Positions 1-64,000 of a DNA stretch of 64,000 bases are shown piece by piece. Position 1 is the stretch's first letter, and each line of letters begins with the position of its first letter. Origin of the DNA: Mytilinidion resinicola (taxonomy: Eukaryota; Ascomycota; Dothideomycetes; Mytilinidiales; Mytilinidiaceae); assembly GCF_010093595.1 (NCBI RefSeq), contig NW_022985441.1:248132-312131 (forward strand), read 5' to 3'. Under the pieces are notes generated by a model that was given only the letters and a program-made list of their open reading frames with translations, was not told the DNA's origin and did no database searches. Position numbers and translations under genes: made by a program.

Positions 1-48
1 TTCGGAGAGTAGCTTTCTGGCATATGAGTTGTTGATCCTAGGTTGTAG

Positions 49-1086
49 TGCTGCAACCTGAGTCTCATCCCAGCAAGACGTTTCGTAAAAATTGTCTACC
101 ATCGATACTCGACCATCCATGATACGATCACCGCTCTCCGGCACGCGACAGAGAACCCAGAGAACGATTACGTGGATGGTATCATTTTCTCCCAAACTCA
201 CGCAGTTCTGATGACTGGTCAGTTGACCGATGACATTCCCCTGTCTGAAAGCCCGCAGACCTTCAGTGGGCCTTGGGATCCCTGGTTTTATCTCCATGTG
301 AAGGAGAAGCCTTCCGGGGTCCCTTCTACCGAGTACATACCAATTGCTGAGTATCTGTTCCGTTATGACCGGGGCGGCTTCTGGGTCGGCGCAGAAGCAT
401 TCAGATATTTTGGCTTCGTCCCATTCAATCGATTCACGCGGTGGTTCTTGAACGATTTCATGCATACCCGGATGATGTACCGCGCTCTGCACGGGAGCGA
501 CATGTCTTTCAGAACCATGATCCAGGACCTTTCACTACCTTACGACACCGCCGAGACGTTCATCGACTATACGTCTCAGGAGCTCGGCATTTGGCCTCTT
601 TGGCTCTGCCCACTACGTGCCGTGGATTCGCCGACTTTTCATCCCAATACGACTGATTCTAAACAAGGCGGATCACCCCAGCCGATGCTCAACATTGGTC
701 TCTGGGGGTTAGCTGCCACGGATATGGACGCATTTATACGCCAGAACCGGCATTTAGAAGAGCGTCTCACAGAGCTGGGCGGCCGCAAGGTCCTGTACTC
801 CCACACGTACTACACAGAACAGGAATTTTGGAAGCTCTACGATCAGAAGTGGTACCAGGAGCTGAGACAACGTTACTCGGCCACGACTCTACCGACGGTG
901 TATGACAAGGTGAAGGTTGACGTAGGCCGGTTAACACAAACGCGAAATATGTCTTGGATTCGAAGGCTAGCGTCGTCATGGCCCTTTGCGGGCTTTGTTG
1001 GGATTTGGTGCGCTATTCGAAGTGGAGATCATAAACTTCATAAGCAGCTGGGCTGGATGAATTGGAAATTAGGCAAAAAGGACTGA
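49..1086 (+). CDS. DHCR24-like FAD-dependent sterol Delta24-reductase family protein, 3' part
   Basis: C-terminal part of a protein of the DHCR24/DWF1 family, membrane-associated FAD enzymes that reduce or isomerise the sterol side-chain Delta24 bond. The frame is open from about position 49 (after a possible TAG acceptor at 46-48) to the TGA at 1084-1086; all three frames hold stops before that, so the 5' exons lie outside the window. Family signatures read here are the LIPARRFVK stretch near 67-93, an NDYVDGIIFS-like block, and the C-terminal YSHTYYTEQEFW and LPTVYDKVKVD stretches. The N-terminal FAD-binding domain is not visible. It converges on the UstYa gene. Whether it belongs to the neighbouring peptide locus is unknown. 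The family call is firm; the exact substrate is not. Confidence 0.8.
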   Translation, partial: CCNLSLIPARRFVKIVYHRYSTIHDTITALRHATENPENDYVDGIIFSQTHAVLMTGQLTDDIPLSESPQTFSGPWDPWFYLHVKEKPSGVPSTEYIPIAEYLFRYDRGGFWVGAEAFRYFGFVPFNRFTRWFLNDFMHTRMMYRALHGSDMSFRTMIQDLSLPYDTAETFIDYTSQELGIWPLWLCPLRAVDSPTFHPNTTDSKQGGSPQPMLNIGLWGLAATDMDAFIRQNRHLEERLTELGGRKVLYSHTYYTEQEFWKLYDQKWYQELRQRYSATTLPTVYDKVKVDVGRLTQTRNMSWIRRLASSWPFAGFVGIWCAIRSGDHKLHKQLGWMNWKLGKKD

Positions 1087-1555
1087 CGGACTTAGCGATG
1101 GGCGTGGCGCAATCTGCGTTTTATCCATGAGGCTAAAGGGTGGTGCCGGCGGAATTTTATGTGCACCACCTACGCCTTCTACAGTTTCCCTCTTCTATCG
1201 TGATCAAAGCCGTGATCAATCATCATCAAAGTGCGCTAGCTTGTAACACTAAAGAGTTCGTTAAGATAGCTCGAAATCCGCAATATCTATAACTTTAGAG
1301 CACCCCAAGAAGCAAGATTAGTGTAGAGGTAACAAAAAGTTTAGGAGCGTGGCTGAAAGGAGTTGTGTTCTGTACTAGTTCTCTTAGTTCAATCATCAAT
1401 TTTAATCTCACATTCGTGAGCAAACTTCAACCCATTCACTTTCCACCAGTGCCCTCGCTCACCTCCCCTATCCCTCATCAAACCTCCTATTCCCACCTCT
1501 GCCCCTTGTCGAACCGTCCTACAGTTTTTGCAAAGCGAAAACCCCCCTCCAAACC
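1087..1555. other. Convergent intergenic region
   Basis: 3' flanks of the DHCR24-like gene and the UstYa gene. No coding exon or RNA gene recognised. A run of C residues near 1567-1580 lies just inside the UstYa gene and encodes its C-terminal glycine tail. Confidence 0.5.
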
Positions 1556-2550
1556 TCACCCACCCCCAGCCCCCCCCCCCCCAGCCCGCTCAAATGGATC
1601 CAGCGCCACCTCCGGCCTCCTCGCCCGCGCCCATTCCCTAATAGCATCGAAGTTTCGACACGTATGCACGACATCCCCATGCATGCGCATCGCGTTCTGC
1701 TCCTCGCTCCACTGCCACACCAGTGGCGAGATATCTGAGTGGCACATGAGGGATTGCCGGATGCTGTCGATGCAGTGCTCGACGTGGCTGTCGGCGAAGT
1801 CGTGCGGGATGCCGTTATGCGAGATGGTGGTGTAGCGGTCGGGGTAGCGGGACATGCGTATGTTATTCTGTAGATATTAGACTTAGTTGGGGGTGAAGCT
1901 GTGGGGAAAGGAGAAGTGGAAAGGGGAGGGAGGGGCGTACCAGGCAATGGAGTTGGTGAAACACGTCGAGTTCGACGAGGTATTGGCCGTCTAGTCCTGG
2001 GATTGGGCCGGTGCGGTTGGGGAGGAGGGTGGCTTGGGATTTGGGGATTGCGGACATGCCGACTGCGGCGGGTCAGATTCGTGGGCTTGAGGATCCATGG
2101 GTGCGAGGGAGATGAGTTTAGGACGTACAGTTGTAGAGATCCTCCCACAGCTTGTCACGTTCATCGCTGGGCGGGCCTTGTAATGGAGAAATGTCGTCGT
2201 TGAAGCCGTGGTTGAACTTTTTGATCTCATAGTGAACTGCATCTTGTGCGGGAGCTGGGGCATTGTGAGCCTCACGGTTAATATCACAAACCTACTAATT
2301 GAGACTTACAATAGAGCAGCTGGGAAGATGGCGGGCATGAGCTACAATTCCAGCCAGCGCCTTGGTCCGCTATGAAGACAGACTCTAGAAGTAGAAGGCA
2401 CCATGGTAGAATGATTGCACCTATAAGCCATTTTTGTCTCCAGAGACTTCGGGGTCGTATTTGCGCCTCTTCCCAAAATTTCTCATCATCCGAATGTTGG
2501 TCCTCGCTCTCCCGGTTGTCTTGCAATGGCTTATATGATGTGGAATCCAT
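1556..2550 (-). CDS. UstYa-family (DUF3328) oxidase, putative RiPP cyclase
   Basis: Four exons on the minus strand (2310-2550, 2129-2254, 1941-2062, 1556-1867) give 266 residues; introns are 55, 66 and 73 nt with good GT-AG borders. Visible features: a hydrophilic N-terminus with the family's YKPL motif, one membrane segment at about residues 41-60, and the two diagnostic HxxHC motifs, HQLHC at 158-162 and HVEHC at 191-195, which are thought to bind copper. Characterised relatives (UstYa/UstYb, PhomYa-type, cyclochlorotine enzymes) catalyse oxidative cyclisation or modification of peptides in the secretory pathway. The start at 2550 is chosen because MDSTSYKPL matches the family N-terminus; an upstream in-frame ATG at 2664 is less likely. 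The C-terminus is a Gly-rich tail from a poly-C tract and could be sensitive to indels. It is divergent from the repeat precursor starting at 3334, which is its likely substrate (inference). Confidence 0.9.
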
Positions 2551-3333
2551 GTCGAATAAATCAAAGTTGTTCACACTATGGACAATAGAGCATTCGTGTG
2601 TCAGTACTTCAGTTGTAGTCGGAGGTATAAGCCTGATAGTGGAAATTACCGTAAATCCGAGCAATTTGTCCTACCCATTTAGGTTAGCGGTGTTGCCAAA
2701 TGTCTCATTATATGAACTATTAAGGTCCATACTAAGTTGATGGCGTAAGAACAGATATATTACTGATCCAAAATCATTATTGCCTATGTAGGGAGGTAAC
2801 ACGATTGCCACGCCTATACTGAAAAGGATTGGACTCCGAGCCGAAAAAGGCTTCACATAGTGCCATGACGACAACTCTGGGAAGTATTCAGCAGCATATG
2901 CTATTTCAAGAGCTTGTTAAGTTGCCTATCGTATTTGAAATCCGATTTTCGGTATTCGCTTCTCTGCATCGGCTCTGAGCTGAGCCTCGTATCAAGGCGA
3001 GTTGGTGTGTACTACTTCCCCATTTGCTAGCTTCCCATGAACTCGTTCGGGAAGCCTAATTGAGGTTGTTGGTATCAACTGATCGTGACAGAAGGTGCCA
3101 GATGATAGGCTCTTCCTCGGGTTCGAAAGGGAAGGTCGCCCCCGGGGCTCGTAGATCGTGTTGACAAAGATTTAGTCGTTGCTTGATTGGACCTGTAGTC
3201 TGGCTACTAGATCGTAAGCATAAGAACATGACGAACAAGATATAGTCTGCGGGGGACACATTCGAAAAAGTGATATCACAGAAAACTCTATCAGCTTTTA
3301 ACCTACCGTAAAGAAGGGCCTTCCAACATAACC
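2551..3333. promoter_or_regulatory. Shared upstream region between UstYa gene and repeat precursor
   Basis: 783 bp between two divergent starts. Minus-strand ORFs of 67 codons at 2671-2874 and 3056-3259 show no recognisable domain and are probably chance. A bidirectional promoter is inferred from the layout alone; I could not identify a specific factor site. Confidence 0.4.
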
Positions 3334-3716
3334 ATGAAGATCACCTCTGCCATCGCCATGCCGGTGCTTCTCGCAGCCCTCGCCGCAGCAGCCCCATTGA
3401 AGGTCTATAGCCTGCTCATTCGAGACCTTGGAACACATACTGACGCTGTCTAGACCCGGGAAGCAGAGCCTCCATCCGTCGACGCCTCGAACGGGAGCGG
3501 ACTCTGGTGGAAGCGCAACGCCGAGGCCCCATCCGTCGACGCTTCAAACGGGAGCGGGCTCTGGTGGAAGCGTAATGCAGAGGCAAAGGCAAAAGCCGAG
3601 CCGCCAAGCGTCGACGCCTCGAACGGAAGTGGTCTCTGGTGGAAGCGTGAGGTTGGGTCGTGAGTTCTCCCAACAGAGTGTAAAATGGTTACTGACAGTG
3701 TGTACCTAGGTCTTGA
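3334..3716 (+). CDS. Secreted Kex2-processed repeat precursor, candidate dikaritin-type RiPP precursor
   Basis: Exons 3334-3402, 3454-3659 and 3710-3716. Intron 1 (3403-3453, 51 nt) has a weak GTCTAT donor but a CTGAC branch motif and TAG acceptor; if retained it puts an in-frame stop before all repeats. Intron 2 (3660-3709) has a GTGAGT donor and CTGAC branch; if unspliced, the reading frame stops at 3661-3663 instead, changing only the last residue. The protein is about 92-93 residues: a 20-residue hydrophobic Ala-rich signal peptide (MKITSAIAM start), then three identical copies of PSVDASNGSGLWW, each followed by Lys-Arg, with spacers EAEP, NAEA and NAEAKAKAEP. KR is a Kex2 site, and the spacers are wholly X-Ala or X-Pro dipeptides, the substrates of Ste13-type dipeptidyl aminopeptidases, so each unit would be trimmed to the same 13-mer. 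The copies differ only synonymously. The adjacent UstYa gene suggests an oxidatively modified or cyclised peptide. Alternatives are an unmodified secreted signal peptide or a pheromone-like product; the Cys and Gly-Gln motif of ascomycete alpha-pheromones is absent. Confidence 0.85.
3472..3648 (+). repeat. Three in-frame coding repeats of a 13-residue core plus Lys-Arg
   Basis: Core units at 3472-3510, 3529-3567 and 3604-3642, each followed by a Lys-Arg dibasic pair (3511-3516, 3568-3573, 3643-3648). Spacers are 4 and 10 residues. Pairwise nucleotide differences over the 45-nt units are 4, 6 and 7, all synonymous, including a TCC/AGC serine switch that needs two substitutions. Confidence 0.95.
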
Positions 3717-4265
3717 ACCCGCGCAAGGTATGAATATGGAGATCTTCGATGCTTCAATGAGATGGCCGGGAAGATTGGCTACGGGAAACAAGCAGAGTTG
3801 GGTTGCCTTGAGCATCGAGATTGAATAAATACTGTATTGAGGCTTGCTGTGATATTAAAGGGCTTTAGTACTTTTGAACGTGGTGCGCGCTTTTCTCATC
3901 CTTCATCACTCGGTTCTAGAGGCATGCATCTTGATAGTATGAGAATTGAGAATCCGCACGTATGCAAGCAATCACTGTGTTCAAAAAATAAGAAACGGTC
4001 GAAGAGTGCGAAGATATGAGATGAAATGAGGTGGGGCAAGGCTGAACTATGCTCTTCCTATCTAGCTCACCATGCGCAATCTCGCCGTGGCGTTGAGGCT
4101 GTGCAGACCGCGGGCGCCTATTCCCATTCTTAACATCCAACGCCCCGCGTTCCTCTCAAAAATTATATCTGTTTCCTGAGCTGGAGTTCGCACTGCTTGA
4201 AAGTATTTCTTCCATGAGTCCTTCATTCGTAGCCTTTGAGAGACGATAGGAAATCATCGCACCCA
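3717..4265. other. Intergenic region after the precursor
   Basis: Holds the 3' flank of the repeat precursor and the upstream flank of the decayed HET gene. No coding or RNA feature that I can support. Confidence 0.4.
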
Positions 4266-6492
4266 ATGGCTTCAGCCTCGTTCGCCTACGAAATGGACGA
4301 TTCAAGAATCGACAGCACTCTTTGCACTGACTATGCTGCTCTGAACCGGCCAGATCTACTGAAAGAATGCCGTAAACTTGTAATTATACCACTCGAAGCA
4401 AACGACACCGCCAGCGGCACCCACTATTCAGCATTCCAGCTCTGCCGTCTCTTCCGTCAAATGCAGCCGCCAGCCGAGCTAGAAGAAGACTCCGACGAGA
4501 GATCCCAACCAAGACTATGCGTAGTCCCAAGCCCCGGTGTATTTTACCACAAGCTCAGAGGTAAAGCTCTCCGGAAAGGTCTACCCCACATGCGCAATAA
4601 AGCACTTAGCAGCATCCTGCACTCCAAATTTGCCTCCAAGGTGCAAAAGTCCGTGGCTCCGCTGAAGAACAGCCGAACACAGTATCAAGTCGGTACGCTA
4701 GGCCTGGCTACACCTAAGCAGACTCAAAATCAGTCCGAATTCTCTCTCCGCCGGATAGATGAAAAGGCCGTTGATTTTGCGGCCATCAAAGGCTGGCTCG
4801 ATTTCTGTCTCGAAAATCATGCAGAATCCTGTAGAAACGCACACAAGAGCCGGTGGAATGGCTCAGTCTCATTGATTGTGCCTCGAGAAAGATAGTTCCG
4901 GCAGAGAGTGACCCGGAATATGTTGCACTCAGCTATGTGTGGGGGGCTTGTGGCAGCGATGCTAATCAGGAGCTTGAAACAGACTGTCTGCCCGAGAGGT
5001 TTCCAAATGCTATTGAGGACGCGATTGTGGCAACTCGCTCCTTAGCATTTCGGTATCTGTGGGTTGGCCGGTACTGTATTCCTCGGGATGGAGCCGAAAG
5101 GCATGCGCAGATATCGAATATGGATGTGATACACGCCCATGCCCAAGTAACGTTGGTCGCTGCAGCAGGTGAGGATGCTGATTATGGCCTTCCCGGAGTT
5201 GGCAGTCGGTTTCGTTTTGTCCAGCCGCATGCAGAGATCATGAACGAGATGGTAGTCTCCACACTGCCACACATAAAGGAGGCCCTGAAAGACTCTCGGT
5301 GGATGAAGAGAGCATGGACGTATCAGGAAGCTTTACTCTCCAGACGCCTTCTGATCTTCACAGACCACCAAGTCTTTTACGAATGTCGCGGGACGAACTG
5401 TTGCGAAAGCGTTGAAAAACCGCTGCAAAGCCTGCATACGAAAGACGGACAACGCCTCCGAGAGTTTGGCGAAGAGCGATTGTTTCCACACAACGGGCTC
5501 GGAAAGTATCCATGGGATGTTGCGACCCGAATTGCAGAGTACTCTGCGAGGACCTTATCATACGATTCAGACGCACTGGAAGCGATGCTAGGCATTTTCA
5601 GTGCCTTCACTCAGAGACAAGACCCAGTATTCCAATATTAGGGTGTCCCTATAGTTACAACGGCAAAGTCGCTTGCGTATAGGTCTGACAGCTGGAGAAG
5701 ATGGTCTACCAAATCACGGGGGGCTCAATTCGCTACTGGACTCTGTTGGAGTCATGCAGCGCCTGCGAGAAGACGACAAGGATTCCCGAGCTGGTCGTGG
5801 ACTGGCTGGGTTGGGCAGGTGCATGAGTCTACCCGCGAGAGCTATCGTACACGATCAATAGGTCCTTGGGAGTTCGGTCAGGATAGTATTGGAGAGAAAT
5901 GGCAGGAATTTGTCGACGAGGAAATGATAGAATTCTGGGGCGAGCGGATCGATGGACAAGAGCTAGTGTGGGAACAGGTTGTAAGGCAGTTTTTGAGGTT
6001 CGAGGTTCGAGGGGTGATGTCAACATATCGAAGGATATGTGGTCTCGTTTCGAGTCAAATCTAACGATGTAGCAAGGATACGGTATCCCTCTTCGGTAGA
6101 TGAAGTTATAAGAGAAGCACCCGAGTATCCTGAACAAAGAAGGCGGAACGAAGCACTGGATCGATGGGTATGCGCCGCTGCGTCTCTCGAAGATGGACGA
6201 ACCAGGGTCTAGTTTCTCCCGAAAGCTTCTAGAGAACCGAGTTTGGGAAGGCATGGTAATTTCGGATCGACAAGATCATCGTAATGTACGGCTCTGTTTC
6301 ACGGAGGAGCGCTATTCTCGATTCTTAATGGTGTTCGAAGAGCATGATGGTTTTGAAGAGAGAATCGGTACTGTGGACTTAGGGCACACTTGCGTCCCTT
6401 TAGATCCCCTCGAAGATGGCAAGTCGCATAGCTTCGTGGTAGACGAAGCTCCGATCGTTGAAGTAACGAGACGGAAGATTAGATTTGGTTGA
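4266..6492 (+). pseudogene. Decayed HET-domain (heterokaryon incompatibility) gene
   Basis: Conceptually a HET-domain protein, a family controlling allorecognition cell death in Pezizomycotina. The first open part (4266-4895, MASASFAY start) leads into the HET domain, which begins in another frame at about 4853 with LIDCASRKIVPAES, then YVALSYVWG, RYLWVGRYCI, QISNMDVIHAHAQVTLVAAAG, DYGLPGVGSR and WMKRAWTYQEALLSRR. After a TAG at 5639-5641, where the family has Trp in YWGVP, the same frame resumes as GVPIVT, then FATGLCWSHAAPARRR and GFPSWSWTGW. Two further frame changes near 6020-6030 and 6150 are needed to join the C-terminal part ending at 6492. The Asp usual in the LWVD motif is Gly. No GT-AG intron explains the 4850 shift. 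The remains end 11 bp from the THG1 stop codon. Confidence 0.85.
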
Positions 6493-6503
6493 GGTGAAGG
6501 CGA

Positions 6504-7852
6504 TCATGGAGCCTTTCCAGACAGAATCCAAGGCCTAGCCTCCCAGAATTCATCTCTGATGATGTCGATGTGTGCTACAACGATGCGAGCTTTAACACGC
6601 CGTTTCCGATCTCTCTCGGTGGCTGTTTTCGAAAGTGACTGGGGAGGTCCTGCATCATCGGGTGGGTGCGAGGATAGCCGCTTTGTGGAGGCTGAAGCTG
6701 GCGGTATTGCGGCCGCTTCCGTCAAGGCGTTTGGAGCCGTGGAAGGTATGTCGAACTGGTTTTATCAGTATCGCCGCGGTGTTTGTGAAAGAACTTTGGA
6801 TCCCAAACTTACGTCTCGAAAAACCACACTCCCTTTTTTGTACATATCTGGCTCGTTGTTGTAGTTAATCTTGAACCTCGAAAAGAGGATCTCATTCTTA
6901 TCAGCAGATAAAGTCCCCACGAGCTCTTTTTCCGCTGCTTTTGCATCCAAACCGCCAAGCTGGACGAGAGCCCAAAAGGTGGTATTGTAGAGATTGTTGA
7001 TGTGGCCTATTACATATCAGATCTGCATTGAGACATATTAGAAATCATAGACTTACAATCAACCTGCCTCCAACTCATATAATCTCTCAAATTCCTCGCA
7101 CTAGGATACACCACCGCCCTTCCATCAAAGCTAGGCAGTGGAGGTGTAAGAGGGGCATCCGGGAAATACTTCGGCCACAAGTAGACGTAATACGAACTGA
7201 AAGTTGATACAATCGTAGTAGTAAGTTTACTGTGACTTCATCAGAATCTCCATCCGTTGAAAAAGAGGTTCGAGCATTACATACCTCGCTCGCCGCTCGA
7301 ACAGCGTGCAATCCTTGTGAAACACAAAGCTAGTTGAACATGAGTACAGATAAATGAAGGAAGGGTAAGGGGGTTTGACATACCTGAACTCATCACTAAC
7401 CCCATAGGCCACCACCAAATCCGGCAACTCTCGCATCACGCCGTCAGCGGCTGCGTTCATGAGCTCCAGCGCTTGAACATCGTTTGGTTTCTTGAACTTG
7501 TATTTTGTCGTAAATCTAAGCCAGGTCTTGTGTCAGCTACAGACTACGAAGAAGCTTTCTTCCGAATCAGAAACACGCAGAAAATATCGACTTCAAAAAG
7601 GGACTCCGCTTAAATAACGAGACATCATGTTTTCGCCTAAAATTTAACAAGCAATATCATAGAGGAGATGCCGAGATAGCTTTAAAAGTGCACATACCCA
7701 TGAAAACCTCTCCCATCGATCCTCACCACAATCCACGTATTCGGCAGCAAGACGTCTGGTTGCTCGAACGCACGGACGTACTCGTATCTAGCCCAGATTA
7801 GCATATACACCGTTCAAATCGCTACAATAACCACGTACTTTGAGTTCGCCAT
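6504..7852 (-). CDS. THG1: tRNA(His) guanylyltransferase Thg1
   Basis: Adds the essential G-1 to the 5' end of tRNA-His by 3'-5' nucleotide addition. Seven exons: 7839-7852, 7698-7787, 7384-7515, 7285-7329, 7057-7229, 6813-7006 and 6504-6755; 299 residues, close to the usual fungal length. Introns are 50-57 nt except intron 2 (7516-7697, 182 nt). Diagnostic motifs are RIDGRGFH with metal-binding D29, YGVSDEFSFVF with D76, the [18 protein letters not shown] block, and [25 protein letters not shown]. The C-terminal [20 protein letters not shown] stretch matches fungal Thg1. The first exon is only 14 nt and was chosen because [16 protein letters not shown] restores the conserved N-terminus. The protein lacks the Gly-rich C-terminal variation seen in bacterial homologues. 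Identification is firm; exon edges are from splice motifs and frame. Confidence 0.93.
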
Positions 7853-8416
7853 TTTCTACTTCAATGCTGTCGTTGTCGAGCAAGACAGTGGATGAATCGA
7901 GGTGGAATCTGACTCAAAATATTTGCGAGCCTTGGCATCAACTGCCCCCGCACATCTCCAGGGCTGGGAATCTTCGACCACGATCGAAATTCACACCCGA
8001 TTCGTATCTCAATCCCAAGTCTCACAAGCCAAAGTCATTTAAATCACATCTACGCTATGACAAAGTGCTCTCCAAGATTTCAAGGACGTATGAATATTCC
8101 AAACTCTCACTAAAGCTGTTGAAAGCTCCCGCGTATTCGCTGCAAGATTCATGATGGCTAAAATATATAAAACGCCGCCGCCATGCCCCAAAGCCCCAAC
8201 GCCTGATCCATGAGTTTTACAGTAGTGAAACAGCCAGCATCCCGTCATTAGTCCCCGCACTCCGCGTCTCTGCGGCTGCGTCCGTCCGCTTTCTCCCCAT
8301 CAGCGCCTCCACATGCCTGTAACTCAATTCAAAGCGATCGTGAAATGCTTGAGCACCTACGCTTGGTACTTTCGATGTCGATAATAATGCGAATCTAACG
8401 GCTCCTTCTCGTTTGA
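7853..8416. other. Intergenic region THG1 / lipin
   Basis: Upstream region of THG1 and 3' flank of the lipin gene. Short ORFs on both strands show no recognisable family. Nothing else supported. Confidence 0.4.
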
Positions 8417-10916
8417 TCATACCGCCTGCTCGATCTCCTCCCTCCGTGCCTGCTTCTTGCCCGGCGACGCTCTCGCAGACACGGGCGCCGAGCCACTCAG
8501 AGCAGCCATTGGATCCTCCTTCAGCCCCGGCGTCGGCGTCTCCTCATCCGCCAAGTCCAGCGCCTCCAGCCGTTCTGCCGCACGGTCTAGAATCTCATCA
8601 GTCTCGTCCCCGGGCGCCGCATCATCCGCTTCCTCGTCGTCTTCATCTTCCTCACTATCGCCACCCTCGTCCTCTTCTAGTATCGCCGAATGCACCATCT
8701 CATCCCCCTCAACGCTTTCCAGGATTGAATCCTCAAGCCCGCTAGTCTCGTCAATCGAATCGCGTGAGAAGTAGCTCGCTTCAAGATCCTCTCCCAGCCC
8801 CTCCGTGCCTTCATCCTCACTCCTGATACTGCCCGCCTCCGTATCCTCGTCATCGTCTTCACCACTCTCACTGTCCGTGAATTGGTCCAGATCCAAGGGC
8901 TGATCGCGCCAGTAATTGAAGTCAGTGAAGTTCTCCCCGCCATTCGGGACAAGCAGCCCGACAGGCGGGAAGAAGTGGTCCACAATCTCGCGCATGCTCG
9001 CGTAACCTGTCTTGTACTTATTCAGCGTGAGCAAATCTAAGCTAACCTCGGCGTTGGAGTTGATGGTGAAGATGCGGGTGGAGGGGATGTTGACGGAGCG
9101 GTAGCTCAAGGCGTCCGTGAGCCGGTTCCCGAAGCCCGCGTAGAAGGGCGTTTGGCCTGCTGGCTTGCCGAAGAGGTTCATGATGTCGCGGAGACATGCC
9201 ATCTTGAAAACTTCGGGTTTGCGGATGTAGAGCTCGCGGCGGAGGGCGGCGATTGTGCGGTCCGGGCTCATGATGGTCGGGCCCTTAGGGAGACGGTAGC
9301 CGTCTTGGACTACGCCGTTGAGATAGGCTCGTGTGGTGTCGGCCTGTCCAACTGAGCGACTGGTGAGGTAGAAGATGTTATAGCCGTTGGCGGCAATGTC
9401 GGTGTAAAGTTTGGCTACGCCAAGATGGGTCCAGTCGCGACCGATCATGTTCAGAACGTGTCCAAGGGCGTCGGATTTGGTGATTGTGCCATCAATGTCG
9501 GATATCACGATGGGAACATCATGCTTCCAGTAGTACATGAAAGCTGAACATGTAGCCCGATTGACGCTGAAGCTCACAGAGTTGGCGCCGGGCTTCAACT
9601 CTAATGACTTAAGCTGATCGCTTGTGAGGCGTAGGGTTTTCGCATAGTTTCGGTTTGGATCCCCAGAAGAATTCGGATCAGGGCTTTCAGGTGGTGTTGT
9701 GAGTCCCACAGCGCTATCAGAGTCTCGACGAAGATGCGAGGCAAGATACTCGGATTCTGAAGCGCGAGCATCGTCGCTGTGGTATCCAGGATCCGATATC
9801 GCGTCCGACGATCGGAGTCCATCTTCGTTCAGAGTGTGCAGAGCTACCCGCCGACCAGCAGCCTGTTTCGCTTCCTCGCTACTATATATCCAAAGATTGC
9901 CGTTTTCGTCTGCTCCAATAAGCGCACCGATATCATAATTGCCCTCAATCTCTTCAGAAAGAATTTTGCGGGCAATAACCTCCGCGCGCAATGACTCTTC
10001 TTCACTGCTCTTGTATCCTGTCATATCCAACATCAGATCTCCACTATCTGTGACACGATTCGGTATATTAGAAGTTAGTAACTTTTTCGAAAGCTTGATG
10101 GCGCGGGATTTGGCTTCGGTGGGTGATATAGGGGGTGGGCTAGTGGATCGCTCGGAAACATTCCAAGCAGTCGCAACGTCAGGTTTTATCTGAGTAGGAC
10201 CGGCTTCCTTTGTGTCAAATTCTTTTTGCAAAGCGTCTTTGGTGGAGGGAAGGACTTCGTCGGTTGCTGCTCGTTCCATGGTCGGGGGAGCAGATATGCC
10301 TGCCCAGTCGCTCGATCTCCCTCGGCCATGCCCATTTCCAGTCTCTGGCCCCAAATCCAGCGGGGGCGCTGAAGATTGCGCTCTCACTCTACCATGTGGC
10401 CCGTCCAATTGTGCGTCTAAGTCTAAAGGGTCGGGCTCGAGTAGCCCGCGGCTGGGAGGAGGTTCTAGCGGTTTCGACTCTGGGCTCGAGGCCGGGGATA
10501 CTAAAGGCGACGTCTGCATGTCAACGGGGATGTTTGCAGAGGTCTCGAAAACGAAGAAGGCCTCCCCGCCCTCTCCAAGCTTCATCGAATAGTCCTGCTT
10601 TACATCGTTGACCTTAAATTCGACCTGGACGGAAATTAGCATGTGATTCCCCGGGAGGGGCTGGACCGAGAGGAAGTCCCTACCTTCTTTTCCGAAGGGC
10701 GCAACAGCGAGAACTTTCCAAATCGGACATGAAAGGGTGAGCACGCCAGCGATCCTGTATCGTATATCAGCCTGGTGTCTAGATTATTGGTGGGCGGAAG
10801 CGCATACCATCCTCCTGTTCAACGACGATGACGTCGATTGCGCCGCTGAGAGTTGCAGGATTGATCGAGTTCCAGGTCTTGGAGACGGAGCCAGAAATTG
10901 ATCGTACGTACTGCAT
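8417..10916 (-). CDS. PAH1: Lipin-type phosphatidate phosphatase (Pah1/Ned1)
   Basis: Mg-dependent phosphatidate phosphatase that makes diacylglycerol at the ER/nuclear membrane, controlling phospholipid versus triacylglycerol synthesis and nuclear membrane growth. Exons 10808-10916, 10684-10754 and 8417-10624 give 795 residues; introns are 53 and 59 nt. The N-LIP domain starts at residue 1 (MQYVRSISGSVSKTW) and continues through the VHVRFGKF-like block and DYSMKLGEGGEAFFVFE. The C-LIP HAD domain carries the catalytic DIDGTITKSD around residue 435, followed by the YLTSRSVGQADTTRAYL and GFGNRLTDALSYRSV blocks. A Ser/Pro-rich linker (about 105-250) and a long acidic C-terminal tail are typical regulatory regions, the tail matching that used for docking to Nem1-Spo7. 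The longer ORF start at 10744 is not real, as splicing restores the conserved N-terminus. Confidence 0.95.
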
Positions 10917-11583
10917 GGCAGCTCCTGTCCGCAAACTGCTCAAGCTATAGCCGCCAGCGTTGGCTGGAGTAGCCGGGATGCGCTGTCGCGTCGGTTTAGT
11001 CGGGTCGCCCAAGAATGCTCCGCGATAGGAATGGGCCAAGCTGGGAGCGTGGGGTTCGGAGGATCGAGGAATCGACAGGCGGAGAGTATAGTGCGGTGCG
11101 TTCAACAGCGAGTGTGGGAATGTAGCGTGGTTGAGAAGTGAAGGTTGCGAGGTCAATGCAATGTGGAGGCTGGCAGCAAGGACCACGGGAGCTGGTCACT
11201 GGGTATGGGCCGGGGCAAAGCGGAGTGGCGTTTGAAATAGCCGGCTATGAAAGGAAGGCTCAGCTTCAAGAACGATAACTTTGTAATGCAAGAGAAGAAG
11301 TGCGCGACCCAGCATCAGAGCAAGCAGCCGGTGGATATCTGAAGGCGTTGTTTGAAGGATGCGCCAGTCTGATGGGAACCCAAAGTCCGATAGATGCCGC
11401 CAAGGCCCCAGCGAAACTAGGGTCCCTCGGCCCGATGCCACGGGCGACGACGGCAGACGGCAAGCCGTGAGACTGCATGAAATACTCCACTACTCCGCAA
11501 ACACAGCCTGAGCGACCCCCCAAGGCTGTGGCTGCTGCTCTAACGACTCTCACTCCGCCTGTTGTTGTTTCCAATTCTCCCTT
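10917..11583. promoter_or_regulatory. Divergent upstream region of lipin and FN3 genes
   Basis: 667 bp between two outward-facing starts, so it should hold both promoters. ORFs inside it lack any recognisable domain. No specific factor site is claimed. Confidence 0.4.
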
Positions 11584-14500
11584 ATGCTTTCCGACTACCC
11601 CTACGCTCTTTACTGGCACCCCAATGCCGCCCTCCACGGCATGGACGGATCCGTCTTCTCCTCGGCTGGGCTGCTGAAGACGGCGTGTGTTTGCTTGGCC
11701 TTGTTCTGGTGAGTCGCGGCCGTCGTATGGAGGCAGGAGAGGAACTGTATCGCTGACTACGGAACACAGGGTTGCATTTCGTGCCTATCAAGTCCTGTCG
11801 AAGCCCGTGGAGGAACTTGTCCATCTGCTTGGTCTGGAGGTGCCAGTCGCGCCGGTTGTGTCCCTTGCTGGGATCAAGGCGGATGGCATCTTGCTACACT
11901 GGAAGCCGCCGGATTCGCGCTCGTCAATCGCAAAATACCTCGTGCGAATCAACGGCATAGACAGTAAGTTCCGCGAAAACCAGATGACTGATTCCACTGA
12001 CGCGCTACAGTTGACGACCTATCGCCGCTGGAAACATCAGTCACAGTCACAGATTTGCAGCCGGACCATCACTACACAGTTCGAATAGTTACAGTAAATG
12101 CAGCCAGCTTCCAGGCCCCGAGCGTTCCCCTCCGCCTGAGAACTCTTCGCGCCGATTCTGGACAATATTTCAACACTTCGCCCCACAAGGAAGAAAACAA
12201 TGGCGATGATAAGGATTCCAACCCTGCGCCGGTTGTGCGGCCATGCAAGACGTTTGGCGACGCCCATATCTCTCCACCGACCCCACCCCCGATGGCACGC
12301 GAACATAGCAACAGCCAATCTCGCGTGAGGCGCGTTGATGCTGCGCGAAGGAACTCTCCTGCTTCTCAGACTGCGGACCAAGCGCACAATGCCCAAGAAT
12401 CCACCGCCGCCGAGACCTCCATACAGCAGCTGACTGAACGATTGGAGGCTCTTCGCCAGGAAGTCGACGACGTGGAACGGCAGATCGCAGATGAAGAGGA
12501 GGAATTCCAATGCACCAAGGCATCGCTAAGCCAAAAGCGAGACGAAAAGAAATATGCGCTCAAGGAGAGGGAAGATGCGAGTCGCGATCTGAGAAAAGAG
12601 GTGGCAGGTCTAGAACGAGCTAATACCGCCGCACAGGCGAGGAGGGCTACCCAGGAGAAGTCGCTGCAGCAGAAGGAAAACGAGAGAAGGAAACTGAGAA
12701 ACGACATTGTGCGATGGGAAAACGAAATCCAGGAAATGCGGGCAGAGGCTGAACAGGCTGAGAATGACCGTATCGAATACTTGAACACGTCGGAACAGAA
12801 GATCAAGGATTTGAAAGACAAACATGACAAGGAAATTTCAGTGAATAAGAGCCTGGAAGAAGTCATCCATGAGAAGGGGATCCAGATTAAGACTCTCGAA
12901 GAGGAAAAGAAGAGAATTGAAGGTGGCGATGACGAGAATGAGAACCCAGAACACACCCCAGCCGCCGAGGCTGATGAAGACAAGATGTGGATGCAAACTC
13001 TGGCAGCTCTGCAGTCACGTTACGCGACCGCATGGAACCTCTTCTCCGAGGCCGAGCGTGCTAATCAAGAGGCCCATCGTCGACTTCAGTATCTTGAGCA
13101 ACGCCGCGCCAGCCAACCGCATCTATTTTCTACCATGCCTATGGAAGGGCTTTCTGGGAGGAGAGGTAGCCGACGACGAACTGGCAGTCTTCGAAACGAG
13201 CTTATCGCTTCAGCCGCACCGGCAGGATTTGTTCCAACAACTGCACCCCCATTTAACACCAGCATCTCAAGCATTTCCCCTTCTTTTGCCAATCCTACAC
13301 CTTATTTCAACATCAACAACGGTATGGCGATCCCGCTGGCGCATACGTCGTTTTCACCAGCAGAGGTAGAAGCACTGACCGGTGGGGCACCGATGAGTCC
13401 AACAGCTGGTGCCCTTCTCCCGTCGGGCCTTTTCGGGGATGATCTGGAAAAGGCCGACGTCGATGAAGATGATGAACACAGCTCAGGTTCTGGCTTATCA
13501 TCTCACAATCCAACCAGCGGTTTCGCTCTCCCAGGATTAGGTGCACCGCAAACACTAGAGCCAATTCAGAGTCCAAGTTCTCCAGTGTCCATTCAAAGCC
13601 GGTCACCGAGTGTATTCGCAAGCCCACGAGATAGCAACAGTCACTTGGCGTTCATCCCAGGCGCGGCCGAGAATCTGATAGAGAGTGACCGGCGTTCTAT
13701 CCGCTCTACATCAAGCTCATTAATGGCGGCGACTGGTAACGGGAACCCCACAACTCGCTTTGGCAACCTTTTCGGATTGAACAGACAGCGTGGTAAAACT
13801 CTCTCCGACGATGGGCCACCTTTAGGCTCGCTGAAATCCTCTCAAAGCCACTCTATGCCTAGACAGGAGCCCGGCCTGGACCCCATCGGAACGCAGCGGA
13901 GGCGAGGTAGTTATTCTGGTGCGTGGTTTGACGCATTTACCCGCAACAAGCCCGTCACGGAAGACACCCAAAATAACAAGCAGCATATCGCCACTCGCAA
14001 GAGGGCGTTCAACATGTTTGGCTCCAAGGGCGATCCGTGGCTGTCATCAAGCTTGGGTTTGAATCGGCCTTCATCACCTCGACAGGGTTCCACCAAATCT
14101 GGCGAAGTCAGCCTCCTCCCGCGGCCTTCCACTGAAAGCCAGCAGCGCTTTGGGTGGCCCGTCGATGGATTTGGACAGAGAAGTAGTCCGCTGGGTGCTG
14201 ATTGGAGCATTGCTAATACATCGTCGTGGTCGCGACATCCTTCGCGTCGCCCTTCGGTACAGTACAACGGCTCAACAGCGAGCCTCCTACACGATGGCAT
14301 CCCCTTCGGCGAGGTCACCGACGAGTTCCCGAACTCGTCCAAGTCCCCGACCCAAGCTCCCATCGGCACGCGGCCGCAGTCTTCAGCGTCTATGATGCCA
14401 CCGCCAGTGCCGCCAACTCCGCCTAAACAGCTGAATCCGACTGCGCCCAACTTCAAGAGTATATTTTCCTGGGCAGAGAAATCAAACAAAACTGACAAAG

Positions 14501-15177
14501 AAGCAGTCAAGGAGGCCAAGAAGGCCGAGAAGATTGTGGAGAAGAAGGCGAAGGCGGAGAAAGCGGCTGACAAGGCAGCTGAGAAGGCCGCACGCAAGGA
14601 AAAGGAGAAGGCGCTCGCTTTGGAGACCGCAGCTGTGGACTCTGGGAAGGATACCTCGTCCCCGATGGGTCCTCGCCGATCAAGAGACAACCGGTCTATC
14701 TCGACTGCCGCAGATGAGTCGACGTCGTCACCTCGCGAATCGCTCGAACGCCTCGTCTCGCAAACGCCATCCGAGTCGCAGGCCCCGAGCAGTGTGGGAA
14801 GGGAGTCCTTCATGACGAAGCTCGCTCGCAAGGGCAGCACCACCAAATTCCTCCACAAGTTCACGAACGAGAAAAGCCTACTCTCCGTCAAGAAAGCCGG
14901 CGAGGTTGGCACGCCTGATGAAACGGACGAGGATGGTGGAAGCAGCCATGGTGCTATGACGAAGAGTGTTGATTCCGTTAGCAGCAGTCCGCTGCTGGGG
15001 TCTGGAATGAAGGATAACAGGGGGAGTGGGCTTAGTTGGAGCTCGATCAAGCGGATGGGCAAAAGGGGAGACAAGACGCCGAGCTTGCATGAGAGTATTG
15101 CGAGTGAGGCGACGACCGGGGACGAGGATGAGGGGTATACGAGCCATCAGGAGGGCTATGTTGCGCCTTCAGCGTAG
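11584..15177 (+). CDS. Fibronectin type III / coiled-coil protein with N-terminal membrane segment
   Basis: Exons 11584-11708, 11770-11963 and 12011-15177 encode 1161 residues; introns are 61 and 47 nt. From the N-terminus: a hydrophobic segment (about 31-50, LLKTACVCLALFW then VAFRAYQVL) that is probably a membrane anchor; one fibronectin type III domain (about 70-150, with LHWKPPD, the YLVRINGI strand and the HHYTVRIVTVNA strand); a long charged coiled coil (about 240-415, SIQQLTERLEALRQEV onward); Ser/Pro-rich linkers; a Lys/Ala/Glu-rich helix (about 930-975); and a Ser-rich C-terminus. This layout is conserved in Pezizomycotina but I know no assigned function. The start at 11584 is the first ATG that keeps the hydrophobic segment and lies in frame after splicing. 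Confidence 0.82.
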
Positions 15178-15946
15178 TCGAATCGAGCGTGGTTTGTGGA
15201 GCGTTCAGGGGTTTTGGCCCACGATGAAATGAGGAATGCTACTGGGCGAGTGTAGCGGTAACGAATGAAAGCGATCCATGTTCATTTCATCAGTACTTCG
15301 TACTTACTTGATGTGTGAGACCACTACCCATTCGAACAGCTTACCCCACCTGCGAGTTATGCACGCAGTTTCTCCTCCAGTAAGGTAATACTTTCCTCGT
15401 ATCAATGATCAGAAGATGCACTTACTTTACTCCTAGGTGTCACGTTTCAACCCTTGAGCCTTCACATCGAAATCACAACCCTGTGGTATGGTGGAGGATC
15501 AATACCCTTGCGTGACGACATAAAAGGAAAGCAGCCTTTGGACTGGTCACTGACAAGAATGCTAGATTTTGAAAGGATAGCGAGAATACTATAGCGGGCG
15601 TTATTGCAAGGCCCAACACGCTACCTAACACATTATGAAATATACAGTCGCTTTTTCACGAAATGGAAGTACATAATATTTTTTTTTATCGGAGATTGTT
15701 CCCTTTTTTTTGCTTTTCTATCGTTCAAACTCCAGAACTCCAGAACCCCGAGAATCCGACCTCCAAAGCATTTCAGGATTTCCTGAAGAGTTGCAGAGAA
15801 AATCAACGTTTACCCCAACTCCAGGAACCAGTGCAAGAAATGCTAAAGTCAAAACTCTTCCCAAGGGGACTGTTAAAGTCTGCTAGGTCCTAACCTAGCA
15901 ATTAAGAGCCCTTCTTACCTTTGTAGTCGTGCGAGAGTGGACGGAT
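15178..15946. other. Convergent intergenic region with a perfect hairpin
   Basis: 3' flanks of the FN3 gene and the 563-residue hypothetical gene. Contains T-rich runs near 15678-15713 and a perfect 8-bp inverted repeat with a 4-nt loop at 15881-15900. No gene recognised. Confidence 0.5.
15881..15900. repeat. Perfect 8-bp inverted repeat, 4-nt loop
   Basis: The arms TGCTAGGT and ACCTAGCA flank the loop CCTA, about 46 bp past the stop of the minus-strand gene at 15947. It could form a hairpin in either 3' UTR; function unknown. Confidence 0.7.
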
Positions 15947-17638
15947 CTAATCCAGATCTGTCTCATTGCTCTCGTCTTCATACCAATCGAGAAATACTCC
16001 ACCATCCTGATCGGCGGACGTCTCGCTGTCAACCTCCGCGGCAAACATATCGCCGAGTATGACTCCCGCGCAATACCTAGCATCGCTTTCGAAATCCAAT
16101 TCATCCTCGGACATGTCAGACTCAGGCGAGACACTCCGCTCGATGAAGTCGAGCCCTTGCTCACAGATATCGTAGAAGGTATCCACGAACTCTCCGAAGA
16201 GTTCGGCGAGTGCATCGCCCTCAACCTCTTCTACAGGCCCCTCGTCATCAGTCTCATCGCCCTCCTCGCCGGTCTCCCCTGGCGCGAGTTCCTCGGTCCA
16301 CCATGGCACATGCAAATCCAGCACATCCCAGTCAACCCCATAGTTCTCCGCCCAGAATTGGCACGGGCCGTAGTTCTCCTCCAGGCCCGCGACCTCGACA
16401 TCAGTAATCGGCTGCTCGGCGTGGGCGAGGTAGAGCCGCAGCGTCTCCTCGCTCCACTCGATGTTTTCTGCGAGATAGCGCGTCCAACGCCGGGCAAAGA
16501 GCTGCGAGGTACGCTGCTGCGCTGTCCCGCCGTGGCCTGAGAGATTCAGGCTGTGGAGTGGGTATGCGAGGGTAGCACCCGCAGAGCCGTCCGCGTTGCG
16601 CTGGGGCTGCCGATCGGGGAGCTCGTAGGGGAAGGCGAGGCGGTACAGGAGGGCGTCGGGGAGGGTGGCACAATCCTGAGGGCCGAACGCGCCCTGCGTA
16701 TCCAAGAACTCGTCGCGGGACTCAGCCCACAGCGCCTCCGCGTCGCTCGCTTGGTAATGGTGCTTAGCAAGGCGGCGTTGGAGCAGCTTCGAGTTGCGCC
16801 TGGCTTTCGTCCCGCCTGTCACCTCCACCCACTTCAGGGGGTGCGCAAGATCGATGCCGCAACGCCCGAATCCGCTGACGTGGTTCTCAGCCGGGAACCC
16901 AGGCGCAAGCGGGATCGTATTAGCATCCGCCTGCGCATCCCGCAAGAGCTTGTAGATCCACGCATCGACGTGCACACGGTCAACATCCGGATCCCACGCG
17001 GTTCCAGCCCGCTGCTCATACCGCACGCGCTCTTCATACGCCTCCTCGGCTTCCGCGGCGCGGACGCACGCGAGGACCTGGTCCCAGACCTGGTTCCAGC
17101 GCGCCCACTCCCACGCGGGGATGACCCGCATCTCATAGACGGGATAGGGCTCGATGAGGGCAATCACCTCGCTGCTGTCATGCCGCGTCTTCGCCTTCTT
17201 CCGCGCCGGGCCTTCCTCTTCCTCCTCATCGTCCACCCATCCGCGCTTCCGCCCACGGCCACCAGCCGCCGCTCTCGCCCGCTTCGGCGCCACCGTGCGC
17301 ACGAACTCGTCCGCGCCCACCTGCACCCATCCGACCTCGTCCTCACCATCGTCGGTGCTGTAGACGCTGCTGTCAGTCTCGTAGCCGCCATCGTCAGACT
17401 CCGCGCAGTACCCCGCCGACGCAGCCCGCTGCTGCTGCTGGCCTACGGCGCTGTCAGCATGGGAATCGCGATCCGACACGGCTACATACCAGAAGCCCGC
17501 GGCGTCGCGCGCCGCCCACGGAAACCCCCGGCCCATTTGATGGCTCTCGTCCTCGATCTGCCGCGCGGTGCGGGCGGCGCGCGCTTGGTGCGCGGCGATG
17601 AGGGCGAGGCCGGCGAGGTGGGTGGGGCTGCTGGACAT
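15947..17638 (-). CDS. Hypothetical protein with basic nuclear-type signal and acidic C-terminus
   Basis: A single open frame of 563 residues (MSSSPTHLAGLALIAAHQAR start). I do not recognise the family. A helical Ala-rich N-terminus (1-35) is followed by an acidic stretch with GGYETDSSVYSTDDGEDE, then RKRGW and a RKKAKTRH cluster that could serve as a nuclear localisation signal. A Trp-rich central part (about 165-390) includes AWEWARWNQVWDQVLACVRAAE and a HPLKWVEVTGGTKARRNSKL block, and the C-terminus is strongly acidic. It is coding rather than a shadow because it is long, uninterrupted and has a balanced composition with structured Trp-rich segments, while the 421-codon opposite-strand ORF is Arg/Leu-rich and lacks domain character. 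Function unknown. Confidence 0.7.
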   Translation of the reverse strand: MSSSPTHLAGLALIAAHQARAARTARQIEDESHQMGRGFPWAARDAAGFWYVAVSDRDSHADSAVGQQQQRAASAGYCAESDDGGYETDSSVYSTDDGEDEVGWVQVGADEFVRTVAPKRARAAAGGRGRKRGWVDDEEEEEGPARKKAKTRHDSSEVIALIEPYPVYEMRVIPAWEWARWNQVWDQVLACVRAAEAEEAYEERVRYEQRAGTAWDPDVDRVHVDAWIYKLLRDAQADANTIPLAPGFPAENHVSGFGRCGIDLAHPLKWVEVTGGTKARRNSKLLQRRLAKHHYQASDAEALWAESRDEFLDTQGAFGPQDCATLPDALLYRLAFPYELPDRQPQRNADGSAGATLAYPLHSLNLSGHGGTAQQRTSQLFARRWTRYLAENIEWSEETLRLYLAHAEQPITDVEVAGLEENYGPCQFWAENYGVDWDVLDLHVPWWTEELAPGETGEEGDETDDEGPVEEVEGDALAELFGEFVDTFYDICEQGLDFIERSVSPESDMSEDELDFESDARYCAGVILGDMFAAEVDSETSADQDGGVFLDWYEDESNETDLD

Positions 17639-19045
17639 CGGCGCGTGTGTGGAGGACGTGGTGGGTTGGTGGTGTGCGGGTTTGCAAGATGGAGCCGAAC
17701 AGGCCGGCTGGTTCGGTTGGGGTCGGGGGTTGTCTTTGCAAATGGGGGCTTGAGGGAGCGAGGAGTGGGGTGGGTTGGGGATTGGGATGGGGTGGAGGAG
17801 GGGGAGAGGTTGTTATAGGTAGGAGCGGCATTGTGAAGGGGTTTTTTGCACAATGGGGGATGTGTGGAAAATGCTGGATTGGAGGGGTTGGGGGTGGAGG
17901 TTCTTTATCTGGGGGGGTGAGGAGATAATGGTATTGTGAAGGCTGAAGGTGACGTTGCACTGTCCTGCTCTATCATACACAATCCCTTTATTCTTGAGGA
18001 GTGATAGCACGTGAACGCCGAGATGGCCATTATCCATCCTTCAACCGACTGCAGCATGGTCGGGGGCGCCCGGTTGCTCGAGACACAATGATTTTGCTAC
18101 GCTACTCGATTACGAGCGCGGTACTCGTTCGTTCGATCTCCTCATAGCGCGGTCTGAGGTCTGAGGTGGCTCGGCATGCTGCGGGCGGATCAGCTTTGAT
18201 GTCAGAGGCGAGAATGCGAGAATTACAACCTCGCCTGTTTCACGCTCCCAGCAGGATACGCTACATTCTGGTTCGCTGTGATTTTGAAACCGATGTTTCG
18301 CGGTCCTGAGAACCGTGCACGAAATATCCAAATAAACGCACAGCCATAGCATCGCGGTCATATCAGTCCAATCGGCCTCAACAGGGTTTCAAACACTTCA
18401 CAACCAAGCAGCAGTCGAGTAAATTGAGGCAGTCAAACAGATAAACAGCAGTTATTCAATCTGATAGTAAGGTATCCAATAAACCCGCCCCCATAAAAAT
18501 CCCCCGAGCCGATGCGATACGTAGGCGTTCCCGTTAATCCCGCCGGTTGAATGCCAATATCAGAACGCCCCAAACACCCGACATTATGCAGACTAGAGAC
18601 CGTTGACGGACCTGCACGCAGCAATTCCTAGCCGTAAGGAGATGGAAGCAATGATGCTCTATAGCTTTCAGTTTCAGAGAGCCGACCCGATGATGAGATA
18701 GGAGAGATGACAAAGGAAAGAAGTGGCCTCCGTGAGGAGTGAGGGGTATAGCAGTTCGTGAATAGCAAGGGTATTGAGTTTTTGGTTCGTTGTGGAATTA
18801 TGGTTGGCGAAACGCGAGCTGAGGGATGGGTGTAGATGGCTAATGGCGGTAAAAGCCTAATTGTAGAGGGTGGGAATTGTAGATGGATCCAGAGATTCTC
18901 GGCGAGGGCGTATGTAGATGATGTTTGGCTGTGGTGGGGTCATTTGAGAGAAGTGGAGTACCCTGGGCGTGGGCGATGAAGGATATGTAGAATGGTATGA
19001 TTGCCATCAAGCCGACTTAAACGTCGTGATTTGAGGCTTCGCGAA
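17639..19045. other. Gene-poor region, 1.4 kb
   Basis: Upstream flank of the 563-residue gene and downstream flank of the next minus-strand gene. ORFs of 60-100 codons on both strands look like chance. No RNA gene or repeat array recognised. Confidence 0.4.
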
Positions 19046-19873
19046 TCACAATTCTGTCCAATGGACATCCTCCGCCCGTTCAAGGTCCCTTTGTGCTGCC
19101 TCCTTGGACCTTCGCTTGGCTTCGGCCTTTTTCTCCGGCTTGGAGCCAAACACGGCGCGGACCCTCCGACTGAATTTCGTGAGGGCTCCTTTCGATGCGG
19201 GTTGGTCTTCTTGAGTAATGGCAGGGTCTGCAGCAGGTCCAATGGCATTGGGCGGGGCCTCGAGCTCTGTCTCCTTCTCCATCAACTCGGGGATCCGCGC
19301 ATCGATTCTGACAGTGCCGGGTTCGGCAATTGGGGAGGTAGGAACACTTGATGCCGGCCCTCGACTGCGACGCTTTGCGTGTACAGTTTCAATGTTGTCG
19401 AAGAGGGGAACCTTCTCAAATTGGACTCTCTCGAATTGAGGAATTGGTGGTAGTGATGGCGTAGGCGCTGGAGATCCGCCAAGTGTAGTTCCAGAAAAGT
19501 GTGAAGGTGACATGGGAGAGTAGGGGGCCTGGGGAGAATAGGGTGCCCGTGGAGAGTAGGCCCCCTTGGGAGAGGAGGCAGTGTAGTATGAAGAGGCCTT
19601 TGGGGAGTAGGCAGCCTCAGAGCCGTTGGAGCTGAAGAACGTAGCAAAGGTTCTCGCAGACATGGGCGGGGATCCTGGGCTGCCGGGAGACTTCTCGGCC
19701 TTGTCGAAGCGATGCGAGCGAACACTGCCACCTGGAGAGGTGGGCAGCGGGGTCCTCGGCATGCCATGGTTGGAGAGGGGCATGAACATGCGGGTTCTCT
19801 TGGTGCCTGTGGTTGAGGCCGAGTTGGGGGGCGACTGCGCTCTTGACCTGAAATCCATAGTGAAAGAGTGCAA
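19046..19873 (-). CDS. Ser/Pro-rich hypothetical protein with YSP repeats
   Basis: 275 residues in one exon. No known domain. The N-terminus is Ser/Pro/Arg-rich (FRSRAQSPPNSASTTGTKR), the middle (about 90-125) has short repeats of the type YSPxAPYSP preceded by SPKG/SPKA units, and the C-terminus has a basic segment (LTKFSRRVRAVFGSKPEKKAEAKRR) that could bind a membrane or nucleic acid. Many SP/TP sites suggest proline-directed phosphorylation. Either Met1 or Met6 (MDFRSRAQ) could be the start. The open frame and composition support a real gene, but no homologue is recognised. Confidence 0.65.
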   Translation of the reverse strand: MHSFTMDFRSRAQSPPNSASTTGTKRTRMFMPLSNHGMPRTPLPTSPGGSVRSHRFDKAEKSPGSPGSPPMSARTFATFFSSNGSEAAYSPKASSYYTASSPKGAYSPRAPYSPQAPYSPMSPSHFSGTTLGGSPAPTPSLPPIPQFERVQFEKVPLFDNIETVHAKRRSRGPASSVPTSPIAEPGTVRIDARIPELMEKETELEAPPNAIGPAADPAITQEDQPASKGALTKFSRRVRAVFGSKPEKKAEAKRRSKEAAQRDLERAEDVHWTEL

Positions 19874-21317
19874 ATTGAAACAGATGCCAGACGATGAAGA
19901 AACGGTTGGGGCGAAGAAAGCTACAAATAGTGGTGGATGTCAGGCTGTGCCGCAGAAATACAGCAGAGGAGGGCAGCCTTGAGTGCGTCGAGGGTGCAGA
20001 TGGCAGGTGGAGGACAACGCAGGCGGCTACACGCAGGGCTATATCTCGCCGAATGCCTCAGCACGCGTCCCGATGAAACGGACGCCCGCTCTCTCGCAGC
20101 GGTGGGCGCACACCAGCAGCAAGGGAGGGCGGGTAGAGCTGCAGCATGACGGCTGGATGGGGAGCGAGAGAGACGCTGTCTGGTGGGAGTCGTGCGAGGA
20201 GGCGCGTAAATGGTGGCTGCAGCGGCGTGATTGGCGAGCCGCGACGGCACAACACCAATCCCCGCCACGCTATGCAGCCCCCAGCGGCCGCTCATCAGGC
20301 GGGCGGCTGCACCGCGCCCGAGTGGTGGAGCCAACGGCCAGGGAACCATTGCATCGACAGCCTCCACATTGTCTGGGGCCTATGAGGGCGTGAAGGAGCC
20401 GGGAGTGCTGGGCCAAGAGCAAGACTTTCAGCTGAAGTTGAGGGGAACGAAGCCTGGAAGCCGCCGGCGAGCTCGCCTGCACTGGCGTGTTGTACAACAG
20501 AAGCCCGAGGACGCGGGTCTCTGAGCGAGTCCCACACGCGATAGCCTTCTCTTGATCGACTCGTGCAAGTGTTGGCCTCCAAACGAGCAGTGCGTGTGAT
20601 AGGGCCGCCTGGCCTGGCCGGCTGCTGGAGCGAGGACGCGGGCGCGAAGATGCTGGTCTCAGCCCTATGTCGGCACAGACGGTGAATCGTGGATAGTGGA
20701 TGGCGGATGGCAGTGAAAAGCGCCGAATGTGTGGGCCTCCAGTGTGAGCTGGCCGTGTTGCGGCGCCCGGCGGCAGTCCCAGGGCGCCATCTGGCCAACA
20801 TGTTGACGCCGTTTCGAGGGCCCCGTTGGCATGCTGCATGTTTCATGTTGCATGTTGGCTGGCATTTCAGCTCGCCCAGCCGCTAGGCCCAAAGCATTTG
20901 CAGAGCACATGCAGCCGGACACGAGCATGACTTCAACAACATCAGCCGCGAGCATTCCTCGCCGAAATGCACATTTGCGTAGTTACACTTCAATCCAAGC
21001 ATCACAACCACCATGTCTCGTCCACGCTGCACCGCCTTGATGACCCTATTATCGCGCTCTGTTTTGAAACTCGCCCTGGTGTTCCCGCGCGTCGGGAATG
21101 GGCATAGTGCCCCCCTGACGATGATAGCCATCCATCTTCGCCCATCCGCCGCTTTCTCCCCTTCACCGCACTCACCACGCTCTCTCACAGTCGCTCTTTA
21201 CAGTAGCCTCGCGCTGCACAGTCTCTCCTTTAGCAATTGAATCTCAGCGCGTGTCTGGAATACGCGCAGCCCCCACACTCCTTAATAGTCCTTTCCGCCT
21301 ATCTACGCCCTCTCGCT
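19874..21317. promoter_or_regulatory. Long GC-rich divergent intergenic region
   Basis: 1.44 kb between the YSP-repeat gene (minus) and the CRH gene (plus). Long GC-rich shadow ORFs on both strands have no domain. Probably both promoters and 5' UTRs; no specific site claimed. Confidence 0.4.
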
Positions 21318-22449
21318 ATGCTCTACTTAGCCCTCGTCGCAGCCTTGCTGCCTGCCGCCTTCGCCCAGACCTGGACCGCCTGCAATCCGCTCAACTCCAC
21401 CGGCTGCCCTACTAATCCCGCCCTGGGAAGCAATGCCACCTTCCTGTGGAACACCACCACCGCCGACTCCAGCATCTGGAATGCTACCAATGGCAAAGTC
21501 AAGTACACCCCAGCCGGCGGCGAATTCACCATCAACGAACGCCACGACTCGCCTACCATCCAGTCCAAGTTCTACATCTTCTTTGGTGTTGTCTCCGTTA
21601 TCATGAGAGCTGCCCCCGGCCAGGGTGTCATCTCCAGTATCGTTCTCGAGTCCGATGATCTTGACGAAGTCGATTGGGAATTCATTGGCGGCAACCACAC
21701 CCACGTTGAGACCAACTACTTTGGCAAAGGCAACACTACTTCCTACGATCGCGCTATCTATTATCCCGTCGACAAGCCCCAGGACCAGTTCCACAACTAC
21801 ACCGTCCACTGGACCAAGGACGCGATTGAGTGGTGGATTGACGACAAGTCCGTACGCACGCTGAACTATAGTGATGCGCTCGGTGGCAAGAACTTCCCCC
21901 AGACGCCAATGAACGTCCGCCTCGGTATCTGGGCCGGTGGTGACCCGGACAATAGTAACGGTACCATCGAATGGGCTGGCGGGCTTACAAACTATGGCGA
22001 TGGCCCCTACACCATGACAGTCGCGGAAATCTACGTCCAAGATTTCACTTCTGGCAAGGAGTACGCGTATGGCGACATGACCGGCAGCTGGGAGAGCATC
22101 AAAGTTACCGAGTAAGTCCCAACAATCTGAACACCCCATAATACCTTCACTAACACAGCACAGGGGCCAATCGAAAGCCATCAAGGAAATCACGACCCCA
22201 CATGGTGTTACCGGCCGCTGGAAGGCCCTCTCGAAAACCGCCCAATTCGCTATCGTCGCCTCCGCAGCCGGTGTCGCTGTCCTCTGCCTTCTGGGCATCG
22301 TGTTCTGTTGCATCAAGCAACGACGCGCCGGGCGTCGAGAGTATGCCGAGATTGAGGCCCAGCGTGAGAAGGAGGCCGCCGAGCTTGTGGAATATACGAC
22401 GAAGATGGCGAACGGTCACTTCGGTCACGGCAGCCACAATAACTGGTGA
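21318..22449 (+). CDS. CRH-type GH16 chitin-glucan transglycosylase with C-terminal membrane helix
   Basis: Cell-wall enzyme of the Crh1/Utr2 group (GH16), which links chitin to beta-1,6/1,3-glucan outside the plasma membrane. Exons 21318-22111 and 22164-22449 (intron 52 nt) give 359 residues. A signal peptide (MLYLALVAALLPAAFAQ) precedes the GH16 domain. The catalytic ExDxE signature is in DEVDWEF, with E117, D119 and E121; WEFIGGNHTHVETNYFGKG and FHNYTVHWTKDAIEWWIDD are typical flanks. A Cys-containing N-terminal CNPLNSTGC segment fits the family, and there are several N-glycosylation sites. Instead of a GPI signal, exon 2 encodes a hydrophobic helix (about 292-313) followed by a basic cytosolic tail (CCIKQRRAGRREY), so it is probably a single-pass type I membrane protein. 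The start at 21318 is the first ATG giving a proper signal peptide. Confidence 0.92.
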
Positions 22450-23206
22450 TTGGTGTGATGGAGGCATCGATGCCTCGAAAAGTACCATTTTCACAATTGA
22501 TTGTCTATCTTGAGTCCTTTTCGGGTGGCGCGACCAGCAGGGTGTGCGATAGTTGCTTATCCATAAGCATGCGCATGACTCGATACAAGTGGTGTTGCGT
22601 ACAAAGGAGAGGTGGTTGTATATGTAGCATACACAGAGCCTGCAGCACGTCTCCCTGCAAATCGCGCAGCTCTGGGCGCAAACATGTGTCTCTCACGATC
22701 ATACCCCCAATTTGCTGTTAGGTTCTAGCGTTTCTTTAGAGAGAATTTCAAACAAGCGGCTTGATGCCTGCTCTCACAATTACGAGATACCTTATGACCC
22801 GTGACTTGCATTACACACATGGTCTTCAAACGCAGGCCTTGATCTAGATAATCTCCTGACTACAAATAAAATCTCTTTCAGGTTCCGGAGAAACTATAAA
22901 CATGGATAGTTAACCGCTTCTGGATTAGTCGTCCGATCTCACGCATGAATATTGCCAAGAAATCTTGACGTCCCACCTTTCTTTCATGAACCATCGTGAC
23001 GTTCTCCATGACCTCCCTCCTCGCCTTGGTCCCCTCTTACTCTCCCTGCCTTTACAGCTGCATACATGTGCGATGACGAACACGTTTGTGCATCACCCCC
23101 AGCAACCATACCAACGTACCAATAAGCTCTACCCACCTTGAACCGCCACCAGCATCTACTCAGAACTCCCTCATCCCTCATCACCAACCGCGCACACCCC
23201 AAAAAA
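22450..23206. other. Intergenic region
   Basis: 3' flank of the CRH gene and upstream region of the next gene. Nothing further recognised. Confidence 0.4.
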
Positions 23207-24085
23207 ATGTCCGGCTTCCTATCCCAGCAACCCCTCACACCCCCCGCCTCCTCCATCGCCGCCTCCTCCACCCTCCACTCCCCGCTCCCCCACCCCCGCG
23301 CCCAGCCGCTCAAACGCGGCGGCACCAAAGAATCCGAGTTCATCCACTACGTCGACGCCACGCTCCTCCTCGTGCAGCGGCGATGGGCGAAGCGCGCCTT
23401 CACCGACGAGCTGGCGGGCCGAGTCAAGGGGTACCACAGCTTCCGCAGCGCGGCGCGGGATCTGAATGATTTAGTCGATGTGGTGTGGGTGTCTGCGACG
23501 CGTACGCCACCCTCCTGCCCTCCCCATTCCTAGCTACGAGTTTTCCGTGGCTTGTTATGCTGCTGCTGTTGTTGGGGCGAGCTGAACTAATGCGGATCGT
23601 TCGCAGCGAGTTTCCAGATCCCGTACTTGCTGAGCATCGCGCTGCTGCTCACGGAGTTCCTGCCGTCGTTCCCCGCGGCGCCGGGGAGCATGTTTGGGCT
23701 GCTGGAGAAGCTGGACCAGGCGTTTGCGGCGCTGCTGGTTGGAAGGGATCCGGAGACTGGGGAGGTGTTGCCGGGGATTGCGGCGAGGGGGGTTAGCACG
23801 ACGGAGAAGATTCGGATGAAGAGTTTGGTGGAGCGGACGAGGGTGGTGGTTGTGGAGGTGATGGCGAGGCGGCATGGTGGTGGGGGGGAGGAGACGGATG
23901 TTGATGATGGGGCTATGGATGTGGATGTGGATACTGAGGAGGATGGGGAAGGTAGATGGGGCGAAGGGGAAGGGGATGAGGAGGACGAGTGGGAGATGGC
24001 GATAGGTAGGGTGTATGAGCAGACGATTGGGGAGTTGGGGGAGAGTGTTGAGGGACCGCCTATTGGGATTATCACGAATGGGTGA
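23207..24085 (+). CDS. Conserved filamentous-fungal protein of unknown function
   Basis: Exons 23207-23501 and 23607-24085 (intron 105 nt, GTACGC donor) encode 257 residues. After a Ser/Pro-rich N-terminus (MSGFLSQQPLTPPASS) comes a conserved helical region with ESEFIHYVDATLLLVQRR, YHSFRSAARDLNDLVDVVWVS, then FQIPYLLSIALLLTEFLPSFP and FGLLEKLDQAFAALLVGRD, and TTEKIRMKSLVERTRVVVVEV. The C-terminal half of exon 2 is acidic. From memory, relatives in some fungal genomes carry a meiotic-recombination label, but I see no RecA-type Walker motifs and do not support that. The splice choice is dictated by continuity of the VSAT-PSFQIPYLL segment. Confidence 0.8.
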
Positions 24086-25586
24086 GAGGAGGGTTCGTAT
24101 CGTGATGACATGAGAGCTCGGCTTGATGAATTTATGGTTATGGAGGTCTGGTATGAATCTTTGAGCCATGTGATGATGGCTAGTTTTGATTTCTTTAAAT
24201 CTTGAACGCGCTTTCTAGCGTGCTCTGGCTGGTAGAGAACTATGCCGATGAGACACCGTGGTGACCGGATGGTTTTGAACGGTAAATGGCTCTATTCCCT
24301 AAAAGAAAAGTTTGGGAGCTCCATCCTCTACGACCGTGAGAAACTCTATTTCCTAGATACAGAAAGAAGTTTTCTCTTGGCCGTCGGAAGTCTCAATTCT
24401 CAAGGCTTGAAGGGTTTGTTTCTTTCAGTCCGTAGTAAGTGCTCCGTTTCTTATAACGAGAGAAGGTATAATAATATTTCGCGATGTTTCTCCCCTCAAT
24501 TATGGTCACGTGACTATACACTCCGACCACCACGTTGCGAAGTACAGTAAGGTGAGCTGGATAAGATGAACTTATTATGTATGGTAAGATGGAATAAATC
24601 TATCCGGCCAACTAAATGACTCCTGTAAGGTAAGATGATTTTATTATTTGAGGTGAGGTGAGTACCTCTATATATTTCGAACATTTTGAGGACCATCCAA
24701 CTAACTCGACCAGCAGCTCAATTGGCCTCCTCCCCCTCCGAGTGAGCACCGAGCCAATCGAACCGACCGACGCCGCCAACTCGTCTGACCACCAGGACCG
24801 CATTCGAGCCCCCCAGTGAGCACTGGCTGGGTGGTTTAAATGTGGACCCCAGTACTTTCGGGAATTGTCCTTACGGCATGTAGCTCTGTTTGGAGAGCAT
24901 GGCTTGGGCACGGAGAAAATATTAAAGTCTTTCTACACCCTCCACCGAGGAGGGTGGTGTTTTGCTCCTTGGATGTTATTTTTTTTAATTCTTTGGGGTG
25001 AGGAGCGCGGTGAGATGATGCTATGCTGCAGTGCCTTTATTCAATTAGAGCAGAGACCTCAGATGCCATTTGTAAAGCCGTGGCGCTCGCTCGTTTTTCC
25101 ACAGCATCACGAAAAGGAAGAGATTCGAATTCGGCCAAATTTTTCTCATGCCACTGACTTCTGCGCTCATGCTTGCTGCCTGCCCGCTCTCGGGTCCTAA
25201 TACCGTTCTGCCGTAGAGCCACATCTCCTGTTGGTGCCCGACGCGGTGCTTCTATCTCCGATGACGTCAAGGTCTGTTTATCATTTCTGAGGTCTTGCAG
25301 ATAGAGTAGAAGACGGGCATTGAGAGCATCTCCGTACGCGTTACCAAGCTATGGCCGGGAATCAAGATCATCACTGGCACGAGATAATGCATTGACTGGG
25401 TTGGGTTTCCTCCATTTCGTCTCAAGGAAGGTGCGAGAGCCCACGACCTCACCTTAGACTTTCGACAACAACCGGCCCTCCGCGCTACTTCCACACTCTT
25501 CAACACCACGCGAGCGTCATCGTCCTTCCTTCCACCGGCCATAGGCCTCTTCTGTCGCTCCTTACACGCTCCTCCTGTCCGACACC
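24086..25586. other. AT-richer gene-poor region with degenerate direct repeats
   Basis: 1.5 kb without a recognisable gene. Near 24546-24665 two related stretches begin GTAAGGTGAG and GTAAGGTAAG and continue with similar AGATG- and TTATTAT-rich sequence. At 24936-24960 a GC-rich imperfect inverted repeat is followed by a T-rich run. A minus-strand ORF of 99 codons (24612-24911) has no known domain. This may be decayed mobile DNA; I cannot name an element. Confidence 0.4.
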
Positions 25587-28500
25587 ATGCCACGCTATCA
25601 CTGCGTCAAAGCGAACGTCCAACTCTGCGCCGCTAGCCTCAGGGCTGCCACCACCCCGGAACCGACCACACGCAAAGGGCCGGTGTCAAATCAGTACGCT
25701 GATAAGGCGGAGAAAGTGCTACGCGAAGGGCGAATACTAGCGGAGACTGTCGTAGGCGTTCCGCTAGACAATGGAGAGGATGGTGGCCGCGTCCACTTTC
25801 TGGGGAAGCATGGCAACATGCCGTTCCTTATGGTCCACGCCGGCGCTGGCCTATTCGGGGACGGCCTTGGTCAAGAGATTCATACCACACGAGCCTCAGA
25901 ACGGCGTTGGAGTAACACCGTGAAGACGATATTGATGTCGCCAGCTTCGTGCGAAGGGGACAGTAAAGGAGATAAAGACAAGGACGGGCCACAAGACGAT
26001 GCTAGACCTGTCTCGATCACTACACGTAGCAGGCAATCTATCAATAGCATTCCCGCGGCTTCCCCCGACACCGTGCTGTCTCCGCAAGCACTGTGTCTCC
26101 AGGTCTACATCAGCCCTGAGACTTTCCTCTTCGACCCAATGGCACCTGTCAAGCATACAAACCGAGATATCAAAATCGACGTCTTCTTCAACGGTGTCTT
26201 TGCCAATTCTGGATTCATCCCTGGCCGAGACCGTCATATGTACACCTGCCCGATCGGCGCTGTCTTTTCAGGCGAGCGGTTCCACTACTTGATGGAGCGG
26301 CCCTGGGTTATAGTCCCGCCTGGACAAGAAGCCGATGGCTCGCTGCGAGGAACCATCAAGAAGTCAAAGGCTTTGAGCAGTGTCACGACGGAAGAGCGCT
26401 GGAGCCAGATTGGGGCAGCGTTGTTGGCTGAGGCTAACATCCTCGGATATAACAAGCGTGGCGACAGACCTCCGTCAGGGGATTACCTAGAGAGTTTGGC
26501 GAACATGAAGATGCCGAGTGCAGTGGAGGCTATGCAAAAACCCGGAGGACCAAAGTTTGGCGTGATTGATGTATATGGCCTCTCTATACTATATGCTTGC
26601 GGATTAAGAAGCTCCGGACTGACCTTGTTCTAGGTTATCATTTCGGTCGGACAAGGGCACAAAAATTCCAACGTTGCTCATTACATACAGGAACCTACTC
26701 GATTCAAAGACGATAAATTCAAGTCTCTTGCTGAAGGCCGGGAGATTGAGATAAAGGTTAAGCAGGGCGTAGTGGATGAGACTGTACTAGACCCCATTCA
26801 ACCAGATACCCAGGCAGATCCAACACCGGAGCAAGCCCAGTCTACGCAGATCTTGTCATCTAATCACATTATTCAGACCCCAGGCCTTCATCCAGACAAA
26901 GAAGGTTCACCACCATCGTTCCTGCGCGGCTTTCTGCCATCGTCATCCTTTAGCGACTACTACCCGAGCCCTGATGAGGATGGCCGCCATAGACGAGGAC
27001 AAATGCGAATGGGGACATTGGGCAGTAAAGGGGCGGTTGCCTCTCAGTCGGTTGAAGGTCCCGAACCTGCCAGAGCTTCTTCATATCGTCGCTCTTCTCT
27101 CACAAATCCACCCCTCAACATGTCGCTCCGATCTGGACGGAACAGTTCAGCCCAGCCGGCAAGTTCTGTGGACCTCATGCCCCCTCCTTTGGCTCCTGCC
27201 TCTTTCTTTGCCTCAAGTAGTCCAAACAAGCGTAGGCGTAGCTCGCTTCCTACATCAGATGGCAGAAACAACAAACGGCAACGAGTTTCGGAGAGAATCA
27301 GCATGGCTAGACCGACGGTGGAGCCAATCACTCCTTTGCTAATTCCAGCTACACCACCTTCTTCACTTGCTATTTCTCGCCGAGGCGTCTTCATTGGGAT
27401 CGCAAGTCCTACCGCAATCCCAGAATTAACGTTACCATCTACGGCCAGGTCCGATCGCAAAGATGGAAAGATTTTCATCGAGAACGATCCTTTCGAGCCG
27501 CGGATCCAGTTGCCATCGTTCACCAACCCCCTTTCAAACCCTTCTGGACTGCCACTCGGCCTCTCCGGAATGCCTTTCGGCGCCAGAACTGCAACAAACC
27601 TATTCGCCTACAGTTCAGCTCCTCGAAAAAGCGTTGTTCTCCACCGTGTGGTCATCAGAGCAGGCCAGAGGACCGTAGTAGACAAGTTCCTGACGACAGG
27701 CTACCGTCTTCCGTTGCATATGCCGAACACGTCCCCGACCAAACCGCCTCCACCTCCTCGTCGTTCGTCGCGAATCCAGAGATCGGAGACTCCTGGCTTT
27801 GGTGCCTATGTGGATCCCTCGGCGAAACGCAGCGGTGCTCCACGAGGCTCAAATAACGATCCCGCAACCCCTCCTCCATCATCTTCTCCGTTGAAAAACG
27901 CAAAAGGTCGATATTCCAAACCCGCTAAGCCTGCCACCGGGGTGGTGCCAACACCCACGCACTTGCTGTCGCAAATTCAAGCAAGACAAAGTTCGGATAT
28001 TCCGCCGGCTGAGTCCGCGAAGATGGACCAAGTGGTTAGGAATGTTGCGCAGCAGACGAGCCAGGATATGTGGGGTTTAGCAGTCACAGCTCCGCAGAAC
28101 GGTGGCTTTTCGCCATATCAGACCTATCAAGGATATGGAGCTATTCCGCAGCGGACAGGTCAGAACATGTGGGGACTGATGGCCCAAAGCGGTGGAGGTC
28201 CAGCACCTCAGGCCCATGAGGGAGTAGGGGTTTCACCGCAGCAGACGCACTCATACGCATGGGGCACGACAGCGCCCTTTGGCCGGAGCAGTGGCGGTAT
28301 ACCCCAGCAGACGTATCAGGGACTAGCAGCTCCACCACTTCAAATACCAGGAGCTCTACCAAAACAGAGACTGGGCGCTTCAACTCAGCAGTTCGATCTA
28401 AGTGGTGCCAACTCTCTCGACGCGTCTGATCAACTAATGACGGAGGATTCAGCGCTTGAATGGCTTGAATCCACGAAGCCGTCGCGACGCGACAGTGCTT

Positions 28501-30020
28501 TGGAAGCAGCAGGAGTAGAGGGCTTGCTCAAGCGGGCTGCACAATCGAAGACGCAGAGCACCTTGATACCAGATATTCAAGCCTTCGGAAACCGGTCACG
28601 TTTTCAACGCCAAATGGATGGTTCTTCTGAGGATCTAATGCTCCGAGAGCTTCTCGAAGGGCAGAGCCAGTTGCCTCAAGACTTTTACAAGCAAACTGCG
28701 AATTCGGAGGAGCGGAGAGACATGATGCGTGGGGTTCAGCATGCCGTTCAGAAATCTAGTTCTCCATGGCAACTAGATGGCTCCAGTGAAGATCTCCAAA
28801 AGTTTCTCGAGTTGTCTAACCCGGTAGTGCCTGGGGTGTCCGCCATTGAAATAGCTGCAGCCCGGGATCGACGCAAGCGTGATGCCGAATCAAAGAAGCG
28901 TAAAAACACAATGGAGGGGATGCAAGGCTTCGTACAGCCGTCTGGTTCTCTACGGCAATTGGATGGGCCTGATGATGGTGACTTCATACAGCAATTGAAC
29001 CAGGCAGCGGGCTTTCCATTGCAGCAACCTGGTCAAAGATGGGGCACTATCGTACCACGATTGCCCGAACCGATTGATCCTGGTCTCGTGCAGGAATCAA
29101 GCCAAACGATGCGCACTTCTCTCCAGCAAACCGACCAGGGGAGGGGGACTTCTCTGCAGCAACCAGGTCTGTCTATTGGTATGCGTGTCTTGCAGCCCCC
29201 AACCCAGACGGTCGGCAATCCGCTACAGCAATCTAATCAGAGACAAAATATATCATCCAGGCAGCTGAGTGGCAGTACCAACATCACTGCTCAATCAAAT
29301 GTCCCAAATCTGGATCATGGGAACGTGCAGACCGAAGCCAGGGCTAGTGCGGTGCGCCGAATGAGGAATCCCAATCCTCAAGACACTATCCAAGTCAGAC
29401 CTAGGATCAGCAGCGCTCCAAATCCAACGGCTTATGGCCCAACACTTCTTCCCAGCCCACTGATTAACACACCGACTTCAGTACCTAGCCGTTTGGTTCC
29501 AAAGGCCCGCGAGTCGCTTGGAAGTGATGACTCGACACTGTCGTCAGGTCCATCGCATGTCTCGACGCCGGTGGATATGCAATTCTCTCCTACTGCGCAC
29601 GTGAACGGGAAAGAGAAAGAGAAGAGCGGTACCCATCTACCTAGGCTGCAAACACATCCACACTCGCCGCTCTCATCAGCTCCCTCGAACCCCACGACGC
29701 CCCAGGATATGGGATTCACCATTCCCGCACAGGCAGAAGGAATGGAAAAGGAGATAGGGGAGGCCACCGAAATATCCAAACCGCCACCACCGCCTCAGAC
29801 ACAAGTCTCGACTCGGAGAACTAGCGTCCAGTCCATCACTGACTACGCGCCTTTTGACCCGGCGTTGCTGAGCCAGGACTGCGTCATCACTTATGCGAAG
29901 GCAGGTCCGTGGAACGTGGCGCCGACAGCTGGAGAGGCAGTTAGACAGGTGAGAGGTGCGAAAGGTGGAGTATTTCGGGAGGAGGAGATCGTGTTTGGGG
30001 TGAGGTTTCTAGTGGGCTGA
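25587..30020 (+). CDS. Large Gln/Pro-rich fungal protein of unknown function
   Basis: Exons 25587-26570 and 26634-30020 (intron 63 nt with CTGACC branch and CTAG acceptor) encode 1456 residues. The splice is supported because exon 2 continues with VIISVGQGHKNSNVAHYIQEP before the first Met of the longer frame. The N-terminal 390 residues look globular (HCVKANVQLCAASLRA, VHFLGKHGNMPFLMVHAGAG, LCLQVYISPETFLFDPM, DIKIDVFFNGVFANSGFIPGRDRHMY). The rest is disordered, with a basic KRRRSSLPTSDGRNNKRQR segment that could be a nuclear signal. Gln-rich repeats of the form PQQTxQG and W(G)xxAP recur at about 750-850, with LQQP/LQQS repeats further on. A conserved-looking C-terminal segment starts DYAPFDPALLSQDCVITYAK. 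No family recognised; a nuclear role is a guess from composition. Confidence 0.75.
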
Positions 30021-30963
30021 GTTTTCAGGTGAGTAACGGGCGTGGAACTAGATTGGAGCTAGGGAATGATCTTGCGGGGGTGAGACTATGGAGATGCAAT
30101 CATGAGAAGGGTTCAATGATCTGAGATCAGATTGCGTGTCACTGTAAAAGCACTTGTAATCCGGGGAAAACTTGATTTTGGAGCAAAAGCAGAGGCAGAT
30201 AGTAGCCAATACAGAGTTCAAGTGGCTTCACTTGTTTCTCTATGTGACGTTGCTTGGAACTTTGGGAGTATTTCACCGAGTATTCCCTTCAACACGGCCT
30301 GCTGTGACGAACGGTCGCTTCTATCCGTGTGATAGCCTGGCACGCGGGGAATGAAAAAGGTGGCACTCCACGCGTGAATGCCGCTGCTTGGGCTGCTTCA
30401 ATGCATTTTCAGAACTCTATGCGGGATGAAAGCTCGTTAGTCTAGGCTATGTGGAAACTTGTTGAAGCACTTCAAGCAGTGGTAGACAGGTGCACCACCG
30501 AGACAGCCTGGTTGATGAGTATCAAGGCATACACACTATATCTGTGCTCGTGTACGCTTGCCTATCGCCGCCTCAGGTCCTCCCGTATGCTATTGTCATC
30601 CTTGAAATAGTAGGCGTGACGGATAGGGCATCTGATTAGCCCATACCCTCGATCCAACTTACAATCCACCACCATTTACTCCATCCACCGTCAAACAGCT
30701 CCCAGCTCTGCCATGACTAGGCGTAAGACGCCCGGTGCCTCCCGTGTTTCCACGCTCGGCCCGCTCCGCACAAACATGGAGGACCTGCCGTCTTTCTTAC
30801 CCCGGGTGATGCAGATCAAACCAGCACCCCACCTCAGCCTTCTTCTCAGTCCAGGTTCCAGCCTCATACATACACCAGCGTAGGCACCAACACTCATTCA
30901 TATCCTACTTTCTTACCAAGCCTGATTACCTCGCCCCTACCGGGCTTCGGAAGATACAAAAAG
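30021..30963. other. Intergenic region, 0.9 kb
   Basis: 3' flank of the preceding gene and promoter region of the next. Short ORFs only; nothing recognised. Confidence 0.4.
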
Positions 30964-32253
30964 ATGGAGGTCCAATCTTCCTTCGGCAGCCAGAACTCCA
31001 CCAGCGCCCCGCCGCCATCCATGGATCCAGCACGCAGGGGCTCAGTCCCCGGCACTCCAGCCCTCCTCCAGAACCTCCTCAGCATCGACGACTTCGAGAA
31101 ACAGCACGAAGCCGCCGTCGCCGCCGCCGCCGCATCCCGCGCCCAATCCACCCCGAAATCCAACCCTCAACCAGGCTCCGCGGCGGCGGTGCCCCAACCC
31201 ATCCCCATCTCCACCCGCTCCTCCGTAAACACCCAGCTCTTCTTCCAGCGCTGCCAGGCGCTCGCCATCCTGCAGCCCGCCTTCTCCTTCGACGGCGACG
31301 CCTCTCTCCCCGCCTGGTCCTGCACCCTCACCCTGCACGCCGGGGGCCAAGCCCACAGCCTCACCACCACCGGCGTCTGCACCTCCAAGAAAGAAGCCAA
31401 AGAAGCCGCCGCGACCCTCGGCCTCGGCCTCATCGCCGCCCTCGAAGCCGCCGGCACGCTGGCCACCCCGTCCAAAGCTACCAAAAAACGCACCCCGACC
31501 CCCACTCTCCCCTCCTCCTCTACCACTACCCCCACTGAACCGGACGAGCCACAGGAAAACTACATAGGCATCCTCACGGAGTTCTGCCAGGGCGCCAAGC
31601 TCCCCGCGTCCGTCTTCGCCGAGTTCAGAACGGGGACCTGCTTCTCCGCCGAGCTGGCGCTGGAGAGCCATCGGCCCGGCGCGCCGTTCGGCGGGCGCGG
31701 CGTCCTCCATTCATCCAAGAAAGCGGCGCGTGCGGCTGCTGCGAAAGAGGCTGTGCTCTGGCTGAGAGAGAAGGGGCAGCTGCCCGCGGTGCACGAGCCC
31801 GCGGCCGCGAGGAAGCGGAAAGCGGCTGCGTCGTCGGAGGATGCAGTGCAGCTGTCTGCGGGCGGGGCGAGTGGAGGTTCGGCGGCGCGGGTGCTGGCAC
31901 TTGCCGCAGAGCTGGGCTTACCGCAGCCGGTGTATCGGTGGGCCGAGGCGAGTGAGCTGGCGCCGGGGCTGTGGACGGTGAGTAGTTTGTTCCCCGGGAG
32001 TGTAGGGGTCGGGGGCGAGCATGGGGTGGTCGCGACGGCGAGGCATGTGTTTGGGAAGAAGGCGGCGCGGGAGGAGTGTGCGCGGTTGACGGCTGTGGAG
32101 CTGGAGGGGGTGTTGGAGAGGCGGAGGGGATTAGTAGGGAGGGTGTTGGGGGTGAAGAGGGTGGAAAAGGAAAAGGGGAGCGGCGACGGGGAGGGAAAGG
32201 GGGAGGTGGAGATTGGAGAGGGGGGTGAGGATGAGGAGTATCATTCTTGTTAG
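30964..32253 (+). CDS. Protein with dsRNA-binding-domain-like repeats
   Basis: Single exon, 429 residues. Three segments resemble the double-stranded RNA-binding fold, ending in a KKxAxxxAA-type helix. The clearest is at about 195-285: NYIGILTEFCQGAKLPASVF, FSAELALE, GRGVLHSSKKAARAAAAKEAVLWL. A first copy lies at about 85-165 (WSCTLTLH, TGVCTSKKEAKEAAATLGLGLI) and a third at about 300-385 (VLALAAELGLPQPVYRWAE, TARHVFGKKAAREECARLTAVEL). Linkers are Pro/Thr- or Ala-rich, and the C-terminus is a Lys/Glu/Gly tail. Strong GC bias gives a long opposite-strand ORF without domain character. Function unknown; RNA binding is inferred from the fold signature only. Confidence 0.72.
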   Translation: MEVQSSFGSQNSTSAPPPSMDPARRGSVPGTPALLQNLLSIDDFEKQHEAAVAAAAASRAQSTPKSNPQPGSAAAVPQPIPISTRSSVNTQLFFQRCQALAILQPAFSFDGDASLPAWSCTLTLHAGGQAHSLTTTGVCTSKKEAKEAAATLGLGLIAALEAAGTLATPSKATKKRTPTPTLPSSSTTTPTEPDEPQENYIGILTEFCQGAKLPASVFAEFRTGTCFSAELALESHRPGAPFGGRGVLHSSKKAARAAAAKEAVLWLREKGQLPAVHEPAAARKRKAAASSEDAVQLSAGGASGGSAARVLALAAELGLPQPVYRWAEASELAPGLWTVSSLFPGSVGVGGEHGVVATARHVFGKKAAREECARLTAVELEGVLERRRGLVGRVLGVKRVEKEKGSGDGEGKGEVEIGEGGEDEEYHSC

Positions 32254-32596
32254 AGCCCGTGAAGAGAGATGTAGGGGGCATTTGGTTTGCAGGGTGTCAG
32301 GGGCTCATTCTTTACTGGAGACACGACAGTGGAAGCATAACGAGCATGATCTTCACTTCGGGTATTCATTGCACACAAGAACAGTATTTGGAAAGCTTGG
32401 TAGATCATAGAGGTCTGAACGAGCGATGCCTCGAGTATTATGGGTATTACGGCCGATAACGTCGTAGCTATCGGAACAGATAGCTTCTATCAAAAACAGC
32501 GCCAATATCAGAATGAGATCCAAGATCATTACCCCCATTACCCCTTTCTCCCTCCTCTTCCTGAACCTGTAAGCAATCTCACAGTAGACCGCGGAA
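32254..32596. other. Convergent intergenic region
   Basis: 3' flanks of the dsRBD-like gene and AbaA. Nothing further recognised. Confidence 0.4.
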
Positions 32597-35124
32597 TCAA
32601 TAGCCCCCAATCCCCCCATGATGCCCGCGCCCATCAAACCCATCCTCCCGCCCCTGCCCCTGACTACCCTCCTCCTCCTCCTTAACACTCCCCTCCTCCC
32701 CCGTCTCCTCCGCAAACGGACTCTGCAGCTTCCACAACCCGCCCCCCTCACCCCCCCCCCCCGCCTCATGCCCCCCCGCCGCATCCAGCCCCTGCTGCCC
32801 ATGCTCCTGGCCAACACCCCCATGCGGCGGCTGCGTCTCACACCCCTCCAGCCGCTCCATCAGCTCCTGATAAGTGCCCCACGGCCGCGCAAACGCACTC
32901 TCGACCGTGAAGAGATCCGTGTGACTGCCGGCATTATGCTGTTGCCCATGCCCTCCGCCCCCAGCCTCGGGCCGCGCAAACCCGCCAAGCGGCGCGTTGT
33001 AGACGCCGCCGCCGCCGACGTCGAGCTCGTGATACCCCGGCAGGTCGATCGCCGGCTCGAGGTGGATGCTGATGCTCCCGCCCGTGAAGTCGAGCTCGTT
33101 GTGGCTCATGCCCCCGCCCACCCCGCCTACCCCTCCTCCTCCTCCTCCTCCAACGACGCTGAAGTTGTGGTCGCTTTGAGACTGGTGCTGCGTTGGGGGG
33201 GGCAGGTCGATGCTCGAGTCGTACGAGTGCGTCAGGCTCGGCAGGCCCTGGGAGCCCGAGTGCGCAGGATACGACGCCAGCGCGAACGCGCCGTGCAGCG
33301 CCACGGCGGAGAGCGCGTCGAGGTCGAACTGGGCGTGGTGGTGCTGCGCGCCGCCCGCGTCGGGGAGGGCGAGGTGGTCGTAGAGCGGGTGCTGCTGCTG
33401 CTGGTGGTGCGGCGGGAGGTCAAACGAGAGGGCCGGGTACGCGGTGGGCGGGTGCTGGGACACGGGGTAGAGCTCTTCCACCATCGTCCCCGGTATCGCG
33501 GGCTGGACGGCGAGGACCTGCTGCGTCTGATGCTGCTGCTGGTGTTGTGCAGGGCTGTACACGACACTCCGCCAGACGGCCCTGCCCTCCTCGCGGCGGT
33601 GCGTCTGCGAGAAGCGCCACAGGATCGCGGCCACGCGCACGGGGTTCTCGCCGCCTTTGGGTACAGCGAAGATCTCCTGCGTGGCGGTGAGCCGCTCCAA
33701 GCTCGCGCGCACCTGCGCCTCCATCTTGGCGCGCTCGGCCGCGTCGTGGTGAGCCTGCGCGCGGCGGAGGAGGGTGTTGAGGCTGTGGATTTTCTGCGCC
33801 CAGAACTTGCTGCAGAAGGGGACGGTGAAGTGGGCGGGCAGGCCGCTGTTGTAGCCCAGCTCCGCGTCGGGCTCGAGCGTGTTGATTTTGGTGGCGGAGC
33901 TGGGGCGCGTGGCCGAGGCGGCGCTGAAGAGGCTGGTGCGGGCCACGAATGCGGAGAAGTTGGCGTGGTAGGCTTCTCCCCGCAGCTCGAGCTGGATGGC
34001 GAGCTCGGCGTCTTTGGGGAGCGTGTCGGTCATGACGGAGATGGAGGCGTCGCACACGATGATGTCGCAGTCTGCGAAGCGGTCCAGGGGGACGTGGGAG
34101 AGGGTGGGGTAGAGGGTGCGCCAGTGGCGGGTGTCGTGGACGTGGACGTCTGGGAGTTTTGGGGAAGTGTCTTTGGGGAACTTGGTGAAGGTGTAGATGT
34201 GCTTGGGGGGGTCTTCTTGGGTGTCTCGGACGTACATCTCGAAGTCGTAGGGGGTGAAGTAGCGGTTAGAGGTGGCCGTTCGGAAGTCTGGCTGGAAGCT
34301 GAATTGCGTTGACGGTTGACGGTGTCTGGCCGAGTTTGCAGCATGGCGACTATGAGCAGTGCTTCCATGTCCAGCGGCATGACGAGGGCGGTAGCTGAGG
34401 TCATCCTTGGACATGTATTTGAGTACTAGGTGATGTTAGTGGAGCGACAAGCCAGCGGAGAAGGTAAACTCACCAAGTGGTTCATCCTTGAGCTTGTCTT
34501 TCAGGACTTGGATATGACTGGAAACTTGTTTTCTCGTTCGTGCCTCGCCGGTATCCTTCTCTATCGAGTCTGCCACCAGTTCATTTCGACCGCGAGGTTT
34601 GCCATCTAGCAGAAGCTTTCGCCGACCCATAGGTTCATATTTCACTAGCCCTGTAACGTTTCTCAACATCCGTCTATTAAAGTGCTAAATGGACGACAAC
34701 TTCAGTGTGAAAACGTGAACGAACCTCTGAAGAACGCATACTCCATATGCTCCGGCCACTTCACGAGTTCGCGGGTATCCTTAGTTGGCTTATCTCGATA
34801 CTTGCAATACGCCCCGCATCGCTGCAGCAGTCGCCATACTTTTTGAGTCTCACGGTTTATCTGCTCCTCGGACTTGCAGTCAGGGTGGGAGGCGATGCCA
34901 CCGTGGTGCGAGCTAACGTAAGTCGAGATGCCGTTCCTGTATAGGTTCTCGACTGGAGACGCTGGGAAATACTTCCTCCTCGCCGTGATGTCTGAGTCAA
35001 GGTATTCATGCTGCCGGTTGCCACATCGTTCCTGCAAGACTCGACCTGTCACGGCTCGACTGGAGAAGCTGTCAAACGCTGGAGCATTCGATGGCAGCAC
35101 GCACGAATGACGACGCAGTTCCAT
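32597..35124 (-). CDS. abaA: AbaA-type TEA/ATTS transcription factor
   Basis: DNA-binding regulator of conidiophore (phialide) development in the BrlA-AbaA-WetA pathway. Exons 34725-35124, 34474-34650 and 32597-34425 encode 801 residues; introns are 74 and 48 nt. The TEA domain spans the exon 1-2 junction (about residues 120-195): [13 protein letters not shown], then [20 protein letters not shown] and [15 protein letters not shown]. The N-terminal region ([31 protein letters not shown]) matches fungal AbaA. The first 300 residues of exon 3 look globular. The C-terminal part is low-complexity: His/Gln runs, a Gly run ([16 protein letters not shown]) and an acidic Gly/Glu tail. A donor reading AGAG-GTTCGT gives Arg-Gly at the junction where I would expect Arg-Ala; otherwise the family call is strong. 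The long plus-strand ORF over exon 3 is a GC shadow. Confidence 0.92.
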
Positions 35125-35942
35125 GAGGTTGGGAATGCGATGGATGCTAAGAATGAGCGGCTGAGGTAAGAATGTCTGATAGCTGTTGGAGTGAACACGG
35201 TGGGCGAGTCAAATGTTGAAGGAACGTAGAGAGTTGGGCTAAGGAATGACTTGATGAAGCATAGAAGAAATGTAGGCGGGGAGAGGGGATGCACGAGAGC
35301 ACCACGTCTTGTTTATAATGAGTTCTAGACACCCAGTCAGGAGAGGAGGTGCTGCCTAACCATTGCGGTTAAGGTTACCATCGAGACGATCGACACCAGG
35401 CTACATAATCTTGCGTCTATACGACTCTCTAATTACTACACTCATCCTCCCTATCATGGAATGCCAGGCTGCCCTCTATTAGGCACGACTAGCAAGGGCT
35501 AGAGGGGCTGCCGTCTTCTCAACCCATCTCTCATTGGCCTTTTCCCGAGGAGACCTCACAGTGGTGGGCCAGGGATGGGTGGCGGGGGAATGCTTTTGCA
35601 GCGGCCCGGAATTCTGGCGAATGTAAACAAGCTACAGGTTACAAGCGTCAATGTGTATCTGACTGATGTCTTGCGCGGTCGAGACATATTCAGCAAGGCA
35701 GCGAGACGCGCAAGACCGAGCGTGTGCCTGATAAGCTGTCGGTCACGAGCAAGCCACCTGAAGAAGGGCTAAATTATGAGATCGTGCCGGCCGCGTAACC
35801 CGTATACCGATATTTGAAAGGAAGGGGCACTGTTGAGCCTGGATATAGTCCGCGTCGTGAAAAAGTGGGGGATGCAAGGAGGATTCTAGGGCGCCACTTG
35901 ATAGTGCCGCGCTGCAAATTATACTGTACACCCTTGCTACAT
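35125..35942. other. Intergenic region abaA / MRD1
   Basis: Upstream region of abaA and 3' flank of MRD1. Short ORFs only; no regulatory site claimed. Confidence 0.4.
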
Positions 35943-38775
35943 TTAAGCTTCATCCAGATCGTCGTTGCCTGACACATTAAACTTCTTTCGTCCCGTGTCG
36001 GTGAGTTTTCGCAGCGCAACTTTGTTGACTTGCGAGCCAACTTTCTTTTGCATCTTTTCAAGCTCTGCCTCTGCATCCTCACCCTCCTCTTCCGCGTAAT
36101 CGAGCACAAGGCGACGACCGAGGAGATGCGTATTTCGTAGAGCATCCAAACAGTTTTCGGCTTCTCGTGGGGTGCTGAACTGAGCAAAGGCGAAACCTCT
36201 TGTTCGAGAATCGAATCGTTTTGGCACCCGGACTGACCGAAGTTGGCCATACGTGGCGAGCAGGGCACGAATATCCTTTTTGTCAGTTTCGAATGGCAAG
36301 TTTTTGATGACAATCTTTGTCTGCTTCCCGGCGCCTTTCTTAGTCTTGTCCTCTTTGCGACGCTCTTCAGCGGCATCGTGCCCTTTGTGTGATGCTCGGA
36401 CAAGCAAATTGTGATCATCAAGAAGGTAATCAGTCATCGCTACTTGTGCCGCTGCTGCTTGATCTTTGGTGCGGAATTCCAAGAAACCATATCCCATACT
36501 CAAGACTCCACGCTTGGGGTCGACTTTCGTTTTGACTTTGGCGGACAAGAATCCGTCCAAAGTTGAAAACGCTTCTGTGAGACGCTCGCTCGTGGTAGAG
36601 AAGTTTAGATTTCGCACAAACAGCGTGGAGGTGTCGGCCGCTTCAGGCGATGGGTCTTCCTTTTGGAGCAAGTCAGTGGCAGACAGTTTACTTGGCTGTC
36701 CCTTCTTTGAATCGACGGTCGCAGCCTGAATTTCCGTGGTAGCACCGAGTGAAGGAGGTGGCTTGGAGAAAAGGTCCTTCGGCGCTTTTTCAAGAAATAG
36801 AATCGAGTCCTTTACTTTACGATAGGAGAGCTTCCCAAACGCCTTTTTTGCGTCTGGGGCATTCATATACTCGACAATAGCGAGAGTACCGCTTGGAGGG
36901 AGCAGAAACCTCGTAATTGGACCATACTCCGCGAAGAGCTCTCTGATCTGGCTACCACTGCCGTATGGGAAATTCTTTATTAGAATAGCCTTATCTCCTC
37001 TCTCTCGCTTCTTGAAGGATTCCAAGTCAATTCCGTTCTCAGTAAAGTACGCCCTAGTCTCTGAAATGAGGTGAGTTTCGGCTTGAGCTTGCTTCACACC
37101 AGCGTTGGACGAGGTAGGGTCAAGGAGATCAGATTTTCGAACACCCAATCGGTCGGCAATGGAAGACAGAACGGAATCTTGCTGCGAAATGTTAGCTCCT
37201 GTTCTAGAATATATCATATCACAGCAGACGTACGTTCATGTACAGCGAATTCCATTGGAATGTTTGCCTATCCGCAGAAGCCTTCTTTTGAATCTTTTTC
37301 TGCATTTTGAGTGGAAGCTTCGAGATTTCAAACTCGTCCAACTTCGTTTCCCGCTTTGCGTCGGCAGGGAGGACATGAAGCAAGCGGCCCTGGAAAGTCT
37401 TCTTGTCTTTCTCGCGGTAGGCTTTGACAGCATCTTCGGGATTGGTAAACTGGACGTATGCAAATCCCTTCCCTTGGCCCGTAGCCGCGACCACCGGGAC
37501 GTGAACCTGATCAAAGCATGTCAGTGACTTCCTTCTGGACTTGACAATTGATTCTGCAGGATCCTTGGGCCTTTGGTTTCAGAATACGAGACGCATCTAC
37601 TAAAATAGTCTCCCTGGTAACATCATTTGCAGAGCATAAGATGTCCCTATCAGGAAGTTCATCATATAAGGGGATACAAAGAAACTGAAGTCGCGCTCAC
37701 CTCTCCAATTTCCCCAAACGCCGCGAAATCCTTTCGAAGTTCCTCTTCGATATTTTCGCCGCTGGGTAGTTGTATAGCGTAGCCTAGATTCCGTAGATAC
37801 AACCGACCAGTAGACAGTATTTTAGTTTCATTCGCATCTTCGCCATCGTCTTCATCGGCTCCGTTCTGCTCATCTAGGAGGGTAGAGGCTGTGACTTCGG
37901 CGGCGCCACTTTCGATAACCTCAACTACATCCAGTTGCTGTGTTGGAGCTGTCGCATCGCCAGGTCTCGCAGCGTCATCTCCGTTGTCTTCGAGATCCAG
38001 TAGCCTCTTTTTGCGTGAACGGAGCCAGTCGGCATCGGAGACCGGTCCGTCTGGCATCGCTCGTATAGGTGCCTCATGAACAGGTTGAATGTCTAGCCTC
38101 TCATCGTGTCCATCTCGTTGGGGCTTCCTGATAGCTAGCGGAGAGTCGGAGTTTTTCTTGGGCCCCTCTGAAGGTGCAGAGTTCTTCGACTTCTGCGCCA
38201 CGACTTGATACTCGTCGTCGCTTTCGGCGGCATCAACGCTGGGAAGTGCTTCGGATGTTGCGAATGCCGCTTCCACAGTCCTCTTTTTCAGTTTTGAAGC
38301 TGGTTGCATGGCATGCAGAAACTCCTCAAGCTTTGGGTTGGACGGTTGCAATTGGGCGTCTTGGCCGGGCCTCTTGCGCTTCAATGCATTCTCAATAGGG
38401 GGCCCATTGCTTCCACTGAGCTTTGGTTGGAACGGACCATCGTTTGCGGACCGACCCTTTGACTTCGGCGGCGGTTGATCGGAGATCTGTTGAAGAAAAT
38501 TTCGTATTAGCTCGAGCGTAGGTCCAGAAAGACTGGAGGCTGCTCACAGGACGAGCGATCTCGACGTACAGCCTGGACGTCCTGAGGAACGCCTTGTTGA
38601 AGTATTTGACGGCTCTGGCAGCGTCTTCCGGGGATTTGTAGCCCACATAGCCAATCCGGCGGTGGGGCAGCACCTTTGCGTCGGTGATGGGCTGCTGGGA
38701 GGAGAAGTAACGCTTGAACTCGTCCTCAGTGATGGCGGGCGGGAGGCCTCGAACGAAGATGCGCGACGAGGCCAT
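35943..38775 (-). CDS. MRD1: Mrd1 multiple-RRM ribosome biogenesis factor
   Basis: Nucleolar factor that binds 35S pre-rRNA near U3 snoRNA sites and is needed for early cleavages that release 18S rRNA. Exons 38548-38775, 37701-38486, 37234-37506 and 35943-37181 encode 841 residues, the normal Mrd1 size. Five RRMs are readable: about 4-75 (RIFVRGLPP, RRIGYVGYKS), 301-378 (GRLYLRNLGYAI, GKGFAYVQF), 494-560 (AILIKNFPYGS, GTLAIVEYM), 622-705 (TLFVRNLNFSTT, MGYGFLEF) and 727-805 (KIVIKNLPFETDKKDIRAL, RGFAFAQF). The linker after RRM1 is acidic and disordered. Introns are 61, 194 and 52 nt; the 194-nt second intron is far longer than most here and holds C/D-box-like motifs (see snoRNA candidate). 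The start at 38775 begins directly with the RRM1 strand MASSRIFVRGL. Confidence 0.95.
37571..37676 (-). ncRNA. Candidate intronic C/D-box snoRNA in MRD1 intron 2
   Basis: Reading the minus strand inside MRD1 intron 2 (37507-37700): a perfect C box ATGATGA at 37659-37665, an internal C'-like TGATG at 37621-37625, and a D box CTGA at 37579-37582, giving a span of about 87 nt from C to D, typical for box C/D snoRNAs. Short flanking complementarity (CCTT before the C box, AAGG after the D box) could form a terminal stem. A CTGA 5 nt after the C box is too close to act as D'; a degenerate CTGC beside C' is possible. The guide stretch before D (GATGCGTCTCGTATT) should pair with rRNA if this is real; I cannot test that here. 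Confidence 0.4.
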
Positions 38776-39102
38776 GGCGCTGCGGGTGGGTGCAATTTGT
38801 TGTCGCGAATGAAGTCGCGAAACGCTGGGCAGTCGTGGCAGTCCTCAGCGACAGTTTTGTCGAATAGGGCTTGGCAGAATTCGAGGCTGCTGTGCTACTT
38901 TTGCGGGGGGCTGGAGGCGGCGCCAAACGGCCTCACATGTCCCTCCTCGACCGCGCACCCCCGAGAGCAGGCGGCAGCTCACTCACTAACTCCCACGACA
39001 TTCACCCCTTCGGCCTGCCGCTCCTGCGCATCCTCTCTCCCGCCCGTGCCCATGAATTCTCCCTCGTCGCTGTCTATCAAATCTGCCCCGCGGTCTGCCA
39101 AT
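38776..39102. promoter_or_regulatory. Divergent upstream region of MRD1 and LC8
   Basis: 327 bp between outward-facing starts (277 bp if LC8 begins at the upstream ATG at 39052). GC-rich; no specific site claimed. Confidence 0.4.
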
Positions 39103-39748
39103 ATGGATTCCAAGGAGAAGCCTGAAGGTCAGCTCCGCGGTCTGCCTCAGCGCGTGGCCTGTAACATTTGCTAACACCACCAGCTACAGCGCAAATCAAG
39201 TCTGCGGACATGGTATGATCTATGCTCACTGAAGTACCCAGCACGTCTGACAATTGCCGGGAACAGAGCGAAGAAATGCAGCAGGAAGCCGTCGAAGTTG
39301 GTATGTAATCGTCCGCAGTCGCATTCCGCTCGCCATTCATGAAGGCTAACTACGTCAAACAGCCCAAGAAGCCATGGAAAAGTACAACATCGAGAAGGTA
39401 TGGCTTCCGTTGCCGCATGCGCGTGTTTCACGGCTCTGTCGTCGTCCAACTCAACAAAGCTCTAACGCATTGAATAGGATATTGCGCAGTACATCAAGAA
39501 GGAGGTGAGCCAAGCACAGTCTACCTTGCACATCGAGGACAGTCAGCTTACAATGAGCCAGTTCGATAGCCGCAAGGGTGCCACCTGGCATTGTATCGTG
39601 GGGAGGAACTTTGGAAGCTTCGTCACACATGGTGCGCCACCTTCGATGGCATTCCCTCTAAGCATACGCTGACACGCCCTCAGAAACGAAGCACTTCATT
39701 TACTTCTACCTGGGCCACTGTGCCATTCTGCTCTTCAAGACGCAGTAG
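39103..39748 (+). CDS. DYN2: Dynein light chain LC8 (DYNLL type)
   Basis: Small dimeric hub protein of cytoplasmic dynein and other complexes. Seven exons: 39103-39127, 39184-39212, 39267-39300, 39363-39397, 39478-39504, 39562-39631 and 39684-39748, giving 94 residues. Family signatures are [58 protein letters not shown] and [18 protein letters not shown]. All six introns are 50-80 nt with GT-AG ends, and exon 5 is only 27 nt, so the gene is invisible to simple ORF calling. An in-frame ATG at 39052 would add 17 residues; the 39103 start matches the usual 89-95 residue size. Identification is firm. Confidence 0.95.
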
Positions 39749-40376
39749 AGGCGGCGTTCGGCGTTCAAAAAGCGGTCGACGGGCTGTCGCACGGACGAAT
39801 TACGATATGGGAGACGACCTGACGCTGCACATGGGACAACGGCATCACGAGCCCGACGAGCCACTACGACTGGTTGATGATGGTAATGAGCGTCGACGAA
39901 GCTAGGGTTACTTGGCAATACCATTATACTCCACTTCTCTCTGCGATATCACTCTCGATTCACGGGCGCTTACAGTTGGACTTCATGTTGGGATATGGTT
40001 GGAAAGCGTTATGGCAGAAATTGCACTATTTGTTCCACACGTGAGCGACTACTAGGACTGTAATTAGCACCTAATAATTGGAGTCGTACATCACATTACA
40101 AAGGTACCGTTTGAAGGTCCCTCTCACCGGCTGAGGTCCCGTCTCCCGTCTCTACCCAGGTTTCTTCGCCTTTCTGCTGCGCCACACTGCGCCACGTCTT
40201 GGAATTGAAGACGGTCACTTTGGTCCTCGGCTCGCCATAGCACCAAGACAAACGGCCGCGTAACATCTTCGCGGCGTGACAACCCATCCACGCATCCCCA
40301 AATTCATTCACCTCCCTCGCCACCGACCTGCACGTTAATCCTCGGCACCTATTCCACAAAGCTCCTACGAATCACT
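39749..40376. other. Intergenic region
   Basis: 3' flank of the LC8 gene and upstream region of the zinc-ribbon gene. Nothing further recognised. Confidence 0.4.
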
Positions 40377-40864
40377 ATGTGTCTCGTCTTCACTTGCGGC
40401 AATCACAGTAAACGCGAAACCCTCGAAAGACGTAGCAGCATCAACGCTAACGTGATCCCGCGCAGCTTTCCAAAGCCGCCTGGAAGGCGCCGAAAACCTC
40501 ACAGTACAATGTCAGAACTGTGGTAACCAGAGTGGCCACGTCTACAAGCGCTGGTACGGCTCCGTCCCAACGCTTCGCGACGCTTGCGACTAACAAGTTT
40601 GCGCTCTAGGCAATGGTTCACCTTCTGCTTCGTCCCTCTAATACCGTACTCTGTGAAGCCTTGGCATGTAAGTATTGGAATTATAGCTATTCCGGCGACA
40701 TAGAATTCGTGCTAACGATGATCTAGGAAGTCGGTTGCCACATCTGTAATTTCTACCAGGACATCAAATATCGACCCGACGTGCAAGCGCAGCTCGGAAA
40801 CGGTGAAGCGGGCCTCCCAATGCATAACCAGCCTGGGGCACCACCGCTGGCGCAATACAAATAG
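40377..40864 (+). CDS. Small zinc-ribbon protein (fungal zinc-ribbon 15 type)
   Basis: Four exons, 40377-40407, 40466-40553, 40610-40667 and 40727-40864, encode 104 residues. Paired metal ligands are visible: an N-terminal CGNH, CQNC (residues near 28-31) followed by GHVYKRWQWFTFCFVPLIPYS, and a second pair CHIC in EVGCHICNFYQDI. This pattern, with an aromatic hydrophobic stretch between the Cys pairs, fits the zinc-ribbon 15 family found in fungi. The C-terminus (QPGAPPLAQYK) is disordered. Molecular role unknown. The exons are too short to appear as ORFs; they were assembled from GT-AG borders with a continuous frame. Confidence 0.85.
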
Positions 40865-41469
40865 GGCGATGTGAGTACTTTGCGGGACTTGGGGCTCGCG
40901 GTACTTGACATCTGAAGGTTGATGCGTCGCAGCGGTTGCGTAATGGGAGTATCGGCGATGAAATTTATACTTGGGTACGGATTGCACGGCATTTCCAGGG
41001 GGACATGCCCTCTTTCTATCCAGAATACGTGGCAATGGGTTCCGAGCAGGTTAATGCATCTGAATAAGGCGTTTGGGGACCTGCTTGTAACAATACCCAG
41101 GATTGGTAGTCTTAAAAGCTACAAAATGGGCGTACTGGCTCTCGTAGCCCTTTCTATGAACAATAGTATAGTTACTACTATGTACAGTAGAACGAAGCTA
41201 CTATTCATATAATAATCTATGAGAAGGATTTGTGGACCTGATTGGCTCGTGGCTGGGTACCTGGAGGCGGGACGAAACCCCGCCAAAAAGTTCTCAGTCA
41301 TATTCACCAACGAGCTTCACTCCCACGCCCATTTCATTCCCACACGTTTCTCTCCTCTCTCCATCCCTCCTGATGCGTATACGGTGACCTCACGCCTCCA
41401 GCTGACGGCGACGTCCTTCCTCCGTCAGTCCAGACCTCTTCGCCGACGACATCGCGAAGCTCGCCCACG
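40865..41469. other. Intergenic region
   Basis: 3' flank of the zinc-ribbon gene and promoter of the Pol III subunit gene. An AT-rich stretch near 41155-41220 has partial dyads around TAGTATAGTTACTACTA; no gene recognised. Confidence 0.4.
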
Positions 41470-42626
41470 ATGGCGACGCCACAATCTCCCACCATGCCCA
41501 CCAAGGCTTCGAACATCAGTAAACTCGACCAGCTCTACGAAAAATGCGCCGCGCAGCCCCCCGATACCGTCTTTCACCAACGCGACCTGGCCGACATGCA
41601 GGTCACTGACGACAGCAATGGGCTTCTGCTCATCATCCAGCAGATGGTCGCGTCCTGGTTGATGCTGACTCTACAATGGGATGGAGCACCATGCTGGAGG
41701 ATCCGCCCACGAGAGGTAGCAGCGGCGTAAGTGCGATGAGGATACTTGGACCACTGCTTCAGAGCTGACATGCGTACCATAGCCTTAGGTCAATGGCGAA
41801 AGACGAGCGCGAAATCTACCTCGCTATTGAAGCAACAGGCACGCAAGCCATCTGGACCAAGAGCCTCAAATCGAGAACAGGCCAGACCAGCCAAGCGGTG
41901 CTGAACAAAACTCTCAAACACCTCGAGGCCAAGGGCCTGGTCAAGTGCATCAGCAACATCAAGTTCCCCACCCGCAAATACTACATCCTCACCGGCCTCG
42001 AAGCCTCGGAGGACATTGTCGGCGGCCCCTGGCATGGCGACGGCGAGCTCGACCTTGACCTCATCGATGCCATCTCCGAGATCGTCGTCAGGTACGTCGA
42101 AAAAGAGAGCTGGGTGGAGCAGAAGAGCGCCGTCAACAGACTCGCTCTGGCTAAGAAGCGCGCCGCTGTCCTCAAAGCGCAAGACATTGCTGCTTCCAAT
42201 GAGCCTGAGAGCATCCCCGACATCGAGAGCACCCCGCCGCTCTTCCGTCCTTATCTGGGCCAGCACAGCTTTCCTCTCATTCCACAGCCTGCCGGTTATA
42301 AGCACTACCCGACTTGCGCCTCGATCCTCGACCACATCGTGGGTTCTGGCCTTCTGAACAACCTCACGCTGCAAGAGCCAGATCTACAGCAACTGCTAGA
42401 CAACATGGTGTTTGACGGAAAGTTGGAACGAATGGGTGCGATGGGCTACCGGACGGTTCGCGGCGCAAGTGCCGACGCAAGAGGAGGTGACGATATCGGC
42501 ATTGGCAACGGCTTCACTGAGGCTCCGTGTGGAAGATGTCCCGTATTCTCTATCTGTGAAGAAGGGGGTCCAGTGAACGCTACATCTTGCGTGTACTTCA
42601 CGGACTGGCTTTCAAGAAATATATGA
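41470..42626 (+). CDS. RPC34: RNA polymerase III subunit Rpc34/RPC6
   Basis: Pol III-specific subunit of the Rpc82-34-31 trimer that contacts TFIIIB and opens promoters for tRNA and 5S genes. Exons 41470-41726 and 41783-42626 (intron 56 nt, GTAAGT donor) give 366 residues. Tandem winged-helix segments are readable: LDQLYEKCAAQPPDTVFHQRDL and LLLIIQQMV, then REIYLAIEATGTQAIWTKSL, LNKTLKHLEAKGLVKCISNIK and the hallmark KYYILTGLEASEDIVGGPWHGDGELD. The C-terminus holds CGRCPVFSICEEGGPVNATSCVYFTDWL, whose four Cys match the Fe-S/Zn cluster motif of the family. Splicing restores the AALRSMAKDER segment in frame. Identification is firm. Confidence 0.95.
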
Positions 42627-44034
42627 GCCTTGAGGTGCCTTGGATTTTTATCGGGTGTGGGCGGCGTTTGGTCATCTTTAACCTTATTTGGATTGCATAG
42701 AATGGTGTCTAGGGCTCGTCTACGGATAGCATTGGGGTGCGTTGGAATGCTCGCTATATACCAAAAACCGTCAGCTCGTGAGTAGATGAATATATTACCT
42801 TAAAGTCTTATGGTTTTGTATAATTTTCCTGTCGACTATGCCAGGCTTGCTGTTGACGCATGCATCGCAGGTAGGGGGGTGGGAAAGCGGCCCCATTTCA
42901 TCTATTCTTCGTCCTGACTCTTTGCGGTTGATCTCTTCTGATGTGAGACTGTTTGTTCTTCGCTCCTCGAAGATGACATGTCTTTTGAAAACATAGCCGT
43001 CCGATCCGACTAGCGTATAAATGCTTCGCGAAGAGCCGAGCGTTTTTGATGATTTCTACAGACGCGGCGTGTATAGGGAGTGTATCACGCCAGATGCGAG
43101 CAGAGCCAAAGCGGGCGAGGCCAGCTGCCGGGGATATTGAGGCGGCGATTAGAAGGTATCAGCCGTGGAAATCACAAAAACCGGGTTCCGCGGGATATGT
43201 TTGCCAGAGCATGAGTCGCGAGGTGGAGGCAAACGAAGCTAGGAGCCTTGTAGATTGAGGACTTGCTCGTATCGCGAGCACTTCTCGCTTTCGTACTGTT
43301 CTAGCCAAGTCTCAAAGATCAACAACACGTCTGCAAAACCTGACAGACATGAGTCACACGATAAAACAAGCAATGGTACAACTCTCGCCGAGAACTGGAT
43401 CAGGCTTAGGGACCACAATATCCTGGAAACACGAAAGTCGTCCAATAGCATTTCGGTCGATCTCCCGTGGACCCTCGACAAGGGTAAGATGTTTCAAGTC
43501 TTTTTACAGCTCTGAAACGGCGTCTACTAGGGTTGATTGGAACGAAGTTGGGAAGAAAGGAAAAATCATACATAAAGGAAAATTCCCACAGAAGGGCTGT
43601 AGATAAGATTATTTATCTAGCTGAGGAAGATTAGACGTTGTCCAGGTCTTCGGAACCCTAGGGTCGGATCATCTTTTTTCTATGGACCCTGATTAGAAAG
43701 GAGTGCTGCAATTGGGTTCTTTTGACTTGGTGATGTGATGGAATTGCTCCGTCACAGGAACTAGATATGTGATGTGCGTGCATGAGGATAGATGGTGAGA
43801 CTTAGGAGGTAACAAGTTGAGAGCACTCTGGAGTAGCTTCGTGAAAATGATGATGGGAGAGAAGTGTGAACAGCGTCGAGTTGGGATATAAACTGTCATG
43901 AAATGCATCGATTTGGATCCAGCAGCTCTTTTCTTTTCATCTCAACACTCTCTTTTCGATTCGTTCGACCAATAGACTTCTCTTCTTGTACCCTCGTTAT
44001 CAAACTTTACCGTTCAACGGAGGAATTAGCAAAC
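42627..44034. other. Gene-poor region, 1.4 kb
   Basis: Two short plus-strand ORFs (43046-43258 and 43255-43515) abut in different frames but show no recognisable domain. Otherwise the 3' flank of RPC34 and promoter of the UbiA gene. Confidence 0.4.
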
Positions 44035-45091
44035 ATGGTTGCCAAAGTCCAGCAACTCTCCAAGGGAGACACGGAGAAGAAAACCCCCACCCAGGTCAGT
44101 CCTCATCCTCAGCCTATCCCCACCATACACCTCTCATACTTAATAGGTTCCCGAGAACAAGCCACTCGCCTACCACGCGTATACCATCTGGCTATTCGCC
44201 CGCCGCGACATCGCCTCAATCGTCCTTCCGGAAACCTGCTTCGGCATCTTCAGCGCCCTCGCGGGCCCCCTTCTGACCACCAACCCCCACCCCACTGTCC
44301 TTTCCATCATCTCCCGCATCCCCCTCGTGCTTATCTGGAACTGGCTCAACGTCCTCCTCTTCGGCATCGCCAACCAACGCCTCCCCCAATCCGTCCTCGA
44401 GGACTCCATCAACAAATCCTGGCGCCCCCTCCCAGCGGGCCGCCTCACCCAAACCGACGCCCGCCGCCTCCTGCTCGCCGTGATCCCCGCCGTCTTCGCC
44501 GCGAGCTGGCTCCTCGGCGGCATGCCCGAGACGGTGGCGCTCATGGTGCTGACGTGGATGTACAACGACCTCGGCGCCGCCGACGAGCACTTCCATGTGC
44601 GCAACCTGATCAACGCCTGCGGCTTCATGTGCTACAGCTCGGGCGCGACGACGGTGGCCGCGGGATACCGGCGCTACGCACTCAACAGCACGGCGTACAC
44701 ATGGATCGGCATGATCGGCGCGATTGTGCTGTCGTCGCTGTCGCTGCAGGACCTGCCGGACGTCGAGGGCGATGCGGCCACGGGCCGGCTGACGCTGCCG
44801 CTGCTGCATGGCGATGCCGTCGCGCGGTGGGCGATTGCGGTGCCCGTGCTCCTGTGGTCGCTCGTCTGTCCCGCGTTTTGGCAGCTGAGCTGGCCCGGGT
44901 GGTTGGTGTCGGGTGGGTTTGGGGCGCTGGTGGCGTTCAGGGTGTTGCTGAAGAGGGGAGTCGTGGCGGATAAGGTTAGTTGGAAGCTGTGGTGTTTGTG
45001 GACGGCGGTGTTGTATTCGCTGCCGCTTTTCAAGAATGGCAGCGCGTTGGTGGAGTGCGGGCTGGGCCTGATCAAGGGTATGGGGTTCTGA
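44035..45091 (+). CDS. UbiA-family membrane prenyltransferase
   Basis: Polytopic membrane enzyme that transfers an isoprenoid chain to an acceptor. Exons 44035-44094 and 44147-45091 (intron 52 nt) give 334 residues. The two Asp-rich prenyl diphosphate/Mg sites are seen: a first motif in NQRLPQSVLEDSINKSWRP followed by LPAGR, and a second in LSLQDLPDVEGDAATGRLTL. About eight hydrophobic helices can be drawn (for example SIISRIPLVLIWNWLNVLL, LLLAVIPAVFAASWLL, WIGMIGAIVLSSLSL). The substrate is not predictable. No terpene cyclase or PKS lies next to it, so it is probably a stand-alone gene. The 356-codon frame across the donor is an artefact of intron read-through in another frame. Confidence 0.85.
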
Positions 45092-45421
45092 AGGGGTTTG
45101 AGGCTCTGGAATAGCAGTTAGGAGGTCGGTACGTTCGCGCGCTGGTTCTGCTGGATTGCTTTCTAGGAGAGCTTCAACCCTTGTGAGAAGAAATGTCTGC
45201 ACTAGATCGACAGGCACACACATAGATTGTAGATCTTACTTTCAAGAATTTTGGGCAGTTCAAACTCATTCCTTTCGTAGATGCTCATTTGTTTAGATAG
45301 AATTACAAAGAGTTGAATTATAGACTCGCTATGCGGAAATATGCGGTTGATATGCAGTTTTGTCAATGAAAAGTATTTCCTGTCTCATACATTGTCATCT
45401 GGTCATCAAAGATGGACGGTC
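45092..45421. other. Convergent intergenic region
   Basis: 3' flanks of the UbiA and glycine-zipper genes. Nothing further recognised. Confidence 0.4.
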
Positions 45422-46257
45422 TCACGACCTTTTCTCGAGCTTCGGAGGCTTCTTTCGAGCCTTCTCTGGGTTCTCGGGGGTCTGAGAAGATGCCTCGTCC
45501 TTCCGGTGATTTCGCACCTCGATTTTGCGCGGCGTTTTCTTAGGCTTTGGCTGCGATGGAGGTGGTTGATCGGGCTCTGGTTGGTTCGCCCCTTCTTGAG
45601 CCATCGGAGAGTCCTGATGAGATTCAGCATTCGGCTGTAAGCATAAAAACTCCTTCGACCTGTGCTTCTTTGACTCACCTCTCTTACCGAATCCTCGTCT
45701 CCCTCTGGTATCTCAATCTTTTCCCCATTTGATGCCCTATACATGTCTCCATTCTCTACCTTAACCTCTTCCCCATCAGGGAGATTCAGCTTCTCCCCAC
45801 CTGGGATCTTGATCTGCTTCCCATCCGGCAACTTCAGCCACGGCCCGTGTATGACGCCCGTCCCCGCTCCAATCAGTATCCCCAACCCCGTCGTTGGAAT
45901 CGCTGCGATGCCTCCCACAAGCGTTCCAACCACTGCGCCAAGACCCATGCCCACGCCGGCGCCTATGCCTCCACCGCCAAAACCACCCTGCCAGGCGCCA
46001 CTCTGGAGCCGTTGGGCCGCTTTCCCCAGACTCTTCGCCTTCTTTTCGCACTCGCGAAGCTCTTTGAGTGCCTTTTCCTTGGCTTCCGGGTCGACGGCTT
46101 CATCGACGCGTCGCTTGGCTTCCTCGGCGCCTTTCTGCGCGTCGACGGCTTGCTGGGCGTACTCGGCGGCTTGGTTGAGCTGCTTCTCTACTTGCTGCTG
46201 GCTCATGTGGGAGGGATTGAGTTTGGAGACCATGCTTGCGGGATTCCACGACGACAT
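45422..46257 (-). CDS. Glycine-zipper membrane-associated fungal protein
   Basis: Exons 45688-46257 and 45422-45634 (intron 53 nt, GTAAGA donor) encode 260 residues; without splicing the frame runs on as an Arg-rich tail, which is not the real C-terminus. Residues about 18-85 form an Ala/Lys/Glu-rich helix (QQQVEKQLNQAAEYAQQA) and residues 88-135 form a glycine zipper (GAWQGGFGGGGIGAGVGMG and GAVVGTLVGGIAAIPTTG, then GILIGAGTGVIHGPWLKLP). Then come short beta-like repeats of the type LPDGKQIKIPGGEKLNLPDG. The spliced C-terminus is Pro/Lys-rich and disordered. Glycine zippers pack in membranes; the family is common in ascomycetes and no function is assigned. Confidence 0.8.
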
Positions 46258-46930
46258 GATGCCGCACTGGAAGTTATTGTGAGGATGTCGGATGGGGAAA
46301 GACTACAGGCTGCTGGGGGCTTTGTTGATGCGAAATGTGGTGAAGTTGGAAAACGCGATGCGAGATGACGTCCGCAGCTAGATGGTTTGGGAAGCTTGGG
46401 GTTCGGCCTTGTGGCCTCCCACCTCCTTGCGTAGATCTTCCTCGTGACATGCCCTTGCACCTTTCAGCATTTTCATTTCCACCCCCTCACTGTCTTCATC
46501 TCCACCATCTTCATTGCTAATCCTTCGTAATATTGCAAAGGCGAAGGGACTGCATCGACGCGTCGACTGGCCTGTCGATCCCGAAACGCCGGCGCGCTCA
46601 ACGCGCGCACTATTGCAATACCTAGGTACCTTGTCACGAAAATCCATACTCGTTTGCCATTGCATGAGGCGCCTTATAGTATTTCCAGCATTCCGCGTCC
46701 GAGAGGATCTCAGCATTTTCGACATTCAGTAAACTCGCCAGGCTACCCCAGACAGCGTCGGTAAGGTGTACGCAGTTTGGAAGTGTTCTCGCTGCCCGCC
46801 GGTTCTACCATAACATTAGGAGAGTGTGCGGATATCTATGACAAGGCGTGTAGAAGAGTTGGCTCGATGGGAAGTCTCGCGGAACATATTCATGTACTCA
46901 ATACATCCCATTCCTCGACATTCACCTTCC
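46258..46930. other. Intergenic region
   Basis: Promoter of the glycine-zipper gene and 3' flank of the lipocalin-like gene. A 115-codon minus-strand ORF (46378-46725) has no recognisable family and is left out. Confidence 0.4.
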
Positions 46931-47600
46931 TCACAAGCTCCCCGCATAGTCATACACAACCGTCGCAGTCTTCACATCCTTCCCCTTCCGCGCCACCAAA
47001 TTCCTCACATGCCGCCTCTCCTTCTTGCCCTCAACCTCCACCTCCGTAAACCCCCAGACCTGCCAGCAAGTCCACCCCTTCTTATCACTGAGAACCACAA
47101 AATCCACCGCGTCCGCCGTCTCCATCTCCGCCCCCCACCCCTTCTTCAAAAACTCCACATCCGCGTCCTGCGTCCCCTCCGGCCCATCTTCTCTCTTCAA
47201 CTCTGCCACTTTAGCCCAGCGCGTGCGCCCCTTCTGCTCCCCGAAGACGTAGTCCGACTGCGGCCGCCACTCGCCGTCCACCGTGCGGAGCTCCGGGAAG
47301 CCTTTGAGGCCGCCCGTGCCCATCTGATCGAGGTCGATGTGGGCGATTTCGGGCTTGTGGGCGTCGGGGTACTGCTTTATGTGCAGCGTGACGGTCGCCA
47401 CGCTGACGGCTTTGCGGAGGAGCCAGCCAACGCCTTGCAGCGCGAGGACGTCGCTCATGTCGGTGGAGAGGCTTTTGCTCTGCGAGGACGAGTGAGAAGT
47501 GCTCAACATGCAGGCTAAGAGTAATGATAGGAAGAGGCGAGCATACCATGACCCATTTGCCACTGAGATCCTTCGTCGATGCGGAATCTGGAGCAGCCAT
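46931..47600 (-). CDS. Lipocalin-like small fungal protein
   Basis: Exons 47547-47600 and 46931-47479 (intron 67 nt) encode 200 residues. The N-terminus TKDLSGKWVM joined to SKSLSTDMSDVLALQGVGWL matches a conserved fungal family with a lipocalin/fatty-acid-binding-like start (the G-x-W motif is GKW). Strand-like segments follow: TVTLHIKQYPD, AHIDLDQMGTGGLKGF, TRWAKVAELK, AVDFVVLSDKKGWTCWQVWGF and RRHVRNLVARKGKDVKTATVVYDY. There is no signal peptide once spliced; the unspliced ORF gives a false hydrophobic N-terminus. Ligand unknown. Confidence 0.8.
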
Positions 47601-49992
47601 TTTTGCTAGGATTGATTGCTAGTAGCGATGCGTCAAAACTGGGAGTATGTAAAGAGTTGGGAGAAAAACAAAGTCTCCTCAGACAAGCCCGGTTTCTGTG
47701 GTCTTATACGACAACGCACTTCATTCCCCTATTGAAAGATCCGGCACACTGTACTAAGGTACAATGTCAGCGTCTGCCTGTCAGTCTCCTGCATGACGGT
47801 TTTAAATCCAAATAAGCAGCTACCCACCATTCCGGCAGCCGGAATCTAGCCAATCCGCCACATCCTAGCGTCCGAGCCGGGGAGGAACTCCAGGGCCTTC
47901 CCCCGCAGCTCTGAAACACCAGGTTTGTGAAACGATGAAGTCGGAAGTTGACAGCTAAGGCTCTAGGGCTTGGTATTTGGATGTTGGTGAGGTTTTGTCA
48001 GACAGTGCTGTTTCGTTGTCCTCTATCGTCGTCCATACTTTAGGTACTTTTCACGGCCCAGAAAACTGACAATGCAAGATGTTTTTCGACGTAGGGAGTA
48101 GTTGAAAGATGCAAGCTGGCATTACTATCGCTGGGCATTCATCAAGAACAGGCCTCCAGTTGACCCAGGACTAACACCGCTCATCACCGGTTGGGTCTGT
48201 AATTCCCGGGGAACGCAGGGTACGGTGTGGAAGGGTACATAAGGTGTGTTTTCCATGTGTGTATAACGGATAGGATATCTGTTTGTCATGTTGATTGCCT
48301 TGCCATTTGTCGTCGTGGTAACGTGACAGCGCGTCCTTTCACGTGCCATTCACGTCCGCCCGCCATTCTTCGACTATATAAACCCCCTCAACCCCCAAAC
48401 CACTCCTCAACGGAGGAGAGTGTCCACAGAAGTTCAAAATCACCCATGGATATGACCGATGGAGATGTCTGTAGAGTGAAACGAGCCATGCTAGTATACA
48501 ATGGCTCCTCGGGTGGGCGAGATCATCCACACTCTCATCGACCTCCCATGGTTGCTAGGGTTGAGTGTGGGCTTGGTGGATTAACAACAACAACTGTGAG
48601 ACGCGATGGAGCGTGACTCGAGTTGGGGGGGTTCAGGGCTTGGACTGTTCTCAACCATGAAGCAGTAGTGGTGGAGTTGGTGTCGCGCGGGTGGTACTAT
48701 GAGGCGATGGTGATGCTCATCTCTCCCTCCTTCTAATCAACATAAAGGCTTAGCAGCGCTGGTGGAGTACCTACATTTCGCCCATGTCGCCTTCGCCCAA
48801 CCTCCACCATCTATCCTAATCGATACCCAGTCTCAGAACTTCAGAACTCCGCACACCACCATCAGCAGTACGACTTCCCACCAAACCCCAGCGCCATTTC
48901 CGTGCTGCGCTATGCGAACTCAGTCCACCACACACTCCCCACCCCACTCGTGATAGGCCAATCGGGTGTATTTTACACAAATCCCACACCATGATGACAT
49001 AGTCTTGAAGATTTCACCTCAAAACTTGCTCAACCCACTCTCTGCTCCTTCATAATTTGCGAGCGACGAAACAGTGCCCTTTATACCCCGTCGAGTAAGA
49101 GGTATTCGAGGCACACGTGATAGCAACGTGACATAGGCGTACATGGCGGTGTGGCTCGGTGCTGGTATTGGACTGTGCTCTAGCGTGCTGGCAAGGAGCT
49201 CTTCGAGGTTAGTGTAACTGTCATTTCCATCGGGGTGAGAATCGGAGGCCCGCGGCGAAGTGATAGGGCGAGGAGGTGGGAATCTGGGTTAAGGAATCAG
49301 GTTAGCAGGCAGGTAGTAGTGAGGGGTACTCCGAGATGGAGAACGTTCCAGTGGGCATCGGTTGGAGCGGAGTGCGATTCAGACCCCCGAGGCAGACTGG
49401 GAGTGAGAGAGCGTGAGAATCAGACCCACGAATCCCACTTCCGTATCACAGCTCGTATCCAGAGGCCAAGGGTTTCCCACAGCCCCATCACACATCACAG
49501 AACCACACAATCACATACCATGTAAGTTCTTATCCACAAGAAATCGACAACCAGTTCATTCTCTTCAATAAACAAATCGTTTGGGCCACCATACCAGGTT
49601 CTTATATATACACTTCCCCCCCTCCCCTACCATTCAAGAAAAAAGCCGAAGTAAGTCGTTAGGATAGATAACTGCAAGCTAGCCGAAAAAGCCATCACCG
49701 AAAAAGCTCGAAACCACACTAGACGGGTATATAAATATAGGGTATCGTGAATGGAAGAATAGGGAATATGTCGCTTTTTTGAAAGACCGCAACCGCTGAA
49801 CGCCAAGGTCGCTCCAAAACCAGATGGGAAAAGATTAGATCATAAAGTGAAAGATGCTAGTGTAGTCGTGAAGGTGTGGTGGGGTGAGTTACGCTAAGGC
49901 ATGGTGCTAGCGAGAGGGTAGCTGCGAGTACTAGCAGGCTAGAATTCGTTCCAGTCGAAAAAGTATGTACGCAAAGGATTCTTTCATGGTTC
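47601..49992. other. Largest gene-poor region, 2.4 kb
   Basis: No domain-bearing gene recognised. A TATATAAA box at 48375-48382 lies 119 bp before an ATG at 48501 that opens a 27-codon ORF (stop at 48582-48584; MAPRVGEIIHTLID start, hydrophobic). Around 49519-49600 a split ATG (AT then GTAAGT donor, CAG acceptor) could begin a very short ORF. These are possibilities only; the region may simply contain long flanks. Confidence 0.35.
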
Positions 49993-52900
49993 TCAATCAT
50001 CAAGAGCGATGATGGTGGGCTTAGGTCGAGGTCTCGTATCCGGCGCGACTGGCTGCGTGGGTAGAGCCGTCGACAACTGCGGAGGTGATTTTGCCTCTTC
50101 GCCATCAGGAGTATCAGAATCACGAACGCTATTATTGTTTCTCTTCTCCGGCTTCGGTTTCCAGCTACCGTCTTGATCGACGATGATTTCTCTCGTGCCT
50201 AGGAGGGTTTTTTCCGCCAGAGTCTTGCGCACTTCCTCCATGAAGCCGTCCACGAAAAGATTAGATGGGCGTACGTCTGCTTTGCATATCGGACATCGCC
50301 AATTATCGACGACAGCGGGCCATGTCGGCTGTTTCCTCTTCCGGGTCTGAAGAAATGTCTCTAGATCGAAGCAATCCTTATGCTGGCAGTCTCGTCCACG
50401 AACAGGTATGTCGAAGATTTTACATGCGCTGATCGGATCGAAGAGGGTGATAGAAATGCTACTGCTCGTGATGCATAGGTCGTCATCAGCATCCAGACCC
50501 GCCAAGCTGGTCTTGATGGCATTAAGCACAGTTGGAGCGGGCTGTCGATTCTCCATGCATCGCGATTTGATATTCTCGTGCGTCATTGCTCCTACGATCT
50601 CGACTGCTAAAGCGTAGTCGAATGCTGCTCCTTTGGATTTCCTTATCGTACTGATTTCCAATTGATTTTCGCCTTCTCTTAGAAATGTAGTGAGGTCGAT
50701 AGGCAAGTCCTTTCCGTGGTGGAGTTTTCTGCGGGGTTCGAGACGTTTCCCGTTGAGCTTGAAGTAGGTAGAAGGAATCCATGCCGAGTCTGCGGTAAAC
50801 CAGATCGGCTCCGTTACTGCCATGTTTGAAGTCCATTTGACACTTCGGAGACGGTACGTTTCGGCGGACTCATCAATAATGCGGGAGCCCGGATTGGACG
50901 TCTCTCGTTTTGTGTCTTTTGCAATGCGTGCAAAATTGGATTTATCGATTGAAAATGTCCAAGCCTGCTTTGGCGAATTGAAAGCCAAAGGATTGGTAGA
51001 TAGTATTCTCGGTGGTACCGCAAAACCTTTGACGAATTGGTAGAGTAGATCCGATGCAAGACCGTTGAGATAATTGGCTATAAGGACTGGACTCCTCAAA
51101 GGGCCCTGATGAATTGCTGATCTTGCCGGATTTGGGTCGATTGGCTGCGGCCGTTGATAGCCGCGTAGTGGGTATATCGGTCGCGCCAGCTGGAGTTCTC
51201 GCGCCGTCAATTGAAGCAAATTTGATTGCGGTGAATTCCTTGGTGGGGCCTGTTGGGATGGAGTGAGACTTATGGAGCCAGGAGTGGCATTCGGCCGAGG
51301 ACGTCCTGGACCGTTACGAAGTATGCCTTGATGCCCGTCATCTACTCGAGGGCAGTCTAGATCACGACGAGGTTGAAGAACATAGGTGTTCGCCGCATTT
51401 TCGCCTGCCCTCGAATTATGAACTCCTTGAATGCCTGCATTTTGGCCTGAATTCTGTGCCGTGTTTGGCAGTGATCCAAACAGAGGATTGGAATTGACAC
51501 CCTGAGGCTGGCCTGTGCTATTAGCTTGCCGAGTCGTGGGCGATTGAGCGATTGTTTCTTGCGGACGCCCTTGTTGATTTGGTCTTGACCGATTTTCAAC
51601 TGTTCTCTCCAGGTGCTGGAGAAGAAAGTATAGATTTTTCCCATAGTGGCTATCTTCTTCGTCGTTGCCAAGTTGGTTGGTTGGATCCCAGGGTTGTCTG
51701 CTCCATCTCTCTATAAACATGCGCTCATTCTGATCGAAAAGACTCTCTGCTCTTTCTTCCCAGGAGTGTAGATCTACCGGCAGTGGTATATTAGGTGGTT
51801 GCGTCATTCGAATAGGGTTCCAGATGCTTCGCCGTATACAGCGCCATACGATTGATCTGAGGGTTGAGGAGCTAATGCCTAGCACATCGTAGAGTTCTCT
51901 TGCGAGTGGCGGCCATCGCCTGTGGTGGCAGTACTCTTTGAGAGGGAGGTATTGGGATCCGAAGAGTTTCGCGAACCTACTGACGAGGACCTGTTCCGAT
52001 TGATAGCAAGTTGGCCAATCGACAGCTATTTGAGCGAGGGGGTATGGATATGCCGCGAACCATTGGGAGAGGTCAACCGACATATTTTGGTTGGATCCAA
52101 GAGCGAGATTACGTGACAGATGGTCGTTAGAACCCAGCACTTCGGCCAAGCACGCTAGGGTGGCCTTCAGTTCCGGCAAAGTACGCAGGCCCAAGGGTAA
52201 CAGGTGAGGACATGAATGTGCTATGCAGTAGTACTGGAGTATGGTCAAACAGTGGAAATCACGACGTTTGAGAGCATCCTCTAGCACACGTATTCGCTGC
52301 CGGTCATATTCGTTGAGCTGATTGCCAACCTGACTCGTAAGCAGCTGGAGCCTGTTTTGACAGTCGTCGATAGTGAAGTAGTTCGGGTTGGGGATAGAAG
52401 GTGGCAGTGTTGGGGTTCCGGGCTGAGATCTGGACTGCTGTTGGATCTGTATTTCTGAGTTACTGTAAGACCTGGCCGGCGTTCGCAGCTGTTGATGCTG
52501 AGGCATTGCAAGGCTTTGGGGGTGGAACTGAGGCTGTGAGCGACCTGGAGGCTCGGACTGTTGCACGGGCTGCGGTCTTGTGAAGGGTTGATTGGGCTGC
52601 TGGTGTGCTACTTGGACGTGTCGTTGGGGTGGCACGGGCCTCGACGCAGACATGTCGCCAGATGCCTGGCGTTTGTTGGTGTGGACAAAGCCTCTTACAG
52701 CGCCGCGTTTTCTCACCACATCCATTGATGTTGCCGTGGCAGGAGTGGCAGGGTTCGACGCGTTGCCGAAGCTGTCTGGACTCCGACGCAGTAGAGCGCT
52801 GGGGGGTTCCATGGCGAGGTCATCGCTGGGTGCTGGAGACGGAAGCAGATTGGAGGACTGAGGGGTTGTGTGCTTCGGGGGTGCTATGGTATTCGCGAGG

Positions 52901-53124
52901 TGCGGTGAGGTTGAGTTGGACGGCGCGAGTCTGTCGGACGACTCTCGGCGCTGGGGCAGCAGGCGGTCATTAGATGGGACAACCGGAGGCCGTTGCCGGT
53001 CCATGGGGCCCGCCATCCACGCGTTCTGCTGGTGGGTGGCCAGGTATATGTTCATGCTCATGAGGCCGTCGTTCGAGAAGACGTGGTTCGGGCCGCCGCC
53101 ATTGGCACCGATGGAGCCTGCCAT
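49993..53124 (-). CDS. MIZ/SP-RING zinc-finger protein (putative SUMO ligase)
   Basis: One exon, 1043 residues. The C-terminal part contains an SP-RING (MIZ) finger of the Siz/PIAS type: SLFDPISACKIF-like entry, then RGRDCQHKDCFDLETFL and WRCPICKADVRPSNLFVDGF, supplying the C, CxHxxC and CxxC ligands. This fold recruits the SUMO E2 Ubc9. Residues 1-250 are Pro/Gln/Ser-rich and disordered. A middle helical region (about 250-420) includes LTSQVGNQLNEYDRQRIRVLEDALKRRDFHCLTILQYYC. A beta-rich domain (about 740-860) precedes the finger. No SAP domain is visible, so this is a divergent MIZ protein rather than a typical Siz1; SUMO ligase activity is inferred. Start at 53124 is the first Met of the frame. 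Confidence 0.85.
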   Translation of the reverse strand: MAGSIGANGGGPNHVFSNDGLMSMNIYLATHQQNAWMAGPMDRQRPPVVPSNDRLLPQRRESSDRLAPSNSTSPHLANTIAPPKHTTPQSSNLLPSPAPSDDLAMEPPSALLRRSPDSFGNASNPATPATATSMDVVRKRGAVRGFVHTNKRQASGDMSASRPVPPQRHVQVAHQQPNQPFTRPQPVQQSEPPGRSQPQFHPQSLAMPQHQQLRTPARSYSNSEIQIQQQSRSQPGTPTLPPSIPNPNYFTIDDCQNRLQLLTSQVGNQLNEYDRQRIRVLEDALKRRDFHCLTILQYYCIAHSCPHLLPLGLRTLPELKATLACLAEVLGSNDHLSRNLALGSNQNMSVDLSQWFAAYPYPLAQIAVDWPTCYQSEQVLVSRFAKLFGSQYLPLKEYCHHRRWPPLARELYDVLGISSSTLRSIVWRCIRRSIWNPIRMTQPPNIPLPVDLHSWEERAESLFDQNERMFIERWSRQPWDPTNQLGNDEEDSHYGKNLYFLLQHLERTVENRSRPNQQGRPQETIAQSPTTRQANSTGQPQGVNSNPLFGSLPNTAQNSGQNAGIQGVHNSRAGENAANTYVLQPRRDLDCPRVDDGHQGILRNGPGRPRPNATPGSISLTPSQQAPPRNSPQSNLLQLTARELQLARPIYPLRGYQRPQPIDPNPARSAIHQGPLRSPVLIANYLNGLASDLLYQFVKGFAVPPRILSTNPLAFNSPKQAWTFSIDKSNFARIAKDTKRETSNPGSRIIDESAETYRLRSVKWTSNMAVTEPIWFTADSAWIPSTYFKLNGKRLEPRRKLHHGKDLPIDLTTFLREGENQLEISTIRKSKGAAFDYALAVEIVGAMTHENIKSRCMENRQPAPTVLNAIKTSLAGLDADDDLCITSSSISITLFDPISACKIFDIPVRGRDCQHKDCFDLETFLQTRKRKQPTWPAVVDNWRCPICKADVRPSNLFVDGFMEEVRKTLAEKTLLGTREIIVDQDGSWKPKPEKRNNNSVRDSDTPDGEEAKSPPQLSTALPTQPVAPDTRPRPKPTIIALDD

Positions 53125-53946
53125 GGCGACGAGGACAGCAGGGCTTGCAGCGAAGGAGGGGAAGGTGTTGAGAGGGATCCGCCGTCGGCGACATTCGACA
53201 AGCGCAGTGAAGGCGGCAGGTCATGGCGCGCCTGCTGCAGGTCGGAGGGGAGGCTGTCGGCGGCTAGCAGAGGAGCAGACGGGCCGTGGACAGGGCTCGC
53301 CGCCGACGGGATGGCAGAGGACGTGGAGGCACAGAGGGTCTGCGGGCGGGATGGGCAGAGAAGCGGAGCCAGGGAGCCTCAGGGCGGGCTGTGGTGTCGC
53401 TTGCGGGTGTGGTTTGCGTCTGGGACGGCACTCCAGGCGGTGGATCTGGGGCAAAGCAAAGACGGCAGACGGCGCGCGCAGCCCGCCCCTCGCTCCGGAG
53501 TATTGCCAAGCTGCAGACGGCAGACGGTGGACGGCAGACGGTGTGGCGGCACTCCAATTGCTGGCGGCGTGCTGGCTCCGGGCGTTGCGCCTAGAGGATC
53601 GTCTTCCGCCGTTGACGACCACCCCGAATGCCACGCCAGTCGAGCCACAACACCCAACACCCAACACCCACTGCCTCTCGTCCCGCTGTTGTGGAGACGC
53701 GCTGCCATCAACGCGCTGCCCGTCCTCGCCAGCTCCATCGCATCTGCAGCTGTCGCCGGCAGAGGAGCCCTGTCCGAGTCGCCAGCTGTCTGCGTTCACA
53801 CCACCAACACCGCCTTTGCCTGCTGGCAGCTCCACTCTAGGAAATGTCCAAAACCACCACGCCCGCACGGTGAGCGCCAGCAGCCCGACCACCCCCTCCA
53901 CGCCCGCGTCCACGCCCGCGTCCACGCCCGCGTCCTGCCCAGCGTC
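53125..53946. promoter_or_regulatory. GC-rich divergent region between MIZ and Boi-like genes
   Basis: 822 bp between outward-facing starts. Holds purine-rich GCAGACG-type repeats near 53461-53545 and a 12-bp tandem array at 53898-53945. Very long shadow ORFs cross it because it is stop-poor and GC-rich. Confidence 0.5.
53898..53945 (+). repeat. 12-bp tandem repeat, four units, just before a start codon
   Basis: Three exact copies of CCACGCCCGCGT (53898-53933) and one diverged copy (53934-53945), ending one base before the ATG at 53947. It would lie in the 5' UTR of the Boi-like gene. Confidence 0.85.
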
Positions 53947-56900
53947 ATGGCCGCACGAACCCAGACCGAGTACGCGAAGCCCGGCGACATCCTCCTCGTC
54001 GTCCGTAAGTTGCCCAGACGTCACCCGCCATTGTTGATACACTGTCCCAATATCGCGAGCTGCCTGTTGCGTTATTTACGTCGAGGTCCAATGCTGACGT
54101 AGCTCTCACCCAGACGGGTTCCAAGCGCGCAGTCCAGATGAATTGAGTCTGGCGAAGAACGACCGCATTGAACTCATTGAACGCGACGACGACTTTGGCG
54201 ACGGCTGGTTCTTGGGGAGACACCTGCAGAACGGCGGCAGCGGTCTCTTCCCTGAGGGTAGGCCCTTTTTACTCAGACTCCGCCATCATGTCTCTCGACA
54301 CCAGGCAACCCATCTTGCTAAATCTAACTCTCGGGATAGTCTACACCCGCCCAGCACCTCGCACACCACCCATAGGTGCCTCGCACACACGCCAAACCTC
54401 ACAGCCCTCCCCAGACCCGCAAGCTCCTCCACCACCCCAGGAACTACCTGCAGCAACACCCCCTGCCCTCGAACCCCCTCGAGCTGTTCCCGAGCCCACC
54501 GCCGGCACAGAGTCCGCGCCGGCGGAACTACCGAATACAGAAACCCCACCTCAGGCCACAACAAGCCCCCTGCAGATCCCAACCTCTCCTCCATCTTCCG
54601 CGAAGGCCAATCGTGTCTCGCAACCTTCAGTGAACGCCGCGCGAAGTCTAGGCATGGCATTGACGGGATCATTGGGAGACCAAGGCAGTCCGGTCATGAA
54701 TGAGACCCTGAGCGTCATTGATGAGCACATTACGGACATGCACACGCCCCGGCATAGTCTCGTTGCCAAAGACTTGAGAAGTGGGAATGATTCGGGTAGC
54801 GAGTACAGCAGCCACCATCGTCTGTCCTACATAAACGGCCATGAAACCGACGAAGAAGAGGATCAGAACTTGCATACCGAGGCGGAGGTTAATTCATGGA
54901 CACCTACCCGTGTTGCCGAGTATCTCGAAGATGTTGGCGTTGATAAGAAGCACTGCGAAATATTTCAGAAGGAGGAGATATCTGGCGAGTTGCTATTGGC
55001 TATGGATCAAGCGACCGTCTTTTTGAAGGAATTCGATCTTGGTCCGGTCGGGTCTCGGTTACGGACATGGCTCAAGATCAAGTCGTTGCAGCAGGAGGTC
55101 AAAGCTGCTCGAGAGGGCCAGAGAAGCGTGTCTGAATTTGTTGAAGAGCCTTCCAATGACCTACCTCGAAACCGAAGTACCTCTATGGGCGCCATACTTC
55201 CTCGGATCCCGAATCTGATGGAAGGGTCAGGGTCGAGGACTCCTCCGAAATCAAGGCAAACCCTTCCACGAGCAAATTCATCCATGGGCCATGCTGCTAC
55301 TATCATGGAAGCAACATCTCCTCTGACGAATGTCACGCCGTCTTCTCCTGGTCCTGGGACTCCGACACGCCCATCCGCGGCATCTGTTCGTAGTATGAAC
55401 CACAACCGACGCCACTCTTCCATTGACTACGCAACTCAAGCAGGCCCAGTAGCGTCGGCGCGATCGCCAGTTCAGACTTCGCACAAGAAAACCCCATCCT
55501 TCGACCGAGGTTGGACCATGGGGAGTCCGACTCATCGAAACTCTAACCACGAAATCCAAAGGCCGTCCTCTTCAGCACACATGCATTCCATCAGCACCGA
55601 AGGCGCTGCATTTGATAACGCACAGAAAGAAAATGGTTTCACTACAGCTTCGCCTGCCGATCTCGATCGTGGCTACTTTTCGGGGGGAGAAGTGGACAAC
55701 CGCAAGGCGAGAAACGTGCTGCGGAAGAGAGACAGCCCGGTGCACTCGCGCAATCCTAGCTACAGCACCGAAACAGGACGGCGGTCAGCTTATAATCGGC
55801 GCCACAGTAGAATCGGAAGCACGGAGTCGATGGTGGAGCCTGCTAGTCCGGTTTCGCCAGCTGCGAGAGCCTACTATGGTGCAAGTGCAAAGGCGCATGG
55901 GCAGCGCAGTTCAGGCGGCTTCGACTTCGTCCGCCCACTCAAACCAGGAAGCGACCTACCACCAACGGTCACGAAGCTTGAATATGGAAAATCACCAAGC
56001 ATAGATGCAATCGCATCACCGCACCTTCCAGACAGCGAAGCCTCGTCTTTCGGGCGAGCTTCGCCATCGCCGGCAATACAAACAGAACTAAAAGCAAGCC
56101 ACTCATTTTTCGGCAAGAAGAGTCGTGCTGCGGGCCTTCGAGCCATATCGGACGCAATAACAGGCAGCGAGAAAGCCATGTTCTCATCTAACAGTGCGAA
56201 CTCGTCGTCGCCTATCAAAGAATCGCCGGTGCACTCTCCCACACGTACTGGGTCCACTACACCATCTGGGACCTCTAAGAGCTTTGATTTCGAGCCAGCG
56301 GACACGGGCAAGCAGTCTACGGGTAGCTCCGCCGGAGTGTCGGTGGCGCCCGCCAATAAACGGCGGAAATCGAAGAAGCAAACGAGCGCATACCTGCGAG
56401 GGCGACAACAGATCACACCGCAGGATGCCATGGTCGGCTGCGACTACAGCGGGTGGATGAAGAAGAAGTCATCGAATTTGATGACAACATGGAAACCCCG
56501 CCTTTTTGTCCTCCGAGGCCGTCGCCTATCCTACTTCTACTCGGAGTACGACACAGAAGAAAAGGGCCTAATAGACATATCCTCTCACCGCGTCCTCCCC
56601 GCCAACAACGAGCGAATCGCCAGCCTCCATGCGACCCTAACCCGTGCAACCTCATCTCCTTCCTCGCCACAGAATCCCACCATCCCTACCACCGCATCCA
56701 CCGACGCCGCCTCCGCGAATGCCATCGAAGGCGACATCGCCGGCATGTTCATCTTCAAACTCGTCCCACCCCGTAGTGGCCTCCAGAAGGGCGTCCAGTT
56801 CACGAAGCCAATCGTGCACTATTTCGCCGTCGACAACATCCAGCAAGGGCGCCTCTGGATGGCCGCTCTCATGAAAGCAACCATCGACCGCGATGAGAGC

Positions 56901-57221
56901 GCCACCATCACCAGCACGTACCAGCAGAAAACCATCTCGCTCGAGAAGGCCCGTGCGATGCGGCAGCGGCCGCCAGCGCTGATGGGCGACGATGACGATA
57001 TGCTAGAGGCTGACGACGATGGTGCGAGTAAGCCGAGCAAAGAGGAGAGTTTGGTGGATGAGGTTATCCCCAAGGAGGACGAGAAGAAGGGGCTTGCGAT
57101 CTCAGGGTTGGATGAGGCGAAGGCGTTGTTGGACTATGCGGAGCATGGCGCTGCGGTTGCTTCGCCGGACGATGCCAAGTCGGCTGCGGATACGACATTA
57201 GCGGACGACATTAGCGGATGA
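53947..57221 (+). CDS. Boi1/2 (Pob1)-like SH3-SAM-PH polarity scaffold
   Basis: Scaffold of polarised growth that binds membranes and links Cdc42, formin and exocyst. Exons 53947-54004, 54114-54257 and 54340-57221 (introns 109 and 82 nt) give 1027 residues. An N-terminal SH3 domain (about 12-66: GDILLVVHGFQARSPDELSL, DRIELIERDDDFGDGWFLGR, GGSGLFPE) spans three exons. The SAM domain is at about 250-315 (WTPTRVAEYLEDVGVDKKHC, SGELLLAMDQATVFLKEFDL). Ser/Pro-rich linkers follow. The PH domain is at about 765-915 (DYSGWMKKKSSNLMTTWKPR, LFVLRGRRLSYFYSEYD, IVHYFAVDNIQQGRLWMAAL) with an inserted loop. The C-terminus is acidic. The domain order is that of the Boi/Pob1 family. Start by match to MAARTQTEYAKPGDILLVV. 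Confidence 0.93.
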
Positions 57222-58256
57222 CAAGAGGGTGGTCACAGTGTGAGCGACTCGAAAACGTGTCCAATAAAGGACTGCCTCCGCCCCTCATGATCTCATTTCG
57301 CACGGCGTTCCGGGGACCTACGTCATGTCACAGTCATCACCACTTTAGCGTTCCAGACAGGAGTTTGGACCGGATTTCATCTGTTTTGTCTTCTTTCCAC
57401 TACTACCTCATGCACCTTACCAACCGCCTTCCCATTCGATCTGCACACGAACTCGGTCATAACTCGACAGCCCCATCGCCTACCACGAACGACCGGTAGG
57501 ACTATGGTGGAGCTGGGTGGGCCGGGTTTGGCAGAGAGAATTATATACTTACTTCCACGACGAAATCGCGATGGGAAACGATATACCAGCATACGAGGGG
57601 GGGTGTTTTTGAGAGTCTCTTTTTGGGCGGATGAGGTGATCTTTGGGATGGTTCTGGACTGGGGATGGAATGGGGGGTAGTGGTAGGTAATTAGGGAGGA
57701 GGGGGAAGAGCGGGTTAAGTGTTTAGTGTAATAATGTGAAGTTGTAATTGTGTGTTGAGGGGTCTACATTGCAGTGTGATTGGCGTGAGTTTCTTGATGA
57801 GTTGAAGTGTATATTGGGGTACGGATATTGGTGGGTTGGATTACTCGGACCTTCCCAACCCATTGCTCTCTATGTTCAACACTTTTCCGACCTCAGCTAT
57901 GTTTAGGTAAGAACGGTATCTTAGCACTTTTGGAGAACGTCGAGATACCCGGTGCTTTCTAGGTATATTCAACACTTTTCAACCTTCATCACGCCAAGCA
58001 CTGCTTTTTTTTTTTGGTAAATTTGGTATCTTGGCAATTTGAATAGTAGTTCTCGTAGTCACGGCACCAAATATGATACCATACCTCCCCCTGAAACCAA
58101 GTTCCCATACTCCTCATGAACACGCCTCGTCTTCCCCTGGAACCATTTCCTCATCTCCTTCATAAACACCCGTCATAAAGCCTCGTCTCCCACCAACCTC
58201 CGTCATCCTTCTCCTTAGGTTGGCTTTCACCCCAGCCTCTCGATGATAGAAGAGCT
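57222..58256. other. Convergent intergenic region with short direct repeats
   Basis: About 1 kb. Two partial direct repeats are seen at about 57873-57898 and 57963-57985 (TATRTTCAACACTTTTC), and GGTATCTTRGCA occurs near 57916 and 58025. A poly-T tract lies at 58005-58015. No gene recognised. Confidence 0.45.
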
Positions 58257-59818
58257 CTAATACTTCACCCCCAACTTCCACCCTACCTTGCCCCCCCTGG
58301 CCCAAACAAACATCCCCAAGCTCGCCGTATAGCACAGCCCCGTCCACACCACGACGCCCCAATACCTGCCCGCCGTCGCCTGCAAAATCGCGCCCGCGAT
58401 CGGAATCCCCGTCAGCGTGCCGAAGCTCACCACCGTGTAGCACGTTGCATAGTACCGCCCGTACTCGCTCGTATCGCACAGCTGCCCGACGCACACGGGC
58501 GTCAGGCTGATGTTCGACCCGCTCGCGAACCCAAACAGCAGCGCGTACGCGACCGCCAGTGCCTTGATGGTCGCGCGCGCGGCCGGCGTGGCGGGCTCTA
58601 GGATGGCGGCCGGCAGCCACAGCGTCAGCGTGGTCGCCGCGCAGAAGGCGAGCATGGCGACCATGCTGTTAAACCGGCCGAGCTTATCCGCGAGGTACCC
58701 CGGGACAGCGCGGCCGAGGGAGCTGCCGGCGTTGAAGATGGCGATGAGCTGGTAGGCGAAGGTCGGGTCGAAGGCGCCCGAGGCTAACGCGAAGGTGGTC
58801 AGGTAGGTGATGGGCACGAAGAGGCCCCATTCCATGAAGAAAACGCCGGCCGTGGCGAAGGCGAAACTGCGGTCGCGGAAGATGCGCAGGTCCATGCTAA
58901 CGCTCTGCCCAGGCTTCGGGGGTAGCCGCGAGCGGATGAGGAGCTGGGCCGTCGTGCAGAGCAGGATGAAGATAAAGCCCATGATGCGCGTCGACCAGGC
59001 GAAGCCGACGCGCGGGAAGAGGCGTTGCAGCATTAGGGGGAAGATAACGCCGCCAACAGAACCGCCCGCGGCAGCAATGCCCGTGGCGGAGCCGCGTTTG
59101 AGCAGGAAGAAGTGGCCTATGGCGGACACGGCGGGGGTGAAGAGGAGGGAGGTCCCGATGCCGCCCAGGACGCCGAAGCATAGCATGAATTGGTAGTACT
59201 GCGTGCATAGGCCAAGGAGAAGCATCGAGGCGCACAGCATGATGCCGCCGCTGGCGATGAGAGCTTTGGGCCCTTTGGCGTCGAAGATTGGTCCTATTTG
59301 GATGCCGCAGAAGAAGGAAAGGAAGACATATACGCTGAAGATCCAGCCGATGGTGCTTTCATCGAGTTCTTTGAGCTGATTCTCGCTGAGGTAGGCTTGG
59401 AAGGTTCCGATGGTGTTCCTGGGACCTTGTTAGCAAGTGCCGTTGGATAGGAGAGGAAAAGGAGAGAGACCTACATCAGGCCAAAGCAGGCAAGCATAGC
59501 ACTGAAGCTTCCGAAGCAGACAAGCCATCCGGCTAGACCGCCCTCTGGGTACGTTACTTCATCTTGACCGATTGTAGACTGTGCCTCTAACACAGGCGCA
59601 TCCTTCTTTTCATTTTCCCATGAGTATGGCGGGGAGGTATCTCCAAGAGCGGGGTGTGCAGGGCATTCTGTTACCGACGCCGAGTCTTCAGGATTAGGGA
59701 AGCGGGGGATATGATAATCCACTGTAGGCAATTTGTACAGTTGCGGGCGTTGCGACTCGAAGTCTGGTCCTGGCTTGCTGCCGTTGTAGTCTTGTGTCAT
59801 CCGCTGCTGGAAATGCAC
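58257..59818 (-). CDS. MFS transporter, monocarboxylate/Mch type
   Basis: Twelve-helix major facilitator superfamily transporter like fungal Mch (monocarboxylate or riboflavin) proteins. Exons 59475-59818 and 58257-59418 (intron 56 nt) give 501 residues. A hydrophilic 90-residue N-terminus leads to TM1 (EGGLAGWLVCFGSFSAMLA, then CFGLM joined to NTIGTFQAYLSENQ). Later segments include STIGWIFSVYVFLSFFCGIQ, KGPKALIASGGIMLCASMLL, GLLGGIGTSLLF-type TM4, and GSATGIAAAGGSVGGVIFPL, a family-typical glycine motif. The second half shows GAFDPTFAYQLIAIFNAGS and GRYYATCYTVVSFGTLTGIP. The substrate cannot be read from the sequence. Either the ATG at 59818 or at 59800 could be the start. Confidence 0.9.
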
Positions 59819-60687
59819 TGGAAGTGGAGAAGTGGGCGACGATTATGTTATATTTGACTTAACGAGAGAGATGGTGACGGATTTTCTGATTGATAGAGAA
59901 CTCTTCAAGACGAATCAAATTCTGCCTACGCCCCCAATTCGCGTACTGTTCTGAATCCTATTCAATTATGCCATGAATATAAAGAGAAAATTAATGTGGG
60001 CGTAGGCGGGGTATAAATAACCTCCAGGGCTCCCCGCCATGACTGGGTCTAGTAGCTGAATGCGGTTTAATAGGTTTTTTACGTCACGCTTCTGTTGAGT
60101 TTGCTTGCCGAAGTTCCGTAGCGGCCACCACCGTGGCGCTTTCAACGCTGAAACATATGGCTGCCGCCCAAATTTTCCTTTTCTTCGTGCCGTCTAGGGC
60201 AAGCGGTGTGACTAAATAGAGGAGATTGGCATTAAAACCTTGCATATGGCGTCTTTGAAGCTTTTATTGGTAAGTTAAAGATGTCATCTCGGTCGCGCCC
60301 TACGCGCCCTTCGCTCTTTCTAACGTCCGAAACGCGGAGAAGAAACTTCATCCGCATTCTTAGCTTGATGATGACGTGTAACTCGGAAAAGCGTTGCTTT
60401 TTTGGCAGACGAAATGGCCGAAACGATGCTTTGTGGAAGACTCGAGGTTGAATTTGAGCTTGCTCGACGGTCCGTGCTGCAGTCACGTCAAAGTCACGTG
60501 AATGAACAGCAAGATAGTTAGAGCGTACACAGGATGCGAAACACGTCGGTAGGTTAAGTAATATTACGTCCAGTTGATCTATTTCTTACACTACAAAGTC
60601 CCTTTCTGTTCCTCCATCTACTCAGCCCGTTCGCCTAAGTACATATTCAAGGGGCAGCGCTCAGTTGATCAGGAGGACTGTCAGAGT
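59819..60687. other. Intergenic region
   Basis: Promoter of the MFS gene and 3' flank of the APH-like pseudogene. A CACGTG-type core within AGTCACGTGAATG occurs near 60491-60503. Nothing else recognised. Confidence 0.4.
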
Positions 60688-62070
60688 CTACTTCAAGAGG
60701 AGGCTATCAGGATCCAAGAGGGTTTCGAGGCGAGATGTAATGGACTCCGAGTGCTCTCTCCAATCACCTTCTTCGAGCCATACGATAGCCTCGTCAGTGG
60801 ACATGGGAGCTAATAGCATCGGCATGGCCTTCATAACCCAATGCACAGGATGTCCATCCTTGCCAAAGGTTCCTGCATCGAGAGCTGCATAAATCGCACT
60901 CTTTGCGGTGTACCTACAGTCACCTTCTCCATCCATAGCTTTCGTCAGGTACCTTGTGTAGTCCTGCCGATAGGCCTTTAAAACGGCAGGGGAAATGTCG
61001 CTCTCATCCTTTCTCCAATCAGCTTGAAGCCACGTAGGAAAAGAGGCGAAGCCGATGCAGCGGGGTACGGTCTGCACCCAATCCCAATCAATGATCGCCT
61101 TTACCTTACAAGTCTCGGGATCGCACAGAATGTTGAGCCTGTGCAAGTCTGGATGATGAAGGACGAAAGGCTTCTCATAATCTTCCGTGAAAGGTTTGCA
61201 ATCCAAGGCTACTTGTATGATTCTGGATACCCCTTGGACAATAACCTCGTCAGCTTCCCATCGCTTGAATCTTTCATCAAAACCCTTGTCAAGGTATTCG
61301 AATGTGGAGCGGGAGGGCGTGATGGTTACAATCTCTCGCACAAGCTCACCTGATGCCTTATCAATCTTGCCGTCGGAGAGAAACACGGGACCAATCTTCG
61401 GAGTGTCTGAATCGTCGTCAAACTCTAGGCGGCCCGCCATGTCAAACTCAGGATGGCGCAGTTCCGACATGCCCTCCGCTAATGACTGTAACAGGATTTG
61501 CCGACGCTGCTCATACTTTTCAAGACCACGAGCAGTTCGACCAAGAAGGTCAGACTCACCCCAGATGGACTTTGCTGGCACTCCTTCTACGAACTCTATA
61601 ACAATATAAGGAGCCCCTATTTCATTACCAAGCGTTGCGGAATAGCGATACACCTCCGGTATTGGAACCATCGTGTGTTTCTTGATGTAACGCATTGTCA
61701 GTGCCTCCGAGCAAAGGTTTCGTTCGTCTTCTGGCCGCCATCGCCCCTCCTGGCCCATTCCTGGGACCTTGATCACGATTTGGAAGCCCGTGGTAAAACG
61801 GACGACGTAGACCGTGTTGTATCCACCCCTTAGCTTGCTCACAACACGGGCGCTCACTTCGATGGGCTAGCCCTCTGGGTAGATGCTAGCCAAAGCAAGC
61901 TTTGTCAGAGCTTTGCTGTAGATGTTGCTTGTGGTTCCCCAGAAGATTTCCTCGCTGTCAAACGAAGAAGTGCTCTCGGAAACATCTGATATCTCCATGT
62001 GGGGCGTAGGGATAGTGCCTTTTGTTTGCGACTTCTTGAAGATTCTCTGCTTGGGTTTCTTGAAGAACAT
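60688..62070 (-). pseudogene. APH-fold phosphotransferase-like gene with an in-frame TAG
   Basis: Aminoglycoside phosphotransferase/choline kinase-like fold. Family members in fungi are numerous and mostly uncharacterised. The frame is open from an ATG at 62070 (MFFKKPKQRIFKK) to the TAG at 61867-61869, then continues in the same frame for 389 codons to 60688. The stop lies in SIYPEG-stop-PIEVSARVVSKL, inside the expected N-lobe; a CAG-to-TAG transition would explain it. Downstream the active site is intact: RGGYNTVYVVRF loop, VIKVPG, APYIVIEFVEGVP, catalytic HHPDLHRLNILCDPE and metal-binding KVKAIIDWDW. A splice using a weak GTTTCC donor and the CTAG ending at 61867 would keep frame but delete family-like sequence, so a nonsense mutation is more likely; a truncated protein from a later start is possible. 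Confidence 0.75.
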
Positions 62071-62437
62071 CTGAATGGAACTTTCCTGAAAGCTTTGAGT
62101 TGACTTTATGGCTTTCAGTGTGATGGTACGTTTTGGAGAGCGAAGAATTGGTAGGAGATGAGTATGTTGCTTTTGGTTTAAATGCTTCAGTTACATTGTG
62201 CGAGTTGGCGATAGTACAGCGAGATGCGCTCTATACATTGTTCAAACGGAGCGAAGGCTCATTGTTGCTAACAATACATTGTATACACAAAGCTTTAGCA
62301 ATTTGTTTGCTGTTACTATGGTACGCAAACTGCCGCGAAGAACGGGCCATCGTTTCAATCAAGCCTTAGAAATTCAATGAGTTCTGGACTATTATTGCGC
62401 CTCTGTACCCTCGTCCGAGCTACCTTCATCCGGGGTG
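62071..62437. other. Intergenic region
   Basis: AT-rich spacer between the two APH-like pseudogenes; nothing recognised. Confidence 0.4.
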
Positions 62438-64000
62438 TTAGCAGCCAAAAACTTCGAAAGGCACTCCCCCAATAGTGCTCTCCCTCGCGCCAATTTCATC
62501 TCCGATCGACATCGTATATTCGCGCCTTGACTGCGTGGTAGTAAAATCTAATAGATGGCCCTCCCCAATCATTGCCGCCTCGAAAGCAGTATATATGGCG
62601 CTCTTGGCCGTGTACACGCAGTCCTCATCTGTGTCCCCGCTCATCGCGCTGGTCATGCATCCTACATAATACTCCCGGTAATGCTCTAATTCTTCGATCG
62701 AGTGTTCCCACTCATCCGGCATGAAGTATCCTGGCAACAAAGCACACTCGGTCCACCAAGGATACGCTCGGACCCTTTATACTTTGGACAGCCAAGTCAG
62801 GCAAGTCTTGACTATGCGGACAAAAAGTGTCGAGTCCAGAGGCCAAGAGAAATTTACACTTGGGCCACCTATAAAAGACACACTCGGGCCACCTAAAAAA
62901 CACTCAGGCCACCCAAAAAAACGCTTGGACTCTTTATGCTTCGGACAGCAGGCAACCGTATACCTTAAGACATCGACGATTCCTATTCCTAAGTCATTAT
63001 CTCTCATTACTTTTTACCGCAGCTTGAGAAAGTGAAAGCGTTGGGCGCTGAAACTGATAATGGGGAATTCCGACAGCAAGCCCTCCGAAGGACAGGAACG
63101 ACAGCCCAAGCCATACGGCGTGTCTTCCAGTCTTCTCGAACCCAAATCGGAACTGAAGCGTACCTGATAGGACGAGGATCGATTTTCACCCGTCCTAATC
63201 GATGATTCCTGTGACTTCCCCGGTCTTCGGGTCGCAGATGATGTTCTGCAAGTTGAACTCAGGGTGTTGTAAAACGAAGGTCTCTTCGGTGGTCTCCGGT
63301 TTGGATGATCGGGCTAATGGTTCGCATTCCAGCGCTTTGAGTGTGACTTTCAAGGCACCCTTCATTTCGACGTCTAGGTCGTCGCCCCATTTCTTAACAA
63401 GCACCGGTCGAAAATATGCATGGGCGGAGAGCCTAGCAGGAAATGTTACGATCTTGCGGGCGATACTAATATCGTCTATATGGTCATTGATATCGGACGG
63501 ATCTTGCCAAGTGTGGATAGAACCTATCTTCGGCTTGTCCAAGTTATCGTCGGTTTCGAAGTAGAATGTGCCCGTCTTGCGGCACTGCATGCTTCGCAGC
63601 CTAGCCATAGAATATGCCAACGATTCGAGCAAGTTATACCCATTCTGGGCGACGTTTTGCTCATCTATATCCTCGGTGGATGCGCCACGCCAGATATCGC
63701 AAGTAGGTACGCCTTCCATTACTTCCATGACGATGTACGACGCACCGATTTCGTTGTTGAGATTCGTCGAGTAGGCGTAAACTTCTGGAAGCAGGAATCC
63801 TGAACAACGCTCTCTGAAGGACCGCATCGTCGTTGCCTCCGAATGGAGGTTGTAGGCGTCTTCCGGAGTCCAGCGCTCTATATAGCCCACTTCCGGCACC
63901 TTGATTGCGATCTTATCACCTGTAATCAGCTGTAGGAAATAGACAGTGCTGTAGGATCCCTGCTTCTTGTCTCCTACCCAAATCCCTACTCCTCCTAATT
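62438..64000 (-). pseudogene. Second APH-like gene, multiply broken, runs off the window
   Basis: Same family and strand as the preceding pseudogene. From the right edge inward: GSYSTVYFLQLITGDKIAIK (63930-63985 region), then PEVGYIERWTPEDAYNLHSE, IGASYIVMEVMEGVPTCDIW, and the catalytic loop HPEFNLQNIICDPKTGEVTGIID, where the usual catalytic Asp of HxDxxxxN is Glu. A TAG at 63195-63197 replaces the Trp expected in IIDWDG. The conserved VKIDPRPIRYASVPIWVRED segment then appears in another frame (63007-63189). The last part (62438-62740: EEYREYY-like, then DEDCVYTAKSAIYTAFEAA) is separated by repeat-bearing DNA at 62744-62948. At least one nonsense codon, one frameshift, one insertion and an active-site change mark it as dead. 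Confidence 0.85.
62744..62948. repeat. Short repeat-bearing insertion flanked by ~48-bp direct repeats
   Basis: A compound unit at 62744-62791 and again at 62900-62948 begins ACACTCRG and ends CTTTATRCTTYGGACAGC (R/Y mark the differences). Between them 20-24-bp units with core ACACTYGGGCCACCTA start at 62856 and 62880. It lies inside the decayed APH-like gene where the family sequence is interrupted. It resembles a small non-autonomous insertion or minisatellite; the element family is unknown. Confidence 0.7.

Follow-up and report, generated by a model that had tools for sequence, protein, structure and literature searches.

Few DUF3328 (UstYa-family) enzymes have a known substrate to our knowledge, and the known reaction sites of these enzymes are mostly Tyr or Phe. 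The asperigimycins are reportedly Trp-containing cross-linked UstY peptides from Aspergillus. The original definition of dikaritins includes accessory genes (tyrosinase, methyltransferase, peptidase or transporter), and working dikaritin clusters may do without some of them (PMC12048977). The cross-link of asperipin-2a is reported to be made by UstY enzymes through a dicopper site (PMC12186524). The DUF3328 protein CctR is described as dimeric and membrane-bound, and each monomer carries two copper ions in a binuclear site formed by its two HxxHC motifs; the enzyme requires O2 and electrons and is inactive once the His and Cys of its motif are altered (PMC12435403). In a survey of Kex2-processed repeat proteins (KEPs), a DUF3328 gene was found among the 15 nearest genes for 1758 of 7878 KEPs (22%), at a mean distance of 3.09 genes (PMC7329392). 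Tyr is reported there in 65.6% of the DUF3328-accompanied repeats vs 38.2%, which is an enrichment, and the Trp content rate of the 1758 DUF3328-accompanied KEPs is 20.5% vs 24.5%, which is not. Type P-3 of that survey occurs in Fonsecaea, Cladophialophora, Galerina, Psilocybe, and Coprinellus, where four of seven are accompanied by DUF3328 (PMC7329392). The idea that dikaritins derive from pheromone-like repeat proteins has been raised in two reports (PMC7329392, PMC9233826).

The window, which is the whole stretch of 64,000 nucleotides of Mytilinidion resinicola DNA that was analysed in this work, contains a UstYa/DUF3328 gene and a gene for a repeat precursor. The sequence-only reading had claimed a divergent pair 783 bp apart, and the start codons confirm this. 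The gene pair is as follows.

1556..2550, minus strand: UstYa/DUF3328 gene of four exons (2310-2550, 2129-2254, 1941-2062, and 1556-1867) encoding 266 aa, from the spliced translation
2551..3333, no strand: divergent intergenic region of 783 bp, bounded by the start codon of the minus-strand gene (2550) and that of the plus-strand gene (3334)
3334..3715, plus strand: Kex2-processed repeat precursor gene with exon 1 at 3334-3402 and exon 2 at 3454-3659

With moderate confidence, this pair is read as a small dikaritin-type RiPP locus that would make a UstYa-oxidised peptide. The combination expected of a dikaritin, which is a repeat precursor with a DUF3328 gene close by, is present at that distance of 783 bp. 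The dikaritin-type architecture that had been proposed (hydrophobic N-terminus, Kex2 repeats, and adjacent DUF3328 gene) was recovered as well.

The spliced translation of the UstYa gene is identical to the public protein P0002 in every letter, and the proteins of this gene and of the precursor gene both have 100% matches in public M. resinicola records. Pfam family PF11807 was matched with E 1.6e-51 and 175.7 bits against a curated cut-off of 25. Both HxxHC motifs that had been described are present in the DUF3328 protein, HQLHC from residue 158 and HVEHC from residue 191. The protein thus shows the features by which the UstYa family is recognised, which are PF11807 above the cut-off, a pair of HxxHC motifs, and an N-terminal membrane helix.

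2356..2445, minus strand: predicted membrane helix, residues 36-65 (AF2 helix and hydropathy)
1944..1958, minus strand: first HxxHC motif, HQLHC, residues 158-162 (alignment)
1772..1786, minus strand: second HxxHC motif, HVEHC, residues 191-195 (alignment)

The best 19-residue hydropathy stretch of the protein begins at residue 42. Sixty-five sequences were aligned, namely the window protein plus 64 homologues out of 119 others listed; H158, H161, C162, H194, and C195 never vary among them, and H191 is kept at 90% at least. The HxxHC motifs lie on helices 155-169 and 189-205 in the AF2 model of the monomer (mean pLDDT 77, pTM 0.62), where the membrane helix (36-65) is N-terminal. Among solved structures, no match was obtained by sequence or profile search, and the best fold match, by Foldseek at E 0.5, was not convincing. 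The AF2 plan of the protein, together with the biochemistry of CctR and the UstY enzymes, makes a copper oxidase likely, which would face the lumen of the organelle through which the precursor passes.

The two proteins closest to the window UstYa come from Aulographum hederae (P0004; 162 residues), with 72% identity over half the query, and from Mariannaea sp. PMI_226 (P0003), with 59% identity and 65% of the query covered. Both are joined with the window protein with SH-aLRT 97 and 97 in the tree of 120 homologues. The UstYa proteins of Psilocybe, Galerina, and Cladophialophora do not fall near the window protein in the same tree, and the link to KEP type P-3 that they might have provided was rejected.

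The precursor was claimed to carry three identical 13-residue units that end in Trp-Trp and are followed by Lys-Arg, and exactly three copies of PSVDASNGSGLWW were found in that arrangement. The features of the precursor are as follows.

3334..3393, plus strand: putative signal peptide MKITSAIAMPVLLAALAAAA (hydropathy, best 9-residue window VLLAALAAA)
3460..3471, plus strand: STE13-like spacer EA-EP, behind Thr-Arg (sequence)
3472..3510, plus strand: core copy 1, PSVDASNGSGLWW
3511..3516, plus strand: Kex2 site KR 1
3517..3528, plus strand: STE13-like spacer NA-EA
3529..3567, plus strand: core copy 2, PSVDASNGSGLWW
3568..3573, plus strand: Kex2 site KR 2
3574..3603, plus strand: STE13-like spacer NA-EA-KA-KA-EP
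3604..3642, plus strand: core copy 3, PSVDASNGSGLWW
3643..3648, plus strand: Kex2 site KR 3

The precursor therefore has what defines a KEP, which is a signal peptide (putative here, from hydropathy) and at least three repeats flanked by KR, RR, or KK. The two C-terminal Trp are the sole aromatic residues of the core, which contains no Tyr and no Phe. Intron 1 is 51 bases long, and a GTGAGT donor follows exon 2. Three options exist for the 3' end, which are an unspliced stop at 3661-3663, a small last exon at 3710-3715, and the longer public model. The public model P0001 (134 aa) is identical to the model of the sequence-only reading for 92 of 93 residues before it takes another splice, so intron 1 and all cores are common to both models.

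The core copies show 3, 5, and 7 nucleotide differences among one another and no amino-acid change. Seven random substitutions were all synonymous in only 1 of 200,000 simulated copies. Nucleotide changes that leave the amino acids untouched argue for selection on the peptide, and the core is thus a selected peptide that is neither a fresh duplication nor a simple repeat. The core repeats are the longest direct-repeat family within the first 6 kb. A scan for dibasic sites with alike 10-residue stretches before them gave no match across 30 randomised 64-kb sequences and no further match in the remaining ~57 kb of the window. A decayed or silent locus without any product is very improbable, given that both frames are intact, the cores are conserved as protein while the DNA differs, and the HxxHC residues are kept.

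Tyrosinase and S41 peptidase gave no match in the window. The sole tyrosinase match on contig C5, which carries the window, is ~117 kb from the precursor, and S41 peptidase has no match on this contig. The 16 window proteins that were scanned include no methyltransferase and no dikaritin accessory gene nearby, and an MFS transporter is located at 58 kb. The sequence immediately to the left of the window reads as N over 24,395 bases. An ORF at the left window edge (49-1086) has no Pfam match and no convincing PDB match. A larger cluster could lie in those 24,395 bases. The UstYa could also serve a pathway outside the RiPPs, for a nonribosomal peptide or a polyketide, whose cluster might be in the left flank, while the repeat protein would be unrelated and secreted. 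DUF3328 proteins are indeed reported to act in the cyclochlorotine, astin, and atpenin pathways (PMC12048977, PMC12435403). However, six UstYa neighbourhoods besides the window also contain a Kex2-repeat precursor, which independent coincidence fails to explain, and we consider this explanation improbable.

These neighbourhoods were identified from the UstYa exon matches in the genome, of which there are at least 32. Twenty neighbourhoods were scanned, namely the window and 19 others (10 kb each, except for one of 8.5 kb), and all 32 matches are covered by them. A Kex2-repeat precursor is present in seven of the 20 (the window, L016, L017, L019, L020, L026, and L027), and the same scan found none in the remaining 12 once L025 is set aside. 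L025 was left out of the count of seven (2 alike units; its long frame was judged to be of tetratricopeptide type, and its opposite frame was left out too), and so were the repeats of the window, L017, and L020 when read in the opposite or a shifted frame. The L016 precursor has a repeat with SSYA. The L017 precursor has six units with QYSHLY or SYSHLY. The L019 precursor has a Tyr-rich repeat. The L020 precursor has a repeat that contains AYKALAEN or AYNALAEN. The L026 precursor has five units of type SEDLAFWQSGDW. The L027 precursor has the units QDEVDGSGQW, HDKVGGDGHW, and QDEVEGGGDW. The L026 and L027 precursors are Trp-terminated like the window precursor, with unit ends -QSGDW and -GSGQW vs -SGLWW in the window. 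By automatic count, the alike units are 3 in the window, 5 in L017, and 4 in L026; L016, L019, L020, and L027 reach the looser limit alone (2 alike units), their units being variable.

The distance between the UstYa and precursor genes is ~1.06 kb in L026 and ~0.89 kb in L027, and the L027 pair is divergent as in the window. Of the genome (47.1 Mb), the 20 neighbourhoods make up ~0.4%, and a precursor without linkage to UstYa would rarely land there. The pairing of UstYa and precursor is hence not an isolated coincidence, an argument that rests on the genome proportion. The KEP survey is in agreement, with DUF3328 genes enriched near repeat precursors (PMC7329392).

All nine spacer dipeptides of the window precursor end in Ala or Pro, and every residue from the cleavage site to the 13-mer fits the STE13 rule. 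The all-XA/XP pattern was obtained in 3 of 200,000 trials when the 18 spacer residues were shuffled and in 0 of 200,000 trials when the residues were drawn from the mature protein; these trials overstate independence since the spacers are mutually related, and the pattern is nonetheless clean. The clean spacers predict one mature 13-mer from all three copies. The STE13 signature is a new observation of this work. The sequence-only reading had mentioned neither this signature, which is in all three spacers, nor the known linear KEP peptides with a C-terminal Trp. The genome has one match to the proprotein-convertase domain.

The STE13 signature in Ascomycota is reported to be generally dedicated to alpha pheromones, which are peptides without modification (PMC6339444), and the mark of an alpha-pheromone precursor, XA/XP after KR, is found in the window precursor. 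A linear unmodified peptide is the main rival explanation because this signature is typical of alpha-pheromone precursors. Kex2, Kex1, and STE13 would free an unmodified, alpha-pheromone-like PSVDASNGSGLWW that acts extracellularly, and the UstYa would have another substrate. The signature is the strongest evidence against the view first taken of the locus. Linear KEP peptides that end in Trp (SGTGEASAADW, MSGVAADW, and SGVAADW) have been found by mass spectrometry in mushroom fruiting bodies, linear QYKAPSW has been found in a yeast expression host, and some of the linear Trp-ended peptides underwent STE13-type trimming, as reported in PMC9769878. The Trp ends of the L026 and L027 units in this genome also point towards a linear peptide. 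We nevertheless judge this explanation as possible rather than probable. The pairing of UstYa and precursor in seven of 20 neighbourhoods argues against it. The L017 precursor, which has Tyr in its repeats, combines a UstYa gene with the STE13 signature (five clean DA-[QKN]P spacers), so the signature is compatible with modification. The Dothideomycete alpha-pheromone motif described in PMC6339444 (two Cys, or PYGxPxG) is absent from the window core in both forms. All but 3 of the KEPs annotated as mating factor or pheromone are reported to be without DUF3328 neighbours (PMC7329392).

The genome also contains, away from the window, a candidate two-Cys alpha pheromone, L046, which further argues against a pheromone role of the window peptide. 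The two WCPYPGxxC units of L046 lie at the end of a Pro/Ser-rich frame; one follows RR immediately, and a single residue separates the other from KK. The alpha-pheromone pattern scans of the genome gave 5, 21, and 11 sites vs 2, 37, and 7 in the reversed controls. The inspected sites (all 5 of the first scan and 2 of the 21 of the second) include no clear precursor except the candidate L046.

The window precursor has no homologue among ~5.8 billion proteins except the record of the species itself, in a search that scored 264 candidates sharing short exact words and that distant relatives could escape. Missing relatives are normal for such precursors, since 2560 of 7878 KEPs are reported to be without homologues (PMC7329392). 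The L026 precursor likewise has no relative among 3648 candidates. Among six papers that name M. resinicola, no title or abstract opening concerns such peptides. The claim that the precursor is undescribed stands to the extent that no related precursor was found; Trp repeats beside DUF3328 genes, however, had already been surveyed (PMC7329392).

The comparison of the window precursor with its own genome gave two weak matches only (E 0.022 and 0.18), and one of them, L013, was rejected as a relative as it shows no repeat precursor. With 26 matches in the genome vs 24 in the reversed control, the GSGxWKR scan added no members to the family. The unit similarity to the window unit, tested with one unit per precursor, was reached by 39 (L026), 12 (L027), 469 (L016), 584 (L017), 927 (L019), and 149 (L020) of 1000 shuffles. 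The similarity of the L026 and L027 units to the window unit is weak, and homology is not claimed. The UstYa genes of L026 (122 bits) and L027 (92.8 bits) are the closest to that of the window by BLAST among the 10 cores of this genome that were compared. The idea of a co-evolving Trp clade was dropped because the three UstYa genes beside Trp-terminated precursors are ungrouped in a tree of 25 rows (11 own and 14 public). A single change was found in 0% of 200 bootstrap trees, and the strongly supported branches of the 25-row tree, taken alone, are compatible with one origin of the Trp type.

If the locus is of the dikaritin type, as we favour, the precursor would enter the secretory pathway through its hydrophobic N-terminus. 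Following the grammar of the sequence, Kex2 would cleave behind each Lys-Arg, Kex1 would take off the basic residues, and the EA, EP, NA, and KA dipeptides would be trimmed by a dipeptidyl aminopeptidase of the STE13 type to give the same 13-mer, PSVDASNGSGLWW, from three copies. The UstYa, with one membrane helix and two HxxHC motifs, would oxidise the peptide using O2, as the biochemistry of the family suggests. The change would most likely be at Leu-Trp-Trp because the two Trp are the sole aromatics in the core, and it would be either a hydroxylation or the removal of 2 or 4 H. The loss of H would correspond to a Trp-Trp link, a Trp-Leu link, or a dehydrogenation. Trp as the reaction site is a guess, made because the core is without Tyr and Phe, and so is the exact chemistry. 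The earlier interpretation of an oxidised or cross-linked product at Trp is thus partly supported through the architecture, and we infer the modification itself. A UstYa-oxidised, STE13-trimmed pheromone-like peptide, which would be a Trp-Trp or Trp-Leu linked 13-mer formed by dicopper oxidation at the C-terminal Leu-Trp-Trp, is a tentative and rather doubtful proposal.

The dikaritin-type reading is favoured by the intact frames that match public models, the conserved cores, the kept catalytic residues, and the recurring pairs. The points against it are the core without Tyr and Phe, the unenriched Trp beside DUF3328, the STE13 signature, the lack of a tyrosinase or S41 peptidase match in the window and of a methyltransferase among its 16 scanned proteins, the ungrouped Trp-type UstYa genes, and the four of seven precursors at the looser limit. 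With two genes and one repeated core whose sole aromatic residue type is Trp, the pair is well suited to a clean test of Trp as a substrate residue of the copper enzyme. The locus also bears on the idea of dikaritin origin because a STE13 signature adjoins an oxidase gene. If true, an oxidised pheromone-like 13-mer would stand as a living intermediate that connects dikaritins with unmodified KEPs used in signalling, and the window would be one of several such pairs in the genome (L017 with both signatures; L026 and L027 Trp-ended).

The mushroom KEPs of Pleurotus and Coprinopsis resemble the window precursor in their Kex2 repeats, XA/XP spacers, and short Trp-ended core, and the Lentinula KEP resembles it in the Trp end (PMC9769878). 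However, the mushroom peptides were recovered linear or minimally modified, unlike the product proposed here, and neither UstY nor DUF3328 occurs in the main text of the report (PMC9769878). The KEP type P-3 is similar to the window in having a Trp-containing repeat that adjoins a DUF3328 gene, whereas the Trp of P-3 is accompanied by Pro and the type is grouped by homology (PMC7329392). The cyclochlorotine hydroxylase CctR shares with the window UstYa a single membrane helix and the HxxHC(x)nHxxHC arrangement; the substrate of CctR is a nonribosomal peptide (PMC12435403), and the O2-dependent copper oxidation shown for CctR is a predicted activity in the window enzyme. The dikaritins (ustiloxin, phomopsin, asperipin-2a, and victorin) also have a secreted precursor with Kex2-flanked repeated cores and a DUF3328/UstYa gene with two HxxHC motifs nearby. 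In contrast to them, the window has one UstYa gene with no tyrosinase or S41 peptidase match, and its core has Trp only in place of the usual Tyr or Phe site, which is usual and not required. In victorin, the side chain of the C-terminal Phe is reported to be cyclised to an internal Leu (PMC9233826), which is a loose parallel to the Leu-Trp-Trp end of the window core.

Two further pairs of a Trp-type Kex2-repeat precursor and a UstYa gene were identified in the Mytilinidion resinicola genome.

L026, G000:C3:909450-919449: precursor 6457-7013 and UstYa gene 4401-5393, both on the same strand
L027, G000:C27:52250-62249: precursor 6404-6793; UstYa gene from 5516, minus strand

L026 is the second Trp-type pair, where the UstYa gene lies about 1.06 kb upstream of the precursor, which contains five units resembling EASEDLAFWQSGDW between KR sites. 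No homologue of this precursor was found among 3648 candidates searched. L027 is the third pair, with divergent genes, and its precursor units are DEVDGSGQW, DKVGGDGHW, and DEVEGGGDW, each followed by KR.

In the window, the last UstYa exon contains a run of 13 C (1570-1582) shortly before the stop codon, and this run encodes the Gly-rich tail. A sequencing slip in the run, if present, would alter the UstYa C-terminus. The pair is flanked by the following features.

Window 49-1086: open reading frame on the left margin
Window 4835-5638: HET domain (PF06985, E 2e-31), downstream of the precursor

The open frame may encode the terminal part of a larger protein and could be part of the cluster. 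It has no match in Pfam and may resemble DHCR24-like FAD oxidoreductases. The HET-domain gene appears spread across several frames.

In the source records, the public model of the window precursor (P0001), which has no Pfam match, is named 'Concanavalin A-like'. The UstYa proteins (P0002 for the window gene) are named 'Tat pathway signal sequence', and both names look like automatic misnaming.

Kex2-repeat precursors of other types were also found in three other UstYa neighbourhoods (L016, L019, and L020) and in L017, and L046 holds a candidate pheromone precursor.

L016: repeat precursor, SSYA type
L019: repeat precursor, Tyr-rich GSYRPY type
L020: repeat precursor, AYKALAEN type, with several UstYa-like matches
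L046, G000:C23 around 540335, minus strand: two WCPYPGxxC units
L017, G000:C21:223450-233449: repeat precursor 6566-7156, adjoining a UstYa gene

L046 is a possible two-Cys alpha-pheromone precursor, where the second unit immediately follows RR and lies at the end of a long frame rich in Pro and Ser. The L017 precursor has Tyr-containing units (QYSHLY or SYSHLY) and five STE13-like spacers, DA-[QKN]P. L017 thus combines a spacer of the alpha-pheromone type with the neighbour gene of the dikaritin type, UstYa.
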